DNA of 64,000 nt, taken from assembly GCA_902547925.1 (NCBI GenBank), contig CACCQD010000006.1, forward strand, positions 1-64,000, written 5' to 3'. Both the position numbers and the translations under genes were made by a program. This document shows positions 1 through 64,000 of this stretch, in pieces. The first letter of the stretch is position 1; every line of letters starts with the position of its first letter. The stretch comes from an uncultured SAR116 cluster alpha proteobacterium. GTDB taxonomy: Bacteria; Pseudomonadota; Alphaproteobacteria; Puniceispirillales; Puniceispirillaceae. The notes under the pieces were generated by a model. The model was not told the origin of the DNA. It ran no database searches and saw only the letters and a program-made list of their open reading frames with translations.

Positions 1-397
1 TTTTCTTCTTGAAGTAATCACGAACATACGGGCGGGAAGCGACATAAGTCATTAAACAAACAAAGCCAAAAAATGCTGACAGCCAATACTCAGAAAGAGG
101 AACCTGATATCTGTAAAAAACAACTGTTCCTCCAACCACTAGGAAGGACAGAAAAGTTGTCAAAAAGTTGATTGGATAAAGCTGCATACTCTTACCGATG
201 ACGTGAAGAAATCCAAAATAGACGCAGGTCAGTAATACTCCTACTCTGATTGCCGCTAGTCTATGAGGTGGAATTTCTGCGGAGGGGTCCAGCACCCAAG
301 GAAAATAAAATGTTATGCCAAGCATGGCAGTCGCTGCGGCGGCTAGTGCCCAAATTGACATAAGGATAATTACAATGTTCGCAAATACTCGCATCAT
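1..397 (-). CDS. Partial hypothetical membrane protein (runs off left edge)
   Basis: An open frame reads leftwards from ATG codons at 397/394 to the window edge without a stop (132 codons seen). The translation is strongly hydrophobic, with about four predicted membrane spans (roughly residues 5-30, 48-66, 72-92 and 104-120), and shows a basic YFKKK stretch where the sequence is cut off. I do not recognise the family. The start lies 9 bases after the stop of a 57-codon membrane-peptide gene on the same strand, so the two are probably co-transcribed. Base composition is AT-richer than the core genes to the right. The C-terminus is missing, so no function is offered. Confidence 0.6.
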   Translation of the reverse strand, partial: MMRVFANIVIILMSIWALAAAATAMLGITFYFPWVLDPSAEIPPHRLAAIRVGVLLTCVYFGFLHVIGKSMQLYPINFLTTFLSFLVVGGTVVFYRYQVPLSEYWLSAFFGFVCLMTYVASRPYVRDYFKKK

Positions 398-406
398 GTT
401 CTGACT

Positions 407-580
407 TTACCTTCTCAATATCAGCAACTGCACCAATCGCCATAATCCTCTGAACAGGATTGTCCTTACAATTGGATTTTGCAATAGCCGTTGTGCGTAG
501 ACACGGAGTCTTGGCACTTTGCGTATGACAAGCAGTGTGATGCCAACTGCAAGTGTGGATAGTAGGATTATCTTCAGCAT
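407..580 (-). CDS. Small 57-aa membrane peptide, unknown function
   Basis: ATG at 580, TAA at 407-409. The product has one hydrophobic N-terminal span (about residues 2-18, MLKIILLSTLAVG) followed by a strongly basic tail rich in Arg and Leu (motifs VIRKVPRL, RLLQNP, LILRR), consistent with a single-pass inner-membrane peptide or amphipathic helix. It sits 9 bases upstream of the partial membrane-protein gene. The best evidence that it is a real gene is a second, clearly related copy at 39,455-39,625, also directly in front of a membrane-protein gene; that copy carries an internal stop. Function unknown. Confidence 0.55.
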   Translation of the reverse strand: MLKIILLSTLAVGITLLVIRKVPRLRVYAQRLLQNPIVRTILFRGLWRLVQLLILRR

Positions 581-652
581 TTCTTGAAACTGAAACCGCC
601 AACTAGAAGTTTTCTATCAGGAGTATTGATTGCTCTAGAAATCTGGGAACGA

Positions 653-723
653 TGCAAGCCAAGGGAATCGAACCCCCAATTAATCATTACGAATGACCCG
701 TTATACCATTTAACTAAGCGGGC
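653..723 (-). tRNA. tRNA-Thr(CGT)-like, atypical acceptor stem
   Basis: The minus strand folds as a 71-nt cloverleaf. The D arm is GTTA/TAAC, the anticodon stem GGTCA/TGATT has a TTCGTAA loop (anticodon CGT, Thr), the T stem GGGGG/CCCTT has a TTCGATT loop, and the discriminator is A with no encoded CCA. The acceptor stem GCCCGCT/GGCTTGC has two C-T mismatches at pairs 3 and 4, and both the anticodon and T stems use G-U pairs. It could be a functional but divergent tRNA, or one decaying at the border between the AT-rich left edge and the core. Confidence 0.6.
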
Positions 724-777
724 ATGGCGCGTGAGGCGCGTGAACGCCTAACTATTTATCTTGTTTCAGCTCTGGGT

Positions 778-2184
778 TCAATCATCGGCGGCTTTGCCTT
801 TTGTCAAATTTTCAACTGCCCTGTCATCCGCCAGCCCCAACGGGGTCAGATGATCAGGCCTCTGCCATTCAAGCGTTGCAAAGCCGTCACAACTCAGGCA
901 GTGGCTGTGCCATTCTGCGCTCATCACATGGCAGGTCTGACATTGCCAACCACGTGGCCGAATCGCGCCTCCTGCAGCGCGCAAAGCCATTGCTGCCTCA
1001 GTGCTGTTCTCACCCATCTCAGCAAGATGCGCAATCAGCTGCCACGTCACAACATCACGCTTCGCCTGAGCAATACCGTCGAGAAGCCGGCGCGCCTCTC
1101 CTTCGAGACCTGCCGCAAGCGCCGCATCGGCGGCCAATGTCTCTGCCTCGGCAACGTGGGCATGGCCGGTGCTACTGGCAAGCTTTATGAGCTTGGCGAC
1201 GAACGCCCCCTCATTTACCTTCCACGCCTGTTTCAGCCGATCACTCAAAAGCGCATGCGGCACCGCAGAAAATCCGGTTTCAAGTATCTTTTCTGCCCTT
1301 CGCCGTTGACCTTTTCGCAAATGAAAATCTGCCAGGAGAATCGCCGCCGGCCAGAAACCAGGATCTGTCGCAAGTGCCAACCGCAACTGGCGGATAGCCT
1401 CCTTTTCGGATATTGTATTCAATGTCTGTTCGTTGTGATCTCCATCAAAAAATGGTCTTGCCTGCAAATAGGCCAGCGCCACCTTCTGCCGGCTGCGATC
1501 GCGCGGCGTGTCATTTTGCGGGCCGGTAAGCTCTTTGGCAGCAATCATCACCTCCAAGGCCGGTGCGGCATCTGACCAATTGCCGCGCGCCGCCTCCAGA
1601 TGCAGAACCTGAGCAGCAGCCATTACTGATTTTGGTCTGAGTGATAAGGCACGCCGTGCGGCAGCGAGAGCCTCATCCAAACGATTGCCCTGATGGGCAA
1701 GGCGGGCAAGGCCAATATGGCCAAGAAAGGCGGTATCCTTTGCCTTTGTGAGTGACTGAAAATAACGGCCAGCGGCACGATGATCACCAGCCAAATGCGC
1801 TGCCTGCGCCGAGAGTAAATCAGTCAGTTGTGGCGCATCCAGCAGCCGCTGCGCCCGCATCGCCTGCCGCTTTGCCTCGCTGGCTTCCCCTGCCGAGACC
1901 GCCATCAGGCCAAGGGTCAGCGCCCTATGCCCAGCGGCGCCACGGCGTCGCCTCATATTGTGTCCAAGCCACCCCGGCAAAGTCACCAGCCGCCGCCGCA
2001 GCCGATCAGCGAAAACCATTAGAAAACACAGCATGATCAACAGCACAAACGCAAGGCTGGTGCGGATTTCAATGCGCCAGTCGAGCCATTCCAAATGCAT
2101 CCGGCCGGGCTGCCCCATCAACCAATTGGCACTCGCCGCCGCGAGAACTAGCAAAACAACCAGCCAGATGAGGCGAAACAGCAT
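778..2184 (-). CDS. hemY: HemY-like TPR membrane protein
   Basis: 468 aa. Two N-terminal transmembrane segments (about residues 4-22 and 42-60) are followed by a long cytoplasmic TPR-type helical repeat region, as in bacterial HemY proteins, whose gene accompanies hemC/hemD although the role in haem synthesis is still vague. The last 60 residues hold a zinc-ribbon pattern (CQTC...CLSC), which I believe is common in alphaproteobacterial members and resembles the rubredoxin-like module of LapB. It is last in the leftward hemC-hemD-mic60-hemY unit. Its start overlaps the stop of the preceding gene by one base, indicating translational coupling. Confidence 0.8.
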   Translation of the reverse strand: MLFRLIWLVVLLVLAAASANWLMGQPGRMHLEWLDWRIEIRTSLAFVLLIMLCFLMVFADRLRRRLVTLPGWLGHNMRRRRGAAGHRALTLGLMAVSAGEASEAKRQAMRAQRLLDAPQLTDLLSAQAAHLAGDHRAAGRYFQSLTKAKDTAFLGHIGLARLAHQGNRLDEALAAARRALSLRPKSVMAAAQVLHLEAARGNWSDAAPALEVMIAAKELTGPQNDTPRDRSRQKVALAYLQARPFFDGDHNEQTLNTISEKEAIRQLRLALATDPGFWPAAILLADFHLRKGQRRRAEKILETGFSAVPHALLSDRLKQAWKVNEGAFVAKLIKLASSTGHAHVAEAETLAADAALAAGLEGEARRLLDGIAQAKRDVVTWQLIAHLAEMGENSTEAAMALRAAGGAIRPRGWQCQTCHVMSAEWHSHCLSCDGFATLEWQRPDHLTPLGLADDRAVENLTKGKAADD

Positions 2185-3308
2185 CAGCCAACCATCCCAA
2201 CGATAGCTGTAGTAAGGTCAGCCAGCGCCTTATCCAGCGCAAAGCGTGAAAGGGCATTTTGGTGCCAGCCCTCAAGACCGTCCACCGTAGGACCATTCCA
2301 CATCTCGGCAATGCCTGCTGCCGCCGTAAGGTCACGGCGCGATAAAGCAAGATCAAAGCGGGCGAGTTGGTTGTGTGGATCATCTCCTGCGATGTTTGTT
2401 GATCGAAGCCGCAACATCTGACCAAGGCTGGCCCGCGCACGCTCAAACAGCGACGAATCGACACCAACCTCATTCACCCCAATGGCCATCGACGCTGCCA
2501 GTGTCACGCCGTCTGCAAGCAGACTGTCGGCCGGTGGCGGAGACGCATTGATGGCGGTGATCGCAGCTTTCACCGCCTGCTCCACAGACGCTGGCACGTT
2601 ATCAGACTCAGCATAGGAAGACAGCGCCGGTGTCCAGCGGGCAAGCGGCCGGCCCGCAGCAGCATCGGACAACAACCCCATTACGACGAGGACAGCAATT
2701 TGATCCGACATTGTTTGCCCAGCGAGACTACTTCCTGCCGGCTCCTCTGTGGCGGCGGTATTGTCCTGAGCATCCACATCCAAAACGGGCGCCTCAGCAG
2801 CCAGAAATTCGGCAAGCTGCGTTTCAACATCATCAAGACGGACGACCATTGCTGACTGGATAGCCGCGAAATCATCCGCAGTGGCCCTCGCAGTTTCGTC
2901 TATTTTTACTTCAAATTCATCGGCCTCCTTTTGCAGGGCACTGGCCGTGATCTCAAGGTGGGAAAGACGTGCCTCGACAGCATCAAGGCGATCACCCAGC
3001 ACGTCATTAAACTCCGTCAGCGCCTTGTCACGCGCACTCATGGCCTGTTCGGTATCGGTGTTAGTTTTGTAATAGAGGAAAGCCACACCAGCCACCGCCG
3101 CAAGCGACATGATAAGGGACACCATTTTCAAGCCAGAGACGCGGGTTGTTGTTGATGGCCGCGCCGGCCCATTTTGCTCACCGATCTGGCCGGGGGGATC
3201 AACCGTCTCCTTTTCAAACGCAGTACCCTCGACAACATCATCCAATGAGGGCTTTTTGTCGCCGCGATTGACCTTCGTATCATCTGCTCGCTTTGATCTA
3301 GCCATCAT
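2184..3308 (-). CDS. Mitofilin/Mic60-like inner-membrane protein
   Basis: 374 aa. A charged cytoplasmic N-terminus (about 65 residues) precedes one transmembrane segment (around residues 66-82), then a coiled-coil region (about 85-165) with many Asp, Glu and Arg, an acidic linker, and a helical C-terminal domain. This layout, together with the position between hemD and hemY, matches the alphaproteobacterial homologues of the mitochondrial cristae organiser Mic60 (mitofilin family). The start overlaps the end of hemD by 11 bases. The expected role is shaping or scaffolding the inner membrane, perhaps at contacts with the outer membrane. That role is inferred from family and synteny. Confidence 0.72.
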   Translation of the reverse strand: MMARSKRADDTKVNRGDKKPSLDDVVEGTAFEKETVDPPGQIGEQNGPARPSTTTRVSGLKMVSLIMSLAAVAGVAFLYYKTNTDTEQAMSARDKALTEFNDVLGDRLDAVEARLSHLEITASALQKEADEFEVKIDETARATADDFAAIQSAMVVRLDDVETQLAEFLAAEAPVLDVDAQDNTAATEEPAGSSLAGQTMSDQIAVLVVMGLLSDAAAGRPLARWTPALSSYAESDNVPASVEQAVKAAITAINASPPPADSLLADGVTLAASMAIGVNEVGVDSSLFERARASLGQMLRLRSTNIAGDDPHNQLARFDLALSRRDLTAAAGIAEMWNGPTVDGLEGWHQNALSRFALDKALADLTTAIVGMVG

Positions 3309-4068
3309 CCGTCACCATGGTTGCAGCCTGTTCTTCATGCTGACGATGATAGAACAAAGTCGCAATTGCCAAAAGCCGTGAGCGACGTGGTTTTTCTGCA
3401 ACATGAGTCTGTCGCCAGCCAGAACCCACTGCATTGGCTATTGATTGGCTGCCGGCAATCAGCGTGATTTCGGCCCGGCGTGAGTCCAGCCTCTGTTCTT
3501 TGAGCAACTGGCAGAAGAGATGCACGCTGCGCGACGACATGGCGATAATGCCGCAGACGGCGCCCTCGCGAATCGGTTCTATCTCATTCATCGCAATATT
3601 TACCCGTGGCTGTGCGACATATATATCGAGCGTCTGAACATCATATCCATGTGCCGTAAGGGCCATTGCCATATCAAAACTCTTATCGACAGCTGCCGGC
3701 CATAAAATGCGCCCCTCGCGCACCGGAACATGTCGCAGGATCACTGGCACGAGCTCAGCGCCGCCACCTGATCCAGTGAAAATGCTGACAAACCCAGCTG
3801 CACGTGCCGCAGCCGCTGTCGCATTGCCAACAACAAAGGCCGGCACCCTTGCCCAATCAACAGTCCTCATGCCAGCAACGAAAGCTGAAACGGCGTGGCG
3901 ACTGGTGAAAATAAGACCACATATTTCCTGCACATTTGGAAGCGGAGGTGCCAGCATCGCAATCTCCATCAAGGGCAAGCAGGCCGATACGACGCCGCGT
4001 CTGGACAGGGTGGCAGCATCGCGCAACGAGTCAGCAGCTGGACGTATGTTCAGGATCATCTGTGCCAT
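3298..4068 (-). CDS. hemD: Uroporphyrinogen-III synthase
   Basis: 256 aa, about the usual length for HemD, which cyclises and inverts ring D of hydroxymethylbilane to give uroporphyrinogen III in haem, sirohaem and cobalamin synthesis. The sequence opens with the typical beta strand and Arg (MILNIRPAADS), contains the segment ICGLIFTSRHAVSAF, and later GIIAMSSRSVHLF, as expected for the two-domain fold. HemD is poorly conserved, so position carries weight: it lies directly after hemC on the same strand, with a 76-base gap, and before the Mic60-like gene. Confidence 0.85.
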   Translation of the reverse strand: MAQMILNIRPAADSLRDAATLSRRGVVSACLPLMEIAMLAPPLPNVQEICGLIFTSRHAVSAFVAGMRTVDWARVPAFVVGNATAAAARAAGFVSIFTGSGGGAELVPVILRHVPVREGRILWPAAVDKSFDMAMALTAHGYDVQTLDIYVAQPRVNIAMNEIEPIREGAVCGIIAMSSRSVHLFCQLLKEQRLDSRRAEITLIAGSQSIANAVGSGWRQTHVAEKPRRSRLLAIATLFYHRQHEEQAATMVTDDG

Positions 4069-4144
4069 TTTGCAATCATCTCAAACCACATCCCCTGCGA
4101 TTTCTGATCAGCACCTGCGAGGCCATCGCGAATTGTTCTGGCAA

Positions 4145-5080
4145 TCAGGCCAAAAATTTCCTGCCACCAGCATCAGTGAGCAGAGACGCACCAAGCTCCA
4201 CACCAATGTTGGCCGCGTCATCCGCAGATCCCACAATCTGACGCCGATGGGCCGCCTCACCATCAGGACGCAGAATAATGGCATCAAGAATAATCATGCC
4301 ATCATCACTATATCTGGCACTCGCCGCAATGGGCGTGTGGCAGGAGCCATCAAGATGAGCCAGAACAGCGCGTTCCGCCGTCACCTCGGCGGTGGCAATC
4401 GGACAATTCATTTCAGCAAATGCGGCACTGACAGATCTGGTCCGCTCATTAATAGGGCTGGCTATCTGCACAGCCAAAGCTCCCTGCGCTGCCGCCGTCG
4501 GCATCTCATCGCTGGAAAGCGGGCTGTAGGCGACATCAAGGCCGAGCCGTTTCAAGCCTGCAACAGCAAGGATGATGGCGTCATAATCTCCAGCCTCAAG
4601 TAACTCGATGCGCCGAATGACATTACCGCGAAGTAGCTTGATCTGGAGATCAGGGCGGTGATGCAACAACAGCGCACGCCGGCGTACCGAAGACGTGCCA
4701 ATGACAGCCCCCTCTGGTAAATCAGCAAGGCTTTCACAACCGCCAAGAAGCGCATCACGCCTGTCTTCACGTGGCAGAACCGCAGCAATTTCGGTTCCAG
4801 GCGCAAAAATTGTTTCCATATCCTTCATCGAATGGATCGCGGCGTCAGACTCGCCGGCGAGGATGGCTTTTTCAAGTTCCTTGATGAACAGCCCTTTGCC
4901 CCCGGCATCCGCAAGTGACCTATCAAGCACCCGGTCACCATGTGTAGTAATTGGTTGGATTTCAGTGGCAATCGGCGCAAGTTTTCCCTTAACTAATTCC
5001 GCCTGGCACATCGCCAGCTGTGACGCCCGGCTGGCAAGGCGAAGGGGCGCGCGTTCAAAAACATTCAAGCTCTGTGTCAT
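4145..5080 (-). CDS. hemC: Porphobilinogen deaminase (hydroxymethylbilane synthase)
   Basis: 311 aa. Joins four porphobilinogen units into hydroxymethylbilane in the cytoplasm, using a covalent dipyrromethane cofactor. Visible landmarks are the substrate-binding start LRLASRASQLA, the segment HSMKDM, the loop GTSSVRRRALL, the strand LRGNVIRRI, and the cofactor-attachment cysteine in DGSCHTPIAA. An upstream ATG at 5122 would add 14 residues, but homology begins just after the ATG at 5080, which also has an AGGA motif immediately before it, so 5080 is preferred. It is the first gene of the leftward hem unit and divergent from tsaD. Confidence 0.95.
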   Translation of the reverse strand: MTQSLNVFERAPLRLASRASQLAMCQAELVKGKLAPIATEIQPITTHGDRVLDRSLADAGGKGLFIKELEKAILAGESDAAIHSMKDMETIFAPGTEIAAVLPREDRRDALLGGCESLADLPEGAVIGTSSVRRRALLLHHRPDLQIKLLRGNVIRRIELLEAGDYDAIILAVAGLKRLGLDVAYSPLSSDEMPTAAAQGALAVQIASPINERTRSVSAAFAEMNCPIATAEVTAERAVLAHLDGSCHTPIAASARYSDDGMIILDAIILRPDGEAAHRRQIVGSADDAANIGVELGASLLTDAGGRKFLA

Positions 5081-5212
5081 GATCCTATTATGTAGAGACC
5101 CTGACGCTTCATTGCAAAACAAAAGCTAGAGAAAATAAATGGCCCAGCATTCTTACGATTTGTTGCCAGATGGCGTATGCTTGACCTTCATCGGTACAAT
5201 CACGGACAGCAT

Positions 5213-6265
5213 ATGCAGAACAGATTCATCATGCTCGGCATCGAGAGCAGTTGCGACGAGACCGCTGCGGCCATTGTCTGTGAAGACAAAACCATTCTTG
5301 CCAACCATGTCGCCTCGCAGATGGACATGCACGCCGAATATGGTGGCGTCGTTCCGGAAGTGGCAGCCCGCGCCCATCTTGATGTCATTGATCAGGTCAT
5401 TGATGGCGTCCTTGGGAGTGCCGGGCTGAGCATTACCCAGATTGACGGTGTCGCCGCAACGGGTGGGCCCGGATTGATCGGCGGCGTATTGGTCGGCACC
5501 GTCACCGCAAAGGCAATCGCCGTGGCCAGGGGCATTCCCTATTTCGCGGTCAACCATCTTGAGGGGCATGCGCTGAGCGGACGTCTGAGTGATGATGTAA
5601 GTTTCCCCTATCTGTTGCTGCTGGTATCCGGTGGGCATACCCAGTTGCTGGCTGTGCACGGTGCGGGTCAATATGAACGTTACGGAACAACTATGGACGA
5701 TGCCGCCGGCGAGGCCTTCGACAAGGGTGCCAAAATCATGGGGCTTGGCTATCCGGGTGGACCAGCCATCGAGAAATGCGCAAAAGACGGCAACCCTAAA
5801 GCCTTTCAGTTGCCGCGCCCCCTGCGCGGTGCAGCGCATTGCCATTTTTCCTTTTCCGGATTGAAAACGGCCTTTGCCCAGCGTCATGCGCAACTGGGGG
5901 AAACGAGCGGGGCCATCACCGACCTCGCCGCAAGCCTGCAGGCGGCCATTGCCGATTGTCTTGCCGATCGTACAAAACAGGCGATGCAGCGATTTGCAGC
6001 CAGCCATGGCCCGACGACTCTCGTCATTGCTGGTGGTGTGGCAGCCAATGCGACCATCTTTGCACAGCTTGAAAAAGAAACACTGAAAGCCGGGTTTGGG
6101 ATTTCTGTTCCACCTGGTCATTTATGCACTGATAATGCCGCAATGATTGCCTGGGCGGCTTTGGAGAGACTTGAGGCGCCGGATAAATTGGATTTTGCGC
6201 CATTGCCACGCTGGCCACTTGATCCAAACGCCGCGCCACCACCGGGTCAAGGCGTGCGCAGCTGA
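5213..6265 (+). CDS. tsaD: tRNA N6-adenosine threonylcarbamoyltransferase
   Basis: 350 aa. Catalytic subunit of the t6A-37 tRNA modification system (Kae1/Qri7/YgjD family). Landmarks are the ATPase-fold opening LGIESSCDETAAA, the metal-binding HLEGH in the VNHLEGHALSG segment, GGPGLIGG, LVSGGHTQLL, and the late CTDNAAMIAWA. The ATG at 5213 is preferred over the one at 5177, which would add 12 unconserved residues. It is divergent from hemC across a gap of about 130 bases that must hold both promoters, and is followed after 24 bases by gpsA, a common alphaproteobacterial arrangement. Confidence 0.96.
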   Translation: MQNRFIMLGIESSCDETAAAIVCEDKTILANHVASQMDMHAEYGGVVPEVAARAHLDVIDQVIDGVLGSAGLSITQIDGVAATGGPGLIGGVLVGTVTAKAIAVARGIPYFAVNHLEGHALSGRLSDDVSFPYLLLLVSGGHTQLLAVHGAGQYERYGTTMDDAAGEAFDKGAKIMGLGYPGGPAIEKCAKDGNPKAFQLPRPLRGAAHCHFSFSGLKTAFAQRHAQLGETSGAITDLAASLQAAIADCLADRTKQAMQRFAASHGPTTLVIAGGVAANATIFAQLEKETLKAGFGISVPPGHLCTDNAAMIAWAALERLEAPDKLDFAPLPRWPLDPNAAPPPGQGVRS

Positions 6266-6289
6266 TTGGGCTGGCAGCAATAGGACGGA

Positions 6290-7270
6290 ATGCAAATGAA
6301 ACCACAGATTGTCATTGGTGGGGGCAGTTGGGGCATGGCCATTGCCACGGTGCTGACTGCCGCGAACACGGATGTAAGCCTATTTGTGCGGAACCCGGAG
6401 ACGGTGCGGTTGTTGGCCAAGGGCAAATGCCGACAGCTGCCAGACCAGCCTGCTGTTGAACCACTTGCCGCAACGCTTGACCCAGATTGTCTGAGCGCAG
6501 CGAGCTTGATCTATGTTGTCGTGCCCGCAGGCGCCACGCAGGATGTACTCTCGCTTATCAAAGATAGGGCCAACCCAGAGGCTGGCATCATCTTTGCAGC
6601 AAAGGGCCTTGTTGCCGATCCATCCTCCGGTGGCAGGCTGCTGCCGGAGCTTGCTGTTACCGACCTTCCAAACTACCAAACCGGAGTCCTGTCCGGTCCA
6701 AGCTTTGCCGATGAGGTGTTGTCCGGCCTGCCAGCAGCCCTGACTATTGCGTCGCAGACACCTGCTCTGGTTGACGCCGTACAACAAAGCTTTACAAACA
6801 GTAATCTGCGCCTTTATGGCAATGATGATGCGATTGGCGTTGCGGTTGGTGGCACCATGAAGAATGTCATTGCAATTGCCGCTGGCTGTGCGATTGGTCT
6901 GGGATTGGGTGACAATGCAAAGGCCGCAATCCTAACTCGAGGTGTTGCCGAGATGGCGCGGTTTGCCGTCGCCGTTGGCGGACGTCTGGAGAGCATATAT
7001 GGCCTCTCCGGCGTGGGGGATCTAGCGTTGACATGCTCTGGCCCGCATTCACGTAATATGGCCTATGGTATGGCAATCGGTTCAGAGCATTCACCTGACA
7101 AACGTCTGGCTGAGGGACGCCATACTGTCGCTGCACTGGCCAAGCGAGCAGAGACAATGGGTTTGGAGCTGCCAATCACCAATGCGGTGGACAGAGTCGT
7201 AAATCACGGTGATAATTTGCATGATGTTGTAACGGCGTTGCTGGCCCGACCGATTGGAAGAGAGGGCTGA
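6290..7270 (+). CDS. gpsA: Glycerol-3-phosphate dehydrogenase [NAD(P)+]
   Basis: 326 aa. Reduces dihydroxyacetone phosphate to sn-glycerol-3-phosphate for phospholipid synthesis. The N-terminal nucleotide-binding loop reads IGGGSWGMA, slightly different from the usual GxGxWGTA. Further landmarks are LSGPSFADEV, the catalytic-lysine segment GGTMKNVIAIAAG, and the substrate-binding GVGDLALTCSGPHSRN. It lies 24 bases after tsaD on the same strand and is followed by the EVE-domain gene. A second ATG at 6296 is also possible. Confidence 0.94.
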   Translation: MQMKPQIVIGGGSWGMAIATVLTAANTDVSLFVRNPETVRLLAKGKCRQLPDQPAVEPLAATLDPDCLSAASLIYVVVPAGATQDVLSLIKDRANPEAGIIFAAKGLVADPSSGGRLLPELAVTDLPNYQTGVLSGPSFADEVLSGLPAALTIASQTPALVDAVQQSFTNSNLRLYGNDDAIGVAVGGTMKNVIAIAAGCAIGLGLGDNAKAAILTRGVAEMARFAVAVGGRLESIYGLSGVGDLALTCSGPHSRNMAYGMAIGSEHSPDKRLAEGRHTVAALAKRAETMGLELPITNAVDRVVNHGDNLHDVVTALLARPIGREG

Positions 7271-7312
7271 GGCAGCGCAGGAAACGGAGCTTTGCCAACA
7301 GAGCCGGAGATT

Positions 7313-7735
7313 ATGATGCGCTATTGGCTTTTAAAATCAGAACCTTCCAGCTGGTCATGGCAGGATCAGCTTGCCCGTGGCGACGCTGGTGAAGGCTGGG
7401 ATGGTGTGCGTAATCATCAAGCCTCGAGCAACATGAAGGCCATGGAAATCGGGGACCTTGCCTTTTTCTATCACTCTGTCAATGAAAAACAGATTGTCGG
7501 CATCGTTGAGGTTATCGAACTTTATCACCCGGACCCAACCGACAAGAATGGACGTTTTGGCATGGTCACAGTAAGAGCGGTCAAAAGCATGACGAAGCCT
7601 GTGACTCTGGCAGACGTCAAGGCCGATGACCGGTTGCAGGACATGTCACTGGTGCGACAGGCGCGGCTCTCTGTGACGCCGGTGTCCCAGCCACAGTGGG
7701 AAATCATCCTAGAGAAGGGCGCAACCGGCCTTTAA
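7313..7735 (+). CDS. EVE-domain (PUA-like) protein
   Basis: 140 aa. The opening RYWLLKSEPSSWSW and the middle segment EGWDGVRNHQASSNM are diagnostic of the EVE domain, a PUA-like fold thought to bind modified bases in RNA or DNA. The whole protein is this single domain. Tandem ATG codons at 7313/7316 follow a GGAG-type ribosome site, so they are preferred over an in-frame codon at 7292. It is third in the tsaD-gpsA-EVE run; its stop overlaps the convergent lipid A-type gene by 4 bases. The exact cellular substrate is unknown. Confidence 0.88.
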   Translation: MMRYWLLKSEPSSWSWQDQLARGDAGEGWDGVRNHQASSNMKAMEIGDLAFFYHSVNEKQIVGIVEVIELYHPDPTDKNGRFGMVTVRAVKSMTKPVTLADVKADDRLQDMSLVRQARLSVTPVSQPQWEIILEKGATGL

Positions 7736-8127
7736 TCGCCCATGGCGGCACGTGATCTACGGACGAAATAGAGGTTGCGCAGATAAATGAACAGGCCAAG
7801 ACCCTGGCCACTCATGAACACCAGGTCCTGTCGCCAGATGGCGTAGAGAAACAGCACCGATCCACCACCGATGGAGAAGTACCAGAAAGCGATGGGGATC
7901 ACCGATTTAGCCTGTTTTTCAGATGAAAGCCACTGGATGATGAAACGCATGGCGAACAGCCCTTGGCCAGCAAATCCAACGACAATCATGATTTTTTCAG
8001 GCTGTTCAACAAGACTGTCTGGAAGAAAGGGCAGAAGCGTTGTCAAAACAATGGCCAACATCGTTGCCACTGCCTCAATCTGCTGGGCCAGATATACAAC
8101 CGCTTGGCCAAACACACCACTCATCAA
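7732..8127 (-). CDS. Lipid A biosynthesis N-terminal-domain membrane protein
   Basis: 131 aa with three to four membrane spans. The segment GFAGQGLFAMRFIIQWLSSEK, the following VIPIAFWYFSIGGG, and the late YLRNLYFVRR match the lipid A biosynthesis N-terminal (LAB_N) family, small membrane proteins often encoded beside glycosyltransferases that act on lipid carriers. Its start overlaps the stop of the GT2 gene by 4 bases, so it is translationally coupled to it. With the GT2 and GT39 genes it forms a three-gene leftward unit that probably decorates lipid A or another envelope lipid; the sugar cannot be read from the sequence. Confidence 0.82.
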   Translation of the reverse strand: MMSGVFGQAVVYLAQQIEAVATMLAIVLTTLLPFLPDSLVEQPEKIMIVVGFAGQGLFAMRFIIQWLSSEKQAKSVIPIAFWYFSIGGGSVLFLYAIWRQDLVFMSGQGLGLFIYLRNLYFVRRSRAAMGD

Positions 8128-8879
8128 TCTTTTTCCTTTGAATCGCGCGACCCCGCGCTGGTCGTAACCTCAATAACTTCACTTTGGCGCGGCGCGCGAC
8201 GCAACAGCCAAATCACCCCAAAGATATCAGATATTCCCACCAGCAGGCGGTCCAGAACCTTGTATTTTGACTTGCCTTGGAACCGCGGTCTGTGTGCCAC
8301 CGAAACACCTGTTACAAAACCGCCATGACGGCGCACCAGGCTCGGCATAAAACGATGCATGTGGTTGAAGAATGGCAGCTGCAAAAACAGATCACGCTGC
8401 AGGATCTTAATGCCACAGCCACTGTCTGGATGGGTGTCACCCAATAGCACACTGCGAATCCATTTTGCTCCGCATGAAGCTGCAAGCCGCCAGGTGCTGT
8501 CCTGACGCTTGGCCCGGATGCCAGCCGCCATACCCTGCGCCGGACCACCGGCAAGCAGCGCTTGTTCAAGATTAGGCAGATCAGCGGGCACATTCTGCCC
8601 ATCGCCATCCAACACTGCGATAAGATCTCCGCGCGCGCGCAGCAGACCGGACCGGATCGCCGCACTTTGTCCAGCACGGCGATGATGCCGCAGAACCCGC
8701 AATTGCGAAATAGCCTCTTGCGTATCTGCCAACTCGGCAGGACTGGCATCATTGCTGGCATCATCGATGTAAATGATTTCGAAATTCCGACCAGACAAAG
8801 CTTCACAAATTTCATCGATCAGCGGGCGAATGTTGCCAGCTTCGTTCATCACCGGAACCAGGACCGATATCTCCAGCAT
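8124..8879 (-). CDS. Family 2 glycosyltransferase (polyprenyl-phosphate type)
   Basis: About 251 aa from the ATG at 8879; an upstream in-frame start as far as 8993 is possible but adds unconserved residues. The GT2 fold is shown by ISVLVPVMNEAGNI, the nucleotide-sugar motif DIDDASND-like (IYIDDASNDAS), and the metal-binding DGDGQNVPADL. The C-terminal part resembles ArnC/dolichyl-phosphate mannosyltransferase proteins that charge a polyprenyl phosphate with a sugar, but no C-terminal membrane pair is obvious. It is coupled to the LAB_N gene, with the GT39 gene upstream, which would use such a lipid-linked donor. Confidence 0.85.
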   Translation of the reverse strand: MLEISVLVPVMNEAGNIRPLIDEICEALSGRNFEIIYIDDASNDASPAELADTQEAISQLRVLRHHRRAGQSAAIRSGLLRARGDLIAVLDGDGQNVPADLPNLEQALLAGGPAQGMAAGIRAKRQDSTWRLAASCGAKWIRSVLLGDTHPDSGCGIKILQRDLFLQLPFFNHMHRFMPSLVRRHGGFVTGVSVAHRPRFQGKSKYKVLDRLLVGISDIFGVIWLLRRAPRQSEVIEVTTSAGSRDSKEKD

Positions 8880-9000
8880 GTTGGTAGTATCTTTTTCAAA
8901 GCGTTTGGGCATAGAGTTTAATTGCCAGCAGACATTGGTAATTGGAAAGCTTGAACTTCGACTCTGTTTAACGGGTGTGACTGGTGGCGTCAAACACCGC

Positions 9001-10665
9001 TTACTCAGACACTGACCGATACAGGAAAATCAGCACATCATTACCCTTTGAAACATTGAAGCCACTGATCTGATAGGGCGGTAGCAACTCTACACCAAGC
9101 CGACCTGCCATCTCCAGAAACGCCTCTCGTTGCCGGTTTTCAACAATCGCCAGGCCACCAGGTGCCTCGGCCAGAAACAAAGCCGCCTCCGAGCCATTGA
9201 GAAGCAAAACATCACTACCGCGCAAAAATACCAGTGACGGCTCATGAAACCCAGCGGCAGCAATGGCTGCCGGATTCATGTTCAGACTGTTAATCGCCCT
9301 GTCAATCGCTGTTGAAACATGCATACGGGAGAGCGCCGGTAGCAACCCGGAAATCAGGGAAAAATTGAACAAGGCCCCGACAAGCAGGATTATGGCGATC
9401 GGTCTGATACCGCCGCTCCGGTGCCAGAGAATGCCCTGCCACAAAACAACCGCAAGCAAAAACAGGCAAATCATCGCAAAGGAAAACGCCCTGCCACCTG
9501 TTTGGCCTCCGTGAGTGATGGCCACCCACAGGACGACAGCCGCCAGTACCCCGGCGACTGCAAGCATCAAATATTCAACAGCCAATGCAATGTAGCGCTG
9601 GATTTTATGGCTGAGCTTGCCGCCTCCCAAATTACCGGGCAAAGGCACTTCGACAGCACAGACGAGCAGTGCCGCCAGTGCCGGAAAAACAGGCAGTGGA
9701 TAATGGGGCAATTTCGTTGGAATAAGTTCGATCAAAAGCCAAAACGGAATGATCCACGCGATCAGGAACCGGCTCTGGGCATGCGCCAGCAAGGTTGGCA
9801 TCTGCGCCACCGCGCGCGGCAACAGAATGCAGCCAGGCCATATCAAAAGTCCCGAAAGCACTATGTAAGTGCCAATTGGCGCCCCATGCGATTCCTGTCC
9901 TGCCCTCACCTTGGCCAGAAAATCACCCCGCGCGGCAATATCAAGAAAGGCACCATCAGTTGCCAATGTCACAAGAATTGCCCATGGCAGTGTGAGCGCG
10001 GACAGAACTAAAAGCCCTTGGACGAAATGGAGATTCTCAAGCCAACGATAGGAGCGATCCCACAGGCACAGCGCAGCAATCGTCGTAAGGCCAAGAAGCG
10101 GAGCAATGGGCCCCTTGATCATAATCGCCACCCCCATGCAGACCCAAAACCAAAGCCAGCTTCGTTCCGGCGGGGCTCGGCCAAGCTGCACCGCAAGATA
10201 GATCCGCATCAGTGCCATTTGCTGGGCCAGACAAAGCGCCATCAGTACTGTATCGGTTTTAGCCAGATGGGACTCAGCGAAAGCAAGAAGACTGGTTCCA
10301 AGAACAGCGGCGGCAAGCAAAGCGCGAGGCTGTCGGTAGAGGTTAGAGGCCAGGTGATAAGTTCCCCAGATTGTCGCCAGAAAGGCCAAAAGGCTTGGCA
10401 GCCTGTAGGCGGCAATGTCATCCGTCCCGAACAGACCGGCTGAAAACGATTGCAACCAGTATATGCCAGCTGGTTTCTTGGCTCGCAACTCATCCTGAAA
10501 CCGCACCGTCACATAGTCACCGCTGGCCAGCATCTGTTTGCTGGCTTGGGCAAACCGGGCCTCGTCACGATCCATTGGAGGCACAGTCTGATGGCCAATC
10601 AAAACAGCTGCCGCCAGCAGGGCAAGCACCAGAATCAGGGCAGATTGTTTGTTCAGCAAAGACAC
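9001..10665 (-). CDS. ArnT-like family 39 glycosyltransferase
   Basis: About 554 aa and about eleven membrane spans. The first periplasmic loop carries MDRDEARFAQA, the Asp-Glu motif of PMT/ArnT-type GT39 enzymes, followed by RAKKPAGIYWLQ. Such enzymes move a sugar from a polyprenyl-phosphate donor to lipid A or a related acceptor on the periplasmic face. A GTG at 10665 with an AGGA motif upstream is preferred; an ATG at 10752 would add 29 residues without family character. The gene ends 7 bases before the longest frame of the GT2 gene, giving a GT39-GT2-LAB_N unit. Transferred sugar unknown. Confidence 0.87.
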   Translation of the reverse strand: MSLLNKQSALILVLALLAAAVLIGHQTVPPMDRDEARFAQASKQMLASGDYVTVRFQDELRAKKPAGIYWLQSFSAGLFGTDDIAAYRLPSLLAFLATIWGTYHLASNLYRQPRALLAAAVLGTSLLAFAESHLAKTDTVLMALCLAQQMALMRIYLAVQLGRAPPERSWLWFWVCMGVAIMIKGPIAPLLGLTTIAALCLWDRSYRWLENLHFVQGLLVLSALTLPWAILVTLATDGAFLDIAARGDFLAKVRAGQESHGAPIGTYIVLSGLLIWPGCILLPRAVAQMPTLLAHAQSRFLIAWIIPFWLLIELIPTKLPHYPLPVFPALAALLVCAVEVPLPGNLGGGKLSHKIQRYIALAVEYLMLAVAGVLAAVVLWVAITHGGQTGGRAFSFAMICLFLLAVVLWQGILWHRSGGIRPIAIILLVGALFNFSLISGLLPALSRMHVSTAIDRAINSLNMNPAAIAAAGFHEPSLVFLRGSDVLLLNGSEAALFLAEAPGGLAIVENRQREAFLEMAGRLGVELLPPYQISGFNVSKGNDVLIFLYRSVSE

Positions 10666-10909
10666 GCTTTTTCCTACAGGTCCTCGGCAGCCAGCAATAC
10701 TGTCCACACGTCCCCTGTTTAAACCATCTTTTAACAGGGCATGCCATATCATTTGATCGTGAGGTCATCTAGATTTGTTGCCGACAGGCAACATCGGAAG
10801 GCGCCACTTCGAGTGAGAGAGAGCACGGCAAAGACAACCAGAGCTTAGTCATTCCGGGCGGTTGCCAGTCATGAGATACATCTGAGAAACAGAATGAATT
10901 TGGGTAAAA

Positions 10910-12277
10910 ATGATGAATAGGAACGCCCAACCAGAAACAAGCCAGATGTCGCGACTCCAGAAAACTTCGTGGCGTCATATTTGGTCAATCTCCTGGCCGA
11001 TCTTTCTGGCCAATATCACGGTGCCACTCGTTGGCGCTGTCGACACGGCAATAATGGGACGCTTTCCCGACCCGGCCTATATCGGTGGTGTCGCCCTTGG
11101 CACCCTTGTGTTTAACTTTCTCTATTTTGGGCTTGGTTTCCTTCGCATGTGCACCACCGGATTGGTGGCACAGGCACATGGCCGCAATGACGAGGCGGAA
11201 ATTGAGAATCTGCTGATCAGGGGATTGATCATTGCCCTTACTCTGGGTTCGCTAGCGATTCTGGCCTCGCCGATCATCCATCTGGTTACCAGCCAGCTGT
11301 TGGCAGCAAGCGGCAGCGTTGAGCGCCAGATGCAGATTTATGTCGAAATCAGATTGTTTGCTGCACCTGCCGCTCTTGGGAATATGGTTTTGTTGGGATG
11401 TCTGTTTGGACGACAACAGATGCGCCTGTGCATGGTGCAGATCATGGTTGTCAATATCTGTAATCTGTTGCTCAACATCCTGTTTGTCGTTGGCTTTGAA
11501 ATGAAAGTAGACGGCATCGCACTTGCTTCTGTTGCGGCCCAATGGGCGGGCTTCATCTTTACCCTCGGCTTCATTGGCTGGCAATGGCGGGGTATGTTGC
11601 GCGGCGTGATGGCACGCCTGTTTACACGCACTCCATGCTGGTTTGATTTGCCCGCTTTTGGCCAGTTTTTCTCACTCGGACTGGATTTGATCCTTCGCAC
11701 TATGATGCTTCTCACCTGCGAGGCCATTTTCCTGAATAATGCCGCTGTCCTTGGTGACATGGAGCTGGCTGCCGCGCAATTGGTGATCGTGATGTTCGGG
11801 ATCATTGCATTTGGGCTCGATGGCTATGCCCACGCTGCCGAAGCGCTTGTTGGTGACGCCATTGGTCGCAAGGATCATGTCATGCTGAACCTGGCGATCA
11901 AGCGGACAAATGCGCTGGCTTTTGCCTCGTCCCTGCTGATGGGGCTGTTCATTCTTGCAGGCGAGACGCCGATCATCGGAGCGCTGACCAATCAGCAATC
12001 GCTGGTCGAATTGACGGCGCAGCAATGGCATTGGGTTGCGCTGATGCCGTGTGCATCCTTTCTGGCCTTTCAGATGGACGGCATTTTTGTTGGGGCGACA
12101 CGCAGCCGTGAGATGCGCAATGCAATGCTTGTGTCAACGGCTGTCTTTGTTGCACTGGTCCGGGTTGCGGCACCATATGGGCTTGCCGGATTGCTCGCAG
12201 CCTTTACACTCTGGCTGAGCATGCGCGGTCTCACCTTATGGCTGCTATTGCCCCGGGTCATTAGGCTTGCCGTCTAG
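10910..12277 (+). CDS. MATE family efflux transporter (DinF-like)
   Basis: 455 aa with twelve predicted membrane spans. The opening WSISWPIFLANITVPLVGAVDTAIMG and the segment YFGLGFLRMCTTGLVAQAHG are typical of the DinF branch of MATE exporters, which expel organic cations or drugs using Na+ or H+ gradients. Divergent from the GT39 gene across roughly 245 bases. The leucyl aminopeptidase gene follows closely, so they may share a transcript. Substrate unknown. Confidence 0.87.
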   Translation: MMNRNAQPETSQMSRLQKTSWRHIWSISWPIFLANITVPLVGAVDTAIMGRFPDPAYIGGVALGTLVFNFLYFGLGFLRMCTTGLVAQAHGRNDEAEIENLLIRGLIIALTLGSLAILASPIIHLVTSQLLAASGSVERQMQIYVEIRLFAAPAALGNMVLLGCLFGRQQMRLCMVQIMVVNICNLLLNILFVVGFEMKVDGIALASVAAQWAGFIFTLGFIGWQWRGMLRGVMARLFTRTPCWFDLPAFGQFFSLGLDLILRTMMLLTCEAIFLNNAAVLGDMELAAAQLVIVMFGIIAFGLDGYAHAAEALVGDAIGRKDHVMLNLAIKRTNALAFASSLLMGLFILAGETPIIGALTNQQSLVELTAQQWHWVALMPCASFLAFQMDGIFVGATRSREMRNAMLVSTAVFVALVRVAAPYGLAGLLAAFTLWLSMRGLTLWLLLPRVIRLAV

Positions 12278-12329
12278 ACTCAGTTGACTTTTGGGGTTGC
12301 TGAATTTCGTCATGGGAGATGATGCCAGA

Positions 12330-13757
12330 ATGAACAGGATAATTACGGATTACAGTTTGCAGGAGTCGGCCAAGGGAACAAGCGCACTGATTCTGGTCCA
12401 CGCCGATGACTGGGCAGCTTGGTGCGAGGCTGCCGAGCCCTTTGCCAAAAACTGGATTAAAGCGCATGCCTTTTCCGGCAAGGCAGGAACAGCACTGATC
12501 ATGCCAACGGATGATGGCGGTATCAATGCCGCCATCGGCGTTATTGGCAAACATGATATCTGGGATGGTGCACGCCTTGCGAAGGCCCTGCCACCCGGGG
12601 GATGGCACATCGACCCCAACCAGGGAACAAAGCTCGATACGGTGACCTGTGAAATGCTGGCACTTGGCTGGGCCCTGTCACAATATAGCTTTGACACTTA
12701 CAAAAATGACGAGAACAGCACGGGTGAATCGAATCGTCTCATGACTCATTTGGCCATTCCGGGAGGAGTCAGTGCCGACCGACTGCTTGGATTGGTCGAG
12801 GGGGTCTGGTTCTGCCGCGATCTTATCAACACGCCCGCGAACCACATGACGCCGCAGGATTTGGAGGATAGTGCAACCGATCTTGCCAAGACATTCGGAG
12901 CCGCTATCACAATTGTCAGTGGCAATGATCTGCAAAAATCCTTTCCGGCGATCAACATTGTTGGCCGCGCTGCCGAAATAGCTCCTCGTCTGATTGATTT
13001 TTCATGGGGCGACACAGGGCCGAAAATCACCCTTGTCGGTAAAGGGATCACCTTTGACTCAGGCGGCCTTGACCTTAAGCCATCAAAGGCGATGGAAATG
13101 ATGAAAAAGGATATGGGTGGTTCGGCGACAGTGCTGGGGCTGGCCATGGCCATCATGGCTGCAAAGCTTCCTGTCAGGTTGCGGGTGCTTGTCGCCGCCG
13201 CGGAAAACGCAGTTTCAGATCGGTCAATGCGGCCGCTGGATGTGATTGACACGCGCGCCGGCATCAAGGTCGAGGTTGGCAACACCGATGCCGAAGGGCG
13301 CCTTGTGCTCGCCGATGCGCTCACCCTTGCTCTTGAGGATGATCCCGATTTCGTCATTGATTTTGCCACTTTGACGGGCGCCGCACGGGTCGCTCTTGGC
13401 ACCGAGTTACCGGCCCTGTTCTGCAACCGGGACGACACCGCCACGCAGATCCTTGCTGCGAGTGACGAGGTTGGTGATCCTCTTTGGCGACTCCCACTTT
13501 TTGATGATTATGACCGGCATCTTGAGAATGGGCATGTGACGCTGTCAAGCACCGGCAGCACCGGCTTTGGTGGCGCCATTACCGCGGCACTGTTCCTTCG
13601 GCGGTTTGCCGGCAATAATAGCAACTGGGCCCATATTGATGTTATGGCCTGGAATTTAAGTGGCCGGCCAGGGCGGCCACGGGGCGGCGAGGCGATGGGC
13701 CTGCGGGCAATCTTTCGCTATATCGAAAAGCTTGCGGCCGAAAAGCAAGGTCAGTAG
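12330..13757 (+). CDS. Leucyl aminopeptidase family (M17) metallopeptidase
   Basis: 475 aa. Releases N-terminal residues from peptides in the cytoplasm using two metal ions. Metal and catalytic landmarks are GKGITFDSGGLDLKPS (Lys and Asp), KKDMGGSA, and the family signature NTDAEGRLVLADAL. The N-terminal domain is short and divergent, as in the PepA/PepB-like branch of alphaproteobacteria. The ATG at 12330 is preferred over 12291. It follows the MATE gene by about 50 bases, and its 3' end overlaps the convergent ghrA-type gene by 7 bases. Confidence 0.93.
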   Translation: MNRIITDYSLQESAKGTSALILVHADDWAAWCEAAEPFAKNWIKAHAFSGKAGTALIMPTDDGGINAAIGVIGKHDIWDGARLAKALPPGGWHIDPNQGTKLDTVTCEMLALGWALSQYSFDTYKNDENSTGESNRLMTHLAIPGGVSADRLLGLVEGVWFCRDLINTPANHMTPQDLEDSATDLAKTFGAAITIVSGNDLQKSFPAINIVGRAAEIAPRLIDFSWGDTGPKITLVGKGITFDSGGLDLKPSKAMEMMKKDMGGSATVLGLAMAIMAAKLPVRLRVLVAAAENAVSDRSMRPLDVIDTRAGIKVEVGNTDAEGRLVLADALTLALEDDPDFVIDFATLTGAARVALGTELPALFCNRDDTATQILAASDEVGDPLWRLPLFDDYDRHLENGHVTLSSTGSTGFGGAITAALFLRRFAGNNSNWAHIDVMAWNLSGRPGRPRGGEAMGLRAIFRYIEKLAAEKQGQ

Positions 13758-14680
13758 CCGCGACTCCAATCGACCCGGTTTGCCGGCGCCTTGCCTGTCA
13801 TGACCGCGGTAATGGCGTCGGCAACCTGCCGGGCGGCAGTGGCGGGGTTGGTCTGCGCGGCAACATGCGGCCAAACAGAAATCTTCGGATGGCTCCAGAA
13901 AACATGGTCCGCTGGCAAAGGTTCGCTTCTAAACACATCAAGCGCGGCACCGCCAACCTGACCAGAGTCTAAGGCGGCCAGAAGGTGACCATCGACAATT
14001 TGCGGTCCACGCCCACCATTAATGATGAAGGCACCCTTGGCCAGACGACCAAAGAAATCCTTATTCATGACGGCTGTCGTCTGTGGGGTGAGTGGCAACA
14101 CCGAAACGATGATTTCCGCCCCATCGGCAAAAGCATCCAGCCCCTCCATTCCAGCAAAGATATCAACACCATCGAGAATACGCGGTGTACGCGCCCAACC
14201 GCGAACGTGAAACCCAAGCGTTGCGAACCGGCTGGCGATGACGGAGCCAATGGCGCCAACACCCATCACACCGACAATGCCGCCACGGCTGCGCCGTTGG
14301 GGCATCGGCGTCCATTTGCGCTGTTGCTGTTGGTCGCGATAATGCTGGCCGTTGCGCCAGAAATCCAGCGCATTCAAGATCGCCCAGTGACTCAACGCGT
14401 CGGACATATCGGGGTCAACCAGCCGTATAAGCGGAACATCTCGCGGTGCGGTTTCATCAGCCATCATTTGGTCAACACCCTGACCCTGAAGGATGATGCC
14501 CTTAAGATTTGGCAGGCCAGCAAAAGCATTTGGTGGCGGTGCCCAAACAAGAGCCACGTCACACATTCGTCCCCTGTCAGACAGTAAATCAACCACCTGG
14601 CAGTCCGGCACCAATTCAGCCAATGTCCGCTGCCACATTTCGGCGTCTTTCGCCGCGCCATAAAAGCCTATGGTAATCAT
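13751..14680 (-). CDS. ghrA: Glyoxylate/hydroxypyruvate reductase A-type 2-hydroxyacid dehydrogenase
   Basis: About 309 aa. NAD(P)H-dependent reduction of glyoxylate or hydroxypyruvate is the expected reaction for the GhrA branch. The nucleotide-binding loop is GVMGVGAIGSVIA, followed by VLPLTPQT, the catalytic Arg/Glu region FIINGGRGPQIVDGHLLAAL, and SHPKISVWPHVAA with the catalytic His. The ATG at 14680 is preferred over 14698. It is convergent with the aminopeptidase gene and follows hisN on the same strand. It could handle glyoxylate made by the malyl-CoA lyase encoded at 54.4 kb, but that link is only inference. Confidence 0.85.
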   Translation of the reverse strand: MITIGFYGAAKDAEMWQRTLAELVPDCQVVDLLSDRGRMCDVALVWAPPPNAFAGLPNLKGIILQGQGVDQMMADETAPRDVPLIRLVDPDMSDALSHWAILNALDFWRNGQHYRDQQQQRKWTPMPQRRSRGGIVGVMGVGAIGSVIASRFATLGFHVRGWARTPRILDGVDIFAGMEGLDAFADGAEIIVSVLPLTPQTTAVMNKDFFGRLAKGAFIINGGRGPQIVDGHLLAALDSGQVGGAALDVFRSEPLPADHVFWSHPKISVWPHVAAQTNPATAARQVADAITAVMTGKAPANRVDWSRGY

Positions 14681-14738
14681 TCTCGCTTGTCCCCGCATTA
14701 TCGGTTGCCGGCCAGCCGTGACTCGGTCGGGACAAAGT

Positions 14739-15557
14739 CTAGAAACTGTCCACGACTATGGCAAGAACCGAGGCATGCAATTCTGGCGTTGCGGCGCAAA
14801 GCAAACTTGTCGAGTGTGGATAGCGCACCGGGTCGCCCCGTAAATCGGTCACACAGGCACCCGCAGCCTGCATGATGGGGACAACGCCCATGATGTCATG
14901 GGTTGCAAGACTATCCTCAATCACCAAATCAATATGTCCTGCTGCCAAAAGTGCATAATTATGGCAGTCACCCCCATAATTCGTGATCCCTGCCTGCGCG
15001 CTAATTCGGTTGAATACAACAAGTCCACCCGGGGAAAAGGCGTCCGGTGAGGTCGTCGCCAGCCTTGATTTAACAAGATCTTTTGAACCGCTGACTGAGA
15101 TCGGTGTGCCATTGAGCCACGCTTCTGTGCCAACGCCAATGTAAAGTTCGTCAAGCACCGGCATGTCACAAAACCCGGCGACCGGTCGGCCAGACTCAAG
15201 CAGGCCAACAAGCGACCCAAACGTGGGCTTGCCCGAGATGAAGGCCTTCGTACCATCAATGGGGTCAATCACCCATTGATAGCCGGTGCTTCCATCTCCC
15301 CGGGTGACATCATGCTCTTCTCCGAGAATGTCATCACCCGGAAAACGACTGGCAATTGCGTCACGTAGAGCGAGCTCCACAGTCTTATCGGCGATGGTCC
15401 CCGGGGAGGCGTCAGCTTTGATTTCGATATCAGGGTGCGCACGAAACCAATGCGCGATGATTGGCCGGCTGACCATGGCAAGGCTTGAAAGAAAAACAGC
15501 CAGATCGGCATTGTCGAGCGCGCTGTGAATCCGGGAGTGTGCTCTATTAGCTGGCAC
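14739..15557 (-). CDS. hisN: Histidinol-phosphatase, inositol-monophosphatase family
   Basis: About 272 aa from a GTG at 15557. The open frame reaches 15602, but that part overlaps the cytochrome gene. Mg-dependent phosphatase of the IMPase fold: GEEHDV and WVIDPIDGTKAF hold the metal ligands, and the GKPTFGSLVGLL segment is typical of the HisN type that dephosphorylates histidinol phosphate in actinobacteria and alphaproteobacteria. A late WD-type metal ligand appears as ATHDIMGVVPI. It is unusual only for the uncertain non-ATG start. The upstream neighbour is the cytochrome c gene, whose stop it overlaps by about 11 bases. Confidence 0.85.
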   Translation of the reverse strand: MPANRAHSRIHSALDNADLAVFLSSLAMVSRPIIAHWFRAHPDIEIKADASPGTIADKTVELALRDAIASRFPGDDILGEEHDVTRGDGSTGYQWVIDPIDGTKAFISGKPTFGSLVGLLESGRPVAGFCDMPVLDELYIGVGTEAWLNGTPISVSGSKDLVKSRLATTSPDAFSPGGLVVFNRISAQAGITNYGGDCHNYALLAAGHIDLVIEDSLATHDIMGVVPIMQAAGACVTDLRGDPVRYPHSTSLLCAATPELHASVLAIVVDSF

Positions 15558-16116
15558 TTTCGGCTGCGATTTCTTCGGCTGTTGGCAGGGCTGCCGCGGC
15601 ATCAGCCTGCTGACGCATATAGGCGATCATATTTGCCCGGTCCTTAGGTTTTTTCAAACCAGCGAAATTCATCTTCGTTCCGGAGATATAAGCTTTTGGC
15701 TTGGCCAGAAAGCCGTTCAGCGACTGGTAATCCCAAACACCACCAAAACCGGCAAGCGCTGCTGAATAGGAGAAGCCATCGACCGCACCCTTTGCGGTGT
15801 TGACGACACCCCACAAAGCCGGGCCAACCTTGTTCGCACCATCGGCGGCGAACACGTGACAGGCTGTGCATTTCTTCGCAAGTTTCTCACCAGCCGCCGG
15901 GTCGGCGTCAGCAAGCAAGGCCAGAATTGGTTCCGGACCCGTCTCGACAGGCGCGGCACCAGCCACGTCCGTTGTCTCAGGAATTTCGATCACATAGGCG
16001 TTTTGCGCCAGCTCAGTATGTGGCACCAAAATGTCAGCAAATTTGACACCGGCCATAAGCAACAAACCGGCAAGCAGAACGCCGGCAAACAGTTTGTTGA
16101 AACCCAACTCATCCAT
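15547..16116 (-). CDS. Membrane-anchored class I cytochrome c (CycM/c552 type)
   Basis: 189 aa from the ATG at 16116. One N-terminal membrane anchor (about residues 8-26) precedes a Pro/Glu-rich linker, then a single class I haem domain with CTACH and a distal methionine ligand in SGTKMNFAGL. This matches the membrane-bound c552 of alphaproteobacteria that passes electrons from the bc1 complex to the terminal oxidase. The last 20 residues are Ala/Glu rich. An ATG at 16155 would add 13 unconserved residues. It is divergent from kdsB. Confidence 0.9.
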   Translation of the reverse strand: MDELGFNKLFAGVLLAGLLLMAGVKFADILVPHTELAQNAYVIEIPETTDVAGAAPVETGPEPILALLADADPAAGEKLAKKCTACHVFAADGANKVGPALWGVVNTAKGAVDGFSYSAALAGFGGVWDYQSLNGFLAKPKAYISGTKMNFAGLKKPKDRANMIAYMRQQADAAAALPTAEEIAAESAS

Positions 16117-16311
16117 GCTGTTTTCCCCTGACAAACAGGGGCTCCCCTCACACATTGGACCACGCTTTTGCGTGATATTCAGTTCACCGGCGATGACGAT
16201 ACGACGGATGCAGTCTACTTACCCAAAATACATGGGCCTCTCAAGCCTTTCCTAGCCTAGCGATGCGTTTTCCCTATGCAAAAAGCCAAATATGTGATGA
16301 ATTGCCGCATC

Positions 16312-17076
16312 ATGAGTAGCAGAGACAGTACAGTTGTCATCATTCCGGCCCGAATGGCGGCACGCCGGCTGCCCGGAAAACCGCTGGCAGATATTGCGGG
16401 CAAACCGATGATCCAGCATGTCTGGGAGCGCGCAATGGCAGCTGACATCGCGCCGGTCTATGTCGCCACCGATCATCAGGAAATTGCCAATGTAATCGAT
16501 GCTGCAGGCGGTCGGGCGGTGATCACCAGAGATGATCATCCCTCCGGCTCGGACAGGGTTTTTGAGGCGCTGCAGATCATTGACCCAATTGGCTCTTTCG
16601 AGACCATCCTAAATCTGCAGGGTGATCTACCAGAGATGGATCCGTGCATTCCAGAAGCACTTGTCACCGCGCTGGACAGGAGCGGCGCTGATCTAGCGAC
16701 TTTAGTCACACCTGCCAACGCTGAGGAGGCGGTTCGACCTCAGGTGGTGAAAGCCGCGATTGCCTGGGACAATGGCTGTGATCAACCCGCAACTAATGGC
16801 AACCGATTTGGCACGGCACTCTATTTCAGCCGTGCGCCAATTCCCGCGGGCGCGACCGAATATAACCATCATGTCGGCGTCTATGGCTGGCGGCGCAGTG
16901 CTCTCTCGGCGTTTGTCAGGCTGCCTCCATCTCCGCTAGAACTCACGGAGAAGCTGGAACAGTTGCGCGCATTGGAAGCGGGAATGACCATCGCAGTTGC
17001 ACAAATCAATGCTGCCCCCGGCGGAGTCGACACAAAAGATGATCTGATAGCAACGCGCCGCAGACTCGGCCATTGA
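16312..17076 (+). CDS. kdsB: 3-deoxy-manno-octulosonate cytidylyltransferase
   Basis: 254 aa from the ATG at 16312; earlier in-frame ATGs at 16276 and 16297 are possible. Activates Kdo with CTP for lipopolysaccharide inner-core synthesis. Landmarks are the nucleotide-binding start VVIIPARMAARRLPGKPL, VATDHQEI, ITRDDHPSGSDRV, LQGDLPEMDP, and YNHHVGVYGWRRSAL. Divergent from the cytochrome gene and followed by pheA after about 110 bases. Confidence 0.95.
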   Translation: MSSRDSTVVIIPARMAARRLPGKPLADIAGKPMIQHVWERAMAADIAPVYVATDHQEIANVIDAAGGRAVITRDDHPSGSDRVFEALQIIDPIGSFETILNLQGDLPEMDPCIPEALVTALDRSGADLATLVTPANAEEAVRPQVVKAAIAWDNGCDQPATNGNRFGTALYFSRAPIPAGATEYNHHVGVYGWRRSALSAFVRLPPSPLELTEKLEQLRALEAGMTIAVAQINAAPGGVDTKDDLIATRRRLGH

Positions 17077-17184
17077 TCCACAGACAGACATCGCAAGAGA
17101 CCATCCACCCGGCGTTGACAGTCGACGCGAGCATCTTGATACTGCCGCGTATCGGTGTGCAGGCCAGATGATGGCGAGACTGTG

Positions 17185-18063
17185 ATGAAAAATGGAGACA
17201 GAATCGTGAATGATGCGGCCAATAAAATAGCGTTTCAGGGCAGCCTTGGCGCCTATTCCCACATGGCATGTCTTGCGGTCAAGCCAGAGATGACGCCGAT
17301 GCCATGCCGATCATTTGAGGACATGCTGCTCGCTGTTCAGGAGGGTGACGCGCAACTGGCGATGGTACCAGTCGAAAACTCAATTGCCGGCCGGGTTGCC
17401 GATATCCATCACCTTCTGCCCGAGTCCGGACTTTATGTCATCGGCGAACATTTCCAGCCGGTCAACCACCAGCTGCTCGCGCCGCGCGATGCCAGGCTTG
17501 AAGACCTGGTTGAGGTACACAGCCACGCGCAGGGTCTTGCCCAGTGCCGAGAACGTCTGCGTTCGCTTGGCCTGCAACCCATTGTTCATCCAGATACCGC
17601 TGGCGCTGCGAAGGATATCGCAGCACGCGGTGACAAAAGGGTGGGGGCCATTGCCTCAGCACTTGCTGGTGAAATCTATGATCTTGATGTGCTTGTCGGC
17701 TCGGCCGAGGATGCGGAGCAGAACACCACGCGCTTTTTGATCATGGCGCAGGATCCGCAAACACCAACACCAAATGGCGAGCCGATGCTGACAACGATGG
17801 TGTTTCGTCTGCGCAGTGTCCCAGCGGCGCTTTACAAAGCGCTTGGCGGCTTTGCCACCAATGGCGTCAACATCACGAAGCTGGAAAGCTATATGCGGCC
17901 CGGCTTTGCCGACCATGCTCAATTCTATGTCGATGTTGAGGGCCATACCGAATCACCAGCAATGAGGCATGCAATGGAGGAACTGCGCTTCTATTGCGAG
18001 GAGGGGGAGGTCAAAATTCTTGGCTGTTACCCGACAAACCGCACACAAATCGGCAAGACCTGA
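17185..18063 (+). CDS. pheA: Prephenate dehydratase
   Basis: 292 aa. Converts prephenate to phenylpyruvate in phenylalanine synthesis; a stand-alone enzyme without chorismate mutase, as is usual in alphaproteobacteria. Landmarks are FQGSLGAYSHMAC, VPVENSIAGRV, the catalytic Thr-Arg-Phe in NTTRFLIM, and a C-terminal ACT domain with the phenylalanine-binding ESRP-type motif read here as TKLESYMRPG. An in-frame codon at 17155 would add ten residues; the ATG at 17185 is preferred. The next feature downstream is the 4.5S RNA gene. Confidence 0.94.
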   Translation: MKNGDRIVNDAANKIAFQGSLGAYSHMACLAVKPEMTPMPCRSFEDMLLAVQEGDAQLAMVPVENSIAGRVADIHHLLPESGLYVIGEHFQPVNHQLLAPRDARLEDLVEVHSHAQGLAQCRERLRSLGLQPIVHPDTAGAAKDIAARGDKRVGAIASALAGEIYDLDVLVGSAEDAEQNTTRFLIMAQDPQTPTPNGEPMLTTMVFRLRSVPAALYKALGGFATNGVNITKLESYMRPGFADHAQFYVDVEGHTESPAMRHAMEELRFYCEEGEVKILGCYPTNRTQIGKT

Positions 18064-18139
18064 CTTCTCCAAGCTGAGTGAGTCTTCCAAGATCTGTGAA
18101 GAAACGTGACGGTGATTGGAGATGCGAATGATAATTTGC

Positions 18140-18168
18140 TTGTCCGTAACCCAGCTTTGTTTCATATA
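18140..18168 (+). promoter_or_regulatory. Putative promoter of the 4.5S RNA gene
   Basis: TTGTCC (18140-18145) and CATATA (18163-18168) are separated by 17 bases, and the predicted start would fall 7-8 bases later, right at the beginning of the SRP RNA hairpin. The match to a sigma-70 consensus is partial, so support comes mainly from the position. Confidence 0.4.
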
Positions 18169-18175
18169 AGTGTCA

Positions 18176-18265
18176 GGAAGGCTGGGTGGACATGTCACCC
18201 GCCAATCCGGTCAGGTCCGAGAGGAAGCAGCCGCAGTGGACTGTTCATGGGTCGTCCAGTCTTCC
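18176..18265 (+). ncRNA. ffs: Signal recognition particle 4.5S RNA
   Basis: About 90 nt folding into one long hairpin. The ends GGAAG and CTTCC pair, and the tip holds the almost invariant SRP domain IV sequence (GGTCAGGTCC...AGGAAGCAGCC, 18209-18233 region), with GAG where many bacteria have GGA. The RNA binds Ffh and targets membrane proteins to the translocon. It lies directly upstream of dnaX, a frequent alphaproteobacterial neighbour. An open frame running through it in phase with dnaX (from 18186) is a by-product, not a longer DnaX. Confidence 0.85.
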
Positions 18266-18296
18266 GCTAGCTGATTGCGAGGACAGGTCGTCAACA

Positions 18297-20159
18297 ATGA
18301 GCCAAGAGGCACCAACAGCCTATCGCGTTCTTGCACGCAAATACCGACCAGAAACGTTTACCGCCCTGATTGGACAGGAAGTGCTTGTCCGCACTCTAAG
18401 CAATGCGCTGGAGATGAAACGAATCGCGCATGCCTTTGTCCTGACAGGGGTTCGCGGCATTGGCAAAACCTCAACGGCACGCCTTCTTGCCAAAGGGCTT
18501 AACTGCATCGGCGTGGACGGCAGCGGCAAAGAAACGCTGGAACCCTGCGGCAGCTGCGAGCCATGCACAGCCATTGGTGCTGGACGACATGTTGATGTGC
18601 TGGAAATCGACGCGGCAAGCCATACAGGCGTTGATGATGCGCGCGAGATCATCGAGGGCGTTGGCTATCGCCCGGTATCTGCACGCTACAAGATCTACAT
18701 CATCGACGAAGTTCATATGATGTCGAAAAGCGCATTCAATGCTTTGCTCAAAACACTCGAGGAGCCACCGGAAGCCGTTAAATTCATCTTTGCGACAACC
18801 GAAATCCGCAAAGTTCCCGTAACCATCCTGTCCCGGTGCCAACGCTATGATCTGCGCCGCGTGTCAGCCGACATGCTTGAGGAGCACCTCAAAAAAATCT
18901 GTGATCAGGAAGCCATTACCTATGATGCGGCTGCCCTGCGCACAATCGCCGTGGCGGCTGGTGGATCGGTGCGTGATGCGCTGTCAATGCTCGACCAAGC
19001 AGCAGCAATGACTGCAGACCAATTGGTTGAGGGTGCCGTCAATGACATGCTCGGCCGGCCTGGCCGTGGGGAGTCATTTGGCATTCTGGAAGCAACTTTT
19101 GATGGCGATGCCGCCGCGGCACTGTTACAGTTCGCGCGGGTGCACAAGAATGGTGCTGAAGCCGAAATGGTCGTCGCTGACCTATTGAACATCATCCATC
19201 AGGCGAGTCTGGCTGCCGCCGGCGCAGATCTTTCCGATCTGATCGAGAGTGAACGCCCAGGTATTGCTGCGCTCGGTGATTTGGGTATCGCCAAACTTGG
19301 GCGTGCGTGGCAGATGTTGCTGAAAGGACATGAGGAGGTCAGCAAAGCGCCAAGTCCGGCAGCAGCCTTTGAGATGCTGATAATCCGACTTGCCCATACG
19401 GCAAACATGCCAACCCCGGGAGACATTCTGCAAAAGCTTCCAAACGCTCCTCATACCAACATGAAGGAAACTTCAGCTGCAACAAAGGCCAGCACCGCGC
19501 CACCAGCCGAACCGGTGCAACAATCTTCCGCTCCGCTTGAAGCTGAACCCGTTGCCCATCCCACCGCCTCAACGCATATATCTGGCAATGGCGGACAACA
19601 GCAGGCTTTAGCCGAAAACATGCCACCAGACGTTGAGCCTCACCAGGCAGGAAATCTTCCTGCCAAAGCCCATCCTGGCGAGACCACACCAGCAGACCCA
19701 CCGCCACAGGATGTAGCCGCACCCTCTATTACCAGCCTCGCTGACATCGCCACTCTTGCCGAAGCCAAGGATGAAATGTTGCTGACCGCACGGGTGCGCA
19801 CGCATCTGCGGCTTGTTGCGCTTCAGCCCGGATCCCTGGAAGTGGCGCTAACAGAAAAGGCACCTGACTCATTGATCGGCGATTTGGCAAAATATCTGAC
19901 CGAATGGACCGGGCAGCGTTGGCTGGTCTCGATATCAGATGGCCCCGGCGGCAAAACCCTCGCCGAAGAACGTGCCGAACAGGCTGATGCCCTTAAAGAT
20001 GAAATCACCGAGACGCCGTTGGTAAAGACCATCCTGACGCTGTTTCCCGGCTCAAAGATCGAGGCGATCAAACCAAGCGATGCCGGCGACCACAATGGCA
20101 ATCTTTACATCAATGCAGGTAATGAACCGCCAATGACAGACGGGGAGAATGGCGAATGA
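18297..20159 (+). CDS. dnaX: DNA polymerase III subunit tau/gamma
   Basis: 620 aa. Clamp-loader ATPase: YRVLARKYRPETF start, Walker A GVRGIGKTSTAR, zinc module with four Cys (GLNC...CGSCEPC), Walker B IYIIDEVHMMS, sensor 1 ATTEIRKVP. Domain III ends near residue 390. A Pro/Ala-rich linker and a tau-type C-terminal domain follow. The ATG at 18297 is chosen because everything upstream in the same frame translates the 4.5S RNA. The stop overlaps the ybaB start as ATGA. Confidence 0.96.
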   Translation: MSQEAPTAYRVLARKYRPETFTALIGQEVLVRTLSNALEMKRIAHAFVLTGVRGIGKTSTARLLAKGLNCIGVDGSGKETLEPCGSCEPCTAIGAGRHVDVLEIDAASHTGVDDAREIIEGVGYRPVSARYKIYIIDEVHMMSKSAFNALLKTLEEPPEAVKFIFATTEIRKVPVTILSRCQRYDLRRVSADMLEEHLKKICDQEAITYDAAALRTIAVAAGGSVRDALSMLDQAAAMTADQLVEGAVNDMLGRPGRGESFGILEATFDGDAAAALLQFARVHKNGAEAEMVVADLLNIIHQASLAAAGADLSDLIESERPGIAALGDLGIAKLGRAWQMLLKGHEEVSKAPSPAAAFEMLIIRLAHTANMPTPGDILQKLPNAPHTNMKETSAATKASTAPPAEPVQQSSAPLEAEPVAHPTASTHISGNGGQQQALAENMPPDVEPHQAGNLPAKAHPGETTPADPPPQDVAAPSITSLADIATLAEAKDEMLLTARVRTHLRLVALQPGSLEVALTEKAPDSLIGDLAKYLTEWTGQRWLVSISDGPGGKTLAEERAEQADALKDEITETPLVKTILTLFPGSKIEAIKPSDAGDHNGNLYINAGNEPPMTDGENGE

Positions 20160-20482
20160 TGCGCAATATGGCCGGAATGATGAAGAAGGTTCAGGAAATG
20201 AAGGGGCGCATGGAAGCGCTGCAAAGCGAGATGGAACAGGCCAGCTTTGCCGCATCAGTGGGCGGCGGCTCCATTACCGTGACAGTAAATGGCAAAGGTT
20301 TTGTAATATCCGTTTCGATCAATCCAGCGTCTGTCGATGCAAATGAAATTGATGTTCTGGAAGACATGATCTGTCTGGCGACAAACAACGCCAAACAAAA
20401 TGCCGAAGCCGAGATGGCTGCCCGGATGAAAGACATCACTGGTGGCCTGCCATTGCCACCTGGCATGAACCTTCCTTTTTAA
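20156..20482 (+). CDS. ybaB: YbaB/EbfC nucleoid-associated protein
   Basis: 108 aa. Small DNA-binding dimer. The N-terminal Met-rich helix ([17 protein letters not shown]), the [13 protein letters not shown] core and the LPPGMNLPF tail are typical. It overlaps dnaX by 4 bases and precedes recR by 16 bases, giving the classic dnaX-ybaB-recR unit. The cellular role (nucleoid binding, link to repair or clamp loader) is family knowledge. Confidence 0.93.
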
Positions 20483-20498
20483 ATCAACAGGTATCAAG

Positions 20499-21092
20499 AT
20501 GTACAATGCGGTTGAAGACCTGATCAAGAAAATGGCCCGTATCCCCGGACTTGGTCCACGGTCTGCGCGCCGCGCCGCGCTGTTTTTGCTGCAGAACCGC
20601 GAGCGGTTGATGATGCCGCTCGCCCTTGAAATGAATGACGTGGCAACACGTATCCGTGCCTGCGCAGATTGTGGCAATCTCGACACTGGTGATGTCTGCA
20701 AGATCTGCATCGACACTCGACGAGACCGGTCCATCATCTGTGTCGTTGAGGATGTTGGCAGCCTGTGGGCGATTGAGCGCGCAGCCGTCTTTCACGGCCT
20801 GTATCATGTGCTTGGTGGAACATTAAGCGCGATTGATGGCCGCGGCCCGAATGAGCTTCACATTGATCGACTTGTCAAACGCGCGGGTCACCCGGAAATA
20901 ACCGAGGTCATTCTGGCGCTCTCCGCGACGGTCGATGGCCAGACAACGGCGCATTACATCCGGGAGCGCATTGCCGGATTGTCGGTCGACGTCACCCGGC
21001 TGGCACATGGTGTACCGGTTGGTGGAGAACTTGACTATCTTGACGATGGAACGCTGGCGCAAGCGTTGAAAGCGCGGGGCAAACTGGGCTAG
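20499..21092 (+). CDS. recR: Recombination mediator RecR
   Basis: 197 aa. Works with RecF/RecO to load RecA on SSB-coated gaps. Helix-hairpin-helix [15 protein letters not shown], a four-cysteine zinc finger (CADC...CKIC), a Toprim domain starting [14 protein letters not shown], and the conserved [17 protein letters not shown] near the end. Its stop overlaps the end of the convergent rmuC gene by 4 bases. Confidence 0.96.
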
Positions 21093-22168
21093 CTCAGAAG
21101 ATCCGGCTTGGGGTCAGCCGCGTCTGCCACCGGCGAGACAGCCCGCTCCTTCGCCACCTCGATTTGGGTGATTTTCTGCCCCCGCGAGGTTATTTTTCGT
21201 GTGGAGGTCTGAATATCGCTGATGTCCTTTTCCGCCTGCTGGAAATGCGTGGCCAATTTGGCAACACGATCATCTAGCCGGGTAACATCCTGAATCATCA
21301 TGTCCACTTCTTTTTGAATCTGGCCGGCCGCCTCATGCATCTGGGCGTCACGCAGAATGGCCCTGACAGTATGCAGGATCAACATCAAATTGTCCGGGCC
21401 AGCCATATAGACATGCGCCCGGCGACTGGCCTCGACCAATTTTGGCAGTTGCAGATTTATTTCAGCATAAACGGACTCTGATGGCAGAAACAAAATAGCG
21501 CTCTCTGCCGTTTCGCCAGGAACGATATATTTTTGTGCAATGTCATTGATGTGTTTTTTGACATCACCTTCTAGTGAGCGCCGCGCCGCCACACGCGCTG
21601 CCTCATCAGCCGCTTCGGTCAGTGCGCGAAAGGATTCGAGGGGAAATTTGGAGTCAATACAGATTGAGCCGGGGGGGTTGGGCATGGTGATGTAACAATC
21701 GACGCGACGACCATTGGTCAATGTATGCTGGAAAGAAAAAGCACTGTCCGGCAGCGCATCCTTGACAAGGTTTTCCAGCTGAACCTCACCAAAACTGCCG
21801 CGCGCCTGTTTGTTCGACAGGATGTTCTGCAGCTGTGTGACCTGGCCAGACAATTGTGAGATATGGTTGTTCGCCTCGGTTATGACGGCAAGTTTTTCGG
21901 CCATCCCGGTAAGGGATTTGGTTGTGCGCTCATTCTGATCACGTAATGATTTTTCAAGCCGTGTACTAAGCCTTCCTTCCGACTCGGCCATCTGGCTGGC
22001 AATCACATTTTGCAGCTCGCCCGACTGGCCCGCAATCTGCAACAACTGGCCCCTCAACTCAGCAAGGCCGGTATCGTCCCCTGCTGGCTGGCGCCACAGC
22101 AGTATCATGACCAATAGCAGAATGACGGCTGTAAGCGCGATGATGATAAGAGTGGGAAATCCTGGCAT
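21089..22168 (-). CDS. rmuC: DNA recombination protein RmuC
   Basis: 359 aa from the ATG at 22168. One N-terminal membrane span (about residues 5-24), a long coiled coil (about 35-110), and the RmuC nuclease-like domain with [22 protein letters not shown] and the [13 protein letters not shown] segment. The frame stays open to 22468, but that extension overlaps def and has no family character. RmuC limits inversions or rearrangements by an unclear mechanism. Convergent with recR and divergent from def. Confidence 0.9.
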
Positions 22169-22310
22169 GACTGGCGGACTCTTGCATTTCCTGTGCTGAT
22201 TAGAACAAGTGTCGCATGCCGACGGCTTGACTGCAACGGCGCCATCGCCTAACTGATTGACATTGTTGAAGCCAATCGTTTCAGCACATCCGAACAGGCA
22301 AAGGCAAACT

Positions 22311-22841
22311 ATGGCGCTCATTCCGATTATCACCATCCCCGATCCAGTCCTGCGCAAAGTGGCTGCGCCTGTCCCAGAGATCACGGACAGGATCCAGCAA
22401 CTGTTGACGGATATGGCCGAGACCATGTACGACGCGCCAGGTATTGGTCTCGCCGCCCCACAGATCAATATCAGTCAGCGCTTGATCGTCATGGATTGTG
22501 GCAAGGATGAGACACCAGAATTGTTCAAAATGATCAATCCGGAGATCATCAACCGATCGCACGAGTTGGCCGTTCTTGAGGAGGGCTGCCTGTCCATACC
22601 TGACCAGACAGCCGATGTGGAACGCCCTGCTGTTGTCGAGGTGAAATATACCGATATCGCCGGCGACGAGAAACGCCTGACCTGCGAGGGGTTGCTTGCC
22701 GCTTGCGTCCAACATGAAGTGGATCACCTTGATGGAGTGTTGTTCATCGATCACATCTCGCGGTTGAAACGCGATATGATCGTACGCCGCTTCATGAAGG
22801 AGATGCGCCAATCCGGCAGTGGTAGCCCGAAAGGCGAGTAA
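22311..22841 (+). CDS. def: Peptide deformylase
   Basis: 176 aa from the ATG at 22311; an in-frame codon at 22257 adds 18 residues that do not look like the family. Removes the formyl group from new proteins. All three metal motifs are present: GIGLAAPQ, EEGCLS, and QHEVDHLDG. First gene of def-fmt-truA; fmt starts 4 bases after its stop. Confidence 0.96.
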   Translation: MALIPIITIPDPVLRKVAAPVPEITDRIQQLLTDMAETMYDAPGIGLAAPQINISQRLIVMDCGKDETPELFKMINPEIINRSHELAVLEEGCLSIPDQTADVERPAVVEVKYTDIAGDEKRLTCEGLLAACVQHEVDHLDGVLFIDHISRLKRDMIVRRFMKEMRQSGSGSPKGE

Positions 22842-22845
22842 TCTG

Positions 22846-23826
22846 ATGACCACACGGCCAGACAACAAGAAGCGTATTGTCTTCATGGGAAGTCCAGATT
22901 TTGCCATACCAGCGCTGGCGCGCCTCACCCTCGAGCATAACGTTGCTGCGGTCTATACTCAACCTCCCCGGCCAGCTGGTCGCGGCATGAAGGAGCAGCT
23001 GGTTCCTCTTGCGAAATACGCACAGCAACTTGACCTGCCCGTCTGTTGGCCACGCTCACTCAAATCCACTGATGTGCAAGACGAACTGGCGGCATTTGAT
23101 GCGGATGCCTTTGTCGTTGTCGCCTATGGATTGTTGTTGCCAAAACAAGTGCTGGACATGCCACGCTATGGCTGCATCAACGGGCACGCTTCACTGTTGC
23201 CGCGCTGGCGCGGCGCGGCACCAATTCAACGCGCAATCGCCGCTGGCGACACTCGCACCGGCATGTCGGCCATGCGAATGGAGACGGGGCTGGACACAGG
23301 ACCGGTTCTTACCACGCTGGAGTGCGAGATCGCGGAGGATGACACCGCTGGCAGCCTGCATGACAGGCTTGCCCAGCTGAACGCCGACCTGCTGGAAACC
23401 GTCATTGCAGACCTGCCAAATTCTCTGGCGCAGGCGCAGGCGCAGGATGTTGAGAACACGATCTACGCACCAAAGATCAGTACCGCTGAATGTGCCATTG
23501 ACTGGCATGCGCCACTTTCAGTCACGGATCGAAAAATCCGGGCATTCTCACCCCATCCCGGGACCTGGTTCGACGGTCCAAAAGGCCGCATCAAGATAGC
23601 CGCGGCAAGACCTGCGACCGGCACGCCCGACAACGCTCAAGCTGGCAGCTTCCTCGGTATCGGTCCGGCAGGCCAGATGCGCGTGGCAACGATCGACGGG
23701 GTTCTTGAAATTTCTCGGGTGCAGCCAGCAGGTAAAAGGGCAATGGAGGCGCGCGACTTTTTGAATGGGCAGGACATAGCTCCCGGTAATGTTTTTGGCC
23801 CACAACCTGACGTCAACCCATCATGA
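22846..23826 (+). CDS. fmt: Methionyl-tRNA formyltransferase
   Basis: 326 aa. Formylates initiator Met-tRNA. Landmarks are KKRIVFMGSPDFA, YTQPPRPAGRG, INGHASLLPRWRGAAPIQRAI with the catalytic Asn/His, and METGLDTGPVL. The ATG at 22846 is chosen because it follows the def stop; a codon at 22819 lies inside def. Its stop overlaps the truA start as ATGA. Confidence 0.95.
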   Translation: MTTRPDNKKRIVFMGSPDFAIPALARLTLEHNVAAVYTQPPRPAGRGMKEQLVPLAKYAQQLDLPVCWPRSLKSTDVQDELAAFDADAFVVVAYGLLLPKQVLDMPRYGCINGHASLLPRWRGAAPIQRAIAAGDTRTGMSAMRMETGLDTGPVLTTLECEIAEDDTAGSLHDRLAQLNADLLETVIADLPNSLAQAQAQDVENTIYAPKISTAECAIDWHAPLSVTDRKIRAFSPHPGTWFDGPKGRIKIAAARPATGTPDNAQAGSFLGIGPAGQMRVATIDGVLEISRVQPAGKRAMEARDFLNGQDIAPGNVFGPQPDVNPS

Positions 23827-24581
23827 CACAGCGCTTTCTGATCAGGATTGAATATGATGGCTCGCCTTTCGTTGGCTGGCAGCGACAGGCCAATGGCATC
23901 TCCGTCCAACAGGTGATTGAGGAAGCAGCAACCCAGCTATGCGGTCATGCCATTCAGATTCAAGGGGCCGGACGAACCGATTCGGGGGTACACGCAACAG
24001 GACAGGTGGCACATCTGGACTTACCCGACAAATTCGATGAAAACAGGGTCACCGAGGCGCTGAATGCGCTGATTGGGAATTGGCCAGTGACAATCTTGCA
24101 AGCGCAGGCTGTCGATGAGAGTGTTCATGCGCGGTTTTCCGCGACGCAACGTCAATATCTTTATCGAATTCTGGCCCAGCGGACACCGCCCGCGCTAGCG
24201 CTCGGACGCGTTTGGCATCACAGGCAACGACTTGATCCAACAGCCATGCAGCTGGCGGCTGGCCGGCTTATTGGCAAGCATGATTTTACCAGCTTTCGGG
24301 CGAGCCAGTGCCAGGCAGGCAGCGCCATTCGCACATTAGACGAGTTGCGCATCGAAGCCGTTGGCGCAGAAATACATCTGCACGTTGCTGCGCGGTCATT
24401 TCTGCACCATCAAGTGCGCAACATCACAGGCACACTGGCTCTTGTTGGCGCTGAAAAATGGAGTGCCAATGACGTCAGTGCCGCGCTTGCCGCGCGTGAC
24501 AGAGCTGCGGCTGGTCCAACAGCCCCTGCCGAGGGTCTATATCTCTCAACTGTAAGCTACGAGGGTATCGACTGGTCCTAG
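23823..24581 (+). CDS. truA: tRNA pseudouridine synthase A
   Basis: 252 aa. Makes pseudouridine at positions 38-40 of tRNA anticodon arms. The start RFLIRIEYDGSPFVGWQRQ, the catalytic aspartate in AGRTDSGVHATGQV, and FLHHQVRNITGTL are diagnostic. Coupled to fmt by a 4-base overlap; its 3' end overlaps the convergent membrane-protein gene by 4 bases. Confidence 0.96.
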   Translation: MTQRFLIRIEYDGSPFVGWQRQANGISVQQVIEEAATQLCGHAIQIQGAGRTDSGVHATGQVAHLDLPDKFDENRVTEALNALIGNWPVTILQAQAVDESVHARFSATQRQYLYRILAQRTPPALALGRVWHHRQRLDPTAMQLAAGRLIGKHDFTSFRASQCQAGSAIRTLDELRIEAVGAEIHLHVAARSFLHHQVRNITGTLALVGAEKWSANDVSAALAARDRAAAGPTAPAEGLYLSTVSYEGIDWS

Positions 24582-25147
24582 CCAAACGGCATATGCATCC
24601 TTACCTGTACAATGATGAACAGCAGTAGATCAATGGCGAATGACAGCGAAAGAAAGACGGTTGCAATCCATCCACCACGCTGCAGTTGCACCTTGCCAAG
24701 CCGCCACAGCCAATAGATTGTCCAAACGATGATTGGCGTAATCAACATCAGCAATTTCGGGTTTGCGGAAACGATCACCAAATTCTGGATGATCCCGGCA
24801 AACAGATGCTGGACATTCTCGATCCACAGAAAGGGCACGGTATAGGCAAACATTCGCGCTTCGAGTTGCAGCGCGCGCAGCGCCACCATGAACAAAAACA
24901 CCATGACGAGGACGGCTAGCATCTGCATCATCATGTTGGCAAACAGCAAGGTAAGTCCATTCTGGGTGCCCGGATATACAGACACCAAAAAGGTGAAAAT
25001 CATCGATGACCAGATCGCCTGCCACAGGCCGGGGATGTTGGCTTGAAACGCATCATCAATTGACAGCCTGCCCAGCATCACCAGCACTGTGCGTCTGATA
25101 TAGATAAACAGTACACCCGGTGCCAATGTCAGGCCATAATGCTGCAT
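24578..25147 (-). CDS. Hypothetical multi-pass membrane protein
   Basis: 189 aa with about five predicted membrane segments (roughly residues 8-24, 45-62, 66-92, 125-147, 162-184). I do not recognise the family with certainty; the layout resembles small Yip1-like membrane proteins, but no decisive motif is seen. The start overlaps the dapE stop by one base, so it is probably co-translated after dapE and co-transcribed with dapD-dapE. Confidence 0.7.
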   Translation of the reverse strand: MQHYGLTLAPGVLFIYIRRTVLVMLGRLSIDDAFQANIPGLWQAIWSSMIFTFLVSVYPGTQNGLTLLFANMMMQMLAVLVMVFLFMVALRALQLEARMFAYTVPFLWIENVQHLFAGIIQNLVIVSANPKLLMLITPIIVWTIYWLWRLGKVQLQRGGWIATVFLSLSFAIDLLLFIIVQVRMHMPFG

Positions 25148-26301
25148 TACCTCACCTTTTCAAAAAATGAGTGCAGGATGTGTGTGTAGACATCGGTCAG
25201 AGCGTCAATATCCTCCACCGCGACCTGCTCATCAATCTTGTGCATCGTCTTACCGACCAGTCCAAATTCGGCTACCGGACAAATAGTAGTGATGAACCTT
25301 GCATCTGATGTGCCGCCATTGGTCAATAATTCCGGTCTACGCCCGACAATTTTTTCTGCCGCCTCGGCGATCATCTCCGTCAGTTGACCGGGAGGCGTCA
25401 CAAAGGGATGCGCCGTCGCCTTCCAGTGCGCCTCCCATTTGCCGCCAACACGGTTAAAATGTTCCTCAAGCCAGCCAATCAGGCTGTCAGCGCTATGTTC
25501 GGTATTGAAGCGGATATTAAACTGAGCTGTTGCACTTGCCGGAATGACATTACCAGCTGTGTTGCCAACATCAATTGAGGTGACATTCGTTGTCGACGGG
25601 TCAAAGAATTCTGTACCACCATCAAGCTCACAGCCATTCACAGGTGCCAACATGGCTAATAGATGTGTCAGTGGGTTGTCGGCTAAATGCGGATAGGCAA
25701 CATGCCCCTGAATGCCGGTAACCATCAGCTGGCAGGACAGGCTCCCGCGCCGCCCATTCTTAATGACGTCACCCATCTCACTGACATTGGTCGGCTCACC
25801 AACAAGACACATATTCGGGACATGATCATTGTCGCGCACCCAGTCAACCATTCTGGTGGTTCCATTGATGGCATCACCTTCCTCATCGCCGGTAATCAGA
25901 AAACTGATCGACCCGTGTTGCGGTGGTGTTTCCAAGAACTGCGCAGCGGCGGCCACAAACGCGGCAACACCACCCTTCATATCAGCTGCCCCGCGACCAT
26001 GAAGCCTGCCATCAACAATCTCTCCAGAAAAGGGATCATGAGTCCAGGCGGCCGCATCACCCGGCGGCACTACATCGGTATGGCCGGCAAAGGCGAAGTG
26101 CGGCCCATCCGTGCCCCACCGGGCAAACAGATTGTCCACGCGGGCCTCACCCTCGCCAAATGGCAGGCGCGTGCAGGCACAGCCCATGGCTGTCAGTTCG
26201 GCCTCAAGCAAATCAAGGGCACCGCCCTCAGCAGGGGTCACAGAAGGACATCGAACGAGCCTCTGTGCGAGCAGAACAGCTTGTGAGGTTCTGTCCATCA
26301 A
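25147..26301 (-). CDS. dapE: Succinyl-diaminopimelate desuccinylase
   Basis: 384 aa. Zn-dependent M20 peptidase-fold enzyme giving LL-diaminopimelate in lysine and peptidoglycan synthesis. Landmarks are [14 protein letters not shown], the metal motif [33 protein letters not shown], and NGGTSDARF. The start overlaps the end of dapD by 4 bases, giving a dapD-dapE couple. Confidence 0.95.
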
Positions 26302-27158
26302 TCTCTCAAAAGATCATTTACCGAAGTTTTGGAACGGGTTTTCTCATCCACCTGTTTGATGATCACGGCACAGGATAGTGACGGTCCGGGGTTGCCATCG
26401 GCAAGCGGCTTTCCCGGCAACGAGCCCGGCACCACAACTGAATAGGCTGGCACACGTCCCATGTGAACCTTACCAGTCACACGGTCAATAATTTTTGTTG
26501 AGGCGCCGATGAACACACCCATTGACAGAACAGCACCGCGCTCAACAACCACCCCCTCGACAACCTCGGAACGGGCGCCAATGAAACAATCATCCTCGAT
26601 GATCACCGGACCAGCCTGCAATGGCTCAAGAACACCGCCGATGCCAGCACCGCCAGACAGGTGGACATTCTTACCAATCTGCGCACACGATCCAACAGTC
26701 GCCCATGTATCAACCATTGTGCCGCCATCGACAAAAGCACCAAGATTGACAAAACTCGGCATCAGCACAGCACCCGAGGCAATATGGGCTGAGTACCGGA
26801 CAATACAGCCGGGAACAGCGCGAAAGCCTGCAGCACGAAATCTGGTTTCATCCCAGCCAGAAAATTTCGAGGGCACCTTATCCCACCAGAGTGCCTCGCC
26901 GGCCTCCGGATAATGCGTACCTGAGGGTATGCAGGCCATGTCATTAAGGCGGAACGACAACAGCACAGCTTTTTTCAGCCACTGATTGACCTGCCATTGA
27001 TGGTCTCCAAGAGGTTCGGCAACCCGTGCAGCCCCGCTGTCGAGCATATCCAGCGCTACCATTACAGCCTCTCGCACAGCGCCACCTGTCTGGGTGCTGA
27101 CATTATCACGGTCATCCCAAGCAGCGTCAATTTCAGTTTCAAGTTGCGCCTTATCCAT
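26298..27158 (-). CDS. dapD: 2,3,4,5-tetrahydropyridine-2,6-dicarboxylate N-succinyltransferase
   Basis: 286 aa from the ATG at 27158, which has a strong GGGAGG ribosome site; the frame stays open to 27245, overlapping the neighbouring gene. The left-handed beta-helix of hexapeptide repeats covers about residues 110-230 (for example [35 protein letters not shown]). Precedes dapE in the lysine/DAP pathway. Confidence 0.95.
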
Positions 27159-27234
27159 TTTGGCCTCCCGGTCGGTATGCGGGCTGACCGCGCGGCCACC
27201 CGTTTTATTTGTCTCTGATATCGGCGTTTCACGC

Positions 27235-27933
27235 CTAATTGGCAAGGGTCTGGCCGGTCAGCGGCGCAAGAAAGCTCTTCAAATCCTCACCAATGTAATG
27301 CACATAGGGCTCGTCGGCACCCTTGTTGGCCCATTCATATTCACTTGTCAGCCAGACAGTCCGCATGCCCATGGCCGCGGCCGGCTCAAGATTACGCGCC
27401 ATATCTTCGATCATCACCGCGCCATGTGGATCAATGCCAGTCTTCTCCATGAATTTTGCAAAAGCATGGGCTTCTGGCTTAGGCACATAGTCAGCTCCCA
27501 CAATGTCAAAGATATGCTCAAAATGATGGCGGATACCATAAGCATTTAGGATGTTCTCAGCATGCGGCACGGTGCCGTTCGTGAAGATATGTTTTCGGCC
27601 GGGCAACTTGGCAAGCATCGCCTCCAACTCGGCCTCACGCGGCAAATCACTGACATCAATGTCGTGCACGAAATGCAAATAGTCAGATGGCTCAAGTCCC
27701 TCCTCAACCATAAGACCGCGCATCGTCGTTCCATAGCGCTGGAACAAATCCTTTTGAATCACGCGCGCCTCATCCTGTGGTACGTCAAAATGGATGGCTA
27801 CAAATTCAGTGATCCGCACGGCAACGCGTACAAACAGATTGGAACGTGCGGGATAGATTGTATTGTCGAGGTCAAAGATCCAGTCCTTGATTTCCTCCAC
27901 AGGAAAAGTCTGCACCATGATTTTTAACTCCAT
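27235..27933 (-). CDS. Pyrimidine 5'-nucleotidase (HAD superfamily)
   Basis: 232 aa. The HAD motif [14 protein letters not shown], a cap region, [13 protein letters not shown] and [12 protein letters not shown] match the SDT1-like pyrimidine 5'-nucleotidase family that is regularly found between argB and dapD in alphaproteobacteria. A second ATG at 27918 is an equally good start. Substrate specificity is inferred from the family. Confidence 0.85.
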
Positions 27934-27962
27934 CTTTTTACTCTGTGAGGTCGACCAGAAAT

Positions 27963-28871
27963 CTAGTCAGGCTTGATAAAGGTGCCCATCCCATGTTCGG
28001 TAAACAATTCGACAAGCAAGGCATGCGGCGCGCGTCCGTCCATGATTACCGCAGCTTCGGCGCCGCCAAGGACAGCCTGAATACAGGTCTCAACCTTTGG
28101 GATCATCCCGCCAGAGACCGTACCGTCATGGATCAGGCTTTCTGCCTCGCTCACCGTGAGTTCGGACATCAGATTGCCAGCGTTGTCGAGCACCCCTGGA
28201 ACATCTGTCAGCATCAACATCCGCGTGGCACCAAGCGCAGCAGAGATAGCACCGGCTGCCGTGTCAGCATTGATGTTGTAAGTCATCCCGTCCTCACCAC
28301 CACCTACCGGAGCCACAACGGGGATCAGATTTTTTTCACCGAGGGCGTCCAGAACTTCAGTGTTGATCTTCGAGGGTTCACCAACAAAGCCAAGGTCAAC
28401 AACTTTCTCTATCGCGCTTTCAGCTGATTTCGCCTGAGCCAACAGCTTGCGTGCCATGATCAAGCCACCATCCTTGCCGGAGATACCGACAGCACGACCA
28501 CCAGCCATGGTGATGGCGGCAACAAGTGCCTTGTTGATCCCTCCAGCCAAAACCATTTCAACGACGGATATGGTTGCTTCATCTGTCACCCGCAATCCGT
28601 CGACAAAATTCGACTCAATCTGCAGCTTCTTCAGCATCTCACCAATCTGCGGGCCGCCGCCATGCACCACGACAGGCCGCGCGCCCACCTGATCGAGAAG
28701 CGCAATATCAGATGCAAAGGCACTCACATATTCAGGCTCACCCATGGCATGGCCGCCAAATTTAACGACGATGGTCTTAGCAGAATAGCGGCGCATGAAC
28801 GGAAGAGCTTCGATCAGCATACCTGCTTTTTCGAGGAACTGGTCTGCCGATGTGTTTTGCGAATCATCCAT
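27963..28871 (-). CDS. argB: Acetylglutamate kinase
   Basis: 302 aa from the ATG at 28871. Phosphorylates N-acetylglutamate in arginine synthesis. Landmarks are [43 protein letters not shown], and the C-terminal [11 protein letters not shown]. It lies between engB and the nucleotidase gene on the same strand. Whether it is arginine-inhibited cannot be read with certainty. Confidence 0.95.
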
Positions 28872-29018
28872 AGTGCCGCCCTTCAACCAGCGATCAGTCT
28901 CAGACGGGACAAGGTGGTATCAGGCCGGCCCGTATGCGCACCAACTGCACCCGCCAAAATATCTGTATTGTGGTGAGATAAGCAAGCCCCACGTGACGCG
29001 ATAAACAGCGAAAAATTC

Positions 29019-29675
29019 CTAGTTTTCGGCAAACATCGCAAGATGCCCCCGCAAATGTGCAACGCCATCACCCCGTTCGGACGAGGTGACAAACAATTCG
29101 GGGAAGGCCGCAACATGCGTGGCGATCGCAATCTCGGTTGCTTTGCATACTTTCTCAAACTCAGCCGGCTTTAATTTGTCAACCTTGGTCAGGACAGCAC
29201 CCCAGGACACCGCCGTATCATCAAGCAGGCGCATGATCTCTTGATCGGCCTTGCCGATCCCACGCCGCGAATCGATCAACAGAAACACACGCTTCAATGA
29301 TGTGCGCCCTGCCAGAAATTTCCGGGTCAAATTTGTCCAGGCCATGATGTCGGTCTTTGGCGCCGAAGCATAGCCATAGCCGGGCAGATCAACCAACTGC
29401 AGCCGGTGCGCAAGGTCGAAAAAGATCAGTTGCCGTGTGCGCCCCGGCGTTTGTGAGGTTCTCGCCAAGGTTTTGCGCCCTGTCAATGCGTTTACCAGTG
29501 ACGATTTGCCAACATTCGACCGTCCGGCAAAACACACCTCTGGCACAGTGACTGGCGGCAGGGCAGGCATGTTGTTGGCAGCGGCGATAAAGTCACACTG
29601 ACCAGCAAAAAGCAGGCGACCTGCTTCTAGCTGGTCCGGCGTTAACTCTGTTCCACGCGCTTCATAATGAACCAT
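29019..29675 (-). CDS. engB: Ribosome biogenesis GTPase EngB (YihA/YsxC)
   Basis: About 218 aa from the ATG at 29675; the frame extends to 29711 and overlaps yidC. GTPase motifs are G1 GRSNVGKSSL, G2/G3 TSQTPGRTRQL and DLPGYGYA, and G4 TKVDKL. Needed for large-subunit assembly in the family. Its start lies within the end of yidC (34-base overlap), so the exact initiation codon is uncertain. Confidence 0.92.
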   Translation of the reverse strand: MVHYEARGTELTPDQLEAGRLLFAGQCDFIAAANNMPALPPVTVPEVCFAGRSNVGKSSLVNALTGRKTLARTSQTPGRTRQLIFFDLAHRLQLVDLPGYGYASAPKTDIMAWTNLTRKFLAGRTSLKRVFLLIDSRRGIGKADQEIMRLLDDTAVSWGAVLTKVDKLKPAEFEKVCKATEIAIATHVAAFPELFVTSSERGDGVAHLRGHLAMFAEN

Positions 29676-31399
29676 TGCTGTGCCATGGAAAGAAGGTTGT
29701 TCCATGTCCAATAGATCACCAGGCCCGCCGGGAAAGTGGCCAGGAGAAAGGTGAAGAAAAGCGGCATGAATTGAAACACCTTGGCCTGAATGGGATCAGG
29801 TGGTGCCGGGTTGAGGCGCATCTGCAGAAACATCGAGATTCCCATAAGAATTGGCCATACACCCAGTTGCAGGAAAGGCGGCAGGAACTCCGTCGAATAG
29901 GGTAGAATGCCAAAGAGATTGAAAATCGATGTTGGGTCGGGTGCTGAAAGATCGGTGATCCAACCAAAGAAAGGTGCATGCCGCATTTCAATCGTCACAA
30001 ACAGCACCTTGTAAAGGGCAAAGAAAACTGGGATCTGCAATAATACAGGCAAACAGCCCGCCGCCGGATTGACCTGCTCTGTCTTGTAGAGCGCCATCAT
30101 CTCCTTGTTCAACGCCATGCGGTCATCGCCATGGCGTTCACGCAGACTTTGAATCTTTGGTGCAAGCAAACGCATCTTGCCCATTGACCGATAGGATTTG
30201 TTGGCCAGCGGGAAGAACACAAGTTTGACAAGGACAGTGAATGCCATCGTCGCCAAACCAAAATTGCCAAGGATGCCGTTGAGCCAGCTGATTGCATAGA
30301 AGAAGGGCTTGGTCAAGAAATAGAACCAGCCAAAATCAATTGCGAGGTCGAAGTTTGGAATGCCAAACTCATCAGCGTAATAATCCAGAAGCGTAACTTT
30401 TTTCGCGCCGGCAAAAAGACGGCTTTTCGAGGTGACGCGGCCCCCCGCGGCGAGTACCATGCCAGCGGTATCGATGAAATCAACCTGATACCGGTCGGTT
30501 GGGCCGTTCAGCGATTTGAAGGCGAAGGAATAATTGCGATCCTGATCTGGCAGAACGGCCGCCAGCCAGTATTTGTCGGTAAAGCCAATCCAACCGCCGG
30601 GCTGTTCCGGGTCTATTTTCGAAACACCACCATCGGTATCTTTGATGTCGTCATAATCTTCCTCACTCAGCGTTTCATCAAAGACGCCAAGCGCGCCTTC
30701 ATGAAGAATGTAAATGCCGCTCGTTGGGGGCGTTCCATGACGACGAACCAGACCATATGGAAAGACCGTGAGCGCCGTGTCCAGACTGCTGGCGATCGTG
30801 TCATCAAAAGTCAGAATGTAATCATCGTTGATGGCGATAGTGCGGGTGAACAGAAGGCCGTTGCCATTGTCCCATGTCAACTTGACAGGTGTTGCCGGTG
30901 ACAGCACGTCACCGCTGGCGGCCCACAGCGTATCAGCCGCGGGCATCGGCTGAAGTGTGTTAGACACCGCCCATCCAAATTCAGCAAAAAACGGATTGTT
31001 GCCGTTGATCTTTTTCAGGAAATGAATGTTTTCCGATCCGGCTTCCTGCGTTTCGCGGTAATCGGTCAGCACCACATCATCAATGCGGGCGCCCTGTAGC
31101 GAGAAAGAACCGCTAACCAACGGCGCGTCGATGACAATCCGCTTTGCCGTATCGGCGATGATTTTTGCTGTTTCGTCCGTTATGGTCGGCATGGCGCCAG
31201 TTCCGGGCTGCTCTGCCGCCGCCATTGCCTGCGGGGTTCCGGTATCTGCCGCCGCCTGTTCTTCTTGTTGTTGGGCCAGCACTTGTTGTTCCGCGGCTTC
31301 CTTTTCCATCTCGGGGCCAACGACAAGAATCTGCCAGCCAAACAGAACAGCCATCGACAGAGCGACAGCAAGGAGCAAATTGCGATTATCGGAACTCAT
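29642..31399 (-). CDS. yidC: Membrane protein insertase YidC
   Basis: 585 aa from the ATG at 31399. N-terminal membrane anchor (about residues 5-22), a large periplasmic beta domain (about 60-340), and the conserved insertase core with five membrane spans at the C-terminus (KMRLLAPKIQSLRERHGDD, NPAAGCLPVLLQIPVFFALY). The frame stays open to 31513, but that overlaps yidD and has no YidC character. Part of rpmH-rnpA-yidD-yidC-engB. Confidence 0.95.
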   Translation of the reverse strand: MSSDNRNLLLAVALSMAVLFGWQILVVGPEMEKEAAEQQVLAQQQEEQAAADTGTPQAMAAAEQPGTGAMPTITDETAKIIADTAKRIVIDAPLVSGSFSLQGARIDDVVLTDYRETQEAGSENIHFLKKINGNNPFFAEFGWAVSNTLQPMPAADTLWAASGDVLSPATPVKLTWDNGNGLLFTRTIAINDDYILTFDDTIASSLDTALTVFPYGLVRRHGTPPTSGIYILHEGALGVFDETLSEEDYDDIKDTDGGVSKIDPEQPGGWIGFTDKYWLAAVLPDQDRNYSFAFKSLNGPTDRYQVDFIDTAGMVLAAGGRVTSKSRLFAGAKKVTLLDYYADEFGIPNFDLAIDFGWFYFLTKPFFYAISWLNGILGNFGLATMAFTVLVKLVFFPLANKSYRSMGKMRLLAPKIQSLRERHGDDRMALNKEMMALYKTEQVNPAAGCLPVLLQIPVFFALYKVLFVTIEMRHAPFFGWITDLSAPDPTSIFNLFGILPYSTEFLPPFLQLGVWPILMGISMFLQMRLNPAPPDPIQAKVFQFMPLFFTFLLATFPAGLVIYWTWNNLLSMAQQWFIMKRVEQS

Positions 31400-31412
31400 T
31401 ACAAAGACCTTT

Positions 31413-31751
31413 TCATCGGGCGCAACTGCTTTCGCTGCTGTGCCCATCGGCAGAGGTGTGCCTATCGGCGTTGGTTTGATCATCACCAGAACAGACTGGC
31501 GGGACTGGGTCAAAAACAGGCGTTGCCCATGGATTGCATCGAAGGATACGTTTTAGCGCATACCACGATCCACGCAAGGGGCCATGCAGTCTCAAAGCGT
31601 CTTTCGCATATTGTGAGCAGGTTGGCAAATGGCGACATTGCGCACCCATGAATGGCGAGATAATAGCCTGATAAAGCCACAACAGCCCTTGCAGGATAAT
31701 GCCAACACAGCGGTACATTAGTGTGACTGGAAAATAAACTCGTTTCGGCAT
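31413..31751 (-). CDS. yidD: Membrane protein insertion efficiency factor YidD
   Basis: 112 aa. LWLYQAIISPFMGAQCRHLPTCS with its cysteines, followed by YAKDALRLHGPLRGSWYALKRILRCNPW, identifies YidD, an amphipathic peripheral membrane protein that helps YidC. About 40 residues longer than the shortest family members through a hydrophilic, Ser/Asp/His-rich tail. The start overlaps the rnpA stop by one base. Confidence 0.92.
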   Translation of the reverse strand: MPKRVYFPVTLMYRCVGIILQGLLWLYQAIISPFMGAQCRHLPTCSQYAKDALRLHGPLRGSWYALKRILRCNPWATPVFDPVPPVCSGDDQTNADRHTSADGHSSESSCAR

Positions 31752-32173
31752 CAGGTCTGTCCACCCTTGCGTGAAGAACGGGCACTCTGATTCTTACCAT
31801 GCGGGCTGTCTAACTGATGGTCTATCCGGTGGTCAATCTGGCGATGAAGGTAGCCGACCATCTTTTCGACGTCGTTAACGAGATGCTGCCACTCGCGTCT
31901 AGCTGTGTCATATCGGGCAATCATCACATAATCGAGGCCCAAACGCGCCACGGGCTGCAGGCTTTCACGCATGACAGCGCGCAGCCGCCGGCGCGCCCGG
32001 TTGCGAGTAACTGCATTTCCGATTTTCTTGGATGCTGTGAACCCAACCCGCCATTCAGCTAGATGATTCGGCGCTGCCTGCATGACAAGGCCACGCGAAA
32101 CGGCCTTAAGACCGTAATTGCGGGCACGCAGAAAACCGGCTCTCGACGGAATGCTCGTTACCCCGGGCAACAA
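31751..32173 (-). CDS. rnpA: Ribonuclease P protein component
   Basis: 140 aa. The RNR signature and surroundings, RVGFTASKKIGNAVTRNRARRRLR, identify the RnpA subunit that assists the catalytic RNA in tRNA 5' maturation. It lies directly downstream of rpmH and overlaps yidD by one base. The N-terminal ~30 residues are less conserved, so an internal start is possible. Confidence 0.93.
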   Translation of the reverse strand: MLPGVTSIPSRAGFLRARNYGLKAVSRGLVMQAAPNHLAEWRVGFTASKKIGNAVTRNRARRRLRAVMRESLQPVARLGLDYVMIARYDTARREWQHLVNDVEKMVGYLHRQIDHRIDHQLDSPHGKNQSARSSRKGGQT

Positions 32174-32188
32174 TCTTGATCCCGCCGG

Positions 32189-32323
32189 TTACGCTGACAG
32201 GCGCGCACGGCCCTTGGCACGACGTGCCCGCAGCACACGACGACCGCCGACAGTGGCCATCCGAGACCGGAAACCGTGGCGACGTTTGCGAACCAATACG
32301 CTTGGCTGATAGGTGCGTTTCAT
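32189..32323 (-). CDS. rpmH: 50S ribosomal protein L34
   Basis: 44 aa. The [18 protein letters not shown] start and the Arg/Lys-rich remainder ending in RARLSA are unmistakable L34. A TAAGGAG ribosome-binding site lies 7 bases before the ATG. It heads the leftward rpmH-rnpA-yidD-yidC-engB-argB series, the usual bacterial order. Confidence 0.97.
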
Positions 32324-32604
32324 GATGACGCTCCTTACGAAGAATCTGGTTGTCTGAGATCTAAGATCGCGTTGTATGCCGCAAGCGGCTTGCTGTCAAT
32401 GTCTTTTGCCCAGATATCGATCGTCTCATCTGGCTGACATTCGGCACATGAAACAGATATTTGGCGCAAAGCGCCAGTGAAGAGGCTCTCTATCAGCCTT
32501 AGCCATGTTCTGGTGGTGCATGCGTTGATCCAGACAGTTTTGGCTCAATTGCTAATCACACCAATACTCAGGGGTACTCAGCTCGTCACAACTGTGGAAT
32601 GTGA

Positions 32605-33700
32605 ATGAAAAAACCAAGCCAAAGACCGCAAACCAATGACACTGGCGGTGAGAGCCGTGCCTCGATTTTGTCCCCCGACTCAGATCAAGCATGCCAATCA
32701 TTATCTCTCTGGCATTTGTGATGGCAATGGTCAGCATTTCATTTCAGCAGAGCCGCCTCGCGGTGACGCTGCTTAATACGCATCTGCCCTTTTGGAAAGA
32801 TCTGGTTATCGGCATATCAATGACGGATTTGCAACGAGACTTGCAGATTTTTTCTTTAAAAGTTTTGTGGTCACTTGTCTCGTTTAACTCGGTTTGTACT
32901 CCTTTGGCCAATGGTTATTGTGCCGCTTTCTATCACAGCCGCTTCATGCGCTGGTCGAGACGATCAAAAGCTTTAGCACTGACCCGACGATTGCAAGGCC
33001 GCCGCCAACCTACGTCACCCGGTGAAGTGAATTCAACAAGGCGGCAAAGGCCGTCGAACAAATGCAGCGCAACACCTTGATCGCCCTTCACCAGCGCGAA
33101 CGGCTTGCCGAAATCGGTGAAGCGGTTAACAAAATCAACCATGAAATCCGTAATGTTCTCAGCTCTGCACCATTGGTGAGCGATGCGTTGATGGGCTCAG
33201 ACGACCCGAAAATTCGCCGGTCAGTACCCCATGTCGTCCGGTCGCTTGAACAAGCTGTCGATCTCTGCCAGTCGATGCTCGATTATCTTGTTGAGGTGCC
33301 ACCACCCAAGCCCGACATCATCCCGATTAATGAGGTAGCGGACGAATTAGAAATCGCCACCGGGATGGAGGTTATCTATGAAGGACCGTCACAGATCTTC
33401 GCCGATAGGAAGATCATGTTTCGCATCCTGCTGAACTTTGCCCACAATGCAGGCATTGTCGGCGCCACCGAATTGAAAATTGATATCTGGAAGGCTGGCC
33501 ACCTTGACGTCATCGACATTCTTGACAACGGCCCCAGCATCAGTGAAGACGAACGACGAACATTATTTCAGGCATTCAAAACAACAAAGGCTGGCGGCAC
33601 AGGCCTTGGTCTTGCCATCGCCCGCGACCTTGCTGTGGCGCTTGGTGGCAATCTGAAATTGACCCACTCAAACCAAGACGGCAGCGAATTCAGGCTGTAG
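32605..33700 (+). pseudogene. Sensor histidine kinase, broken N-terminal half
   Basis: The second half (open from 33062, 212 aa) has a full kinase core: H-box INHEIRNVL, N-box NFAHNA, G1-type DNGPSI and G2 GGTGLGLAIA. The first half is scattered over frames. A membrane span PIIISLAFVMAMVSISF lies in one frame, MVIVPLSITAA in a second and LHALVETIKSF in a third. A TGA at about 33029 interrupts the frame that leads into the kinase part (YVTR-stop-SEFNKAAK). An intact gene would start near 32605 and encode about 360-450 residues. At least two frameshifts and a stop indicate a pseudogene, or sequencing error. A truncated soluble kinase from 33062 cannot be excluded. Confidence 0.65.
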
Positions 33701-33723
33701 CTGCCCAAAGAGATTTTCCTAAA

Positions 33724-34206
33724 CTAGCCGCGCAGCCCAATGATTGGCGTTGATGGCTGCGGTTCCATGTCCCAGGGGAAGAAAATCCATGTGTCCTGCG
33801 ATACCTCGGTGACGAAGGTGTCAACAAGAGGCCGGCCAGCAGGCTTTGCATAGACCGTCGCAAAATGTGCATTTGGCAGCATCTGGCGCAACGCCTTTGC
33901 GGTCTCGCCGGTATCCACCAGATCATCGACGATTAGCCAGCCTTTACCCTGTTCGGCCACGTCAGCAGACTTCAACACTTCAAGTCCACCCCTATCCTTC
34001 CCGTGATAGAAGGATATGCAGGCTGTTTCGATCACCCTTATCTCAAGTTCACGCGCGACAATTGCCGCTGGCACCAGGCCGCCACGTGTAACCGCCACCA
34101 CGCCTGTAAATGGGCCCAATTCAAGCAGGCGCCAGGCCAGTGCCTTTGATGTCCGATGAAGCTCTTCCCATGAAACAGGAAACGACTTTTGATAGGTGTC
34201 CGACAT
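33724..34206 (-). CDS. gpt: Xanthine (xanthine-guanine) phosphoribosyltransferase
   Basis: 160 aa. Purine salvage enzyme. The PRPP-binding motif is [15 protein letters not shown], with [19 protein letters not shown] before it and FFPWDME near the end as in E. coli Gpt. The gene stands alone on the minus strand between the broken kinase (convergent) and the tRNA-Arg region (divergent). Confidence 0.93.
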
Positions 34207-34394
34207 GTCAACGGCCTGATGAACTGATCAAGTAAGGCCGCAGACTTTAATGTGATGGCGATTAATGACAAGATGATTTTTTAAAATAATGCGTGCCTAA
34301 AGCTGGCAAGGAGCTGCTCACTAGAGAAAAATTCGATGGCTCCGGTCACAGTACAGCATGACAAAACCCCAGATCAGATAGCCGGATAAAGGGG

Positions 34395-34423
34395 TTGCAT
34401 GTACTGATATGTTGGCCTATGTT
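34395..34423 (+). promoter_or_regulatory. Putative promoter of tRNA-Arg
   Basis: TTGCAT (34395-34400) and TATGTT (34418-34423) are separated by 17 bases, with the predicted start about 35-40 bases before the tRNA. This is a good sigma-70-type match in the right place. Confidence 0.5.
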
Positions 34424-34467
34424 GCGCCGACTCTCAGGGGCGGCGTCAACAGGCGGGTCTGCGGGAT

Positions 34468-34544
34468 GCGCTCGTAGCTCAGCTGGATAGAGCACTAGAC
34501 TACGAATCTAGGGGTCGGGAGTTCGAATCTTCCCGAGCGCGCCA
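34468..34544 (+). tRNA. tRNA-Arg(ACG)
   Basis: 77 nt with encoded CCA. Acceptor stem GCGCTCG/CGAGCGC is perfect, D arm AGCTC...GAGC, anticodon stem CTAGA/TCTAG with loop CTACGAA (anticodon ACG), T arm TCGGG/TCCCG around TTCGAAT. The last 62 bases recur as a direct repeat at 37,797-37,858, which marks this gene as the integration target of the islet that follows. Confidence 0.96.
34483..34544 (+). repeat. att-like direct repeat, copy within tRNA-Arg
   Basis: The 62 bases from the D loop to CCA match 37,797-37,858 at 60 positions. This copy lies in the functional tRNA and is probably the crossover site (attL-like) of the AT-rich islet. Confidence 0.85.
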
Positions 34545-34832
34545 TTTTTCAAGATATTTTTACAGAAAATAAAACGATCCGAAGTGAGGATAGGTACTCA
34601 TTGCCTGCTCGGCAATGTCTATGATGATCCAGGCAGTAACCTAAAATGTCTGTGTCGATGAGAAAGCGGCAGATCTTTGCGGATTTGTTCCAGGCGTTTT
34701 TTTCTTAACAACCCAAGCAGCTAAACAACGAAAATCTGCGGTTACGGTTATTAGTTAATTGACTCGAGGCATGGTATCGCAACTTCTCTAACGCACCATT
34801 TTGTCTGATTTTTGTGGCCTAACACCCAGCTA

Positions 34833-35876
34833 TTAAACCTGGGAACCAAGTGCTTCTAATGTCAAATTTAGAACAGTTTTAGGCTCAATAGAGTTTATGT
34901 CCCTATTTTCAACCAAGTTGCTGCTTGCCGCGGACTTGATAAGTTTAGAGTCCAGCACTGGCAGACTGCTTGCGTAAATCCTTATACAATTTAAGCCCAC
35001 ACCAGCAGCAAGATTGATAAGACCAGAATCGTTTCCAACAAACAAATCTGATAGTTGAAGCAAAAAAATTACGTCATCTAAAGGGCTATTGAATATCAGA
35101 TTTACACGATCTTTTTGTCCACTAATTTTGTCAAGAATCTGATCGCCAATGTGGCGTTCATTTTTGCTGCCGCACAAGATAATTTGACATTTTGGAAGTT
35201 CGATAATTAGTTGCTCAATCAAAATTGCAAAATGTTTTGGATCCCAGCGTCTATCTGCAGTTGTGGCACCGACTCCCATAAAAATAATCGGCTTGCCTGA
35301 ACGGAAAAATTCCAATGAAAAAGACGCTTTCTTCTTCAGCGGCTTTATTTTTGGATGATCATCAGGAGGTAGTATTCCCCTAGCAGCCATTAATAGGCTG
35401 GTTGCATGCCTTGGGTGAATTCCCTTATCAGATGTTTTCAACATACCTCGTTCAGATAGGAATAAGTTTTGGGCACCAATGCCATAACCAAAACAACGTG
35501 AGATACCAGCAGCACGTGCCGCCGCCGCATAACGCCAACTTCGATGTAAAATCCAAACCTCCTGAGGAGATATTCGCTTAATTTCGCCTACCAATTTAAA
35601 AAATCCACTCAGCCCATCATGCTTACCTCTCTCACCACGTTTTGAACGATCAAGCATTACATGACGCAAATCTTGGTGCTCATGGAAAATTACCTCCGCA
35701 AACGAGGTCGGCTTTGTCATCAGAAAAACTTCTTTTGACTTAATGGCCTCATCAATCCAAGGTTTCACCCAAACAACATCTCCAATTCCAATTACTGGGA
35801 GAATGATTAACACTCTGTTTTTTTTTTTCATTGGGGTGACAAACAGTCTCTTCTGACTACTTTCGATTGATTTCAT
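34833..35876 (-). CDS. Family 9 glycosyltransferase (heptosyltransferase-like)
   Basis: 347 aa. The two-Rossmann-fold layout of ADP-heptose:LPS heptosyltransferases is visible: VLIILPVIGIGDVVWVKPW at the start, PIIFMGVGATTADRRWDPKHFA at the donor-site entry, and FVGNDSGLINLAAGVGL near the end, the last being the strongest GT9 mark. The start overlaps the upstream methyltransferase stop as ATGA; a second ATG lies at 35,831. AT-rich compared with the core. Together with the HldD-like gene it suggests lipopolysaccharide core variation. Confidence 0.8.
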   Translation of the reverse strand: MKSIESSQKRLFVTPMKKKNRVLIILPVIGIGDVVWVKPWIDEAIKSKEVFLMTKPTSFAEVIFHEHQDLRHVMLDRSKRGERGKHDGLSGFFKLVGEIKRISPQEVWILHRSWRYAAAARAAGISRCFGYGIGAQNLFLSERGMLKTSDKGIHPRHATSLLMAARGILPPDDHPKIKPLKKKASFSLEFFRSGKPIIFMGVGATTADRRWDPKHFAILIEQLIIELPKCQIILCGSKNERHIGDQILDKISGQKDRVNLIFNSPLDDVIFLLQLSDLFVGNDSGLINLAAGVGLNCIRIYASSLPVLDSKLIKSAASSNLVENRDINSIEPKTVLNLTLEALGSQV

Positions 35877-36556
35877 TTTACTTTTTGAATAACAATCTCG
35901 ATTTGGGCTAACGCGTCACTCTTCGCGGTTTGGTCGATTGGATAACCTCGGGATAGCTGAAATTTCAGCAACTTTTCTCGCACTGAACGGTTACGAATTC
36001 TTCTCGCAACACTAGATAGCTGTCTGTTCAAAAACGTCCTATGATTTTTAGGTTTTTTGTTCTTCGGAAACATTAAATCATAATTGTAGTTTTCGTCATA
36101 AATTCGGTATTCAACAACTTTTGCGTTTAGCAGAGACTCGCATTCACGCAAAATATCAATTGAAACTGGTGACCATGTATCATCCTTCCCAATTCTAAAA
36201 GTGCATTTGTGATCTTGATTAAAAATGGACGGCCAGTTAAACTGTTCATATAAATCTTCATGTGGGACAACGGTAATCATAAAGCCTCCAGGCTTGACTA
36301 GCTGCCACCAATGTCGAAGAGCAGCCTGAGGCTCATTCATATGTTCCAAACAATGGCTCGAATGAACACAATCATATTGCTCAGGTTTGCGGTACCTCAA
36401 AATATCATTCGCATCACCTTGGTTCTGGTCAAAAATCTCAGCATGAGCGACAACAGGATCTGAACCGGCACCAATGTCGATAACACGTCCACCTAAAAAC
36501 TTGGAAAAAAAACTGCTTGAACGCACCAAGTTAGTTTTACTTGCTTCAGTAGCCAT
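35873..36556 (-). CDS. Class I SAM-dependent methyltransferase
   Basis: 227 aa. The SAM-binding motif is VIDIGAGSDPVVAHAEIFDQ (motif I), and the segment YDCVHSSHCLEHMNEPQAAL followed by WWQLVKPGGFMITVVPHED marks a Methyltransf_11-like fold. Coupled to the GT9 gene, so it may methylate a surface sugar or a precursor. Acceptor unknown. It faces the HldD-like gene across a 357-base AT-rich gap. Confidence 0.8.
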   Translation of the reverse strand: MATEASKTNLVRSSSFFSKFLGGRVIDIGAGSDPVVAHAEIFDQNQGDANDILRYRKPEQYDCVHSSHCLEHMNEPQAALRHWWQLVKPGGFMITVVPHEDLYEQFNWPSIFNQDHKCTFRIGKDDTWSPVSIDILRECESLLNAKVVEYRIYDENYNYDLMFPKNKKPKNHRTFLNRQLSSVARRIRNRSVREKLLKFQLSRGYPIDQTAKSDALAQIEIVIQKVK

Positions 36557-36913
36557 TTAAAACGCCTTAAATAACAATTGCTTCATAGTTGGCGCTGATT
36601 CGAAACCGACGACATGATCTCACACCTATTTCAAAATCGTTCACCCGCTCACATTTCCATTTGTCTCACATTACAAGAGATTAAAATCTTATTAATAGTC
36701 TAGCTTTAAAACAGAAAATGATAATCTTTTATAAAGAATTTAAATCTTCTCTAGCGCAACACTTTTCGAAAGGAAACATCGCAATTTAATATTTAAACCT
36801 TAACCTTATCAAAAGTTTGCAACTGCTAGCTGATCGAATAAAATCTGCCGATCAGAAAAGATAAAATATTCGACCAAGGCTAATCAACCTATTCATCATA
36901 AAGTTGAAAACAA
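36557..36913. other. AT-rich intergenic region between divergent islet genes
   Basis: 357 bases between the divergent methyltransferase and HldD-like genes. It must hold both promoters. I see long A/T runs but no confident -35/-10 pair, RNA gene or further ORF. Confidence 0.5.
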
Positions 36914-37747
36914 ATGAAAAAAATACTTGTGACTGGCCATCGAGGGTTTATTGGACAAAACCTATCAACTCGGTTGATTCAGATCGGTTATGAAGTCGAA
37001 GGGTGGGAACCTGGAGGTTTTGGCGAACCTCCGGTGGCTGGTAAGGATTTAGTAATGCATTTAGGGGCAATTAGCGATACGACCTATCCTGTGCTGGATG
37101 AAATAATGATAAACAACCTAGATTTCAGCATGGACTTGCATCGGGCATGTATTAAACACAAGGTCAACCTTCACTATGCATCAAGTGCAAGCGTATACGG
37201 CGTCACCGATTCTTTTGATGAGGATGGCCCCCTTAGTCCGCAGTCGTATTATGCTTGGACAAAATATTTGTTTGATAGGCACATAACAAAAAATTTTAGC
37301 GATGAAATTACTGTAACTGGGTTCAGATACTTCAATGTTTTTGGAGCCAAAGGCGAAGCCCACAAAGGTAAGATGGCCAGCCCTTTTTATAAATTTTCAA
37401 AAGAGGCAAAAAGTAATGGAACTGTTACTTTGTTTGAAAACAGTGAAAACTATTTTAGAGACTTTGTTTCTGTCGAGGACGTAGTAGAAACCCACATCAA
37501 ATTGATAGAAAACAAATATTCAGGCGTCTACAATATTGGCACTGGGCACCCAACTAGTTTCCAAGAGGTAGGCCAAAAAATCGCCAAAAAGTATAACGCA
37601 AAGATTTTATACAGAAAAATGCCGGGCGCACTTGAAGGTCAGTACCAAGCATTTACATGCGCGAACACAAAAAAGCTTGATTCGTTAATCCAAATGAAGT
37701 GGTCATCCATATTAGATTATATTGAAGAGCATGAGTGTAATTTGTAA
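36914..37747 (+). CDS. NAD-dependent epimerase, HldD-like (ADP-heptose 6-epimerase family)
   Basis: 277 aa. Extended SDR fold: ILVTGHRGFIGQNL binds NAD, and the catalytic triad includes Ser/Thr near SSASVYG and the YYAWTKYLFD motif (YxxxK). Features specific to HldD are GAISDTT, RYFNVFGAKGEAHKGKMASPF and ENYFRDFVSVEDVV. The length is about 40 residues below the usual 310-330, but both ends look natural. It probably makes ADP-L-glycero-D-manno-heptose or a similar nucleotide sugar. Third gene of the tRNA-Arg islet; its end lies 50 bases before the att-like repeat. Confidence 0.82.
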   Translation: MKKILVTGHRGFIGQNLSTRLIQIGYEVEGWEPGGFGEPPVAGKDLVMHLGAISDTTYPVLDEIMINNLDFSMDLHRACIKHKVNLHYASSASVYGVTDSFDEDGPLSPQSYYAWTKYLFDRHITKNFSDEITVTGFRYFNVFGAKGEAHKGKMASPFYKFSKEAKSNGTVTLFENSENYFRDFVSVEDVVETHIKLIENKYSGVYNIGTGHPTSFQEVGQKIAKKYNAKILYRKMPGALEGQYQAFTCANTKKLDSLIQMKWSSILDYIEEHECNL

Positions 37748-37796
37748 GTTGGCTAAGTGTAGTTATTGGTACAATCAACCTTGTCCATGATTGTAT

Positions 37797-37858
37797 CTGG
37801 ATAGAGCACCAGACTACGAAGCTAGGGGTCGGGAGTTCGAATCTTCCCGAGCGCGCCA
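37797..37858 (+). repeat. att-like direct repeat (tRNA-Arg 3' fragment)
   Basis: 60 of 62 bases match the 3' part of the tRNA-Arg at 34,483-34,544, including CCA. The copy lacks the first 15 tRNA bases, and its two changes (T to C and T to G) disrupt anticodon-stem pairs, so it is not a tRNA. It is the expected scar of site-specific integration at a tRNA 3' end (attR-like). Confidence 0.85.
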
Positions 37859-37972
37859 CTTAGCAAGTTTCAAGGTCCGTGGACCGTGGTTCAAGTGACT
37901 GTTTCCCCAGATCACGGTTCTTGCATCTGAGCCGATAACCTTTCTATCTGCATTTAGGTAATGGAGTTTTAG

Positions 37973-38743
37973 ATGAAGTTTGATAGTGACATAGGCAAAC
38001 TGACGCGCCTAATGGCCGAGAGCATAGCAGGAACATCAAGGCGCAATGCTATTTTAAGTGAAATGCGAATACAGCCTGGAGACACTATCATTGATGTAGG
38101 GTGCGGAGCTGGTCATCTATTGCCTCACCTAGCAAAAGCCGTTGGAGGCTCTGGCAGGATTTATGGACTCGACCCCAGCACTGACCAAATGGAGCAAGCC
38201 AAAAAGCGATGTGAGGATTTCCAAAATATAAGTTTGATAAACGAGAATGCCGACAAAACCGATTTGCAGGACGAAAGCTGTGACTCTGCAACCTCAACAC
38301 AAGCTCTCGAATACATACCAAATGTCGACGCTGCTTTGGACGAAATTACCCGTATTATTAAGCCCGGCGGAGCATTCGTGAACATTTCCATTTTATGGGA
38401 TCATTTTAAATTCTTTGGTGCCGACGAAAAACTAAATGACAAAGTTCATGAAGCTTTCAGAGCGCATTGCAGTCATCAAATGCTTCCAATGGAATTGCCG
38501 GGCAAACTTGCGCATCGTGGTTTTAGTATGATCAGAGATAAATCGCTCGCATTTTTAATCACAAAAAGAGATGAGAATTCACCGGCTCGCTATACTGAGG
38601 CTGTCATGGCAAACTTTGCCCTGACCCAGGGTATGACCGAGGCAGAGGTGTCAGATTGGAAGTCGCAATTGGAAGCAGCTGAGCAACAAGGACGATTTGG
38701 TTTCACTAGCTTTCCAGTCTTGACGGTCGGTTATCTTAATTAA
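37973..38743 (+). CDS. SAM-dependent methyltransferase (UbiE/ArsM-like fold)
   Basis: 256 aa. Motif I IIDVGCGAGHLLPHLAKAVG, motif II LDPSTDQMEQAKKR, and IKPGGAFVNIS define a class I methyltransferase of the UbiE-like group. The C-terminal third lacks the cysteines expected of arsenite methyltransferases. Substrate unknown. It is the first gene outside the tRNA-Arg islet. Confidence 0.8.
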   Translation: MKFDSDIGKLTRLMAESIAGTSRRNAILSEMRIQPGDTIIDVGCGAGHLLPHLAKAVGGSGRIYGLDPSTDQMEQAKKRCEDFQNISLINENADKTDLQDESCDSATSTQALEYIPNVDAALDEITRIIKPGGAFVNISILWDHFKFFGADEKLNDKVHEAFRAHCSHQMLPMELPGKLAHRGFSMIRDKSLAFLITKRDENSPARYTEAVMANFALTQGMTEAEVSDWKSQLEAAEQQGRFGFTSFPVLTVGYLN

Positions 38744-38950
38744 TATTTGACGGCACAAGTCTAAAAGCAGACAACTTTCCCATCCACCCATACATGACGA
38801 CGAGGTTGTGCCCTTGGCCACATTTATGACCAACGCCTTCGGTCGCCCAACCGCCAATGGCATCGATGATGTCGGCTTGGTTAATCATCCATATCTCAAA
38901 ATCTGCGGATATACTCGCAATGGCATGCACAGCTTGTATGGCGCGCCGCC
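38736..38950 (-). pseudogene. Possible integrase C-terminal fragment
   Basis: The minus frame reads INQADIIDAIGGWATEGVGH, then KCGQGHNLVVMYGWMGKL. This is the pattern at the end of many tyrosine recombinases, where the catalytic tyrosine lies in VGxxYGQG-like motifs; here the Tyr position is Cys. The frame has no credible N-terminal half, since the acetyltransferase gene abuts it. If right, it is the dead remnant of an integrase close to the att-like repeat. The call rests on a short motif read by eye. Confidence 0.4.
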
Positions 38951-39400
38951 TTATCTGCTGTACTCAATAAAAGAAGTTGTATTTGCTACCTTGTCATATA
39001 AAGTCCTAGCTTGTTTGTTTGTTTCCTCAGTTAACCAATAAACGCTTGGGCTACCACGCTTATCTGCTTCAGCATATACGGCTTCAATCAGAGAACGACC
39101 AACGCCGCGGCCTCTCGCAGGTTCAACAACGAACAGGTCTTGCAAATAGCAATCATCCTCAATATTCCAATTATCTGGGTGGAAGATAAAATGGACCAGT
39201 CCAATAATTTCTGTGTGTTCGCAAACTACAATTGCATTTTGGGCTTTATTGTCTTCTGAGACTAAGCGCCCAAAAGTTGTTTCATAAACGAGTTCGGTAA
39301 CTTCCGAGTCATAAAAAAACAAGTAGGTGCTCCACAATTCTTTCCACTTATCGAAGTCATCCTTTCTTAATTTTCGTAATTCAAAAACAGATGATTCCAT
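38951..39400 (-). CDS. GNAT family N-acetyltransferase
   Basis: 149 aa. The acetyl-CoA-binding motif A appears as DLFVVEPARGRGVGRSLIEA, preceded by IIGLVHFIFH and followed by VYWLTEETNKQARTLYDKVA, the typical GNAT order. Small monodomain enzyme; acceptor unknown. Confidence 0.88.
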   Translation of the reverse strand: MESSVFELRKLRKDDFDKWKELWSTYLFFYDSEVTELVYETTFGRLVSEDNKAQNAIVVCEHTEIIGLVHFIFHPDNWNIEDDCYLQDLFVVEPARGRGVGRSLIEAVYAEADKRGSPSVYWLTEETNKQARTLYDKVANTTSFIEYSR

Positions 39401-39454
39401 AGCCCATATCTCCCAATAGCCTCACAAAACATTTATATAGTGGAAAACTGTATT

Positions 39455-39625
39455 ACGGAAGGAATCCTCCTATCAGCATTAGCAATTAGCGTCATAATAC
39501 TTGTCATACGCAAAGTGCCAAGATTGCTTTTTTTTAAATAACGGCTGCTGCAAAATCCTACAGTGAGGACAATCCTTTTCAGAAGATTTTGGCGTCTGGT
39601 GCAGTTGTTTGTATTAAGGAGTTAG
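39455..39625 (+). pseudogene. Decayed copy of the 57-aa membrane-peptide gene
   Basis: In one frame it reads ILLSALAISVIILVIRKVPRL, then LFFK-stop-RLLQNPTVRTILFRRFWRLVQL, closely matching the small peptide at 407-580 (VIRKVPRL, RLLQNP, RTILFRG). The Gln codon of that copy is TAA here (39,539-39,541) and the expected ATG is ACG. It ends 4 bases before the DUF445 gene, whose ribosome site (AAGGAG) lies inside its last codons. A GTG at 39,440 could start a short truncated peptide. Confidence 0.6.
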
Positions 39626-39629
39626 TTGA

Positions 39630-40310
39630 ATGCTCAACAAAAGTCTGACAACAAATTTAGCTGCGTTAGCAATTATATGCGCTAGCTACCTGTCGCCAAG
39701 ATACAATGAGATAATATATCTATCTGGGTTGTTCGCACTCTCTGGTGGAATCACAAACTGGCTAGCCATTCACATGTTATTTGAAAAGGTGCCATTCTTT
39801 TATGGCTCTGGTGTGATCCCAAGCAGGTTTGAAGAATTTAAACTAGGAATAAAACAGCTTGTAATGACTGAATTTTTTACTCCACAAAACATTAATGTTT
39901 TCATTGAGCAACAAACCGGAGCGCTTTCAACAGACATTAGCAACATGGTTGATTTTGACCGTGTTTTTGATGGACTGGTAGAAGCCATAGAAAGTTCATC
40001 TATGGGAAGCATGTTGGCTATGCTGGGCGGCAGAAAAGCATTGCAACCTTTAAAGGAGCCTATCACTTTTAAACTTCAAGAAATTATGGGTGAAATAACA
40101 GAGGCAAAATCGAAAGAAACTGGTGATAAAAACCTAACCCCATCACTAATAACTCGGTTGGAACAAATAATTGACCAACGACTTGATGAACTCACGCCAG
40201 GGCAGGTCAAAAATATAATTCAAGCAATGATACGCAAACATCTTGGCTGGCTGGTGGTCTGGGGTGGCGCAGTCGGAGGTCTTATCGGTTTTGGCGCTGC
40301 CATAGTTTAA
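39630..40310 (+). CDS. DUF445 family membrane protein
   Basis: 226 aa. N-terminal membrane span(s), then the DUF445 hallmark LSGGITNWLAIHMLFEKVPFFYGSGVIPSRFEEFK, a charged middle and a Gly-rich C-terminal span (WLVVWGGAVGGLIGFGAAIV). Function of the family is unknown. An AAGGAG ribosome site overlaps the end of the decayed small peptide gene. Confidence 0.8.
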   Translation: MLNKSLTTNLAALAIICASYLSPRYNEIIYLSGLFALSGGITNWLAIHMLFEKVPFFYGSGVIPSRFEEFKLGIKQLVMTEFFTPQNINVFIEQQTGALSTDISNMVDFDRVFDGLVEAIESSSMGSMLAMLGGRKALQPLKEPITFKLQEIMGEITEAKSKETGDKNLTPSLITRLEQIIDQRLDELTPGQVKNIIQAMIRKHLGWLVVWGGAVGGLIGFGAAIV

Positions 40311-40608
40311 GACTTACAGAGTCCGTCCAGATAACGTACAAGCAAAAAGCAAAAATAACCCTGTCTATGAAGCGCGGCGCAAGGACCATGGACGTCGCAT
40401 CTGAGCCCAATGGTGGGATTGTTTTTCCACATATTTTTTTCAAGCTTGGGACAACGAATTTGAGTTGATTTGGCGGTTGAGTGGCAACTGTTAAGCCTTA
40501 AATTGGGCAATATAGGAACATGCGACCAAATCAGAGACACGGGTGATTTTACGTTTGTTCCAACCTTAGTATAGTTAGTGCTAGTCCATTCCAATGCAGG
40601 GAAAAAAA

Positions 40609-41286
40609 ATGTTTTTTGATGCTTCGAAACCAGAGGGAAACAATGATAGTTTAACCAGCGCCGTGTCGAAAAATGGCACGCCAAAGATTGGCCAAATGTA
40701 TCTCGTCCCAGCGCGCTGTGGAGTGGCTGTCAAACTATCTGCCAGGCAGAGCATCAGGATAGAGAATACGCATGGTACTCAAGTTTGTGACTTTTGGGCC
40801 TTTCGTGATCCGGATATGCAAGAGTTTCTCTCGATGGCGCATACCCGGACATCACTGGAGAGTATTTTCCCAAAGATCGGGGACATATTGGTTTCGAACA
40901 CTCGACAACCAATGCTTGAAATAGTTGAAGATACATCGCCGGGCGAACATGACACCCTCATGTCATGCTGTGATAACAATAGATATAAAATACTGGGTTG
41001 TAAGGCCTATCACGATAATTGCACGGACAATTTGAGGATGGCTCTTCTGGCAATTCAGCGAAAAGCGCCTTCAATTCCAGACCCATTCAACCTCTGGATG
41101 AACATCCCAGTGAAAAGTGATGGTCAAACATCGTTTGAGCCGACTATCTCCAAAAATGGAGACTGGATAAAAATGAAGGCCAATTGTGATTTGATAGCCG
41201 TGATGTCTGCGTGTCCTCAGGATATGAACCCTATCAATGGTGTTGGCTGCAGCCCTACTGAAGTCAGTTTTTCAGTCGAAAACTAA
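40609..41286 (+). CDS. DUF1989 (urea-carboxylase-associated family) protein
   Basis: About 225 aa. Strong family marks are THGTQVCDFWAF, LSMAHTR, DTLMSCCDNNRY, NLWMNIPVKSDG and LIAVMSACPQDMNPINGV. DUF1989 includes the subunits of carboxyguanidine deiminase (CgdA/CgdB), but many members sit outside guanidine pathways, and no urea or guanidine carboxylase is present here, so the substrate is open. The ATG at 40,609 is as good as that at 40,594. Stands alone between the DUF445 and FKBP-rhodanese genes. Confidence 0.85.
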   Translation: MFFDASKPEGNNDSLTSAVSKNGTPKIGQMYLVPARCGVAVKLSARQSIRIENTHGTQVCDFWAFRDPDMQEFLSMAHTRTSLESIFPKIGDILVSNTRQPMLEIVEDTSPGEHDTLMSCCDNNRYKILGCKAYHDNCTDNLRMALLAIQRKAPSIPDPFNLWMNIPVKSDGQTSFEPTISKNGDWIKMKANCDLIAVMSACPQDMNPINGVGCSPTEVSFSVEN

Positions 41287-41380
41287 GCAACAGATAATCT
41301 GGTTTTTAAAATGTTGATACCCAAATGTGAGTATCACATGGACCTAAGGTGAAGCCTAATTTTATAGAAGGACAAAAATA

Positions 41381-42130
41381 ATGTTGCGTTGGATTAATAA
41401 AGCAATAGCGATTGTATCTCTGTTGGCGGGCCTGCCGGCTTTTGCCTCAGAACTGAAGGTTGAAACCCTTGTTGAGGGTGCTGGAATTCAGGCTGAAAAA
41501 AACAAAAAAGTCACTGTTCATTATGAAGGCCGGCTTGAAGACAGCACCATTTTTGACGCTTCCAAACCCAGAGGCCAACCCTTTAGTTTTACCATAGGCG
41601 TAGGTCAAGTAATTGAAGGCTGGGAGCTAGGGGTCGCCGGTATGAAAGTTGGTGAACAGCGCCGTCTTACCATTCCTCCAAACCTAGCCTACGGGAAAAA
41701 TGGAGCAGGAGACGTAATCCCGCCTAACGCAACCCTCGTGTTTGATATTGAGTTGCTGTCTATCGCTGATGCTGTTTTTTTGGGGCAATCGACTCCCGAG
41801 GACCTGGTTGAGGCACGAAGCAACGGTGTTGCGATCATTGATATAAGGAGAGAGGGCGAATGGCTTGAAACTGGGATCATAGACGGTGCTAATACCATCA
41901 CGGCGTTCCAAAAGGATGGCAATGTTCACCCCGACTTTCTCCAAAAACTTAATTCTCTAGTGAGTACAAAACAAACCCCGGTGTTGTTGTATTGTAGGAC
42001 TGGAAACAGGACCACAAGGCTTGGTAATGCAATCATCGAAAAGCTAGGTTTCACAAACGTCAGTCACCTCAGAGATGGAATAATTGGCTGGAAAAAAGAG
42101 GGACAACTGACCATCGATTACAAACGATAG
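41381..42130 (+). CDS. Exported FKBP-type prolyl isomerase fused to rhodanese domain
   Basis: 249 aa. Signal peptide (about residues 1-22, ending FAS), an FKBP domain (about 24-128; VTVHYEGRLEDSTIFDAS, VIEGWELGVAGMKVGEQRRLTIPP, AYG), then a rhodanese domain (about 138-249) with the active cysteine in LLYCRTGNRTTRLGN and the end LRDGIIGWKKEG. Both active sites look intact, and the joint is in frame without sequence damage. Predicted in the periplasm or membrane-facing. The combination suggests handling of thiol or persulfide groups on folding proteins, which is inference. Confidence 0.88.
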   Translation: MLRWINKAIAIVSLLAGLPAFASELKVETLVEGAGIQAEKNKKVTVHYEGRLEDSTIFDASKPRGQPFSFTIGVGQVIEGWELGVAGMKVGEQRRLTIPPNLAYGKNGAGDVIPPNATLVFDIELLSIADAVFLGQSTPEDLVEARSNGVAIIDIRREGEWLETGIIDGANTITAFQKDGNVHPDFLQKLNSLVSTKQTPVLLYCRTGNRTTRLGNAIIEKLGFTNVSHLRDGIIGWKKEGQLTIDYKR

Positions 42131-42152
42131 TCAGTTAGGATGAATGTAATAT

Positions 42153-42356
42153 TCAATTATCTTGCTTGTCCTTGGTGAACTTGCCATGACGAAGGCTCGT
42201 CGCTGAGATGCGTGCTCGTCCATCCGCCGTCCTAGCTCCTGTACTAGCCCCTCCGTGGAGTCTACAGCGGCCATTATTCCTATTGGCAGGACGCAGGCAC
42301 GCGGTACCTTGACGGGGTCCTGGCACCGCATCTTTAGCCCGGCCAGTCAGGCCCAA
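42153..42356 (-). CDS. HGGxSTGP-motif small protein (possibly remnant)
   Basis: About 67 aa from a TTG at 42,356. The segment GTACLRPANRNNGRCRLHGGASTGAR, then ADGRARISATSLRHGKFTK, matches short basic proteins with the HGGxSTGP motif that are common around prophages and mobile regions in proteobacteria. The usual N-terminal CGAxTR segment is out of frame, so the gene may be truncated. A TATAAT lies upstream at 42,425-42,430 on the same strand. A second, more decayed version seems to lie at about 51.1-51.44 kb. Confidence 0.5.
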   Translation of the reverse strand: MGLTGRAKDAVPGPRQGTACLRPANRNNGRCRLHGGASTGARTADGRARISATSLRHGKFTKDKQDN

Positions 42357-42424
42357 AACGCCACTCGACGCTTTTGATCACGTTGTTTTTTGTCAGCATA
42401 AATATCACCTTTAATAAGGGTGTT

Positions 42425-42430
42425 ATTATA
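42425..42430 (-). promoter_or_regulatory. -10 box TATAAT upstream of the HGGxSTGP gene
   Basis: A consensus TATAAT followed by AACAC on the minus strand. The same TATAATAACAC arrangement recurs at 51,431-51,436 before the decayed second copy, supporting a conserved promoter. No convincing -35 box. Confidence 0.4.
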
Positions 42431-42672
42431 TCGCAAATTGAGTGGCGCTTCGAGGTGGGTGAAACCAAGTTTTAGGGGGAGGTCCCGCGGTTCGCGAGCC
42501 GCGAGACTCGACTCCTTCATCTTTGTGAACTTTGGACGTGACCAAAAATATTCTCCATTCTGGAGCACCCATCAGCTTGATAAGTCTCAACATCTGCGAC
42601 TATTGAGATTGGTTGAGGAGAGCTTGTGAAAAAGAGATATTTAAGTAAAATTTTTTACATAGATAGGATAGA

Positions 42673-43134
42673 ATGATGAGTGGTACCGACAAGCTTTTTG
42701 ACCAGTTCTGTTATGCTCAGGCTTCTTTCGAAAGCTCTCGGCATATTTACCGACGCGAACATGGTCCCGGTCAGGTTCGTCGATTTTTCAATACGAGTTT
42801 CACGGCCTTTGAGCTACGTCGCTACATGATGAATTACTATTATTCTAAAGGAAGCTTCACCATATCTGAGCTCATAGAAGTGTCGGAATTCAGCAGGCCT
42901 ACTGTTACAAATACAGTGTTAGAGGCTGTGAGTATGGGGTATCTAGAAGAGTTGCCAGACAAAGTTGACCGTCGCCGCCGGGATTTTCGACCAACTACGC
43001 CAATGTTGGAGGCTTGGCGAAATTACTGTAATGCGCTGTTAGCAAATCAGAAGTTCTCTCAATCACTGAAAATGGCCCAGACACTGATTTCGATGCGCGA
43101 ATTAGAGACTGAAACTACACAATCAGATACGTAA
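42673..43134 (+). CDS. Winged-helix (MarR-like) transcriptional regulator
   Basis: 153 aa. The segment GSFTISELIEVSEFSRPTVT reads as a helix-turn-helix, and DKVDRRRRDFRPTTPMLEAW as the wing. Similar in size to MarR-type regulators. Divergent from no close gene and followed by the hydrolase gene after 115 bases, so it may control the hydrolase and importer. Confidence 0.65.
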   Translation: MMSGTDKLFDQFCYAQASFESSRHIYRREHGPGQVRRFFNTSFTAFELRRYMMNYYYSKGSFTISELIEVSEFSRPTVTNTVLEAVSMGYLEELPDKVDRRRRDFRPTTPMLEAWRNYCNALLANQKFSQSLKMAQTLISMRELETETTQSDT

Positions 43135-43249
43135 AAATTTTTAATCTTTTTTGTTCCGGTGCGCCGTGTTGCAATAGAGCTGGTTTGGAGTACGTATCGG
43201 GTAGGTCCTGCGCTTCGAAACGCACAATTCTCGAGGGGCGCTTACCAGA

Positions 43250-44059
43250 ATGACTGAAGCACCAAAACTTCGGTTTGTTTCTCACAAACAGGGCAGCCTT
43301 GCATATCGTGAAGCCGGCTCCGGACAGGCTTTACTGTTTCTGCACGGCATGAATGGCAACAGTAAAAGCTGGGGTTTTGCTTTTCAGGCGTTGTCCCCGT
43401 CATTCCGCGTTGTCGCTTGGGACGCGCCTAGCTGCGGCAAATCCGATTCCTTTGGGGATTCGCTCGAAGATTATGTCGCGGCCGTTAAGGTGCTGATCCA
43501 AACTCTTGAACTGCAAGATGTTGTTGTTATCGGCCACTCTATGGGGGGGTTGGTGGCAACATCGCTTGCAGCTGAGCCGGATATGCCGGTCACCGGGCTG
43601 ATCCTGTCATCGACACATCTCGGGTTCAGCCTTCCGCCTGGCAGACCACTTATGCCACGATATGCGACTCGTATTGAAAGGTTGACGGCCAAAGGCTCCA
43701 GCCTCGAATATGGCCTTGAGCGGGCACGACGAAATACACCCGACGGAACCTCTGATGAGATTGTTTCGTTCCTCGCTGACATTGCTCTGGATGTCAGAAT
43801 CGAACAGATCAGAGACGGTGGACGCATGAGTCAGGAAGCCAGCAATGCGGCAATTAGCGACATGATAAAAGTTCCTGTTCTCATTCTTTTAGGCGGGAAA
43901 GACACCGTCATATCCGATGAAATGCATAACGCCCTTACATCTGCATTTCCGGTTGCCAAACAGATTGTATTTCCAGATGCCGGGCATGCGTCATATGCTG
44001 AGTTTCCGGCAAAGTACCACGCTGAAATCATAAAATTTGTGAATAAAACAAAGCAATAA
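43250..44059 (+). CDS. Alpha/beta hydrolase
   Basis: 269 aa. Oxyanion segment LLFLHGMNGNSKSW, nucleophile elbow GHSMGG (Ser), LLGGKDTV (Asp) and DAGHAS (His) complete the triad. Cytoplasmic (no signal peptide). It lies 57 bases before the solute-binding protein gene of the ABC importer, in the same direction, which suggests it cleaves the imported compound, such as an ester or amide. Substrate unknown. Confidence 0.85.
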   Translation: MTEAPKLRFVSHKQGSLAYREAGSGQALLFLHGMNGNSKSWGFAFQALSPSFRVVAWDAPSCGKSDSFGDSLEDYVAAVKVLIQTLELQDVVVIGHSMGGLVATSLAAEPDMPVTGLILSSTHLGFSLPPGRPLMPRYATRIERLTAKGSSLEYGLERARRNTPDGTSDEIVSFLADIALDVRIEQIRDGGRMSQEASNAAISDMIKVPVLILLGGKDTVISDEMHNALTSAFPVAKQIVFPDAGHASYAEFPAKYHAEIIKFVNKTKQ

Positions 44060-44116
44060 AATCATTTCATCAATGTTAACGTTGTCACTGACTACTGTTC
44101 GGAAAGGGAGGAAAAA

Positions 44117-45712
44117 ATGACGATTTCGAACTTCAAAAGACGGGTATTGATAATAGGGCTAGTGTTCGGGATTTTAAGCCCAGCCGCGCACCTGTCTGCA
44201 GACACCCTGAGAGTTGGCCTTGCCGCTGAACCTACCAGTGTTGATCCGCATTATCACAATCTGACCATCAACAATTCGATGGCAACGCAGGTATTTGACG
44301 CGCTTGTTCTGCAGGATGTGAATCAAAACCTGGTACCCGGACTGGCGGTTTCATGGGCGCCCGTTGGCGAAACTACTTGGGAATTCAAGCTGCGCTCCGG
44401 CGTTACCTTTCATAACGGGGCAGCCTTCACTGCAAAGGATGTCGTCGCCACAATGAAGCGTGCCGCCGATGTCCCGAACAGTCCTTCCAGCTTCGGAACA
44501 TTTATCAAAGGCAAGACCTTTGAAATTGTCGATGACCTCACTCTGCGGGTTTCAACCAAAAAGCCAAACCCGTTTGTTCCAAATGATCTGTCTCGGGTAG
44601 CAATCATCGATTCTGCATTCGCTGATGCCACGACTGAAGACTTCAACACAGGTAAAGCAGCGTTCGGCACAGGCCCATTCAAATTTGCCGGTTGGCTTCC
44701 TGGAGATGCTCTCACCCTGACCAAGAATGCCGGCTATTGGGGCCAGGCGGTGGATTGGGAATCTGTTGTAATCAAACCAATCAAGGACGGAACAACACGC
44801 ACCGCCGCCCTCATTTCTGGTGACGTGGACTTTATCGAACGGGTCGCACCGTCAGATCTTCCCAACCTTGAGAAGCGCAATGGTATATTAGTCTACAAGT
44901 CCGTGTCCAATCGTTTGCTTTATATGACACTCCACATGACAAATGATCCGGTCAAACCGTATGTCACAGACAACAGCGACAACCCGATTCCGTCCCCATT
45001 TCAGGACATTCGCCTACGACAGGCCGTATCTATGGCGATTAACCGAGAGGCGATCTCAGACCGCGTCATGGATGGCTTGTCGGCACCTGCCGGCCAATTT
45101 TCTCCTGAAGGCTATATTGGATATTCCCCCAACCTTTCAGCGGATGACTATAACCCAGAAAAGGCAAAGGAACTCATGGCAGAAGCTGGGTTTGAGGACG
45201 GGTTCAAACTGACTATTCATGGGCCAGCTGGTCGCTATTCTAATGATACCCGTATTCTTGAGGCTATTGCCCAGATGCTGTCACGTGTCGGGATTGACAC
45301 CACTGTAGAGACAATGCCGGCATCTGTTTTCTTCAAACGCTTCTCCAGAGGCGGACCCAATAAAACACCAGAATTCACTGTCGCGATGTCAGGCTACGCA
45401 AATGGCTCTGGAGAGCCATCACATCCATTACGGATCTTCATCCACACCAAGCAGAAGGACCGTGGCTACGGCCCTGGCAACCGCAACGGCTACAGCAATG
45501 CCGAGGTGGACAAACTGATCGAAGATGGTCGTGCGATGATGGATATTGCCAAAGGTGAAGCGGCATTCATCAAAGCGACTGAAATGTCCATGCAGGAATA
45601 TGCCCTTGTGCCTATTCATCACGAGTTGGCAACATGGGCCTCCAGCGATGCGGTTACCTATGAACACGGCGCACTCGATAGCACGTTCATCCACAATATC
45701 CGAAACAAATAA
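44117..45712 (+). CDS. ABC importer solute-binding protein, family 5 (DppA-like)
   Basis: 531 aa. Signal peptide (about residues 1-28), then the family 5 substrate-binding fold: DTLRVGLAAEPTSVDPHYHN, EFKLRSGVTFHNGAAFTAKDVV, LRQAVSMAINREAI, and YNPEKAKELMAEAGF. Such proteins bind peptides, opines, nickel chelates or glutathione. A GGAAAGGGAGG-type ribosome site precedes the ATG. First gene of a five-gene importer operon. Confidence 0.92.
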   Translation: MTISNFKRRVLIIGLVFGILSPAAHLSADTLRVGLAAEPTSVDPHYHNLTINNSMATQVFDALVLQDVNQNLVPGLAVSWAPVGETTWEFKLRSGVTFHNGAAFTAKDVVATMKRAADVPNSPSSFGTFIKGKTFEIVDDLTLRVSTKKPNPFVPNDLSRVAIIDSAFADATTEDFNTGKAAFGTGPFKFAGWLPGDALTLTKNAGYWGQAVDWESVVIKPIKDGTTRTAALISGDVDFIERVAPSDLPNLEKRNGILVYKSVSNRLLYMTLHMTNDPVKPYVTDNSDNPIPSPFQDIRLRQAVSMAINREAISDRVMDGLSAPAGQFSPEGYIGYSPNLSADDYNPEKAKELMAEAGFEDGFKLTIHGPAGRYSNDTRILEAIAQMLSRVGIDTTVETMPASVFFKRFSRGGPNKTPEFTVAMSGYANGSGEPSHPLRIFIHTKQKDRGYGPGNRNGYSNAEVDKLIEDGRAMMDIAKGEAAFIKATEMSMQEYALVPIHHELATWASSDAVTYEHGALDSTFIHNIRNK

Positions 45713-45771
45713 CAAGCTGTATCCGCTCCCGGCAGTTAGTGCCGCGAGCGGATCAATCTGGTGATAAGGAC

Positions 45772-46749
45772 ATGTTCGCATTCATTCTCAGACGGACGAT
45801 ACAAAGCGTTATCGTGCTGTTTGTTATGTCTCTGCTTGTCTTCTGCATGATTAACCTCGTTGGCGACCCGGTTGATATGCTCGTCAATCCCGAAAGTCTG
45901 CCTGATGAGATTGAACGCGTGAGACGGGATTTTGGCCTCGATCAGCCAGTCTACTCTCAATATTGGCATTTTCTAAAAGGTGCGCTCTCAGGCGATCTGG
46001 GCAAGTCGTATGTGTTCGGTCGACCCGCTCTGGCGCTGATGGCCGAGCGATTTCCTGCAACGCTGGAACTAGCATTTTGTGCGCTTATTATTGCCGTGAC
46101 CATCGGACTGCCGTTGGGAATTTATGCAGGGCTCAGGCCAGATGGGTTTGCAACGCGCATTATGATGGGGATGTCGGTTCTTGGGATTTCGATACCGACC
46201 TTTTGGTTAGGGCTGATGATGATCATTCTGTTTTCTGTCATTCTTGGTTGGCTGCCGGTATCCGGCCGTGGCGACATTGGTGTTTTTCTGGGTATTGAGA
46301 GCAGTATTTTCACGATGGATGGGCTGAGACACCTAATCATGCCTGCTACCAACCTTGCTCTGTTCAAAATTGCCATGGTGATGCGGCTTGCTCGTGCTGG
46401 CACCTCCGAGGTGATGGCGCAGGACTTTATTAGATTTGCCAGAGCGCAAGGGCTACCAAGGAAGCGGATCATCAAATCACATTTGTTGCCAAACATTCTC
46501 ATTCCTATTGTTACCGTCATAGGTATCGAATTCGGCACACTCATCGCTTTCGCAACAGTGACTGAGTCCATTTTTTCATGGCCCGGCCTTGGCAAGCTTG
46601 TTATTGACGCGATCATCAACCTCGACCGGCCGGTTGTAGTTGCCTATTTGTTGTTTGTTGTGGCACTTTTTCTCACTCTAAACCTGATTGTAGACATCAT
46701 CTATGCGGCTCTTGATCCCCGCGTCAGGTTGCAAGGAGATGACACATGA
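45772..46749 (+). CDS. ABC importer permease (DppB-like)
   Basis: About 325 aa from the ATG at 45,772, six predicted membrane spans. FILRRTIQSVIVLFVMSLLVFCMINLVGDP at the start and the EAA loop ARAQGLPRKRIIKSHLLPN near residue 225 are typical of DppB/OppB permeases. A codon at 45,739 would add 11 residues. The stop overlaps the next permease start as ATGA. Confidence 0.92.
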   Translation: MFAFILRRTIQSVIVLFVMSLLVFCMINLVGDPVDMLVNPESLPDEIERVRRDFGLDQPVYSQYWHFLKGALSGDLGKSYVFGRPALALMAERFPATLELAFCALIIAVTIGLPLGIYAGLRPDGFATRIMMGMSVLGISIPTFWLGLMMIILFSVILGWLPVSGRGDIGVFLGIESSIFTMDGLRHLIMPATNLALFKIAMVMRLARAGTSEVMAQDFIRFARAQGLPRKRIIKSHLLPNILIPIVTVIGIEFGTLIAFATVTESIFSWPGLGKLVIDAIINLDRPVVVAYLLFVVALFLTLNLIVDIIYAALDPRVRLQGDDT

Positions 46750-47654
46750 ACGCGAAAGACACTCGAGCAGCTGTCAGTTCGCCCCTTGCGGCACTCTCGA
46801 AGTGTGCCAACGCGTTATGGTCACGGCCTTCAGTCTCCATTTCAGGCCTGTTTGTGCTCCTGATTGCAGCTCTCGCAGTTCTGGCACCTCTTGTTGCCCC
46901 CACAAACCCCTATGACCTTGCGACAGTAAGCATTCTTGACGGCCGACTGCCGCCAGGCCAGAAAATGTTGGATGGTACCGTCGCCCTTCTGGGTACGGAC
47001 GGAGCTGGCCGCGATGTTCTGAGTGCAATCCTCTGGGGATTACGAACCAGTCTTATTGTAGCGATCAGCAGCGCAACGATCGCCCTGACGGTGGGATTGA
47101 CCGTCGGGTTGGCTGCCGCATTTTATGGAGGGCGTTTGGATGCGTTTCTGATGCGTATTGTCGATATTCAGTTGTCGTTCCCCGCCATACTTGTGGCTTT
47201 GGTCCTTCTGGCATTGCTAGGCAAGGGGATCGACAAAGTCATTATCGCACTCGCCATCGTACAATGGGCGGTATACGCTCGCACCATTCGGGCAGCCGCC
47301 ATGGTTGAGCGGCGCAAGGAATATTTTGAGGCTGCCACATGCCTCGAACTTAGTAATGGCCGGATTATTTGGAAACATCTTCTGCCAAACAGCGTGTCGT
47401 CCCTGATTGTTCTAGCGACCCTCCAGACAGCACATTCGATAACCATTGAGGCAACACTCAGTTTTCTTGGGGTTGGAGTGCCAATTACAGAGCCTTCTCT
47501 TGGCTCACTTATTTCGAACGGCTTCGACTTCATCCTTTCAGGAGCTTACTGGATTACCTTTTTTCCCGGCATCATGCTGCTTGCCACGGTTGCTGCCATC
47601 AACATCTTTGGTGACCAGCTTCGAACAATCATCAATCCGAGACTTTCACGATGA
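46746..47654 (+). CDS. ABC importer permease (DppC-like)
   Basis: 302 aa, six predicted membrane spans. LLGTDGAGRDVLSAILWGLRTSL and the EAA loop CLELSNGRIIWKHLLPNSVS identify the DppC/OppC partner. Couples with the preceding permease and overlaps the next ATPase start by 4 bases. Confidence 0.92.
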   Translation: MNAKDTRAAVSSPLAALSKCANALWSRPSVSISGLFVLLIAALAVLAPLVAPTNPYDLATVSILDGRLPPGQKMLDGTVALLGTDGAGRDVLSAILWGLRTSLIVAISSATIALTVGLTVGLAAAFYGGRLDAFLMRIVDIQLSFPAILVALVLLALLGKGIDKVIIALAIVQWAVYARTIRAAAMVERRKEYFEAATCLELSNGRIIWKHLLPNSVSSLIVLATLQTAHSITIEATLSFLGVGVPITEPSLGSLISNGFDFILSGAYWITFFPGIMLLATVAAINIFGDQLRTIINPRLSR

Positions 47655-48628
47655 GGAATGACCCACTTCTGTCAATTAAAGGACTGAGGGTCGAGTTTCC
47701 AACGCAAGATGGGCCCTTGGTTGCAGTCAACAATGTAGATCTGGACGTCGCCAGAGGTGAGGTGCTTGGCATAGTCGGGGAATCTGGGTCTGGAAAGACT
47801 GTTTTGGGGCTCTCTGCAATGGGTTTGATTGACAGGCCTGGCAGACTTACAGCCGGGCAAGTGGTGTTTGACGGTCAGGACGTTACAAAATACTCAGAGT
47901 CTGGATGGCGTAATATTCGTGGCAATCGGATTGCCATGATTTTTCAGGATCCAACCACCAGTCTCAATCCGGTGCAGCAGATTGGCGCCCAGATGATCGA
48001 GGCTCTTCAATCTCATCGTGACATTTCCAGGGATAACGCTCGGCAAATCATCCGCAATGCTATGGTGCGAGTCGGCATTAACAGTCCAGATGAGCGTCTG
48101 AATGCCTATCCGCACCAGTTCTCCGGGGGCATGAGGCAGCGGGTGGTGATCGCCATCGCTTTGTTGAATGAGCCAGACCTGATCATTGCGGATGAACCTA
48201 CAACGGCTCTGGACGTCACCATTCAGGCCCAAATTCTGCGCGATATGCGTCGACTTTCGAGGGATACGCGTACCTCATTGGTATGGGTGACACACGACCT
48301 CGGCGTCGTAGCACAGATTGCACAACGCGTGGCAGTGATGTATGCCGGGCGCATCGTCGAAAACGGGCCGACTGAAAAAATTTTGAAATCACCCTGCCAT
48401 CCCTATACGGAGGGCCTTATTGCTAGCATGCCCGCCAATGCGCTGCCAGGTGAAAGGTTGCATTCAATTCCAGGCGGCCTCCCACAATTGTCCAAGTTGC
48501 CAGCCGGATGCTCATTCGCACCACGGTGTAACTACGCCGCTTCAGCCTGCAACATGAGTCCCAAACTCATTCAGATTTCGTCGGACCATGCCGTACGTTG
48601 CGTTTCGCCTCTTGATGGAGGCAGCTGA
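47651..48628 (+). CDS. ABC importer ATPase (DppD-like)
   Basis: 325 aa. Walker [12 protein letters not shown], signature FSGGMRQRV, Walker [13 protein letters not shown], and the C-terminal oligopeptide-importer domain with cysteines ([14 protein letters not shown]). Pairs with the following DppF-like ATPase to power the importer. Ends exactly where the next gene begins. Confidence 0.93.
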
Positions 48629-49639
48629 ATGGAACATGTCATAGAACTCAGATCAGTGGAACGCAGCTTTGTCACCGAGCCGGATTTTGCCGACCGTGTT
48701 GCGTCAATGTTCGGAGCAAAGTCCAATGCAAAAACGCTCCGTGCCGTCGACGGTATTGATCTCACAATCGGACCAAGCGAAGTGGTCGGGCTGGTGGGTG
48801 AGTCGGGTTGTGGCAAATCCACACTTGGTCGGATTGTAGCTGGTATCCTGCCTCAGGACAAAGGTGATGTTCTGTTCAATGGCCGTATGTTGGCTGACAA
48901 AACTAAGCTTAAGGACGGATCCGGGCTTGGCATACAGATGATTTTCCAAAACCCTGCATCCGCTCTGGACCCACGACAAAAGATCGGTGATGCGATTGCC
49001 GAAGCCCCAGTAGCGCATGGGTTGACTCAACGGTCAGGGGCTCGCAAGTTTGCACTCAGCGCGTTGCAACGTGTTGGTCTTGGTGAAGATGCGTTGGACC
49101 GTTTCCCTCATGAATTTTCAGGAGGACAGCGACAAAGAATCTGTATCGCCAGAGCGCTGGCAGTCGATCCACGCGTCGTTGTTTGCGATGAAGCTGTTGC
49201 CTCACTGGATGTGTCAATTCAGGCCCAGATCATCAACCTATTCCTCGACCTCAAGCAAGAGTTGAACCTGTCCTACCTGTTCATCAGCCATGACATCAGC
49301 GTCATCGAGCACGTGGCAGACAGGGTAGCCGTGATGTATCTCGGTCAGATTGTTGAGATTGGTGCAACAAGGGAACTGCTTGAAAACCCTCAGCATCCTT
49401 ACACCAAGGCCTTGCTTGCCGAAGTTCCTACACTCGATAAAAATCTGTCGGAGGAGCATGCGTTGAAGGGAGAATTGCCCTCGCCGCTAAACCCGCCCTC
49501 GGGTTGCCGTTTTCATACTAGATGTCCCGTTGCCACGGCAACCTGCAGATTAGAGAGACCGGCGCTGGAACATTGGAAATGTGATCATCAAGTGAGGTGT
49601 CATGTTGTAACTGCTGGAAAACAAAATTCCGGGTGCTAA
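48629..49639 (+). CDS. ABC importer ATPase (DppF-like)
   Basis: 336 aa. Walker A GESGCGKSTLG, signature FSGGQRQRI, Walker B VVCDEAVASLD, H-loop SHDISV, and HPYTKALLAEVP then CRFHTRCPVATATC at the C-terminus. Starts one base after the previous stop. Last gene of the unit, which is GC-richer than both flanks. Confidence 0.93.
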   Translation: MEHVIELRSVERSFVTEPDFADRVASMFGAKSNAKTLRAVDGIDLTIGPSEVVGLVGESGCGKSTLGRIVAGILPQDKGDVLFNGRMLADKTKLKDGSGLGIQMIFQNPASALDPRQKIGDAIAEAPVAHGLTQRSGARKFALSALQRVGLGEDALDRFPHEFSGGQRQRICIARALAVDPRVVVCDEAVASLDVSIQAQIINLFLDLKQELNLSYLFISHDISVIEHVADRVAVMYLGQIVEIGATRELLENPQHPYTKALLAEVPTLDKNLSEEHALKGELPSPLNPPSGCRFHTRCPVATATCRLERPALEHWKCDHQVRCHVVTAGKQNSGC

Positions 49640-49650
49640 GGATCGAAACC

Positions 49651-49790
49651 AATTTACACCAACAAACCAACGCCCAAGGCGCAAGCACCGCCACCCAACA
49701 GCCCTGCCCTCTCTGGTCCAAAGGCGGTCTGGGCCAGCAAACAGCATCAGTAACCCCGGTCCGTGGAGCGTGGTGCCTGGACCTTGGGCT
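49651..49790 (+). repeat. Dispersed intergenic repeat, copy A
   Basis: About 140 bases closely related to 58,332-58,460 (+), to the reverse complement of 55,729-55,850 and, in its first half, to the reverse complement of 52,021-52,110. The shared core includes CAGTAACCCCGGTCCGTGGA and GGTCTGGGCCAGCAAACAGC. Small ORFs across it are repeat by-products. All four copies lie between genes in the last 15 kb. Nature unknown. Confidence 0.75.
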
Positions 49791-50277
49791 GTTATCCAAA
49801 CTTTTATGCAAAATAGGGCATTGGCTGGCTGAGGCTAATCGGCTAAGATATTGATAAGGTTGAAAGTCAGGTTATGATTGGTCCCTGGGCAAGGCGTTGC
49901 ACTCCACCCCTTGGCATCACTTTCCATAATGAAAACAATGACCGACAGAAGTCTCACACCTCAATGAGATTGCCAACATTCTAGCGGTTCAGGCACTTTT
50001 GTCAAAGCCTGTGTGACTGAGGTGTGACTGGCGTGTGACCGAAGTTGGGTCGCGTGAGCCTCATAGACGACAACCAAGCCCCCCGGCGGGTCTAGATAAT
50101 CAGTGATTTCAAAAAGGCGGCTAAAATGGTCGTTAGCTGTTGTTATTATGGTCGTCTGGCTCGACTAATTTGAATTGAGACGGAGCAGATTACCTTTGAT
50201 TAGCAAGGGAGCATTTGGTTCGCTAAAGTTTTAGATTGCAAAGAAGAAGACATGCCAGATGCTGTTGTTCGGCTGGT
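49791..50277. other. Gene-free stretch between importer operon and pseudogenes
   Basis: Apart from the tandem repeats at 50,012-50,044 I see no credible coding frame, RNA gene or promoter. The left part may be the tail of repeat copy A (a shared GGCTAA...TATTGAT run also near 58,510). Confidence 0.45.
50012..50044 (+). repeat. Three 11-bp tandem repeats
   Basis: TGTGACTGAGG, TGTGACTGGCG, TGTGACCGAAG follow one another without spacing in a gene-free stretch. Could be an operator-like or recombination arm site, or chance. Confidence 0.45.
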
Positions 50278-50604
50278 CTAGAGATGCACATCCTCCAAGA
50301 TCACGCTCCGTGAAGCTGTGACGATCTGCGAAATGTCAGAACGCTTCGCCAACTCTGCCTCTGCCTCTCGGAACAATTCCTGACAGGCGACAAATGCCTT
50401 TTCGTCTAAATATTCCTAGGTATTGGCAAGAATGAAACTACCTTCCTAATTCCACACCTAAGATACTACCTGGCGAACAGCCCCTGCTGCCTTGAAGCGC
50501 GGAAGCATAGGTTCGATGATTTCAGCCCAAAGCGTTTTATCGTACATCATGTCGCTCTTGGTCTAATATTTTGAAGTGATGTAGCTGGTTAGTTTAGGTT
50601 CCAT
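50278..50604 (-). pseudogene. Decayed paralogue of the neighbouring 113-aa gene; four internal TAG
   Basis: From the ATG at 50,604 the frame runs for 109 codons with four internal stops, all TAG (after SKY, VVS, VWN and NT), and it ends in TAG. Segments match the intact neighbour: FKAAGAVRQVVS versus FTDAGMLRRVVT, VWN versus IWN, EYLDEKAFVACQELF versus EYRDQEAYTKCQKLL, TASRSVILEDVHL versus VGSRGVVVHEFI. A tandem duplicate with one broken copy is the simple reading. Confidence 0.65.
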
Positions 50605-50640
50605 TTTCAAATCTCATATTGATGGCGGCTGAAGGGTCAA

Positions 50641-50982
50641 TCAGTTGTTGTAGTTTTCAGAAATGAATTCGTGCACCACAACACCCCGTGATCCAACAAC
50701 CTTAGTTGTTAAGCCTTCCACCGCCGGCAGGTAATGCTCCTCGAGGAGTTTTTGACATTTGGTGTAAGCCTCTTGATCCCGATATTCGAAAATGATGCCA
50801 ACTCGATGCGACTGCTCTTTGTTCCAGATTTGCGTTACAACTCGCCTCAACATACCAGCATCCGTGAATAGTTTGATGACCTCTGGGGTAAAGGCTTTTT
50901 CTTGCCTGAGTAAGTAAAGTTCCAATTGCTCTTTGGTTGCAAAATCACGAGTAGAGTAATTGATCATCGATACGTTTGTCAT
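50641..50982 (-). CDS. Hypothetical protein, dimeric alpha/beta-barrel-like
   Basis: 113 aa. I recognise no named family with certainty. The pattern of beta-alpha-beta units with TQIWNKEQ, GIIFEYRDQEAYTKCQKLLEE and VVGSRGVVVHEF resembles small ferredoxin-like (NIPSNAP/ABM-type) proteins. A degraded second copy lies 36 bases downstream. Intact, so it may be expressed. Confidence 0.6.
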   Translation of the reverse strand: MTNVSMINYSTRDFATKEQLELYLLRQEKAFTPEVIKLFTDAGMLRRVVTQIWNKEQSHRVGIIFEYRDQEAYTKCQKLLEEHYLPAVEGLTTKVVGSRGVVVHEFISENYNN

Positions 50983-51139
50983 AGCTAATCTGGATTTCCC
51001 TTTTTAACCAGTTTGATCGCTTAGAAGTTACTGCTGACGTCAGTCTAACAGCACCCTAATAGTTTTCCAAGATAGCCATAGGTACCCTAGCATCAGTGGT
51101 CTTTACTTGTTGGGTAGTTGTGGTCATCAACGATGGACC

Positions 51140-51440
51140 GCTCACTCACTGGGGTTGGCCCCGGGCATACTAGAAACCGTAAGACAATGTCTGATCATGA
51201 CTATGATGAGCCAAAGAACGCAAGGTACATGAGTCTGTCGTGTCCACCTTCGTCTCCTCAGTCCAAGGCACTTGTAGGAGCCATCATCGACATCATCTTC
51301 AATACAGAAGAACGCTGTAGGGCAAGGACACAAGACAAGGCTGCCCCGGCCAGTTGGTGCCAAACCGCCATTCCAAACCAATCCTGACATCGTCTTTTGC
51401 TATCATTACTATCACCCCGATGATGAGTGTTATTATACCA
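51140..51440 (-). pseudogene. Possible decayed second copy of the HGGxSTGP gene
   Basis: Reading leftwards, TATAATAACAC (51,431-51,436 region), a GGTGATA/ATTATG-like run, GGCGGTTTGG, CTGGCCGGG and then GGGCAGCCTTGTCTT align by eye with the HGGxSTGP locus at 42.15-42.43 kb, but the HGG motif itself is lost and stops interrupt the frame. The whole stretch 50,983-51,562 has no intact gene. Confidence 0.35.
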
Positions 51441-51562
51441 CGAAAGTTTGCGATGTCCGTGGGATGGGGCACTAAGCGCAGAGAGTAAACTCAGCATCTT
51501 GACCTTTTATAGAACGGGGCCAGTTGATAGCCTATTGAGAGCAAAGTCCGAAGGAAGCAAAA

Positions 51563-51889
51563 ATGTTGATTGATCAAACAGAGGAAACACGTGAGTTAAC
51601 CGACACTTAGATGCATCTAACTATAGAGGTGTTGCCCTTATTGGCACGAGGCGATGAGCAAAACTGGCCTGTTCATGAAGACCACTGTTTCCAACGCATT
51701 GTATAAGACACCATTTGTGGGGGCGTTTGGTATGATCACTTTAGACGCCCTGCACATAAGCATCTTACAAATGATCAAGCGAGACGTGCAGTGAAGCTTT
51801 GCCAAGATATTGCAGAGGGGCGAGCAGATCTCAATCAGCTACACCAGCAATCGTTGGTCTGGCGCTGCAAGAGAAAAAACCCGAGCTAA
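51563..51889 (+). pseudogene. Broken small hypothetical gene with two internal stops
   Basis: From the ATG at 51,563 the frame reads 109 codons with a TAG after RELTDT and a TAA after CFQRIV. In between and after are well-formed segments (WPVHEDHCFQRIV, DTICGGVWYDHF, DQARRAVKLCQDIAEG, QQSLVWR). These resemble a small alphaproteobacterial protein often encoded beside acetyltransferases (conserved EDHCFxRIVLDNxxG type). Pseudogene by two point changes. Confidence 0.55.
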
Positions 51890-52020
51890 AAATCAATCAG
51901 CAGCTTGCGATAATTTTTTCAAATGGCTTTCACAGTTAAAACCTAAACATAATCTGTGACCACGTCTTTCCAAAGCCGCAAGCCTTAGACTTGGATGCGC
52001 ATAAAAGGGATAATTTACTT

Positions 52021-52110
52021 ATGCTGTCTGCTAGCCCGGGCCGTCTTATGATTGGGGGACAGGCTGATTGGGCGGAGGTGCTTGCGCCTTGGGCCAACCC
52101 AATTACACTA
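52021..52110 (-). repeat. Dispersed intergenic repeat, copy D (partial)
   Basis: The reverse complement shares GGCCCAAGGCGCAAGCACC and the region before GGGCTAGCAGACAGCAT with copy A (GCCCAAGGCGCAAGCACCGCC, GGGCCAGCAAACAGCAT). It is the most diverged copy. The rest of the gene-free stretch 51,890-52,281 shows nothing else certain. Confidence 0.6.
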
Positions 52111-52281
52111 TTAATCTTCAGAGCGTGGTAGTAAAGAGACTAAAGAAAGTTGCTTACTGAGTTTTTAAAAGTGTGCTTTCTTAAGCTTAAAGAACCTGTA
52201 GATTTAAATGATCTTGATTCCCGCTTAGGGCTTTGAAAAATAAAATCAGCCCTATGATGATGGTGAGCTTGGAGGAACAAA

Positions 52282-53448
52282 GTGGATATTCACGAATATC
52301 AAGCAAAAAAAATTTTAGAAGAGCACGGCATCAAAATCCCAACTGGAGCGATTTCTTACTCCCCAGAGCAGGCTGTTTATCGCGCACACGAAATTGGGGG
52401 AAAAACTTGGTTGGTTAAAGCTCAGGTTCACGCAGGTGGTAGAGGTAAGGCTGGCGGAGTAAAAGTCTGCCACAGTGAGTCAGAGGTTTTAGAAGCTGCT
52501 GATGATATGTTTGGTCGAAAGCTAATAACACATCAAACTGGTGAAATGGGTAAAGGCATATATCGAGTTTATGTTGAGGGCGCGGTTGAGATAGAAAAGG
52601 AACTTTACTTAGGATTTGTTCTCGACCGATCCACTCAAAGAATAATGTTAGTCACCTCGGGTGAAGGTGGCATGGAAATAGAAGAGATTTCTGAAAAGAA
52701 ACCTCAATCCATTGTTCGTTGCGAGGTAGAGCCTGCAGTTGGCTTGAGAGAGTTCCAAGCAAGAGAAATAGCCTTTGAATTGGGCATAGATTCGAGCCTG
52801 GTTCAGCAACTGCAAAAAACTTTGATGGGCTGTTACAGCGCTTTTCGAACCCTTGACGCTACAATGCTTGAAATAAATCCATTAGCAATAACCAAAGACA
52901 AGAGCATCATAGCTTTAGATGCTAAAATGACGTTTGATGATAATGCTCTTTTTCGCCACCCAAAAATTGCAGAATTAAGGGATAAATCTCAAGAGGACCC
53001 TCGTGAGAGAAATGCAGCCGACCGAGGACTAAATTATGTCGGTCTAACAGGTGAAATCGGCTGCATAGTCAACGGCGCAGGCTTAGCTATGGCAACCATG
53101 GACACAATAAAGTTAGCCGGTGGTGAACCAGCAAACTTCTTGGATATTGGTGGTGGAGCTACCCCAGAGCGAGTTACCAAAGCTTTTAAGCTCATCCTAT
53201 CTGATGAGCGAGTAAAAGTCATACTAGTAAATATATTTGCGGGAATTAACAGATGCGACTGGGTGGCTCAAGGCGTAGTGGATGCTATGAAAAATTTAGA
53301 TTTTACTCATCCAGTTGTTGTTAGATTAGCAGGAACCAACGTAAAAGAAGGCAAGGAAATAATTAAAAAATCGAAGCAACCAATTATCCAAGCGGATGAC
53401 CTAATGGAGGCTGCGACAAAGTCAGTCCAAATTTGGCAGAATTTGTAA
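52282..53448 (+). CDS. mtkA: Malate--CoA ligase beta subunit (malate thiokinase)
   Basis: 388 aa from a GTG at 52,282 with a strong GGAGGA ribosome site. The ATP-grasp fold is shown by [17 protein letters not shown]-like start, [17 protein letters not shown] and EINPLA. The C-terminal CoA-ligase segment [15 protein letters not shown] follows. It resembles SucC but is followed by mtkB and malyl-CoA lyase, which identifies malate rather than succinate as the likely substrate. AT-rich compared with the core. Confidence 0.88.
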
Positions 53449-53497
53449 AATAAAGTTAATGGCATCTTACCTTACAAGTAAGGAAAGGCAGATAATT

Positions 53498-54379
53498 ATG
53501 AGTATTCTTCTCAACGAAAACACCCGAGTCATAGTCCAAGGTATAACCGGTAAATTGGCGAGATTTCATGCGTCAGAAATGGTTGACTATGGAACAAAAG
53601 TTGTCGCCGGCGTGGTGCCAGGGAGGGGTGGGGAGAAAGTAGACGCAATTCCGGTTTTCAATACAGTTAAAGACGCGGTAAAGGAAACAGGAGCAACGGC
53701 AAGTTTAATTTTTGTGCCTCCCCCGTTTGCGGCAGACAGTATCATGGAGTCTGCAGACGCAGGATTGCAGTTTTGCGTGTGTATTACTGACGGCATCCCA
53801 GCCCAAGATATGATTTATGTCAAAAGATATATGATGCGTTACCCAAGAGAAAAACGAATGATCCTAACTGGGCCAAACTGTGCGGGCACCATAAGCCCCG
53901 GAAAATCACTTTTAGGTATAATGCCAGGCCATATCTATAAACAGGGTTCAGTAGGAATCGTCAGTCGCTCTGGCACACTAGGTTACGAAGCGGCATACCA
54001 ATTAAAAGAGTTGGGAATTGGTATATCCACTTCCGTTGGCATAGGAGGCGACCCCATCAACGGTTCCTCTTTTCGCGATATTTTAGAAAGATTTAATGAA
54101 GATGACGAAACTGAGATTATTGCTTTGATTGGCGAAATTGGCGGGCCACAGGAGGCAGAGGGGGCGGAATTTATTGGCAAGCATATATCCAAGCCAGTTG
54201 TTGCATATGTTGCTGGCCTGACAGCGCCGAGAGGTAAAACTATGGGCCATGCTGGTGCGATTATATCCGCTTACGGAGAAACTGCAGAAGAAAAAGTTGA
54301 AATGCTTAGTTCAGCAGGTGTAACTGTCGCTCCAAATCCTGCAGTAATTGGGGAGACGATTGCCTCGATCTTAAATTAG
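53498..54379 (+). CDS. mtkB: Malate--CoA ligase alpha subunit
   Basis: 293 aa from the ATG at 53,498; a codon at 53,459 would add 13 residues. CoA-binding VIVQGITGKLARFHASEM, GPNCAGTISPGKSLLGIMPG, SRSGTLGYEAAYQL and the phosphohistidine site GKTMGHAGAII are present. Together with MtkA it converts malate, CoA and ATP to malyl-CoA. The mcl gene follows after about 60 bases. Confidence 0.88.
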   Translation: MSILLNENTRVIVQGITGKLARFHASEMVDYGTKVVAGVVPGRGGEKVDAIPVFNTVKDAVKETGATASLIFVPPPFAADSIMESADAGLQFCVCITDGIPAQDMIYVKRYMMRYPREKRMILTGPNCAGTISPGKSLLGIMPGHIYKQGSVGIVSRSGTLGYEAAYQLKELGIGISTSVGIGGDPINGSSFRDILERFNEDDETEIIALIGEIGGPQEAEGAEFIGKHISKPVVAYVAGLTAPRGKTMGHAGAIISAYGETAEEKVEMLSSAGVTVAPNPAVIGETIASILN

Positions 54380-54438
54380 AGATTCCTTATCTAATTATTT
54401 CTTTACGTATTATTCAATAACTTATTTATGGTGGTACA

Positions 54439-55416
54439 ATGAGCTTCTTTGAAATTATAAATGCCCCTGCTCGCCTTAACAGATCAGAGCTTGCTGTTCC
54501 AGGCAGCCAGCCTGAACTTTTTGAAAAAGCCGCCAAATCTGACGCTGATATAATTTTTCTCGATTTAGAGGATGCCGTAGCACCCGAACAAAAAGTGCAA
54601 GCGCGTCAAAATGTCATTGAGGGTTTAAACGATATTGATTGGTCAGAAAAAACTATATCGGTAAGAATTAATGGGCTTGATACCCATTATATGTATCGAG
54701 ACGTTGTCGATATTTTAGAAAAAGCAGGCGATAACTTAGACCTCATAATGATACCAAAAGTTGGCACTGCTTCAGATGTGTATGCCTTGGACATGTTGGT
54801 TACCCAAATTGAAGAGGCTACTTCAATCAAGAGGCCCATTGGATTTGAACATATCATTGAAACTGCACTTGGCATGCAAAACATCGAGAGTATTGCCGCC
54901 GCTTCAAAGCGAAATGAAAGCCTACATTTTGGTGTAGCAGATTACGCCGCCTCAACAAAAGCGAGAACAACCGCCATAGGTGGTGTCAATGAGAAGTACT
55001 CAGTCTTAACAGACGGAGACTCTGACAAGCCGCGTGAAACTCATTGGGGTGATATGTGGCATTACGCGCTGGCCAGGCTTGTAGTTGCAGCAAGGGCTAA
55101 TGGCTTGCGACCAATAGATGGGCCGTTTGGCGACTTCTCAGATGATGATGGATTCTTAGCAGCTGCCAATAGAGCGGCTACATTGGGTCTTGAAGGAAAA
55201 TGGGCGATACATCCCTCACAAATAAAATTAGCAAATACGGTAATGACGCCATCTAAAGAAGATATCTCTCAGGCCGTCGCGATTCTAGAGGCTATGGACG
55301 AGGCAAAACAAACTGGCAAAGGGGCAGTCTCTCTCAATGGTAAATTGGTGGATTTAGCTTCGATTAGACAGGCAGAAGTGCTCGTGGAAAAAGGACGCCA
55401 AATTGGAATAATCTAA
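54439..55416 (+). CDS. mcl: L-malyl-CoA / beta-methylmalyl-CoA lyase
   Basis: 325 aa. HpcH/HpaI-citrate-lyase beta fold. RLNRSELAVPGSQPELFEKAA, FLDLEDAVAP, RINGLDTHYMYRDVVDI, IPKVGTASDVYALD, FGVADYAASTKART, GPFGDFSDDDGF and GKWAIHPSQI follow the Methylobacterium MclA pattern closely as I recall it. Splits malyl-CoA to glyoxylate and acetyl-CoA. With mtkA-mtkB this completes malate cleavage; no other serine-cycle gene is seen here. Confidence 0.9.
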   Translation: MSFFEIINAPARLNRSELAVPGSQPELFEKAAKSDADIIFLDLEDAVAPEQKVQARQNVIEGLNDIDWSEKTISVRINGLDTHYMYRDVVDILEKAGDNLDLIMIPKVGTASDVYALDMLVTQIEEATSIKRPIGFEHIIETALGMQNIESIAAASKRNESLHFGVADYAASTKARTTAIGGVNEKYSVLTDGDSDKPRETHWGDMWHYALARLVVAARANGLRPIDGPFGDFSDDDGFLAAANRAATLGLEGKWAIHPSQIKLANTVMTPSKEDISQAVAILEAMDEAKQTGKGAVSLNGKLVDLASIRQAEVLVEKGRQIGII

Positions 55417-55421
55417 CTTTC

Positions 55422-55441
55422 CAAACAGCCCGGTTTGTTTT
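55422..55441 (+). terminator. Weak hairpin after mcl
   Basis: CAAAC (55,422-55,426) pairs with GTTTG (55,433-55,437), loop AGCCCG, followed by T-rich sequence. A five-pair stem is short, so only a weak terminator call. Confidence 0.3.
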
Positions 55442-56095
55442 AACAGTACCTCCATTCTTGTTTACAAAGCACTTTAGATAAGAAATAGCTTTATTTGCCT
55501 GTTAAAACGGCCGAGTAGGGATACCTCGAGTAAAATCAAAATCTCGTTATGTTGGCCTCAAAGCTCCTTTATTGAGCAACAGATATTACTCAGTACACGT
55601 CATATGCGATAACTAGCGAGTCATGTTGGATCACAATTTGGCTCGCACTGCATGACATCAAACTTTAAAATAAATTAAAATCAGGAACTTGAACCATGGG
55701 CCATGGAAAACGTGTTGCCTAGGGGTGGGGGTTCGAAGGCCATGGTCCGAGCACAACGCTCCACGGACCAGGGTTACTGATGCTGTTTACTGGCCAAGAT
55801 CGTCTTTCGAACGGGGGGACAGGCTCCTCAGGCAGAGGTGTTTCGACATCAGGCGTTAGACAAGTAGATTAATTTTTTCGTTTTAAATTTTCTAAAATTC
55901 GCTCTCTTCTCGTAATTGTTCGTGTGTTATAAAGGTGTTCACTATTTATTAATTATATTTATGCTTTGCTCGCCCAAAGCAAATCAATACCGTCAGGTCA
56001 AGTGTTTGTGTTGCATGTAATGCATGGATATCCCACTAAGCTTGTTCGATGCTTTTGTCTCAAATATAAAGCAGATTAGGGTTGACTTAGCATCA
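55442..56095. other. Gene-free stretch with repeat copy B
   Basis: About 650 bases between mcl and the TPR-sulfotransferase gene. Apart from the reverse-oriented repeat copy at 55,729-55,850 and a nearby CCATGG-GCCATGG palindrome, I see AT-rich sequence without a credible gene. Confidence 0.45.
55729..55850 (-). repeat. Dispersed intergenic repeat, copy B
   Basis: The reverse complement carries CGTTCGAAAGACGATCTTGG, CAGCATCAGTAACCCTGG and TCCGTGGAGCGTTGTGC, matching copies A and C. All copies keep the same reading of a short peptide-like frame (N/HAPRTxVTDAVxWPR), which suggests descent from one element. Confidence 0.75.
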
Positions 56096-58282
56096 ATGAA
56101 AAAAAATGTAGAACAAGTTTTCCACAGAGGAATTTCCGCACATCAAGAAGGCAATCTTGAAGAAGCCGAAAAGCTTTATAGGGCGGTTTTAAAGTTACAA
56201 CCATTTCATGCCGAGGCGACACATAATCTCGGTATTATCGCAGCCTCAAAAAACAAAATATCTGTGGCGATACCATTATTCAAAAAAGCGCTTGATGCTA
56301 ATCCAAAAATAGAGCAGTTCTGGCTCAGTTATATTGACGCTCTGGTTAAAGAACGGCTCTTTAGGGAAGCAGATAAGGCGCTAATTAAAGCGCGGAACTC
56401 CGTTGTTTCCAAAAAAAATTTCAATGCTTTAACCGTTTACTTTCAGCAAGAGGTGAGTAGGAAAGCTCCTTCCCATACCAAAATAAATAATCTTTTAAAT
56501 TTTTTTCGATCCGGGAGGTATGGCGAAGCTGAAAAACTCGCATTAGTGATTACTGAAGATTTTCCGAATGACCAGCTTGGATGGAAAGTGCTGGGTGCTG
56601 TTTTGAAAAAATTGGGTAGATTAGATCAGTCTTTATTGGCGAGCCAAAAGGCTGTTGAAATAGTGCCATCAGACGCCGAGGCCCTCACCAATTTAGGCAA
56701 TGTGCTTAAAGATCTTGATAAGTTAGACGAAGCTGAAACAGTTTATAACAAAGCTATTGTTGTCCAGCCTAATTACACTAAAGCACATAACAACTTAGGC
56801 GTTCTGCTACAACAGTTGGGGAGATTAGACGAAGCAGAGAAGTGTTATAGAGACACCATCGAATTGGACGATAACTACGCTAACCCTTTTAATAATCTGG
56901 GAATTGTTCTTCAAAAACTTGGCAAGCTGCCTGAGGCTGAGAGAAGTTTCAGACGCGCGATTGAGTTACAACAGAACTCTGCTGAAGTTCACAGCAATTT
57001 GGCAATAACACTTCAAGAAATGGGCAAGTCAGAGGAGGCTGAGGCGAGTCACAGAAAGGCAATTTCTACAGATCCACAATATTATGGCGCATACCTAAAT
57101 TTCTGCGAATTTCTCGAAAAAGCAAACCGTCTTGATGACATGAATTTAGTAATAACCGCTGCAAAAGAAAACGGATGCAACGATAATTCTCAACTCCTTT
57201 TATACGAGTCACTTTTCTTTTTCCGCAAAGAACAATACGAAAAAGTAGAAGGGCTTTTACATGGAGTTAAAGAACAACACTTAACTGAAGAGCGGCTCAT
57301 TGCCTTTCTAAGGCTTAAAGCTGAATTGTATCAGCAAAACAGAAATTTCAAGCATGCTTTCGCGGCGTTTAAAGAACTAAATTCCAAGATAAAAAATAGT
57401 AGCGACTTCAGTCAGTCAGAGGCGAACAAATATTTTGAAGAACAAAAAGAAAAGGTGTCGCAACTAAAAGACCTATTGGGGAGTGCACCATATGGAAAAC
57501 CCATTAAAGCAGATTGGCTACAACCGGTGTTTTTGGTTGGTTTTCCCAGATCTGGTACCACCCTACTAGATTCGATGTTAAGGACTCATTCCAAAATTGA
57601 AGTGTTAGAAGAAAAACCAATGATTTTGGAAATGCGAAAAAAAATCAAATACTCAATGGATATCTCTGCCGTTGAAAAGATGCCTTTCAAAACTGCAAAA
57701 CTAGGAAGTGATTTTTATTTTGATGAAATGAATTTACATTTAGAGAAAGAAAGATGCCCGGTAGTCATCGATAAATTGCCACTAAATATCCTAGAGATTC
57801 CGATTATTAATCGGGTGTTTCCGGAAGCAAAATTCATATTTGCTTTGCGGCATCCACTTGATTGCATTTTGAGTTGTTGGATGCAAAATTTTCAGCTTAA
57901 TGCTGCGATGGCAAATTTTGTGGATCTTGATCGAACTGTGGAGATGTATTGCAATACAATGGAAATGTTTAATTGCTGCCAGAGGAGATATTCACTAAAT
58001 TGTATTTTCGTGCGATATGAAAATGTAATTTTGGACTATAAGCAAGAAATCACGAATGTATTAAAATTTTTAGATTTAGAGTGGGAGGACAAAATCGCAA
58101 ACTATCGACAAACTGCGATCAAAAGAACTGAAATAAAAACACCCAGCCATCACCAAGTCATAAAGCCTATTTATAGCACTGCGCATAACAGGTGGAAAAA
58201 TTATGAACTTTATTTGAACAAATATGTTGTCCCTCTAAATAAATGGTTAAACGACTCCGGATATAGAGACATCACTCAATAA
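56096..58282 (+). CDS. TPR-repeat sulfotransferase
   Basis: 728 aa from the ATG at 56,096; a codon at 56,024 would add 24 residues. An N-terminal array of about eight TPR units (for example SDAEALTNLGNVLKDLDKLD, AHNNLGVLLQQLGRLDEAEK) is followed, after about residue 480, by a sulfotransferase domain with the PAPS-binding VFLVGFPRSGTTLLDSML and RHPLDCILSCWMQNF. Resembles bacterial proteins with TPR plus tyrosyl-sulfotransferase-like domains; the acceptor may be a surface glycan, lipid or protein. Low GC. No secretion signal obvious. Confidence 0.88.
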   Translation: MKKNVEQVFHRGISAHQEGNLEEAEKLYRAVLKLQPFHAEATHNLGIIAASKNKISVAIPLFKKALDANPKIEQFWLSYIDALVKERLFREADKALIKARNSVVSKKNFNALTVYFQQEVSRKAPSHTKINNLLNFFRSGRYGEAEKLALVITEDFPNDQLGWKVLGAVLKKLGRLDQSLLASQKAVEIVPSDAEALTNLGNVLKDLDKLDEAETVYNKAIVVQPNYTKAHNNLGVLLQQLGRLDEAEKCYRDTIELDDNYANPFNNLGIVLQKLGKLPEAERSFRRAIELQQNSAEVHSNLAITLQEMGKSEEAEASHRKAISTDPQYYGAYLNFCEFLEKANRLDDMNLVITAAKENGCNDNSQLLLYESLFFFRKEQYEKVEGLLHGVKEQHLTEERLIAFLRLKAELYQQNRNFKHAFAAFKELNSKIKNSSDFSQSEANKYFEEQKEKVSQLKDLLGSAPYGKPIKADWLQPVFLVGFPRSGTTLLDSMLRTHSKIEVLEEKPMILEMRKKIKYSMDISAVEKMPFKTAKLGSDFYFDEMNLHLEKERCPVVIDKLPLNILEIPIINRVFPEAKFIFALRHPLDCILSCWMQNFQLNAAMANFVDLDRTVEMYCNTMEMFNCCQRRYSLNCIFVRYENVILDYKQEITNVLKFLDLEWEDKIANYRQTAIKRTEIKTPSHHQVIKPIYSTAHNRWKNYELYLNKYVVPLNKWLNDSGYRDITQ

Positions 58283-58331
58283 AATTTGATTAAGTGATCC
58301 ATGAAAGCTTATTTATCTTGCGCTCATAAGG

Positions 58332-58460
58332 GCAAGTACCCAAGCGCAATAACCCTGCCCCCTCCGTTCGAAAGACGATCTGGGCCAGCTAACAAAATCA
58401 GTAACCCCGATCCGTGGAGCGTGGTGCTTGGACAATGGCCGTCGAACCCCGGGCGTTGGT
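58332..58460 (+). repeat. Dispersed intergenic repeat, copy C
   Basis: Contains CCGTTCGAAAGACGATCTGG, CAGTAACCCCGATCCGTGGA and GCGTGGTGCTTGG, matching copies A and B. The similarity to A may continue to about 58,530 (GCTAAGCTGTTGAT). The rest of 58,283-58,607 has no credible gene. Confidence 0.75.
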
Positions 58461-58607
58461 TCAGCCAAGGTTGCAGCTAAGGTTTTGACAGATGGCCTGT
58501 AGGGTTGGTTTGCTAAGCTGTTGATATAGATGGATTCAGTCACTGGGTGGCGCCACGGCTAACAAAATACAACCGCCCATTTCTTGTAAGCATCTTTTAG
58601 TCAATTT

Positions 58608-59627
58608 TCACATAATCAGAAAATGTAGAGACGTCAGAACAACGCAGGCCAATAATATAGTCTCAGCACAAATAATTGTAATTGCTTGGCCACCAACATT
58701 TCTAAGTGACCCTAAAGCAGTTTTCATTCCGATGGCTGCAATAGCAGTTACTAAACACCAATTCGACATATTGAGAAGATTTGTTTTCAAGGATTCTGGA
58801 AAACCAGATACGGAGCCAATTGGTATGAGAACGATAAATCCGATAGCAAAAAATGGAATGGGAAGTTTTGAGTTGTTTAGCGAACTCTTTTTCTTATGGA
58901 ACATAAAAGTTAGGACCAACACTAATGGAACTAATAATGCAACTCTAACCATTTTCACAATGGCGGCAGTGTCCCCGGTGGTTTCAGAGATGCTGTAACC
59001 AGCGCCGATAACTTGAGCAACATCGTGAATAGTGGCTCCAATGAACACCCCTGCAGCAAAATCATCCAAATCCATATAATCAACAATCAAGGGATAGAGT
59101 ATCATGGCCAGCGTACTTAAAGTTGTGACGCAAATGACGGTAAAAATGGTGTTCCTGTCTGAAAATTCATTTTTTGGCAAGACCGATGCGATTGCTAACG
59201 CTGCTGAGGCGCCACAGATAGCCACTGCCCCGCTGGTCAAAAGTCCTAGACGCCAGCCTCGATTCAAAAACCGAGCGAGTAAAGGCCCGGAAACGATCGT
59301 TACAAAAATTGCAATAATAACTACCACAATTGGCATTATTCCAATATTTATGACCTGTTCCAGTGTTACGCCCAGACCCAAAAGAGCTACGCCAAATTGC
59401 AAAATATTTTTTGATGCAAAGTCAATGCCTTGACTACATACTTTATCTTCATAGAGAAAATGAAAGCCCATCCCGATCAGCAAAGCAAACAGCATTATTG
59501 GAGACGCATAATGGTCAGCCAAAAAACGTGAAGCAACAGCAACAGTAACTGCCGCCAGTAGTCCTGGAAAAAGAGCCTTAAATTTCTCTTTGATAGAATA
59601 TTTGTCGTGCAGCCATGAAAAAGTCAT
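58608..59627 (-). CDS. YeiH/UPF0324-type putative sulfate exporter
   Basis: About 339 aa from an ATG at 59,627; the frame reaches 59,690. About nine to ten membrane spans. GFHFLYEDKVCSQGIDFASK, LQFGVALLGLGVT, GAVAICGASAALAIASVL and IGATIHDVAQVIGAGY are family marks (PSE/UPF0324). Exporter function is inferred from the family. It lies near the sulfotransferase gene, but a link to sulfate metabolism is only a suggestion. Confidence 0.82.
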   Translation of the reverse strand: MTFSWLHDKYSIKEKFKALFPGLLAAVTVAVASRFLADHYASPIMLFALLIGMGFHFLYEDKVCSQGIDFASKNILQFGVALLGLGVTLEQVINIGIMPIVVVIIAIFVTIVSGPLLARFLNRGWRLGLLTSGAVAICGASAALAIASVLPKNEFSDRNTIFTVICVTTLSTLAMILYPLIVDYMDLDDFAAGVFIGATIHDVAQVIGAGYSISETTGDTAAIVKMVRVALLVPLVLVLTFMFHKKKSSLNNSKLPIPFFAIGFIVLIPIGSVSGFPESLKTNLLNMSNWCLVTAIAAIGMKTALGSLRNVGGQAITIICAETILLACVVLTSLHFLIM

Positions 59628-59847
59628 TACATCAAACCAAGAAATAATTTCTATGTACTTTTCTTTTTTTGGCCATTTATTTGTTCGCATTCATTTTACA
59701 AGTTTACATGAACTTAGAGAACCAGCGGTTGAATTTTCTAAGCTCTCGATATTTTTTTTGACCAACCTAAGCATAAAACGTGATGAAAAATTTGGGATAC
59801 TTGGTGTATGTTAGGTCTAGTCGGGAGTTTATTTACCTATATATTCT

Positions 59848-59871
59848 AGGTTGCACTGAGGTGTGCAACCT
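59848..59871. repeat. Perfect inverted repeat 1
   Basis: AGGTTGCAC, loop TGAGGT, GTGCAACCT: nine perfect pairs. It lies two bases before a second palindrome that uses the same GGTTGC/GCAACC half-site. No T-run follows, so a terminator is unlikely; an operator or protein-binding site is possible. Confidence 0.7.
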
Positions 59872-59873
59872 CG

Positions 59874-59891
59874 CTGGTTGCGCGCAACCAG
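59874..59891. repeat. Perfect 18-bp palindrome 2
   Basis: CTGGTTGCG/CGCAACCAG without a loop, next to inverted repeat 1; the two share the GGTTGC half-site four times within 44 bases. The surrounding 59,691-60,212 has no credible gene. Confidence 0.7.
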
Positions 59892-60212
59892 ATGCAAGCA
59901 GTATTGATGATTGCTTTCCTTAGCGCTCAGCGACGCTTTTAAGATTGCTTTGGCACAAAGGTAGGATGAGTGATTTGGCTGTCACTTTACGACATGAAAA
60001 TCCTTGAAAAGCTCACTCAAGAAATTTGTCTCGATCCGCGTATTATTTGCGCCTTTAAAAACACACTTTCCTGACATTTTGGCTATAAAGCCGTTGTAGT
60101 GATTGAATATTTCTTCATTTTTTCCCTTAAACTCGGACTGACTTTTGCCGGTCCTTTTTTAATATTCGAGATTCCGCTTTTTGATTTTTGATCTGTTCCT
60201 TAAATTTTTGAT

Positions 60213-61826
60213 CTAGTCCACCGTTCGAAAGCGACTGTTTTGCACAACAATTACTGCGCCGATCGGAATTACAAAGGTGATTATAGCTACTGCTATAATC
60301 AAAATACCAAGTTCAGAATAATCAGCTATAGTCACCAGCTGATTAGTGATCTTGTCTTTAACCTGTCGTGTCACAACAAACATTTGATTGAGGTATTTGG
60401 TGCCAAGTGAACTAGCAGACAAAGCAAGATTTGTGAATGAAGCGAAGACTGCAAAAAATGTTGCTTTCATGTTGTCCGGTGCATTTTTTGCAATCCAAGC
60501 CAAGAGTGGGATCATCGACACCTGACCGAGGGGAGACTCTAACGCCGTATTGATTAGTGCAATAAATTTGGCATCGACGACGCCGCCAGTCATCGCGGAA
60601 GTCCACTCGTGCACGCCGTAATACATCCCGATACTTGGAAGGAACAAAATACCACCCGCAATTGAGAGGATGACTATAATTCTCGCGATTGAGGTGTTTG
60701 CCATAAATGGGCGCAACAGGATGATTCCTGCTACGGTAAGAATAGACGCAAGCAAAGACAAAACCGAGAAGAATTGCTCATTGAATAGAAGAATGTCAAT
60801 TTCAAACCAGGTTAGCCCAGGCCCAGGGCTTGGCATTGCTCTAAACACAAAAATGATGATTGCAGTACCAATTATCATCATGCGTTGAGACTCCGGCAGG
60901 AATTGCACAAGTCGACTCATTAAGTACAAAATTATGACTACTGACCCGGCAAAAACGATTTCTTGAGAAAAAGGAACGTTTAGCGTGCCAACGCCAACAG
61001 AGAAAATTACAAAAATCAAACTTCCAATAAGGATCGTCCAATTGATTTCTGGACGCTGAATTCCATCTGGCTCACCTTCTATTGAAAAACCACTTGCTGA
61101 CACTGCAACTGTTTGATAACGAGACATGGCCGTTGCCAGTAAAACACCGAGGACTGAGACTGCTGGAATAATCAGCGCATATCCATAGATAGACGCATAC
61201 AACTCTATTTTTTGCCGCTCATCAAGTGCATCGACGTCCCTAAAAAAGATCACATTTGCAAGCGCAACAACCACTGTGCCACCGATTATTGCAAGACGCC
61301 CCAGCGTTTGCATGGTTGTGTGCATGTCTTTGATCATATGCTCAGAAACAGGGCTTCCGTCTTGGTTGAATCTCGGCACTGCCTCAACTGTCATCGCATC
61401 CGCTACAACATCTTGGATCACAAAACCGACCGGAGCGAGGATAACACTCACCACGTACCAAGTTTCGACTGGCATAATGTTGGACATTGCCTCAGTGTGC
61501 CCAATGAGGCCGTACATGATCAGTAGACTGAGCGCGATTATTCCTGCGCCAATCAACACCATATAATTTTTTCTTTTCCAAATGAGGTCAACAAGGTGGC
61601 CCAACGGCATCTTGAGAGCCCATGGGAGTCCCGCCCAAAAGCCAAGACCCGCAAGAAATGCTGCTGAGAGATTTAGGTAATCTTTGATGAAAAACGTGCC
61701 AACTATTGCAGTCAGGCCTGATATCCCTGCTGCCACGTAAACCATTAGTGGAGGCAAATAGGACCACCGAAGCAGCCCTGGCAGCTCGGCAAACGCGAGA
61801 ATACAATATCTTAAGAAGGCGAACAT
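60213..61826 (-). CDS. MFS transporter, folate-biopterin (BT1)-like
   Basis: 537 aa with about twelve to fourteen membrane spans. LPPLMVYVAAGISGLTAIVGTFFIKDYL, AFLAGLGFWAGLPWALKMPLGHLVDL and VIQDVVADAMTVEAVPRFN resemble the BT1/FBT branch of the MFS fold, in which QD-type acidic residues occur in the middle helices. Substrate not certain. AT-rich. Confidence 0.7.
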   Translation of the reverse strand: MFAFLRYCILAFAELPGLLRWSYLPPLMVYVAAGISGLTAIVGTFFIKDYLNLSAAFLAGLGFWAGLPWALKMPLGHLVDLIWKRKNYMVLIGAGIIALSLLIMYGLIGHTEAMSNIMPVETWYVVSVILAPVGFVIQDVVADAMTVEAVPRFNQDGSPVSEHMIKDMHTTMQTLGRLAIIGGTVVVALANVIFFRDVDALDERQKIELYASIYGYALIIPAVSVLGVLLATAMSRYQTVAVSASGFSIEGEPDGIQRPEINWTILIGSLIFVIFSVGVGTLNVPFSQEIVFAGSVVIILYLMSRLVQFLPESQRMMIIGTAIIIFVFRAMPSPGPGLTWFEIDILLFNEQFFSVLSLLASILTVAGIILLRPFMANTSIARIIVILSIAGGILFLPSIGMYYGVHEWTSAMTGGVVDAKFIALINTALESPLGQVSMIPLLAWIAKNAPDNMKATFFAVFASFTNLALSASSLGTKYLNQMFVVTRQVKDKITNQLVTIADYSELGILIIAVAIITFVIPIGAVIVVQNSRFRTVD

Positions 61827-62250
61827 TTGCGAATACTAACGAAATAGAACCTCTGAAGCCAGATATTAACGGAATTAGGGATAAGTCGTTGGTGGGGTTT
61901 TTGTGTTGGCTCGATTGTCGGATGTTGCCCAAATTTACCTAGTACATCGTTTTAGTTTCAATGTTTTTTGGTGGTTTTTGTCGTTGGCTAAATAGAAAAT
62001 CTATATAGATTTCATTTATATGAGGAGGGCCCTGAAAACTAGTTTGGACACTAACTTTTTGACGTAAGACATTTGCCACGCTCGGGTATTTATTCATTTT
62101 AATCAGGTGATATTGTAAGGTGCCTGGTGGCAAACCACATAATTATAACAAGGCTTAATAACACAGCTGTGAGTGCTAGGTTTGTTCTCTCCATTCCAAA
62201 ATCCTAGAAGTTGGATCAATATCAATGACAGAGCGGTGGGAGCCCCACCT
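61827..62250. other. AT-rich intergenic region
   Basis: 424 bases between the divergent MFS and ABC exporter genes. I see no gene, tRNA or confident promoter; only a CACAGCTGTG palindrome at about 62,165. Confidence 0.4.
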
Positions 62251-64000
62251 ATGTCGTTAATACCATTCATTAAATGGTGTTTGAAAGGCACGCTACCCGT
62301 TCTGACGGTTGCCGCTTTAGCGAGCATTTTGTTGGGAGTTGTGGAAACCTATATTGCTGCGTTGATTGGATACATTATAGACGTTCTGATTGAGTCGGGT
62401 GCTAATTCGCTTATTGCTAATAATTGGGGGCTGATACTAGCGGTTGCCGTTTTTTTATTTTTTCTTCGACCAACTACCTTTTTCATATCCTCTTATCTCC
62501 AGTCAATGGTTCTAAGCCCCGGCCTACGAACACTAGTAGCTGTACGTTTGCATCGTTGGACTCTCGGTCATGCAAAAAGTTATTTTGACAATGACTTTGC
62601 GGGAAGGATCGCTCAAAAAGAGGTGCAGGCGTCTAATGCATTAGCAGATGCAATTGTTGAGATCATTCACACAGTTGTGTTTGCAATCGCGACAGTGGCA
62701 GCTGCTTTCTTGATTATCAGCTCTGTTGATTGGCGTGTTGGATTAATAGTCGTTTTTTGGTTTGTTGGTTTTTATTTTATGATGGGCTTCTTTCTTCCTA
62801 GGATAAAGAGCAGGTCTGCTCATCGTGCCAATGCTCAAGCTGCTGCAACCGGCCAAATTGTTGATACAGTAAGTAATATTAGCACCGTAAAACTTTTTGC
62901 TAATTCCAGCCGCGAGGACAACGCAGCTCTGGCAGCGTTTGAAGTTTTGAAAATGTCTCTTTGCTCTTACGGGCGGGAACTTATCCGCTTCCGAACATTG
63001 ATGGTTTTGTACGCGAGCACACTTTTTTTTGGGGTCATGGTCAGTTGTGTATACCTTTGGATTGGGGGGAGCGCCACCGCAGGGGAGGTTGTTGTAGCTG
63101 GCTCGGTTGCTATGCGTATGATGATGATGGCTGGATGGGTTAGTTTCTCGTTAATGACAATTTATACAAACCTGGGAGACGTCGAAGATGCAATGAAAAC
63201 ACTCGCTGTTCCGCATGTGATGGTCGACGAACAAGGGGCGTTACCTATTATCGTGAAAAATGGAAAAATAGACTTTCAGAACGTTTCTTATTCTTACGGG
63301 AGAGACATGGGGGGGCTAAGCGATGTTTCGCTAAGCATAAAGGCTGGAGAAAAAGTTGGGGTAGTGGGAGCCTCGGGTGCTGGAAAATCAACATTAGTTG
63401 CGACATTGTTACGACTCCATGATCCTGAAAAAGGCTCAGTCTTGATCGATGACACCAACATAAGCCGGGTTACTCAGGATAGTCTCCGGAGCCAAATTAG
63501 CATGGTCACTCAAGAGACTTCGATGTTCAATAGAACAGCCCGAGAAAATATAATTTATGGTCGCCCAGAGGCAACTGACGAAGATGTAGTTGATGCTGCA
63601 AAGAGAGCCGGAGCCCACGATTTTATTTTATCGCTTTTAGATAATCAGGGACGAGAGGGTTACGAAGCTTTTCTTGGTGAGAGGGGTGTTAAGCTATCTG
63701 GTGGACAACGACAAAGGATTGCTTTGGCGCGGGCAATCATAAAAAACGCCCCAATACTGGTATTGGACGAAGCAACGAGCGCTTTAGACAGCGAGGTCGA
63801 AGCCGTAATTCAGGAAGCTCTGAGGACCGTTATGGAAGGAAAGACTGTGTTCGCCATAGCCCACCGTCTCTCCACTATTTCTCATATGGACAGGATAGTA
63901 GTGATGGAAGAGGGAAGAATAGTCGAAATTGGTACCCATCATTCGCTGATAAGTAAAGACGGTGTTTACGCAGGCTTTTGGAGGAGGCAATCGGGAGGCT
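62251..64000 (+). CDS. ABC exporter, fused membrane-ATPase (partial, runs off right edge)
   Basis: 583 codons seen from the ATG at 62,251, no stop before the edge. About six membrane spans (residues about 15-320, including VRLHRWTLGHAKSYF and FAGRIAQKEVQAS-type intracellular loop), then an ATPase domain with Walker A GASGAGKSTL (about residues 373-382), Q-loop VTQETSMFN, signature LSGGQRQRI and Walker B LVLDEATSALDSE, H-loop AHRLSTI. Type IV exporter (lipid, drug or peptide). Substrate unknown. Nearly complete; only the C-terminus is missing. Confidence 0.9.
   Translation, partial: MSLIPFIKWCLKGTLPVLTVAALASILLGVVETYIAALIGYIIDVLIESGANSLIANNWGLILAVAVFLFFLRPTTFFISSYLQSMVLSPGLRTLVAVRLHRWTLGHAKSYFDNDFAGRIAQKEVQASNALADAIVEIIHTVVFAIATVAAAFLIISSVDWRVGLIVVFWFVGFYFMMGFFLPRIKSRSAHRANAQAAATGQIVDTVSNISTVKLFANSSREDNAALAAFEVLKMSLCSYGRELIRFRTLMVLYASTLFFGVMVSCVYLWIGGSATAGEVVVAGSVAMRMMMMAGWVSFSLMTIYTNLGDVEDAMKTLAVPHVMVDEQGALPIIVKNGKIDFQNVSYSYGRDMGGLSDVSLSIKAGEKVGVVGASGAGKSTLVATLLRLHDPEKGSVLIDDTNISRVTQDSLRSQISMVTQETSMFNRTARENIIYGRPEATDEDVVDAAKRAGAHDFILSLLDNQGREGYEAFLGERGVKLSGGQRQRIALARAIIKNAPILVLDEATSALDSEVEAVIQEALRTVMEGKTVFAIAHRLSTISHMDRIVVMEEGRIVEIGTHHSLISKDGVYAGFWRRQSGG

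Follow-up and report, generated by a model that had tools for sequence, protein, structure and literature searches.

The sugar-gene islet at the tRNA-Arg(ACG) gene of an uncultured SAR116-cluster alphaproteobacterium is probably an old cargo unit of an additive island, devoid of integrase, which either spread in cis by accretion or was fixed. The window, i.e. the whole stretch of 64,000 nt analysed here, belongs to contig C6 of a 1.67-Mb genome (G000, 57.6% complete). It was compared with the same-genus SAR116-cluster single-cell genomes G001 and G004, and also with G002 and G003, the latter being the closest relative at core loci (dS about 0.1, core range 0.09-0.15 versus the window; about 95% identity upstream of tRNA-Arg). 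According to the mechanism that we favour, the 3' end of tRNA-Arg(ACG) would serve as the anchor of a cassette-accreting island in SAR116-type alphaproteobacteria. Tyrosine recombinases would insert units at tRNA-Arg, each incoming unit rebuilding the tRNA and displacing its predecessor outward, so that the latter comes to lie behind a truncated copy of the tRNA. The islet would most likely have spread in cis, excised together with flanking units that carry the integrase IntArg, as the arrangement in G004 suggests, and would have been left behind once these units were excised; otherwise it would have been fixed. This reading draws on observed features: the att copies, the homologues found in the same place, the tandem order of the units, the position of the integrases, and the end repeats together with their absence from the islet. 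From the att copies and the integrases, we infer that units are gained and lost by site-specific recombination; the accretion and excision steps are likewise presumed from sequence.

The intact tRNA-Arg(ACG), which is the integration site and the left att, was detected by ARAGORN at 34468..34544 (+ strand). The right att copy (37797..37858, + strand) corresponds to nucleotides 16-77 of this tRNA, with 60 of 62 positions identical, in agreement with the 62-bp repeat of the 3' tRNA-Arg with two changes described from the sequence alone. A repeat finder paired 34483-34553 with 37797-37867 (93% over 71 nt), and the right copy compared with the tRNA alone by blastn gave 96.8% identity with an E value of about 1e-25, which rules out a chance repeat. 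ARAGORN made no tRNA call at 37797-37858 in the window, and no further copy of the tRNA-Arg 3' end like the right copy was found elsewhere in G000. Since the longest exact stretch common to the tRNA and the right copy is 37 nt, short-read assembly should not confuse the two copies. The right copy of the window is identical to that of G004 at 57 of 62 positions, with 39 of 67 aligned nucleotides identical in the adjacent flank; such a well-kept copy beside a diverged flank suggests a recent recombination or a gene conversion from the tRNA. In G001, the right copy of the islet has decayed to 82%, and the left att copy before the islet is reduced to 17 nt in both G001 and G004.

The gene content of the islet, read from the sequence as a GT9 transferase, a methyltransferase and an HldD-like epimerase, was confirmed by domain matches. 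A left spacer (34545..34832), about 73-80% identical at the nucleotide level to G001 and G004 and lacking the TTGACACAG arm pair described below, is followed by a gene for a GT9 glycosyltransferase resembling heptosyltransferase II (34833..35876, - strand; Glyco_transf_9, PF01075, E 2.5e-17). This gene overlaps by 4 bp with one encoding a SAM-dependent methyltransferase (35873..36556, - strand; Methyltransf_23, PF13489, E 1.4e-11), and an HldD-like NAD-dependent epimerase is encoded at 36914..37747 (+ strand; PF01370, E 2e-30; Y-x-x-x-K motif). HldD and heptosyltransferase II (WaaF) are the best-matching curated families and solved structures for the epimerase and the GT9 enzyme, but the islet enzymes score beneath the NCBIfam cut-offs of both. 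The GT9 enzyme passes the GT9 Pfam cut-off and matches the solved structure PDB 1psw (E 1.5e-9), with 66.2 bits against TIGR02195 (LPS heptosyltransferase II; curated cut-off 134.6). The epimerase matches PDB 1eq2 (E 3.5e-38), with 211.8 bits against TIGR02197 (HldD; curated cut-off 274.6). Moreover, no canonical HldD above the TIGR02197 cut-off was found in the genus, most of whose genomes are incomplete. With both islet enzymes also under their cut-offs, the sugar may therefore be a different one. The islet genes probably serve to add a heptose-like sugar to LPS or to modify one there, and a role in surface-sugar (LPS) variation is likely. Of the proposal that these are LPS core genes, the LPS-like character stands, and in G001 the unit lies next to a block with an O-antigen ligase; a function in LPS core heptose is plausible, but both enzymes score under the cut-offs.

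The islet was also said to have no integrase, and this was borne out: a domain search found neither integrase nor transfer genes inside it, and a tblastn search with IntArg returned noise only (E 0.4 and worse), so that no relic of IntArg is recognisable there. Between attL and attR, the islet thus has the anatomy by which a cis-mobilizable element (CIME) is defined, i.e. both att sites without integrase or transfer genes. As for alternative end repeats, no 9-mer is common to both islet ends in G001 or G004; the two islet ends in the window have two 9-mers in common, probably by chance. A short inverted repeat (CAATCA...TGATTG, 37772-37793) is similar in G001 and partly kept in G004; it was rejected as a recombinase signal, as nothing links it to a recombinase.

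The islet aligns from att to att with G001 and G004, at the same tRNA-Arg and with 83% nucleotide identity. The three-gene cargo next to tRNA-Arg, which the sequence-only reading had proposed to look for, is therefore present in two relatives, and these homologues support its claim of a scar of the tyrosine-recombinase type at a tRNA 3' end. The same genes in place without the repeat would have spoken against that claim; both relatives carry the repeat. In G003, the islet is absent at this tRNA and no close GT9 gene was found anywhere in the genome. Outside the genus, no match to the islet GT9 exceeded about 52% identity among 198 genomes. The dS values relative to G001 and G004 are 0.47 and 0.35 for the GT9 gene, 0.40 and 0.56 for the methyltransferase gene, and 1.43 and 1.15 for the epimerase gene. 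This range (0.35-1.43) is of the same, genus-level order as that of the core (0.51-1.16), so neither genome was a recent donor of the unit. The GT9 and methyltransferase genes are nearly equidistant among the window, G001 and G004 (dS 0.35-0.56), whereas the dS of the epimerase gene tracks the core tree (1.43, 1.15, 0.46); this mosaic suggests recombination within the islet.

The mosaic would also fit a small surface-sugar replacement island exchanged by homologous recombination, with the tRNA and core on the left and the att copies or core on the right serving as homology. Gene sets of the same kind occur away from the tRNA, which makes homologous exchange possible. In family f2 (G076), a GT9-methyltransferase-epimerase cluster with the same divergent arrangement lies away from this tRNA; in G002, a methyltransferase gene (78%) and a diverged GT9 gene (46%) are found beside an O-antigen ligase, with no tRNA. 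However, in three genomes the limits of the unit coincide exactly with att copies, and its neighbours are other tRNA-bounded units; we consider this reading unlikely.

At the scale of the order, this tRNA is a hotspot of tandem units: a tRNA-Arg match was found in all the genomes searched (101 out of 101), many of which show additional, truncated copies (about 50-66 nt) downstream. Such tandem repeats of the tRNA 3' end occur in many genera. Two marks of an additive island are seen here, namely content that varies among related genomes at the corresponding position, and units delimited by repeats of the tRNA 3' end. A decayed tRNA gene in an ordinary tandem array would be another source of the second copy, and a tandem pair does exist: in G001 (L038 5847-6076), tRNA-Arg(ACG) and tRNA-Arg(TCG) lie 153 nt apart and differ by one base, in the anticodon, and G002 (L039/L144) has the start of a second tRNA-Arg copy at the same spacing. 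This pair looks like an isoacceptor made by duplication. Yet G001 has the partial copy of the islet in addition to the tandem tRNA, and in several genomes the copies begin at nucleotides 16-20 and bound different cargo. An ancient tandem tRNA array, the other outcome that could have undone the reading of an insertion, is contradicted by these partial copies and appears extremely improbable. The island of G001 also includes a tRNA-Ser(CGA) gene (L038 7345-7433), between tRNA-Arg and the islet.

Among the loci read, IntArg is a tRNA-Arg-specific tyrosine recombinase of roughly 330 aa (PF00589), encoded on the same strand as the tRNA in many genera. In about 20 of the 27 clade members, it starts about 103 nt (93-106) beyond tRNA-Arg or a copy of it; in other genomes, a second recombinase family with a DUF6538 domain, IntD, takes its place. 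Only two distant IntArg relatives (35% and 31%) were found in viral contigs, and a phage origin of IntArg was rejected on this basis. In the IntArg unit of G004, the integrase has next to it a gene that weakly matches REP_ORF2-G2P (rolling-circle Rep; L041 5121-5675), and a similar Rep-like gene occurs at the same place in the first unit of G040 (L045), hinting at a replicating free form.

All the IntArg units examined display TTGACACAG repeats at one or both ends. At the left end, this motif is found twice, 11 nt apart, at +67 and +78 after the tRNA end (17 out of 19 units), and one further unit has a single site. At the right end, all 8 of the 8 ends have at least one motif ahead of the right copy, between -72 and -89. 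On the model of other tyrosine integrases, the repeats are probably arm-type binding sites of IntArg; the left pair could alternatively serve the integrase promoter. None of the nine integrase-less units, including the islet in the window, G001 and G004, has a TTGACACAG pair at either end, and their single mismatched matches are at chance level. The islet is thus not a cut-down IntArg element with intact ends, and lacking both an integrase and the presumed arm sites, it cannot move by itself.

This result bears directly on the suggestion that the islet is a minimal element, moved in trans by an IntArg made elsewhere in the cell. The right copy spans from about nucleotides 16-20 of the tRNA, the same extent as the copies of IntArg units, which would fit this suggestion. 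However, IntArg units have TTGACACAG ends and the islet has none, and IntArg was not found in G000 (57.6% complete), G002 or G003. The suggestion is therefore unsupported, and such movement is very unlikely.

The same absence of integrase and arms is expected of a dead relic, i.e. a former integrase element that lost its integration module and its arms by deletion, its cargo being kept by selection or drift without further mobility. The anatomy would be that of the reading that we prefer, with a difference in the last step only, and the core-like divergence from G001 and G004, the decay of the right copy to 82% in G001 and the 17 nt left of the left copy in G001 and G004 would also fit. Against it, the islet is missing in G003, the closest relative at core loci, and its right copy in the window retains 97% identity with the tRNA beside a flank that differs between relatives at about 40% of positions, which suggests recent recombination or conversion. 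We give this dead relic somewhat less than an even chance.

The old cargo unit of an additive island, our preferred reading, is best illustrated by G004, where the tRNA is followed in turn by the int1 unit, an att copy, queF, a decayed att copy, the islet, another att copy and the int2 unit. The spacing between int2 and the att copy that follows the islet is the usual one for IntArg, as would be the case had int2 once been located directly at the tRNA. In G004, the islet is therefore in tandem with same-site integrase units on both sides; in the window, only an IntD remnant is found to its right. Against this reading, no IntArg gene is visible in the genome of the window (57.6% complete), and the right copy of the islet lacks IntArg arms. 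Alternatively, tRNA-Arg might function as an integron whose cassettes encode no signals, with active capture and passing on of short units that have neither arms nor integrase (the lone queF of 0.8 kb, the sugar unit of 3.3 kb and others); this we hold to be quite unlikely. Such units would travel either as cargo flanked by an IntArg unit on each side, as in the interior of a composite transposon, or via another recombinase. The lone queF gene of G004 (preQ1 synthase; L041 6803-7579) lies between two tRNA-Arg copies. No DNA match to this unit was found in the four further members of the genus that were searched, and its repeated mobility was rejected, as elsewhere just ordinary-looking queF matches (65-78% nucleotide identity) were found.

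The islet is only the tRNA-proximal part of a larger region. The GC content drops from 54.5% on the left side of the tRNA to 39.5% within the islet, and amounts to 45.5% at 37859-64000. The islet is indeed AT-richer than the left core, as the sequence-only reading had it, but the AT-rich block does not stop at 37858, and an isolated islet bounded there is not what we found. AT-rich DNA runs to the end of contig C6 at 78466 (78.5 kb). The core to the right of the island comprises a metallophosphoesterase, an AEC-type transporter and a Wzy_C O-antigen ligase; in G001 and G004 it starts immediately behind an att copy, in G000 and G003 after a short tRNA-end remnant. In G000, these core genes lie on contig C13, preceded by 20 kb of AT-rich DNA. 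Provided that the contig is correct, the islet would be the unit of this larger region that lies nearest to the tRNA; the 37858/37859 join is taken from this assembly alone. The distance from tRNA-Arg to the same right-hand core genes is about 1.2 kb in G003 and about 7 kb in G001, with different units in G004 and much more DNA in G000. The direct join of 34544 to 37859 predicted for strains lacking the islet was not found in any close relative. An equivalent junction, i.e. the tRNA followed by the same 43-nt motif, occurs in G010 and, in weaker form, in G018 and G025.

This motif belongs to the inverted-repeat end (37859..37920, + strand) of an IntD-MT2 element, which adjoins the right att outside the islet. 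The decayed neighbour in the window further comprises the MT2 methyltransferase gene (37973..38743, + strand), with 94-98% identical copies on other contigs of G001-G004 and at different loci of the genus, and a C-terminal remnant of IntD, a DUF6538-type tyrosine recombinase (38780..38880, - strand; 78% amino acid identity over a short match). The element measures 2.1 kb, with long inverted repeats enclosing a 258-aa methyltransferase and a convergent DUF6538 recombinase (about 382 aa); about 20 nt from the 3' end of a tRNA-Arg form part of each repeat. It was located at 37859-38880 in the window, L087 3900-6140, L086 5140-7378, L052 1981-4240 and L053 2038-3470. Relative to tRNA-Arg, it is recombinase-first in G025 and methyltransferase-first in the decayed copy of the window, so the element may be invertible. 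Short repeat families (about 100-350 nt), apparently non-coding and some in both orientations, are also spread across the AT-rich region and many contigs of the genus (in the window, 39463-39624, 42157-42517, 49669-49790, 55728-55843, 58350-58560 and 59848-60160).

The islet probably belongs to the known class of tRNA-anchored additive islands. In a search made largely without subscription journals, we found no description of this locus in SAR116. Additive flexible genomic islands at tRNA genes have been described in Alteromonas (PMC5217437), and the fGI-2 island of Methylophilaceae has repeats of the last 20 bp of tRNA-Lys (PMC10872708). The SAR116 island shares with them its constant chromosomal place across genomes, its cassette-like content, the repeated tRNA 3' ends and, presumably, the site-specific addition and loss of units. 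It differs by its site, tRNA-Arg(ACG), and by end repeats tested unit by unit. Its surface-sugar cargo is of the kind that PMC5217437 assigns to replacement islands, here found inside an additive island, and bears on how marine bacteria may vary a surface that phages would recognise. The tycheposons of Prochlorococcus (stated size 4-200 kb; PMC10872708) similarly have a tRNA at the border, a recombinase of the tyrosine family and cargo islands in marine bacteria, but the islet is smaller and, contrary to the tycheposon criterion, has no recombinase inside. An order-wide, tRNA-anchored island in abundant ocean bacteria, whose integrase-bearing and integrase-less units can be separated by their end repeats, makes the travel of cargo units without integrase or arm sites testable. 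The closest match is that of the ssrA islands of Dehalococcoides, where 15 units without integration module were suggested to be cis-mobilizable (PMC3146451). There too, units are lined up in tandem beside a single RNA gene and each terminates in a copy of the 3' end of this gene; about half of them, like the islet, lack an integration module. The Dehalococcoides islands rely on a serine recombinase, ssrA and 20-bp repeats, whereas in SAR116 the recombinases are of the tyrosine type, the site is a tRNA and the repeats measure about 50-66 nt.
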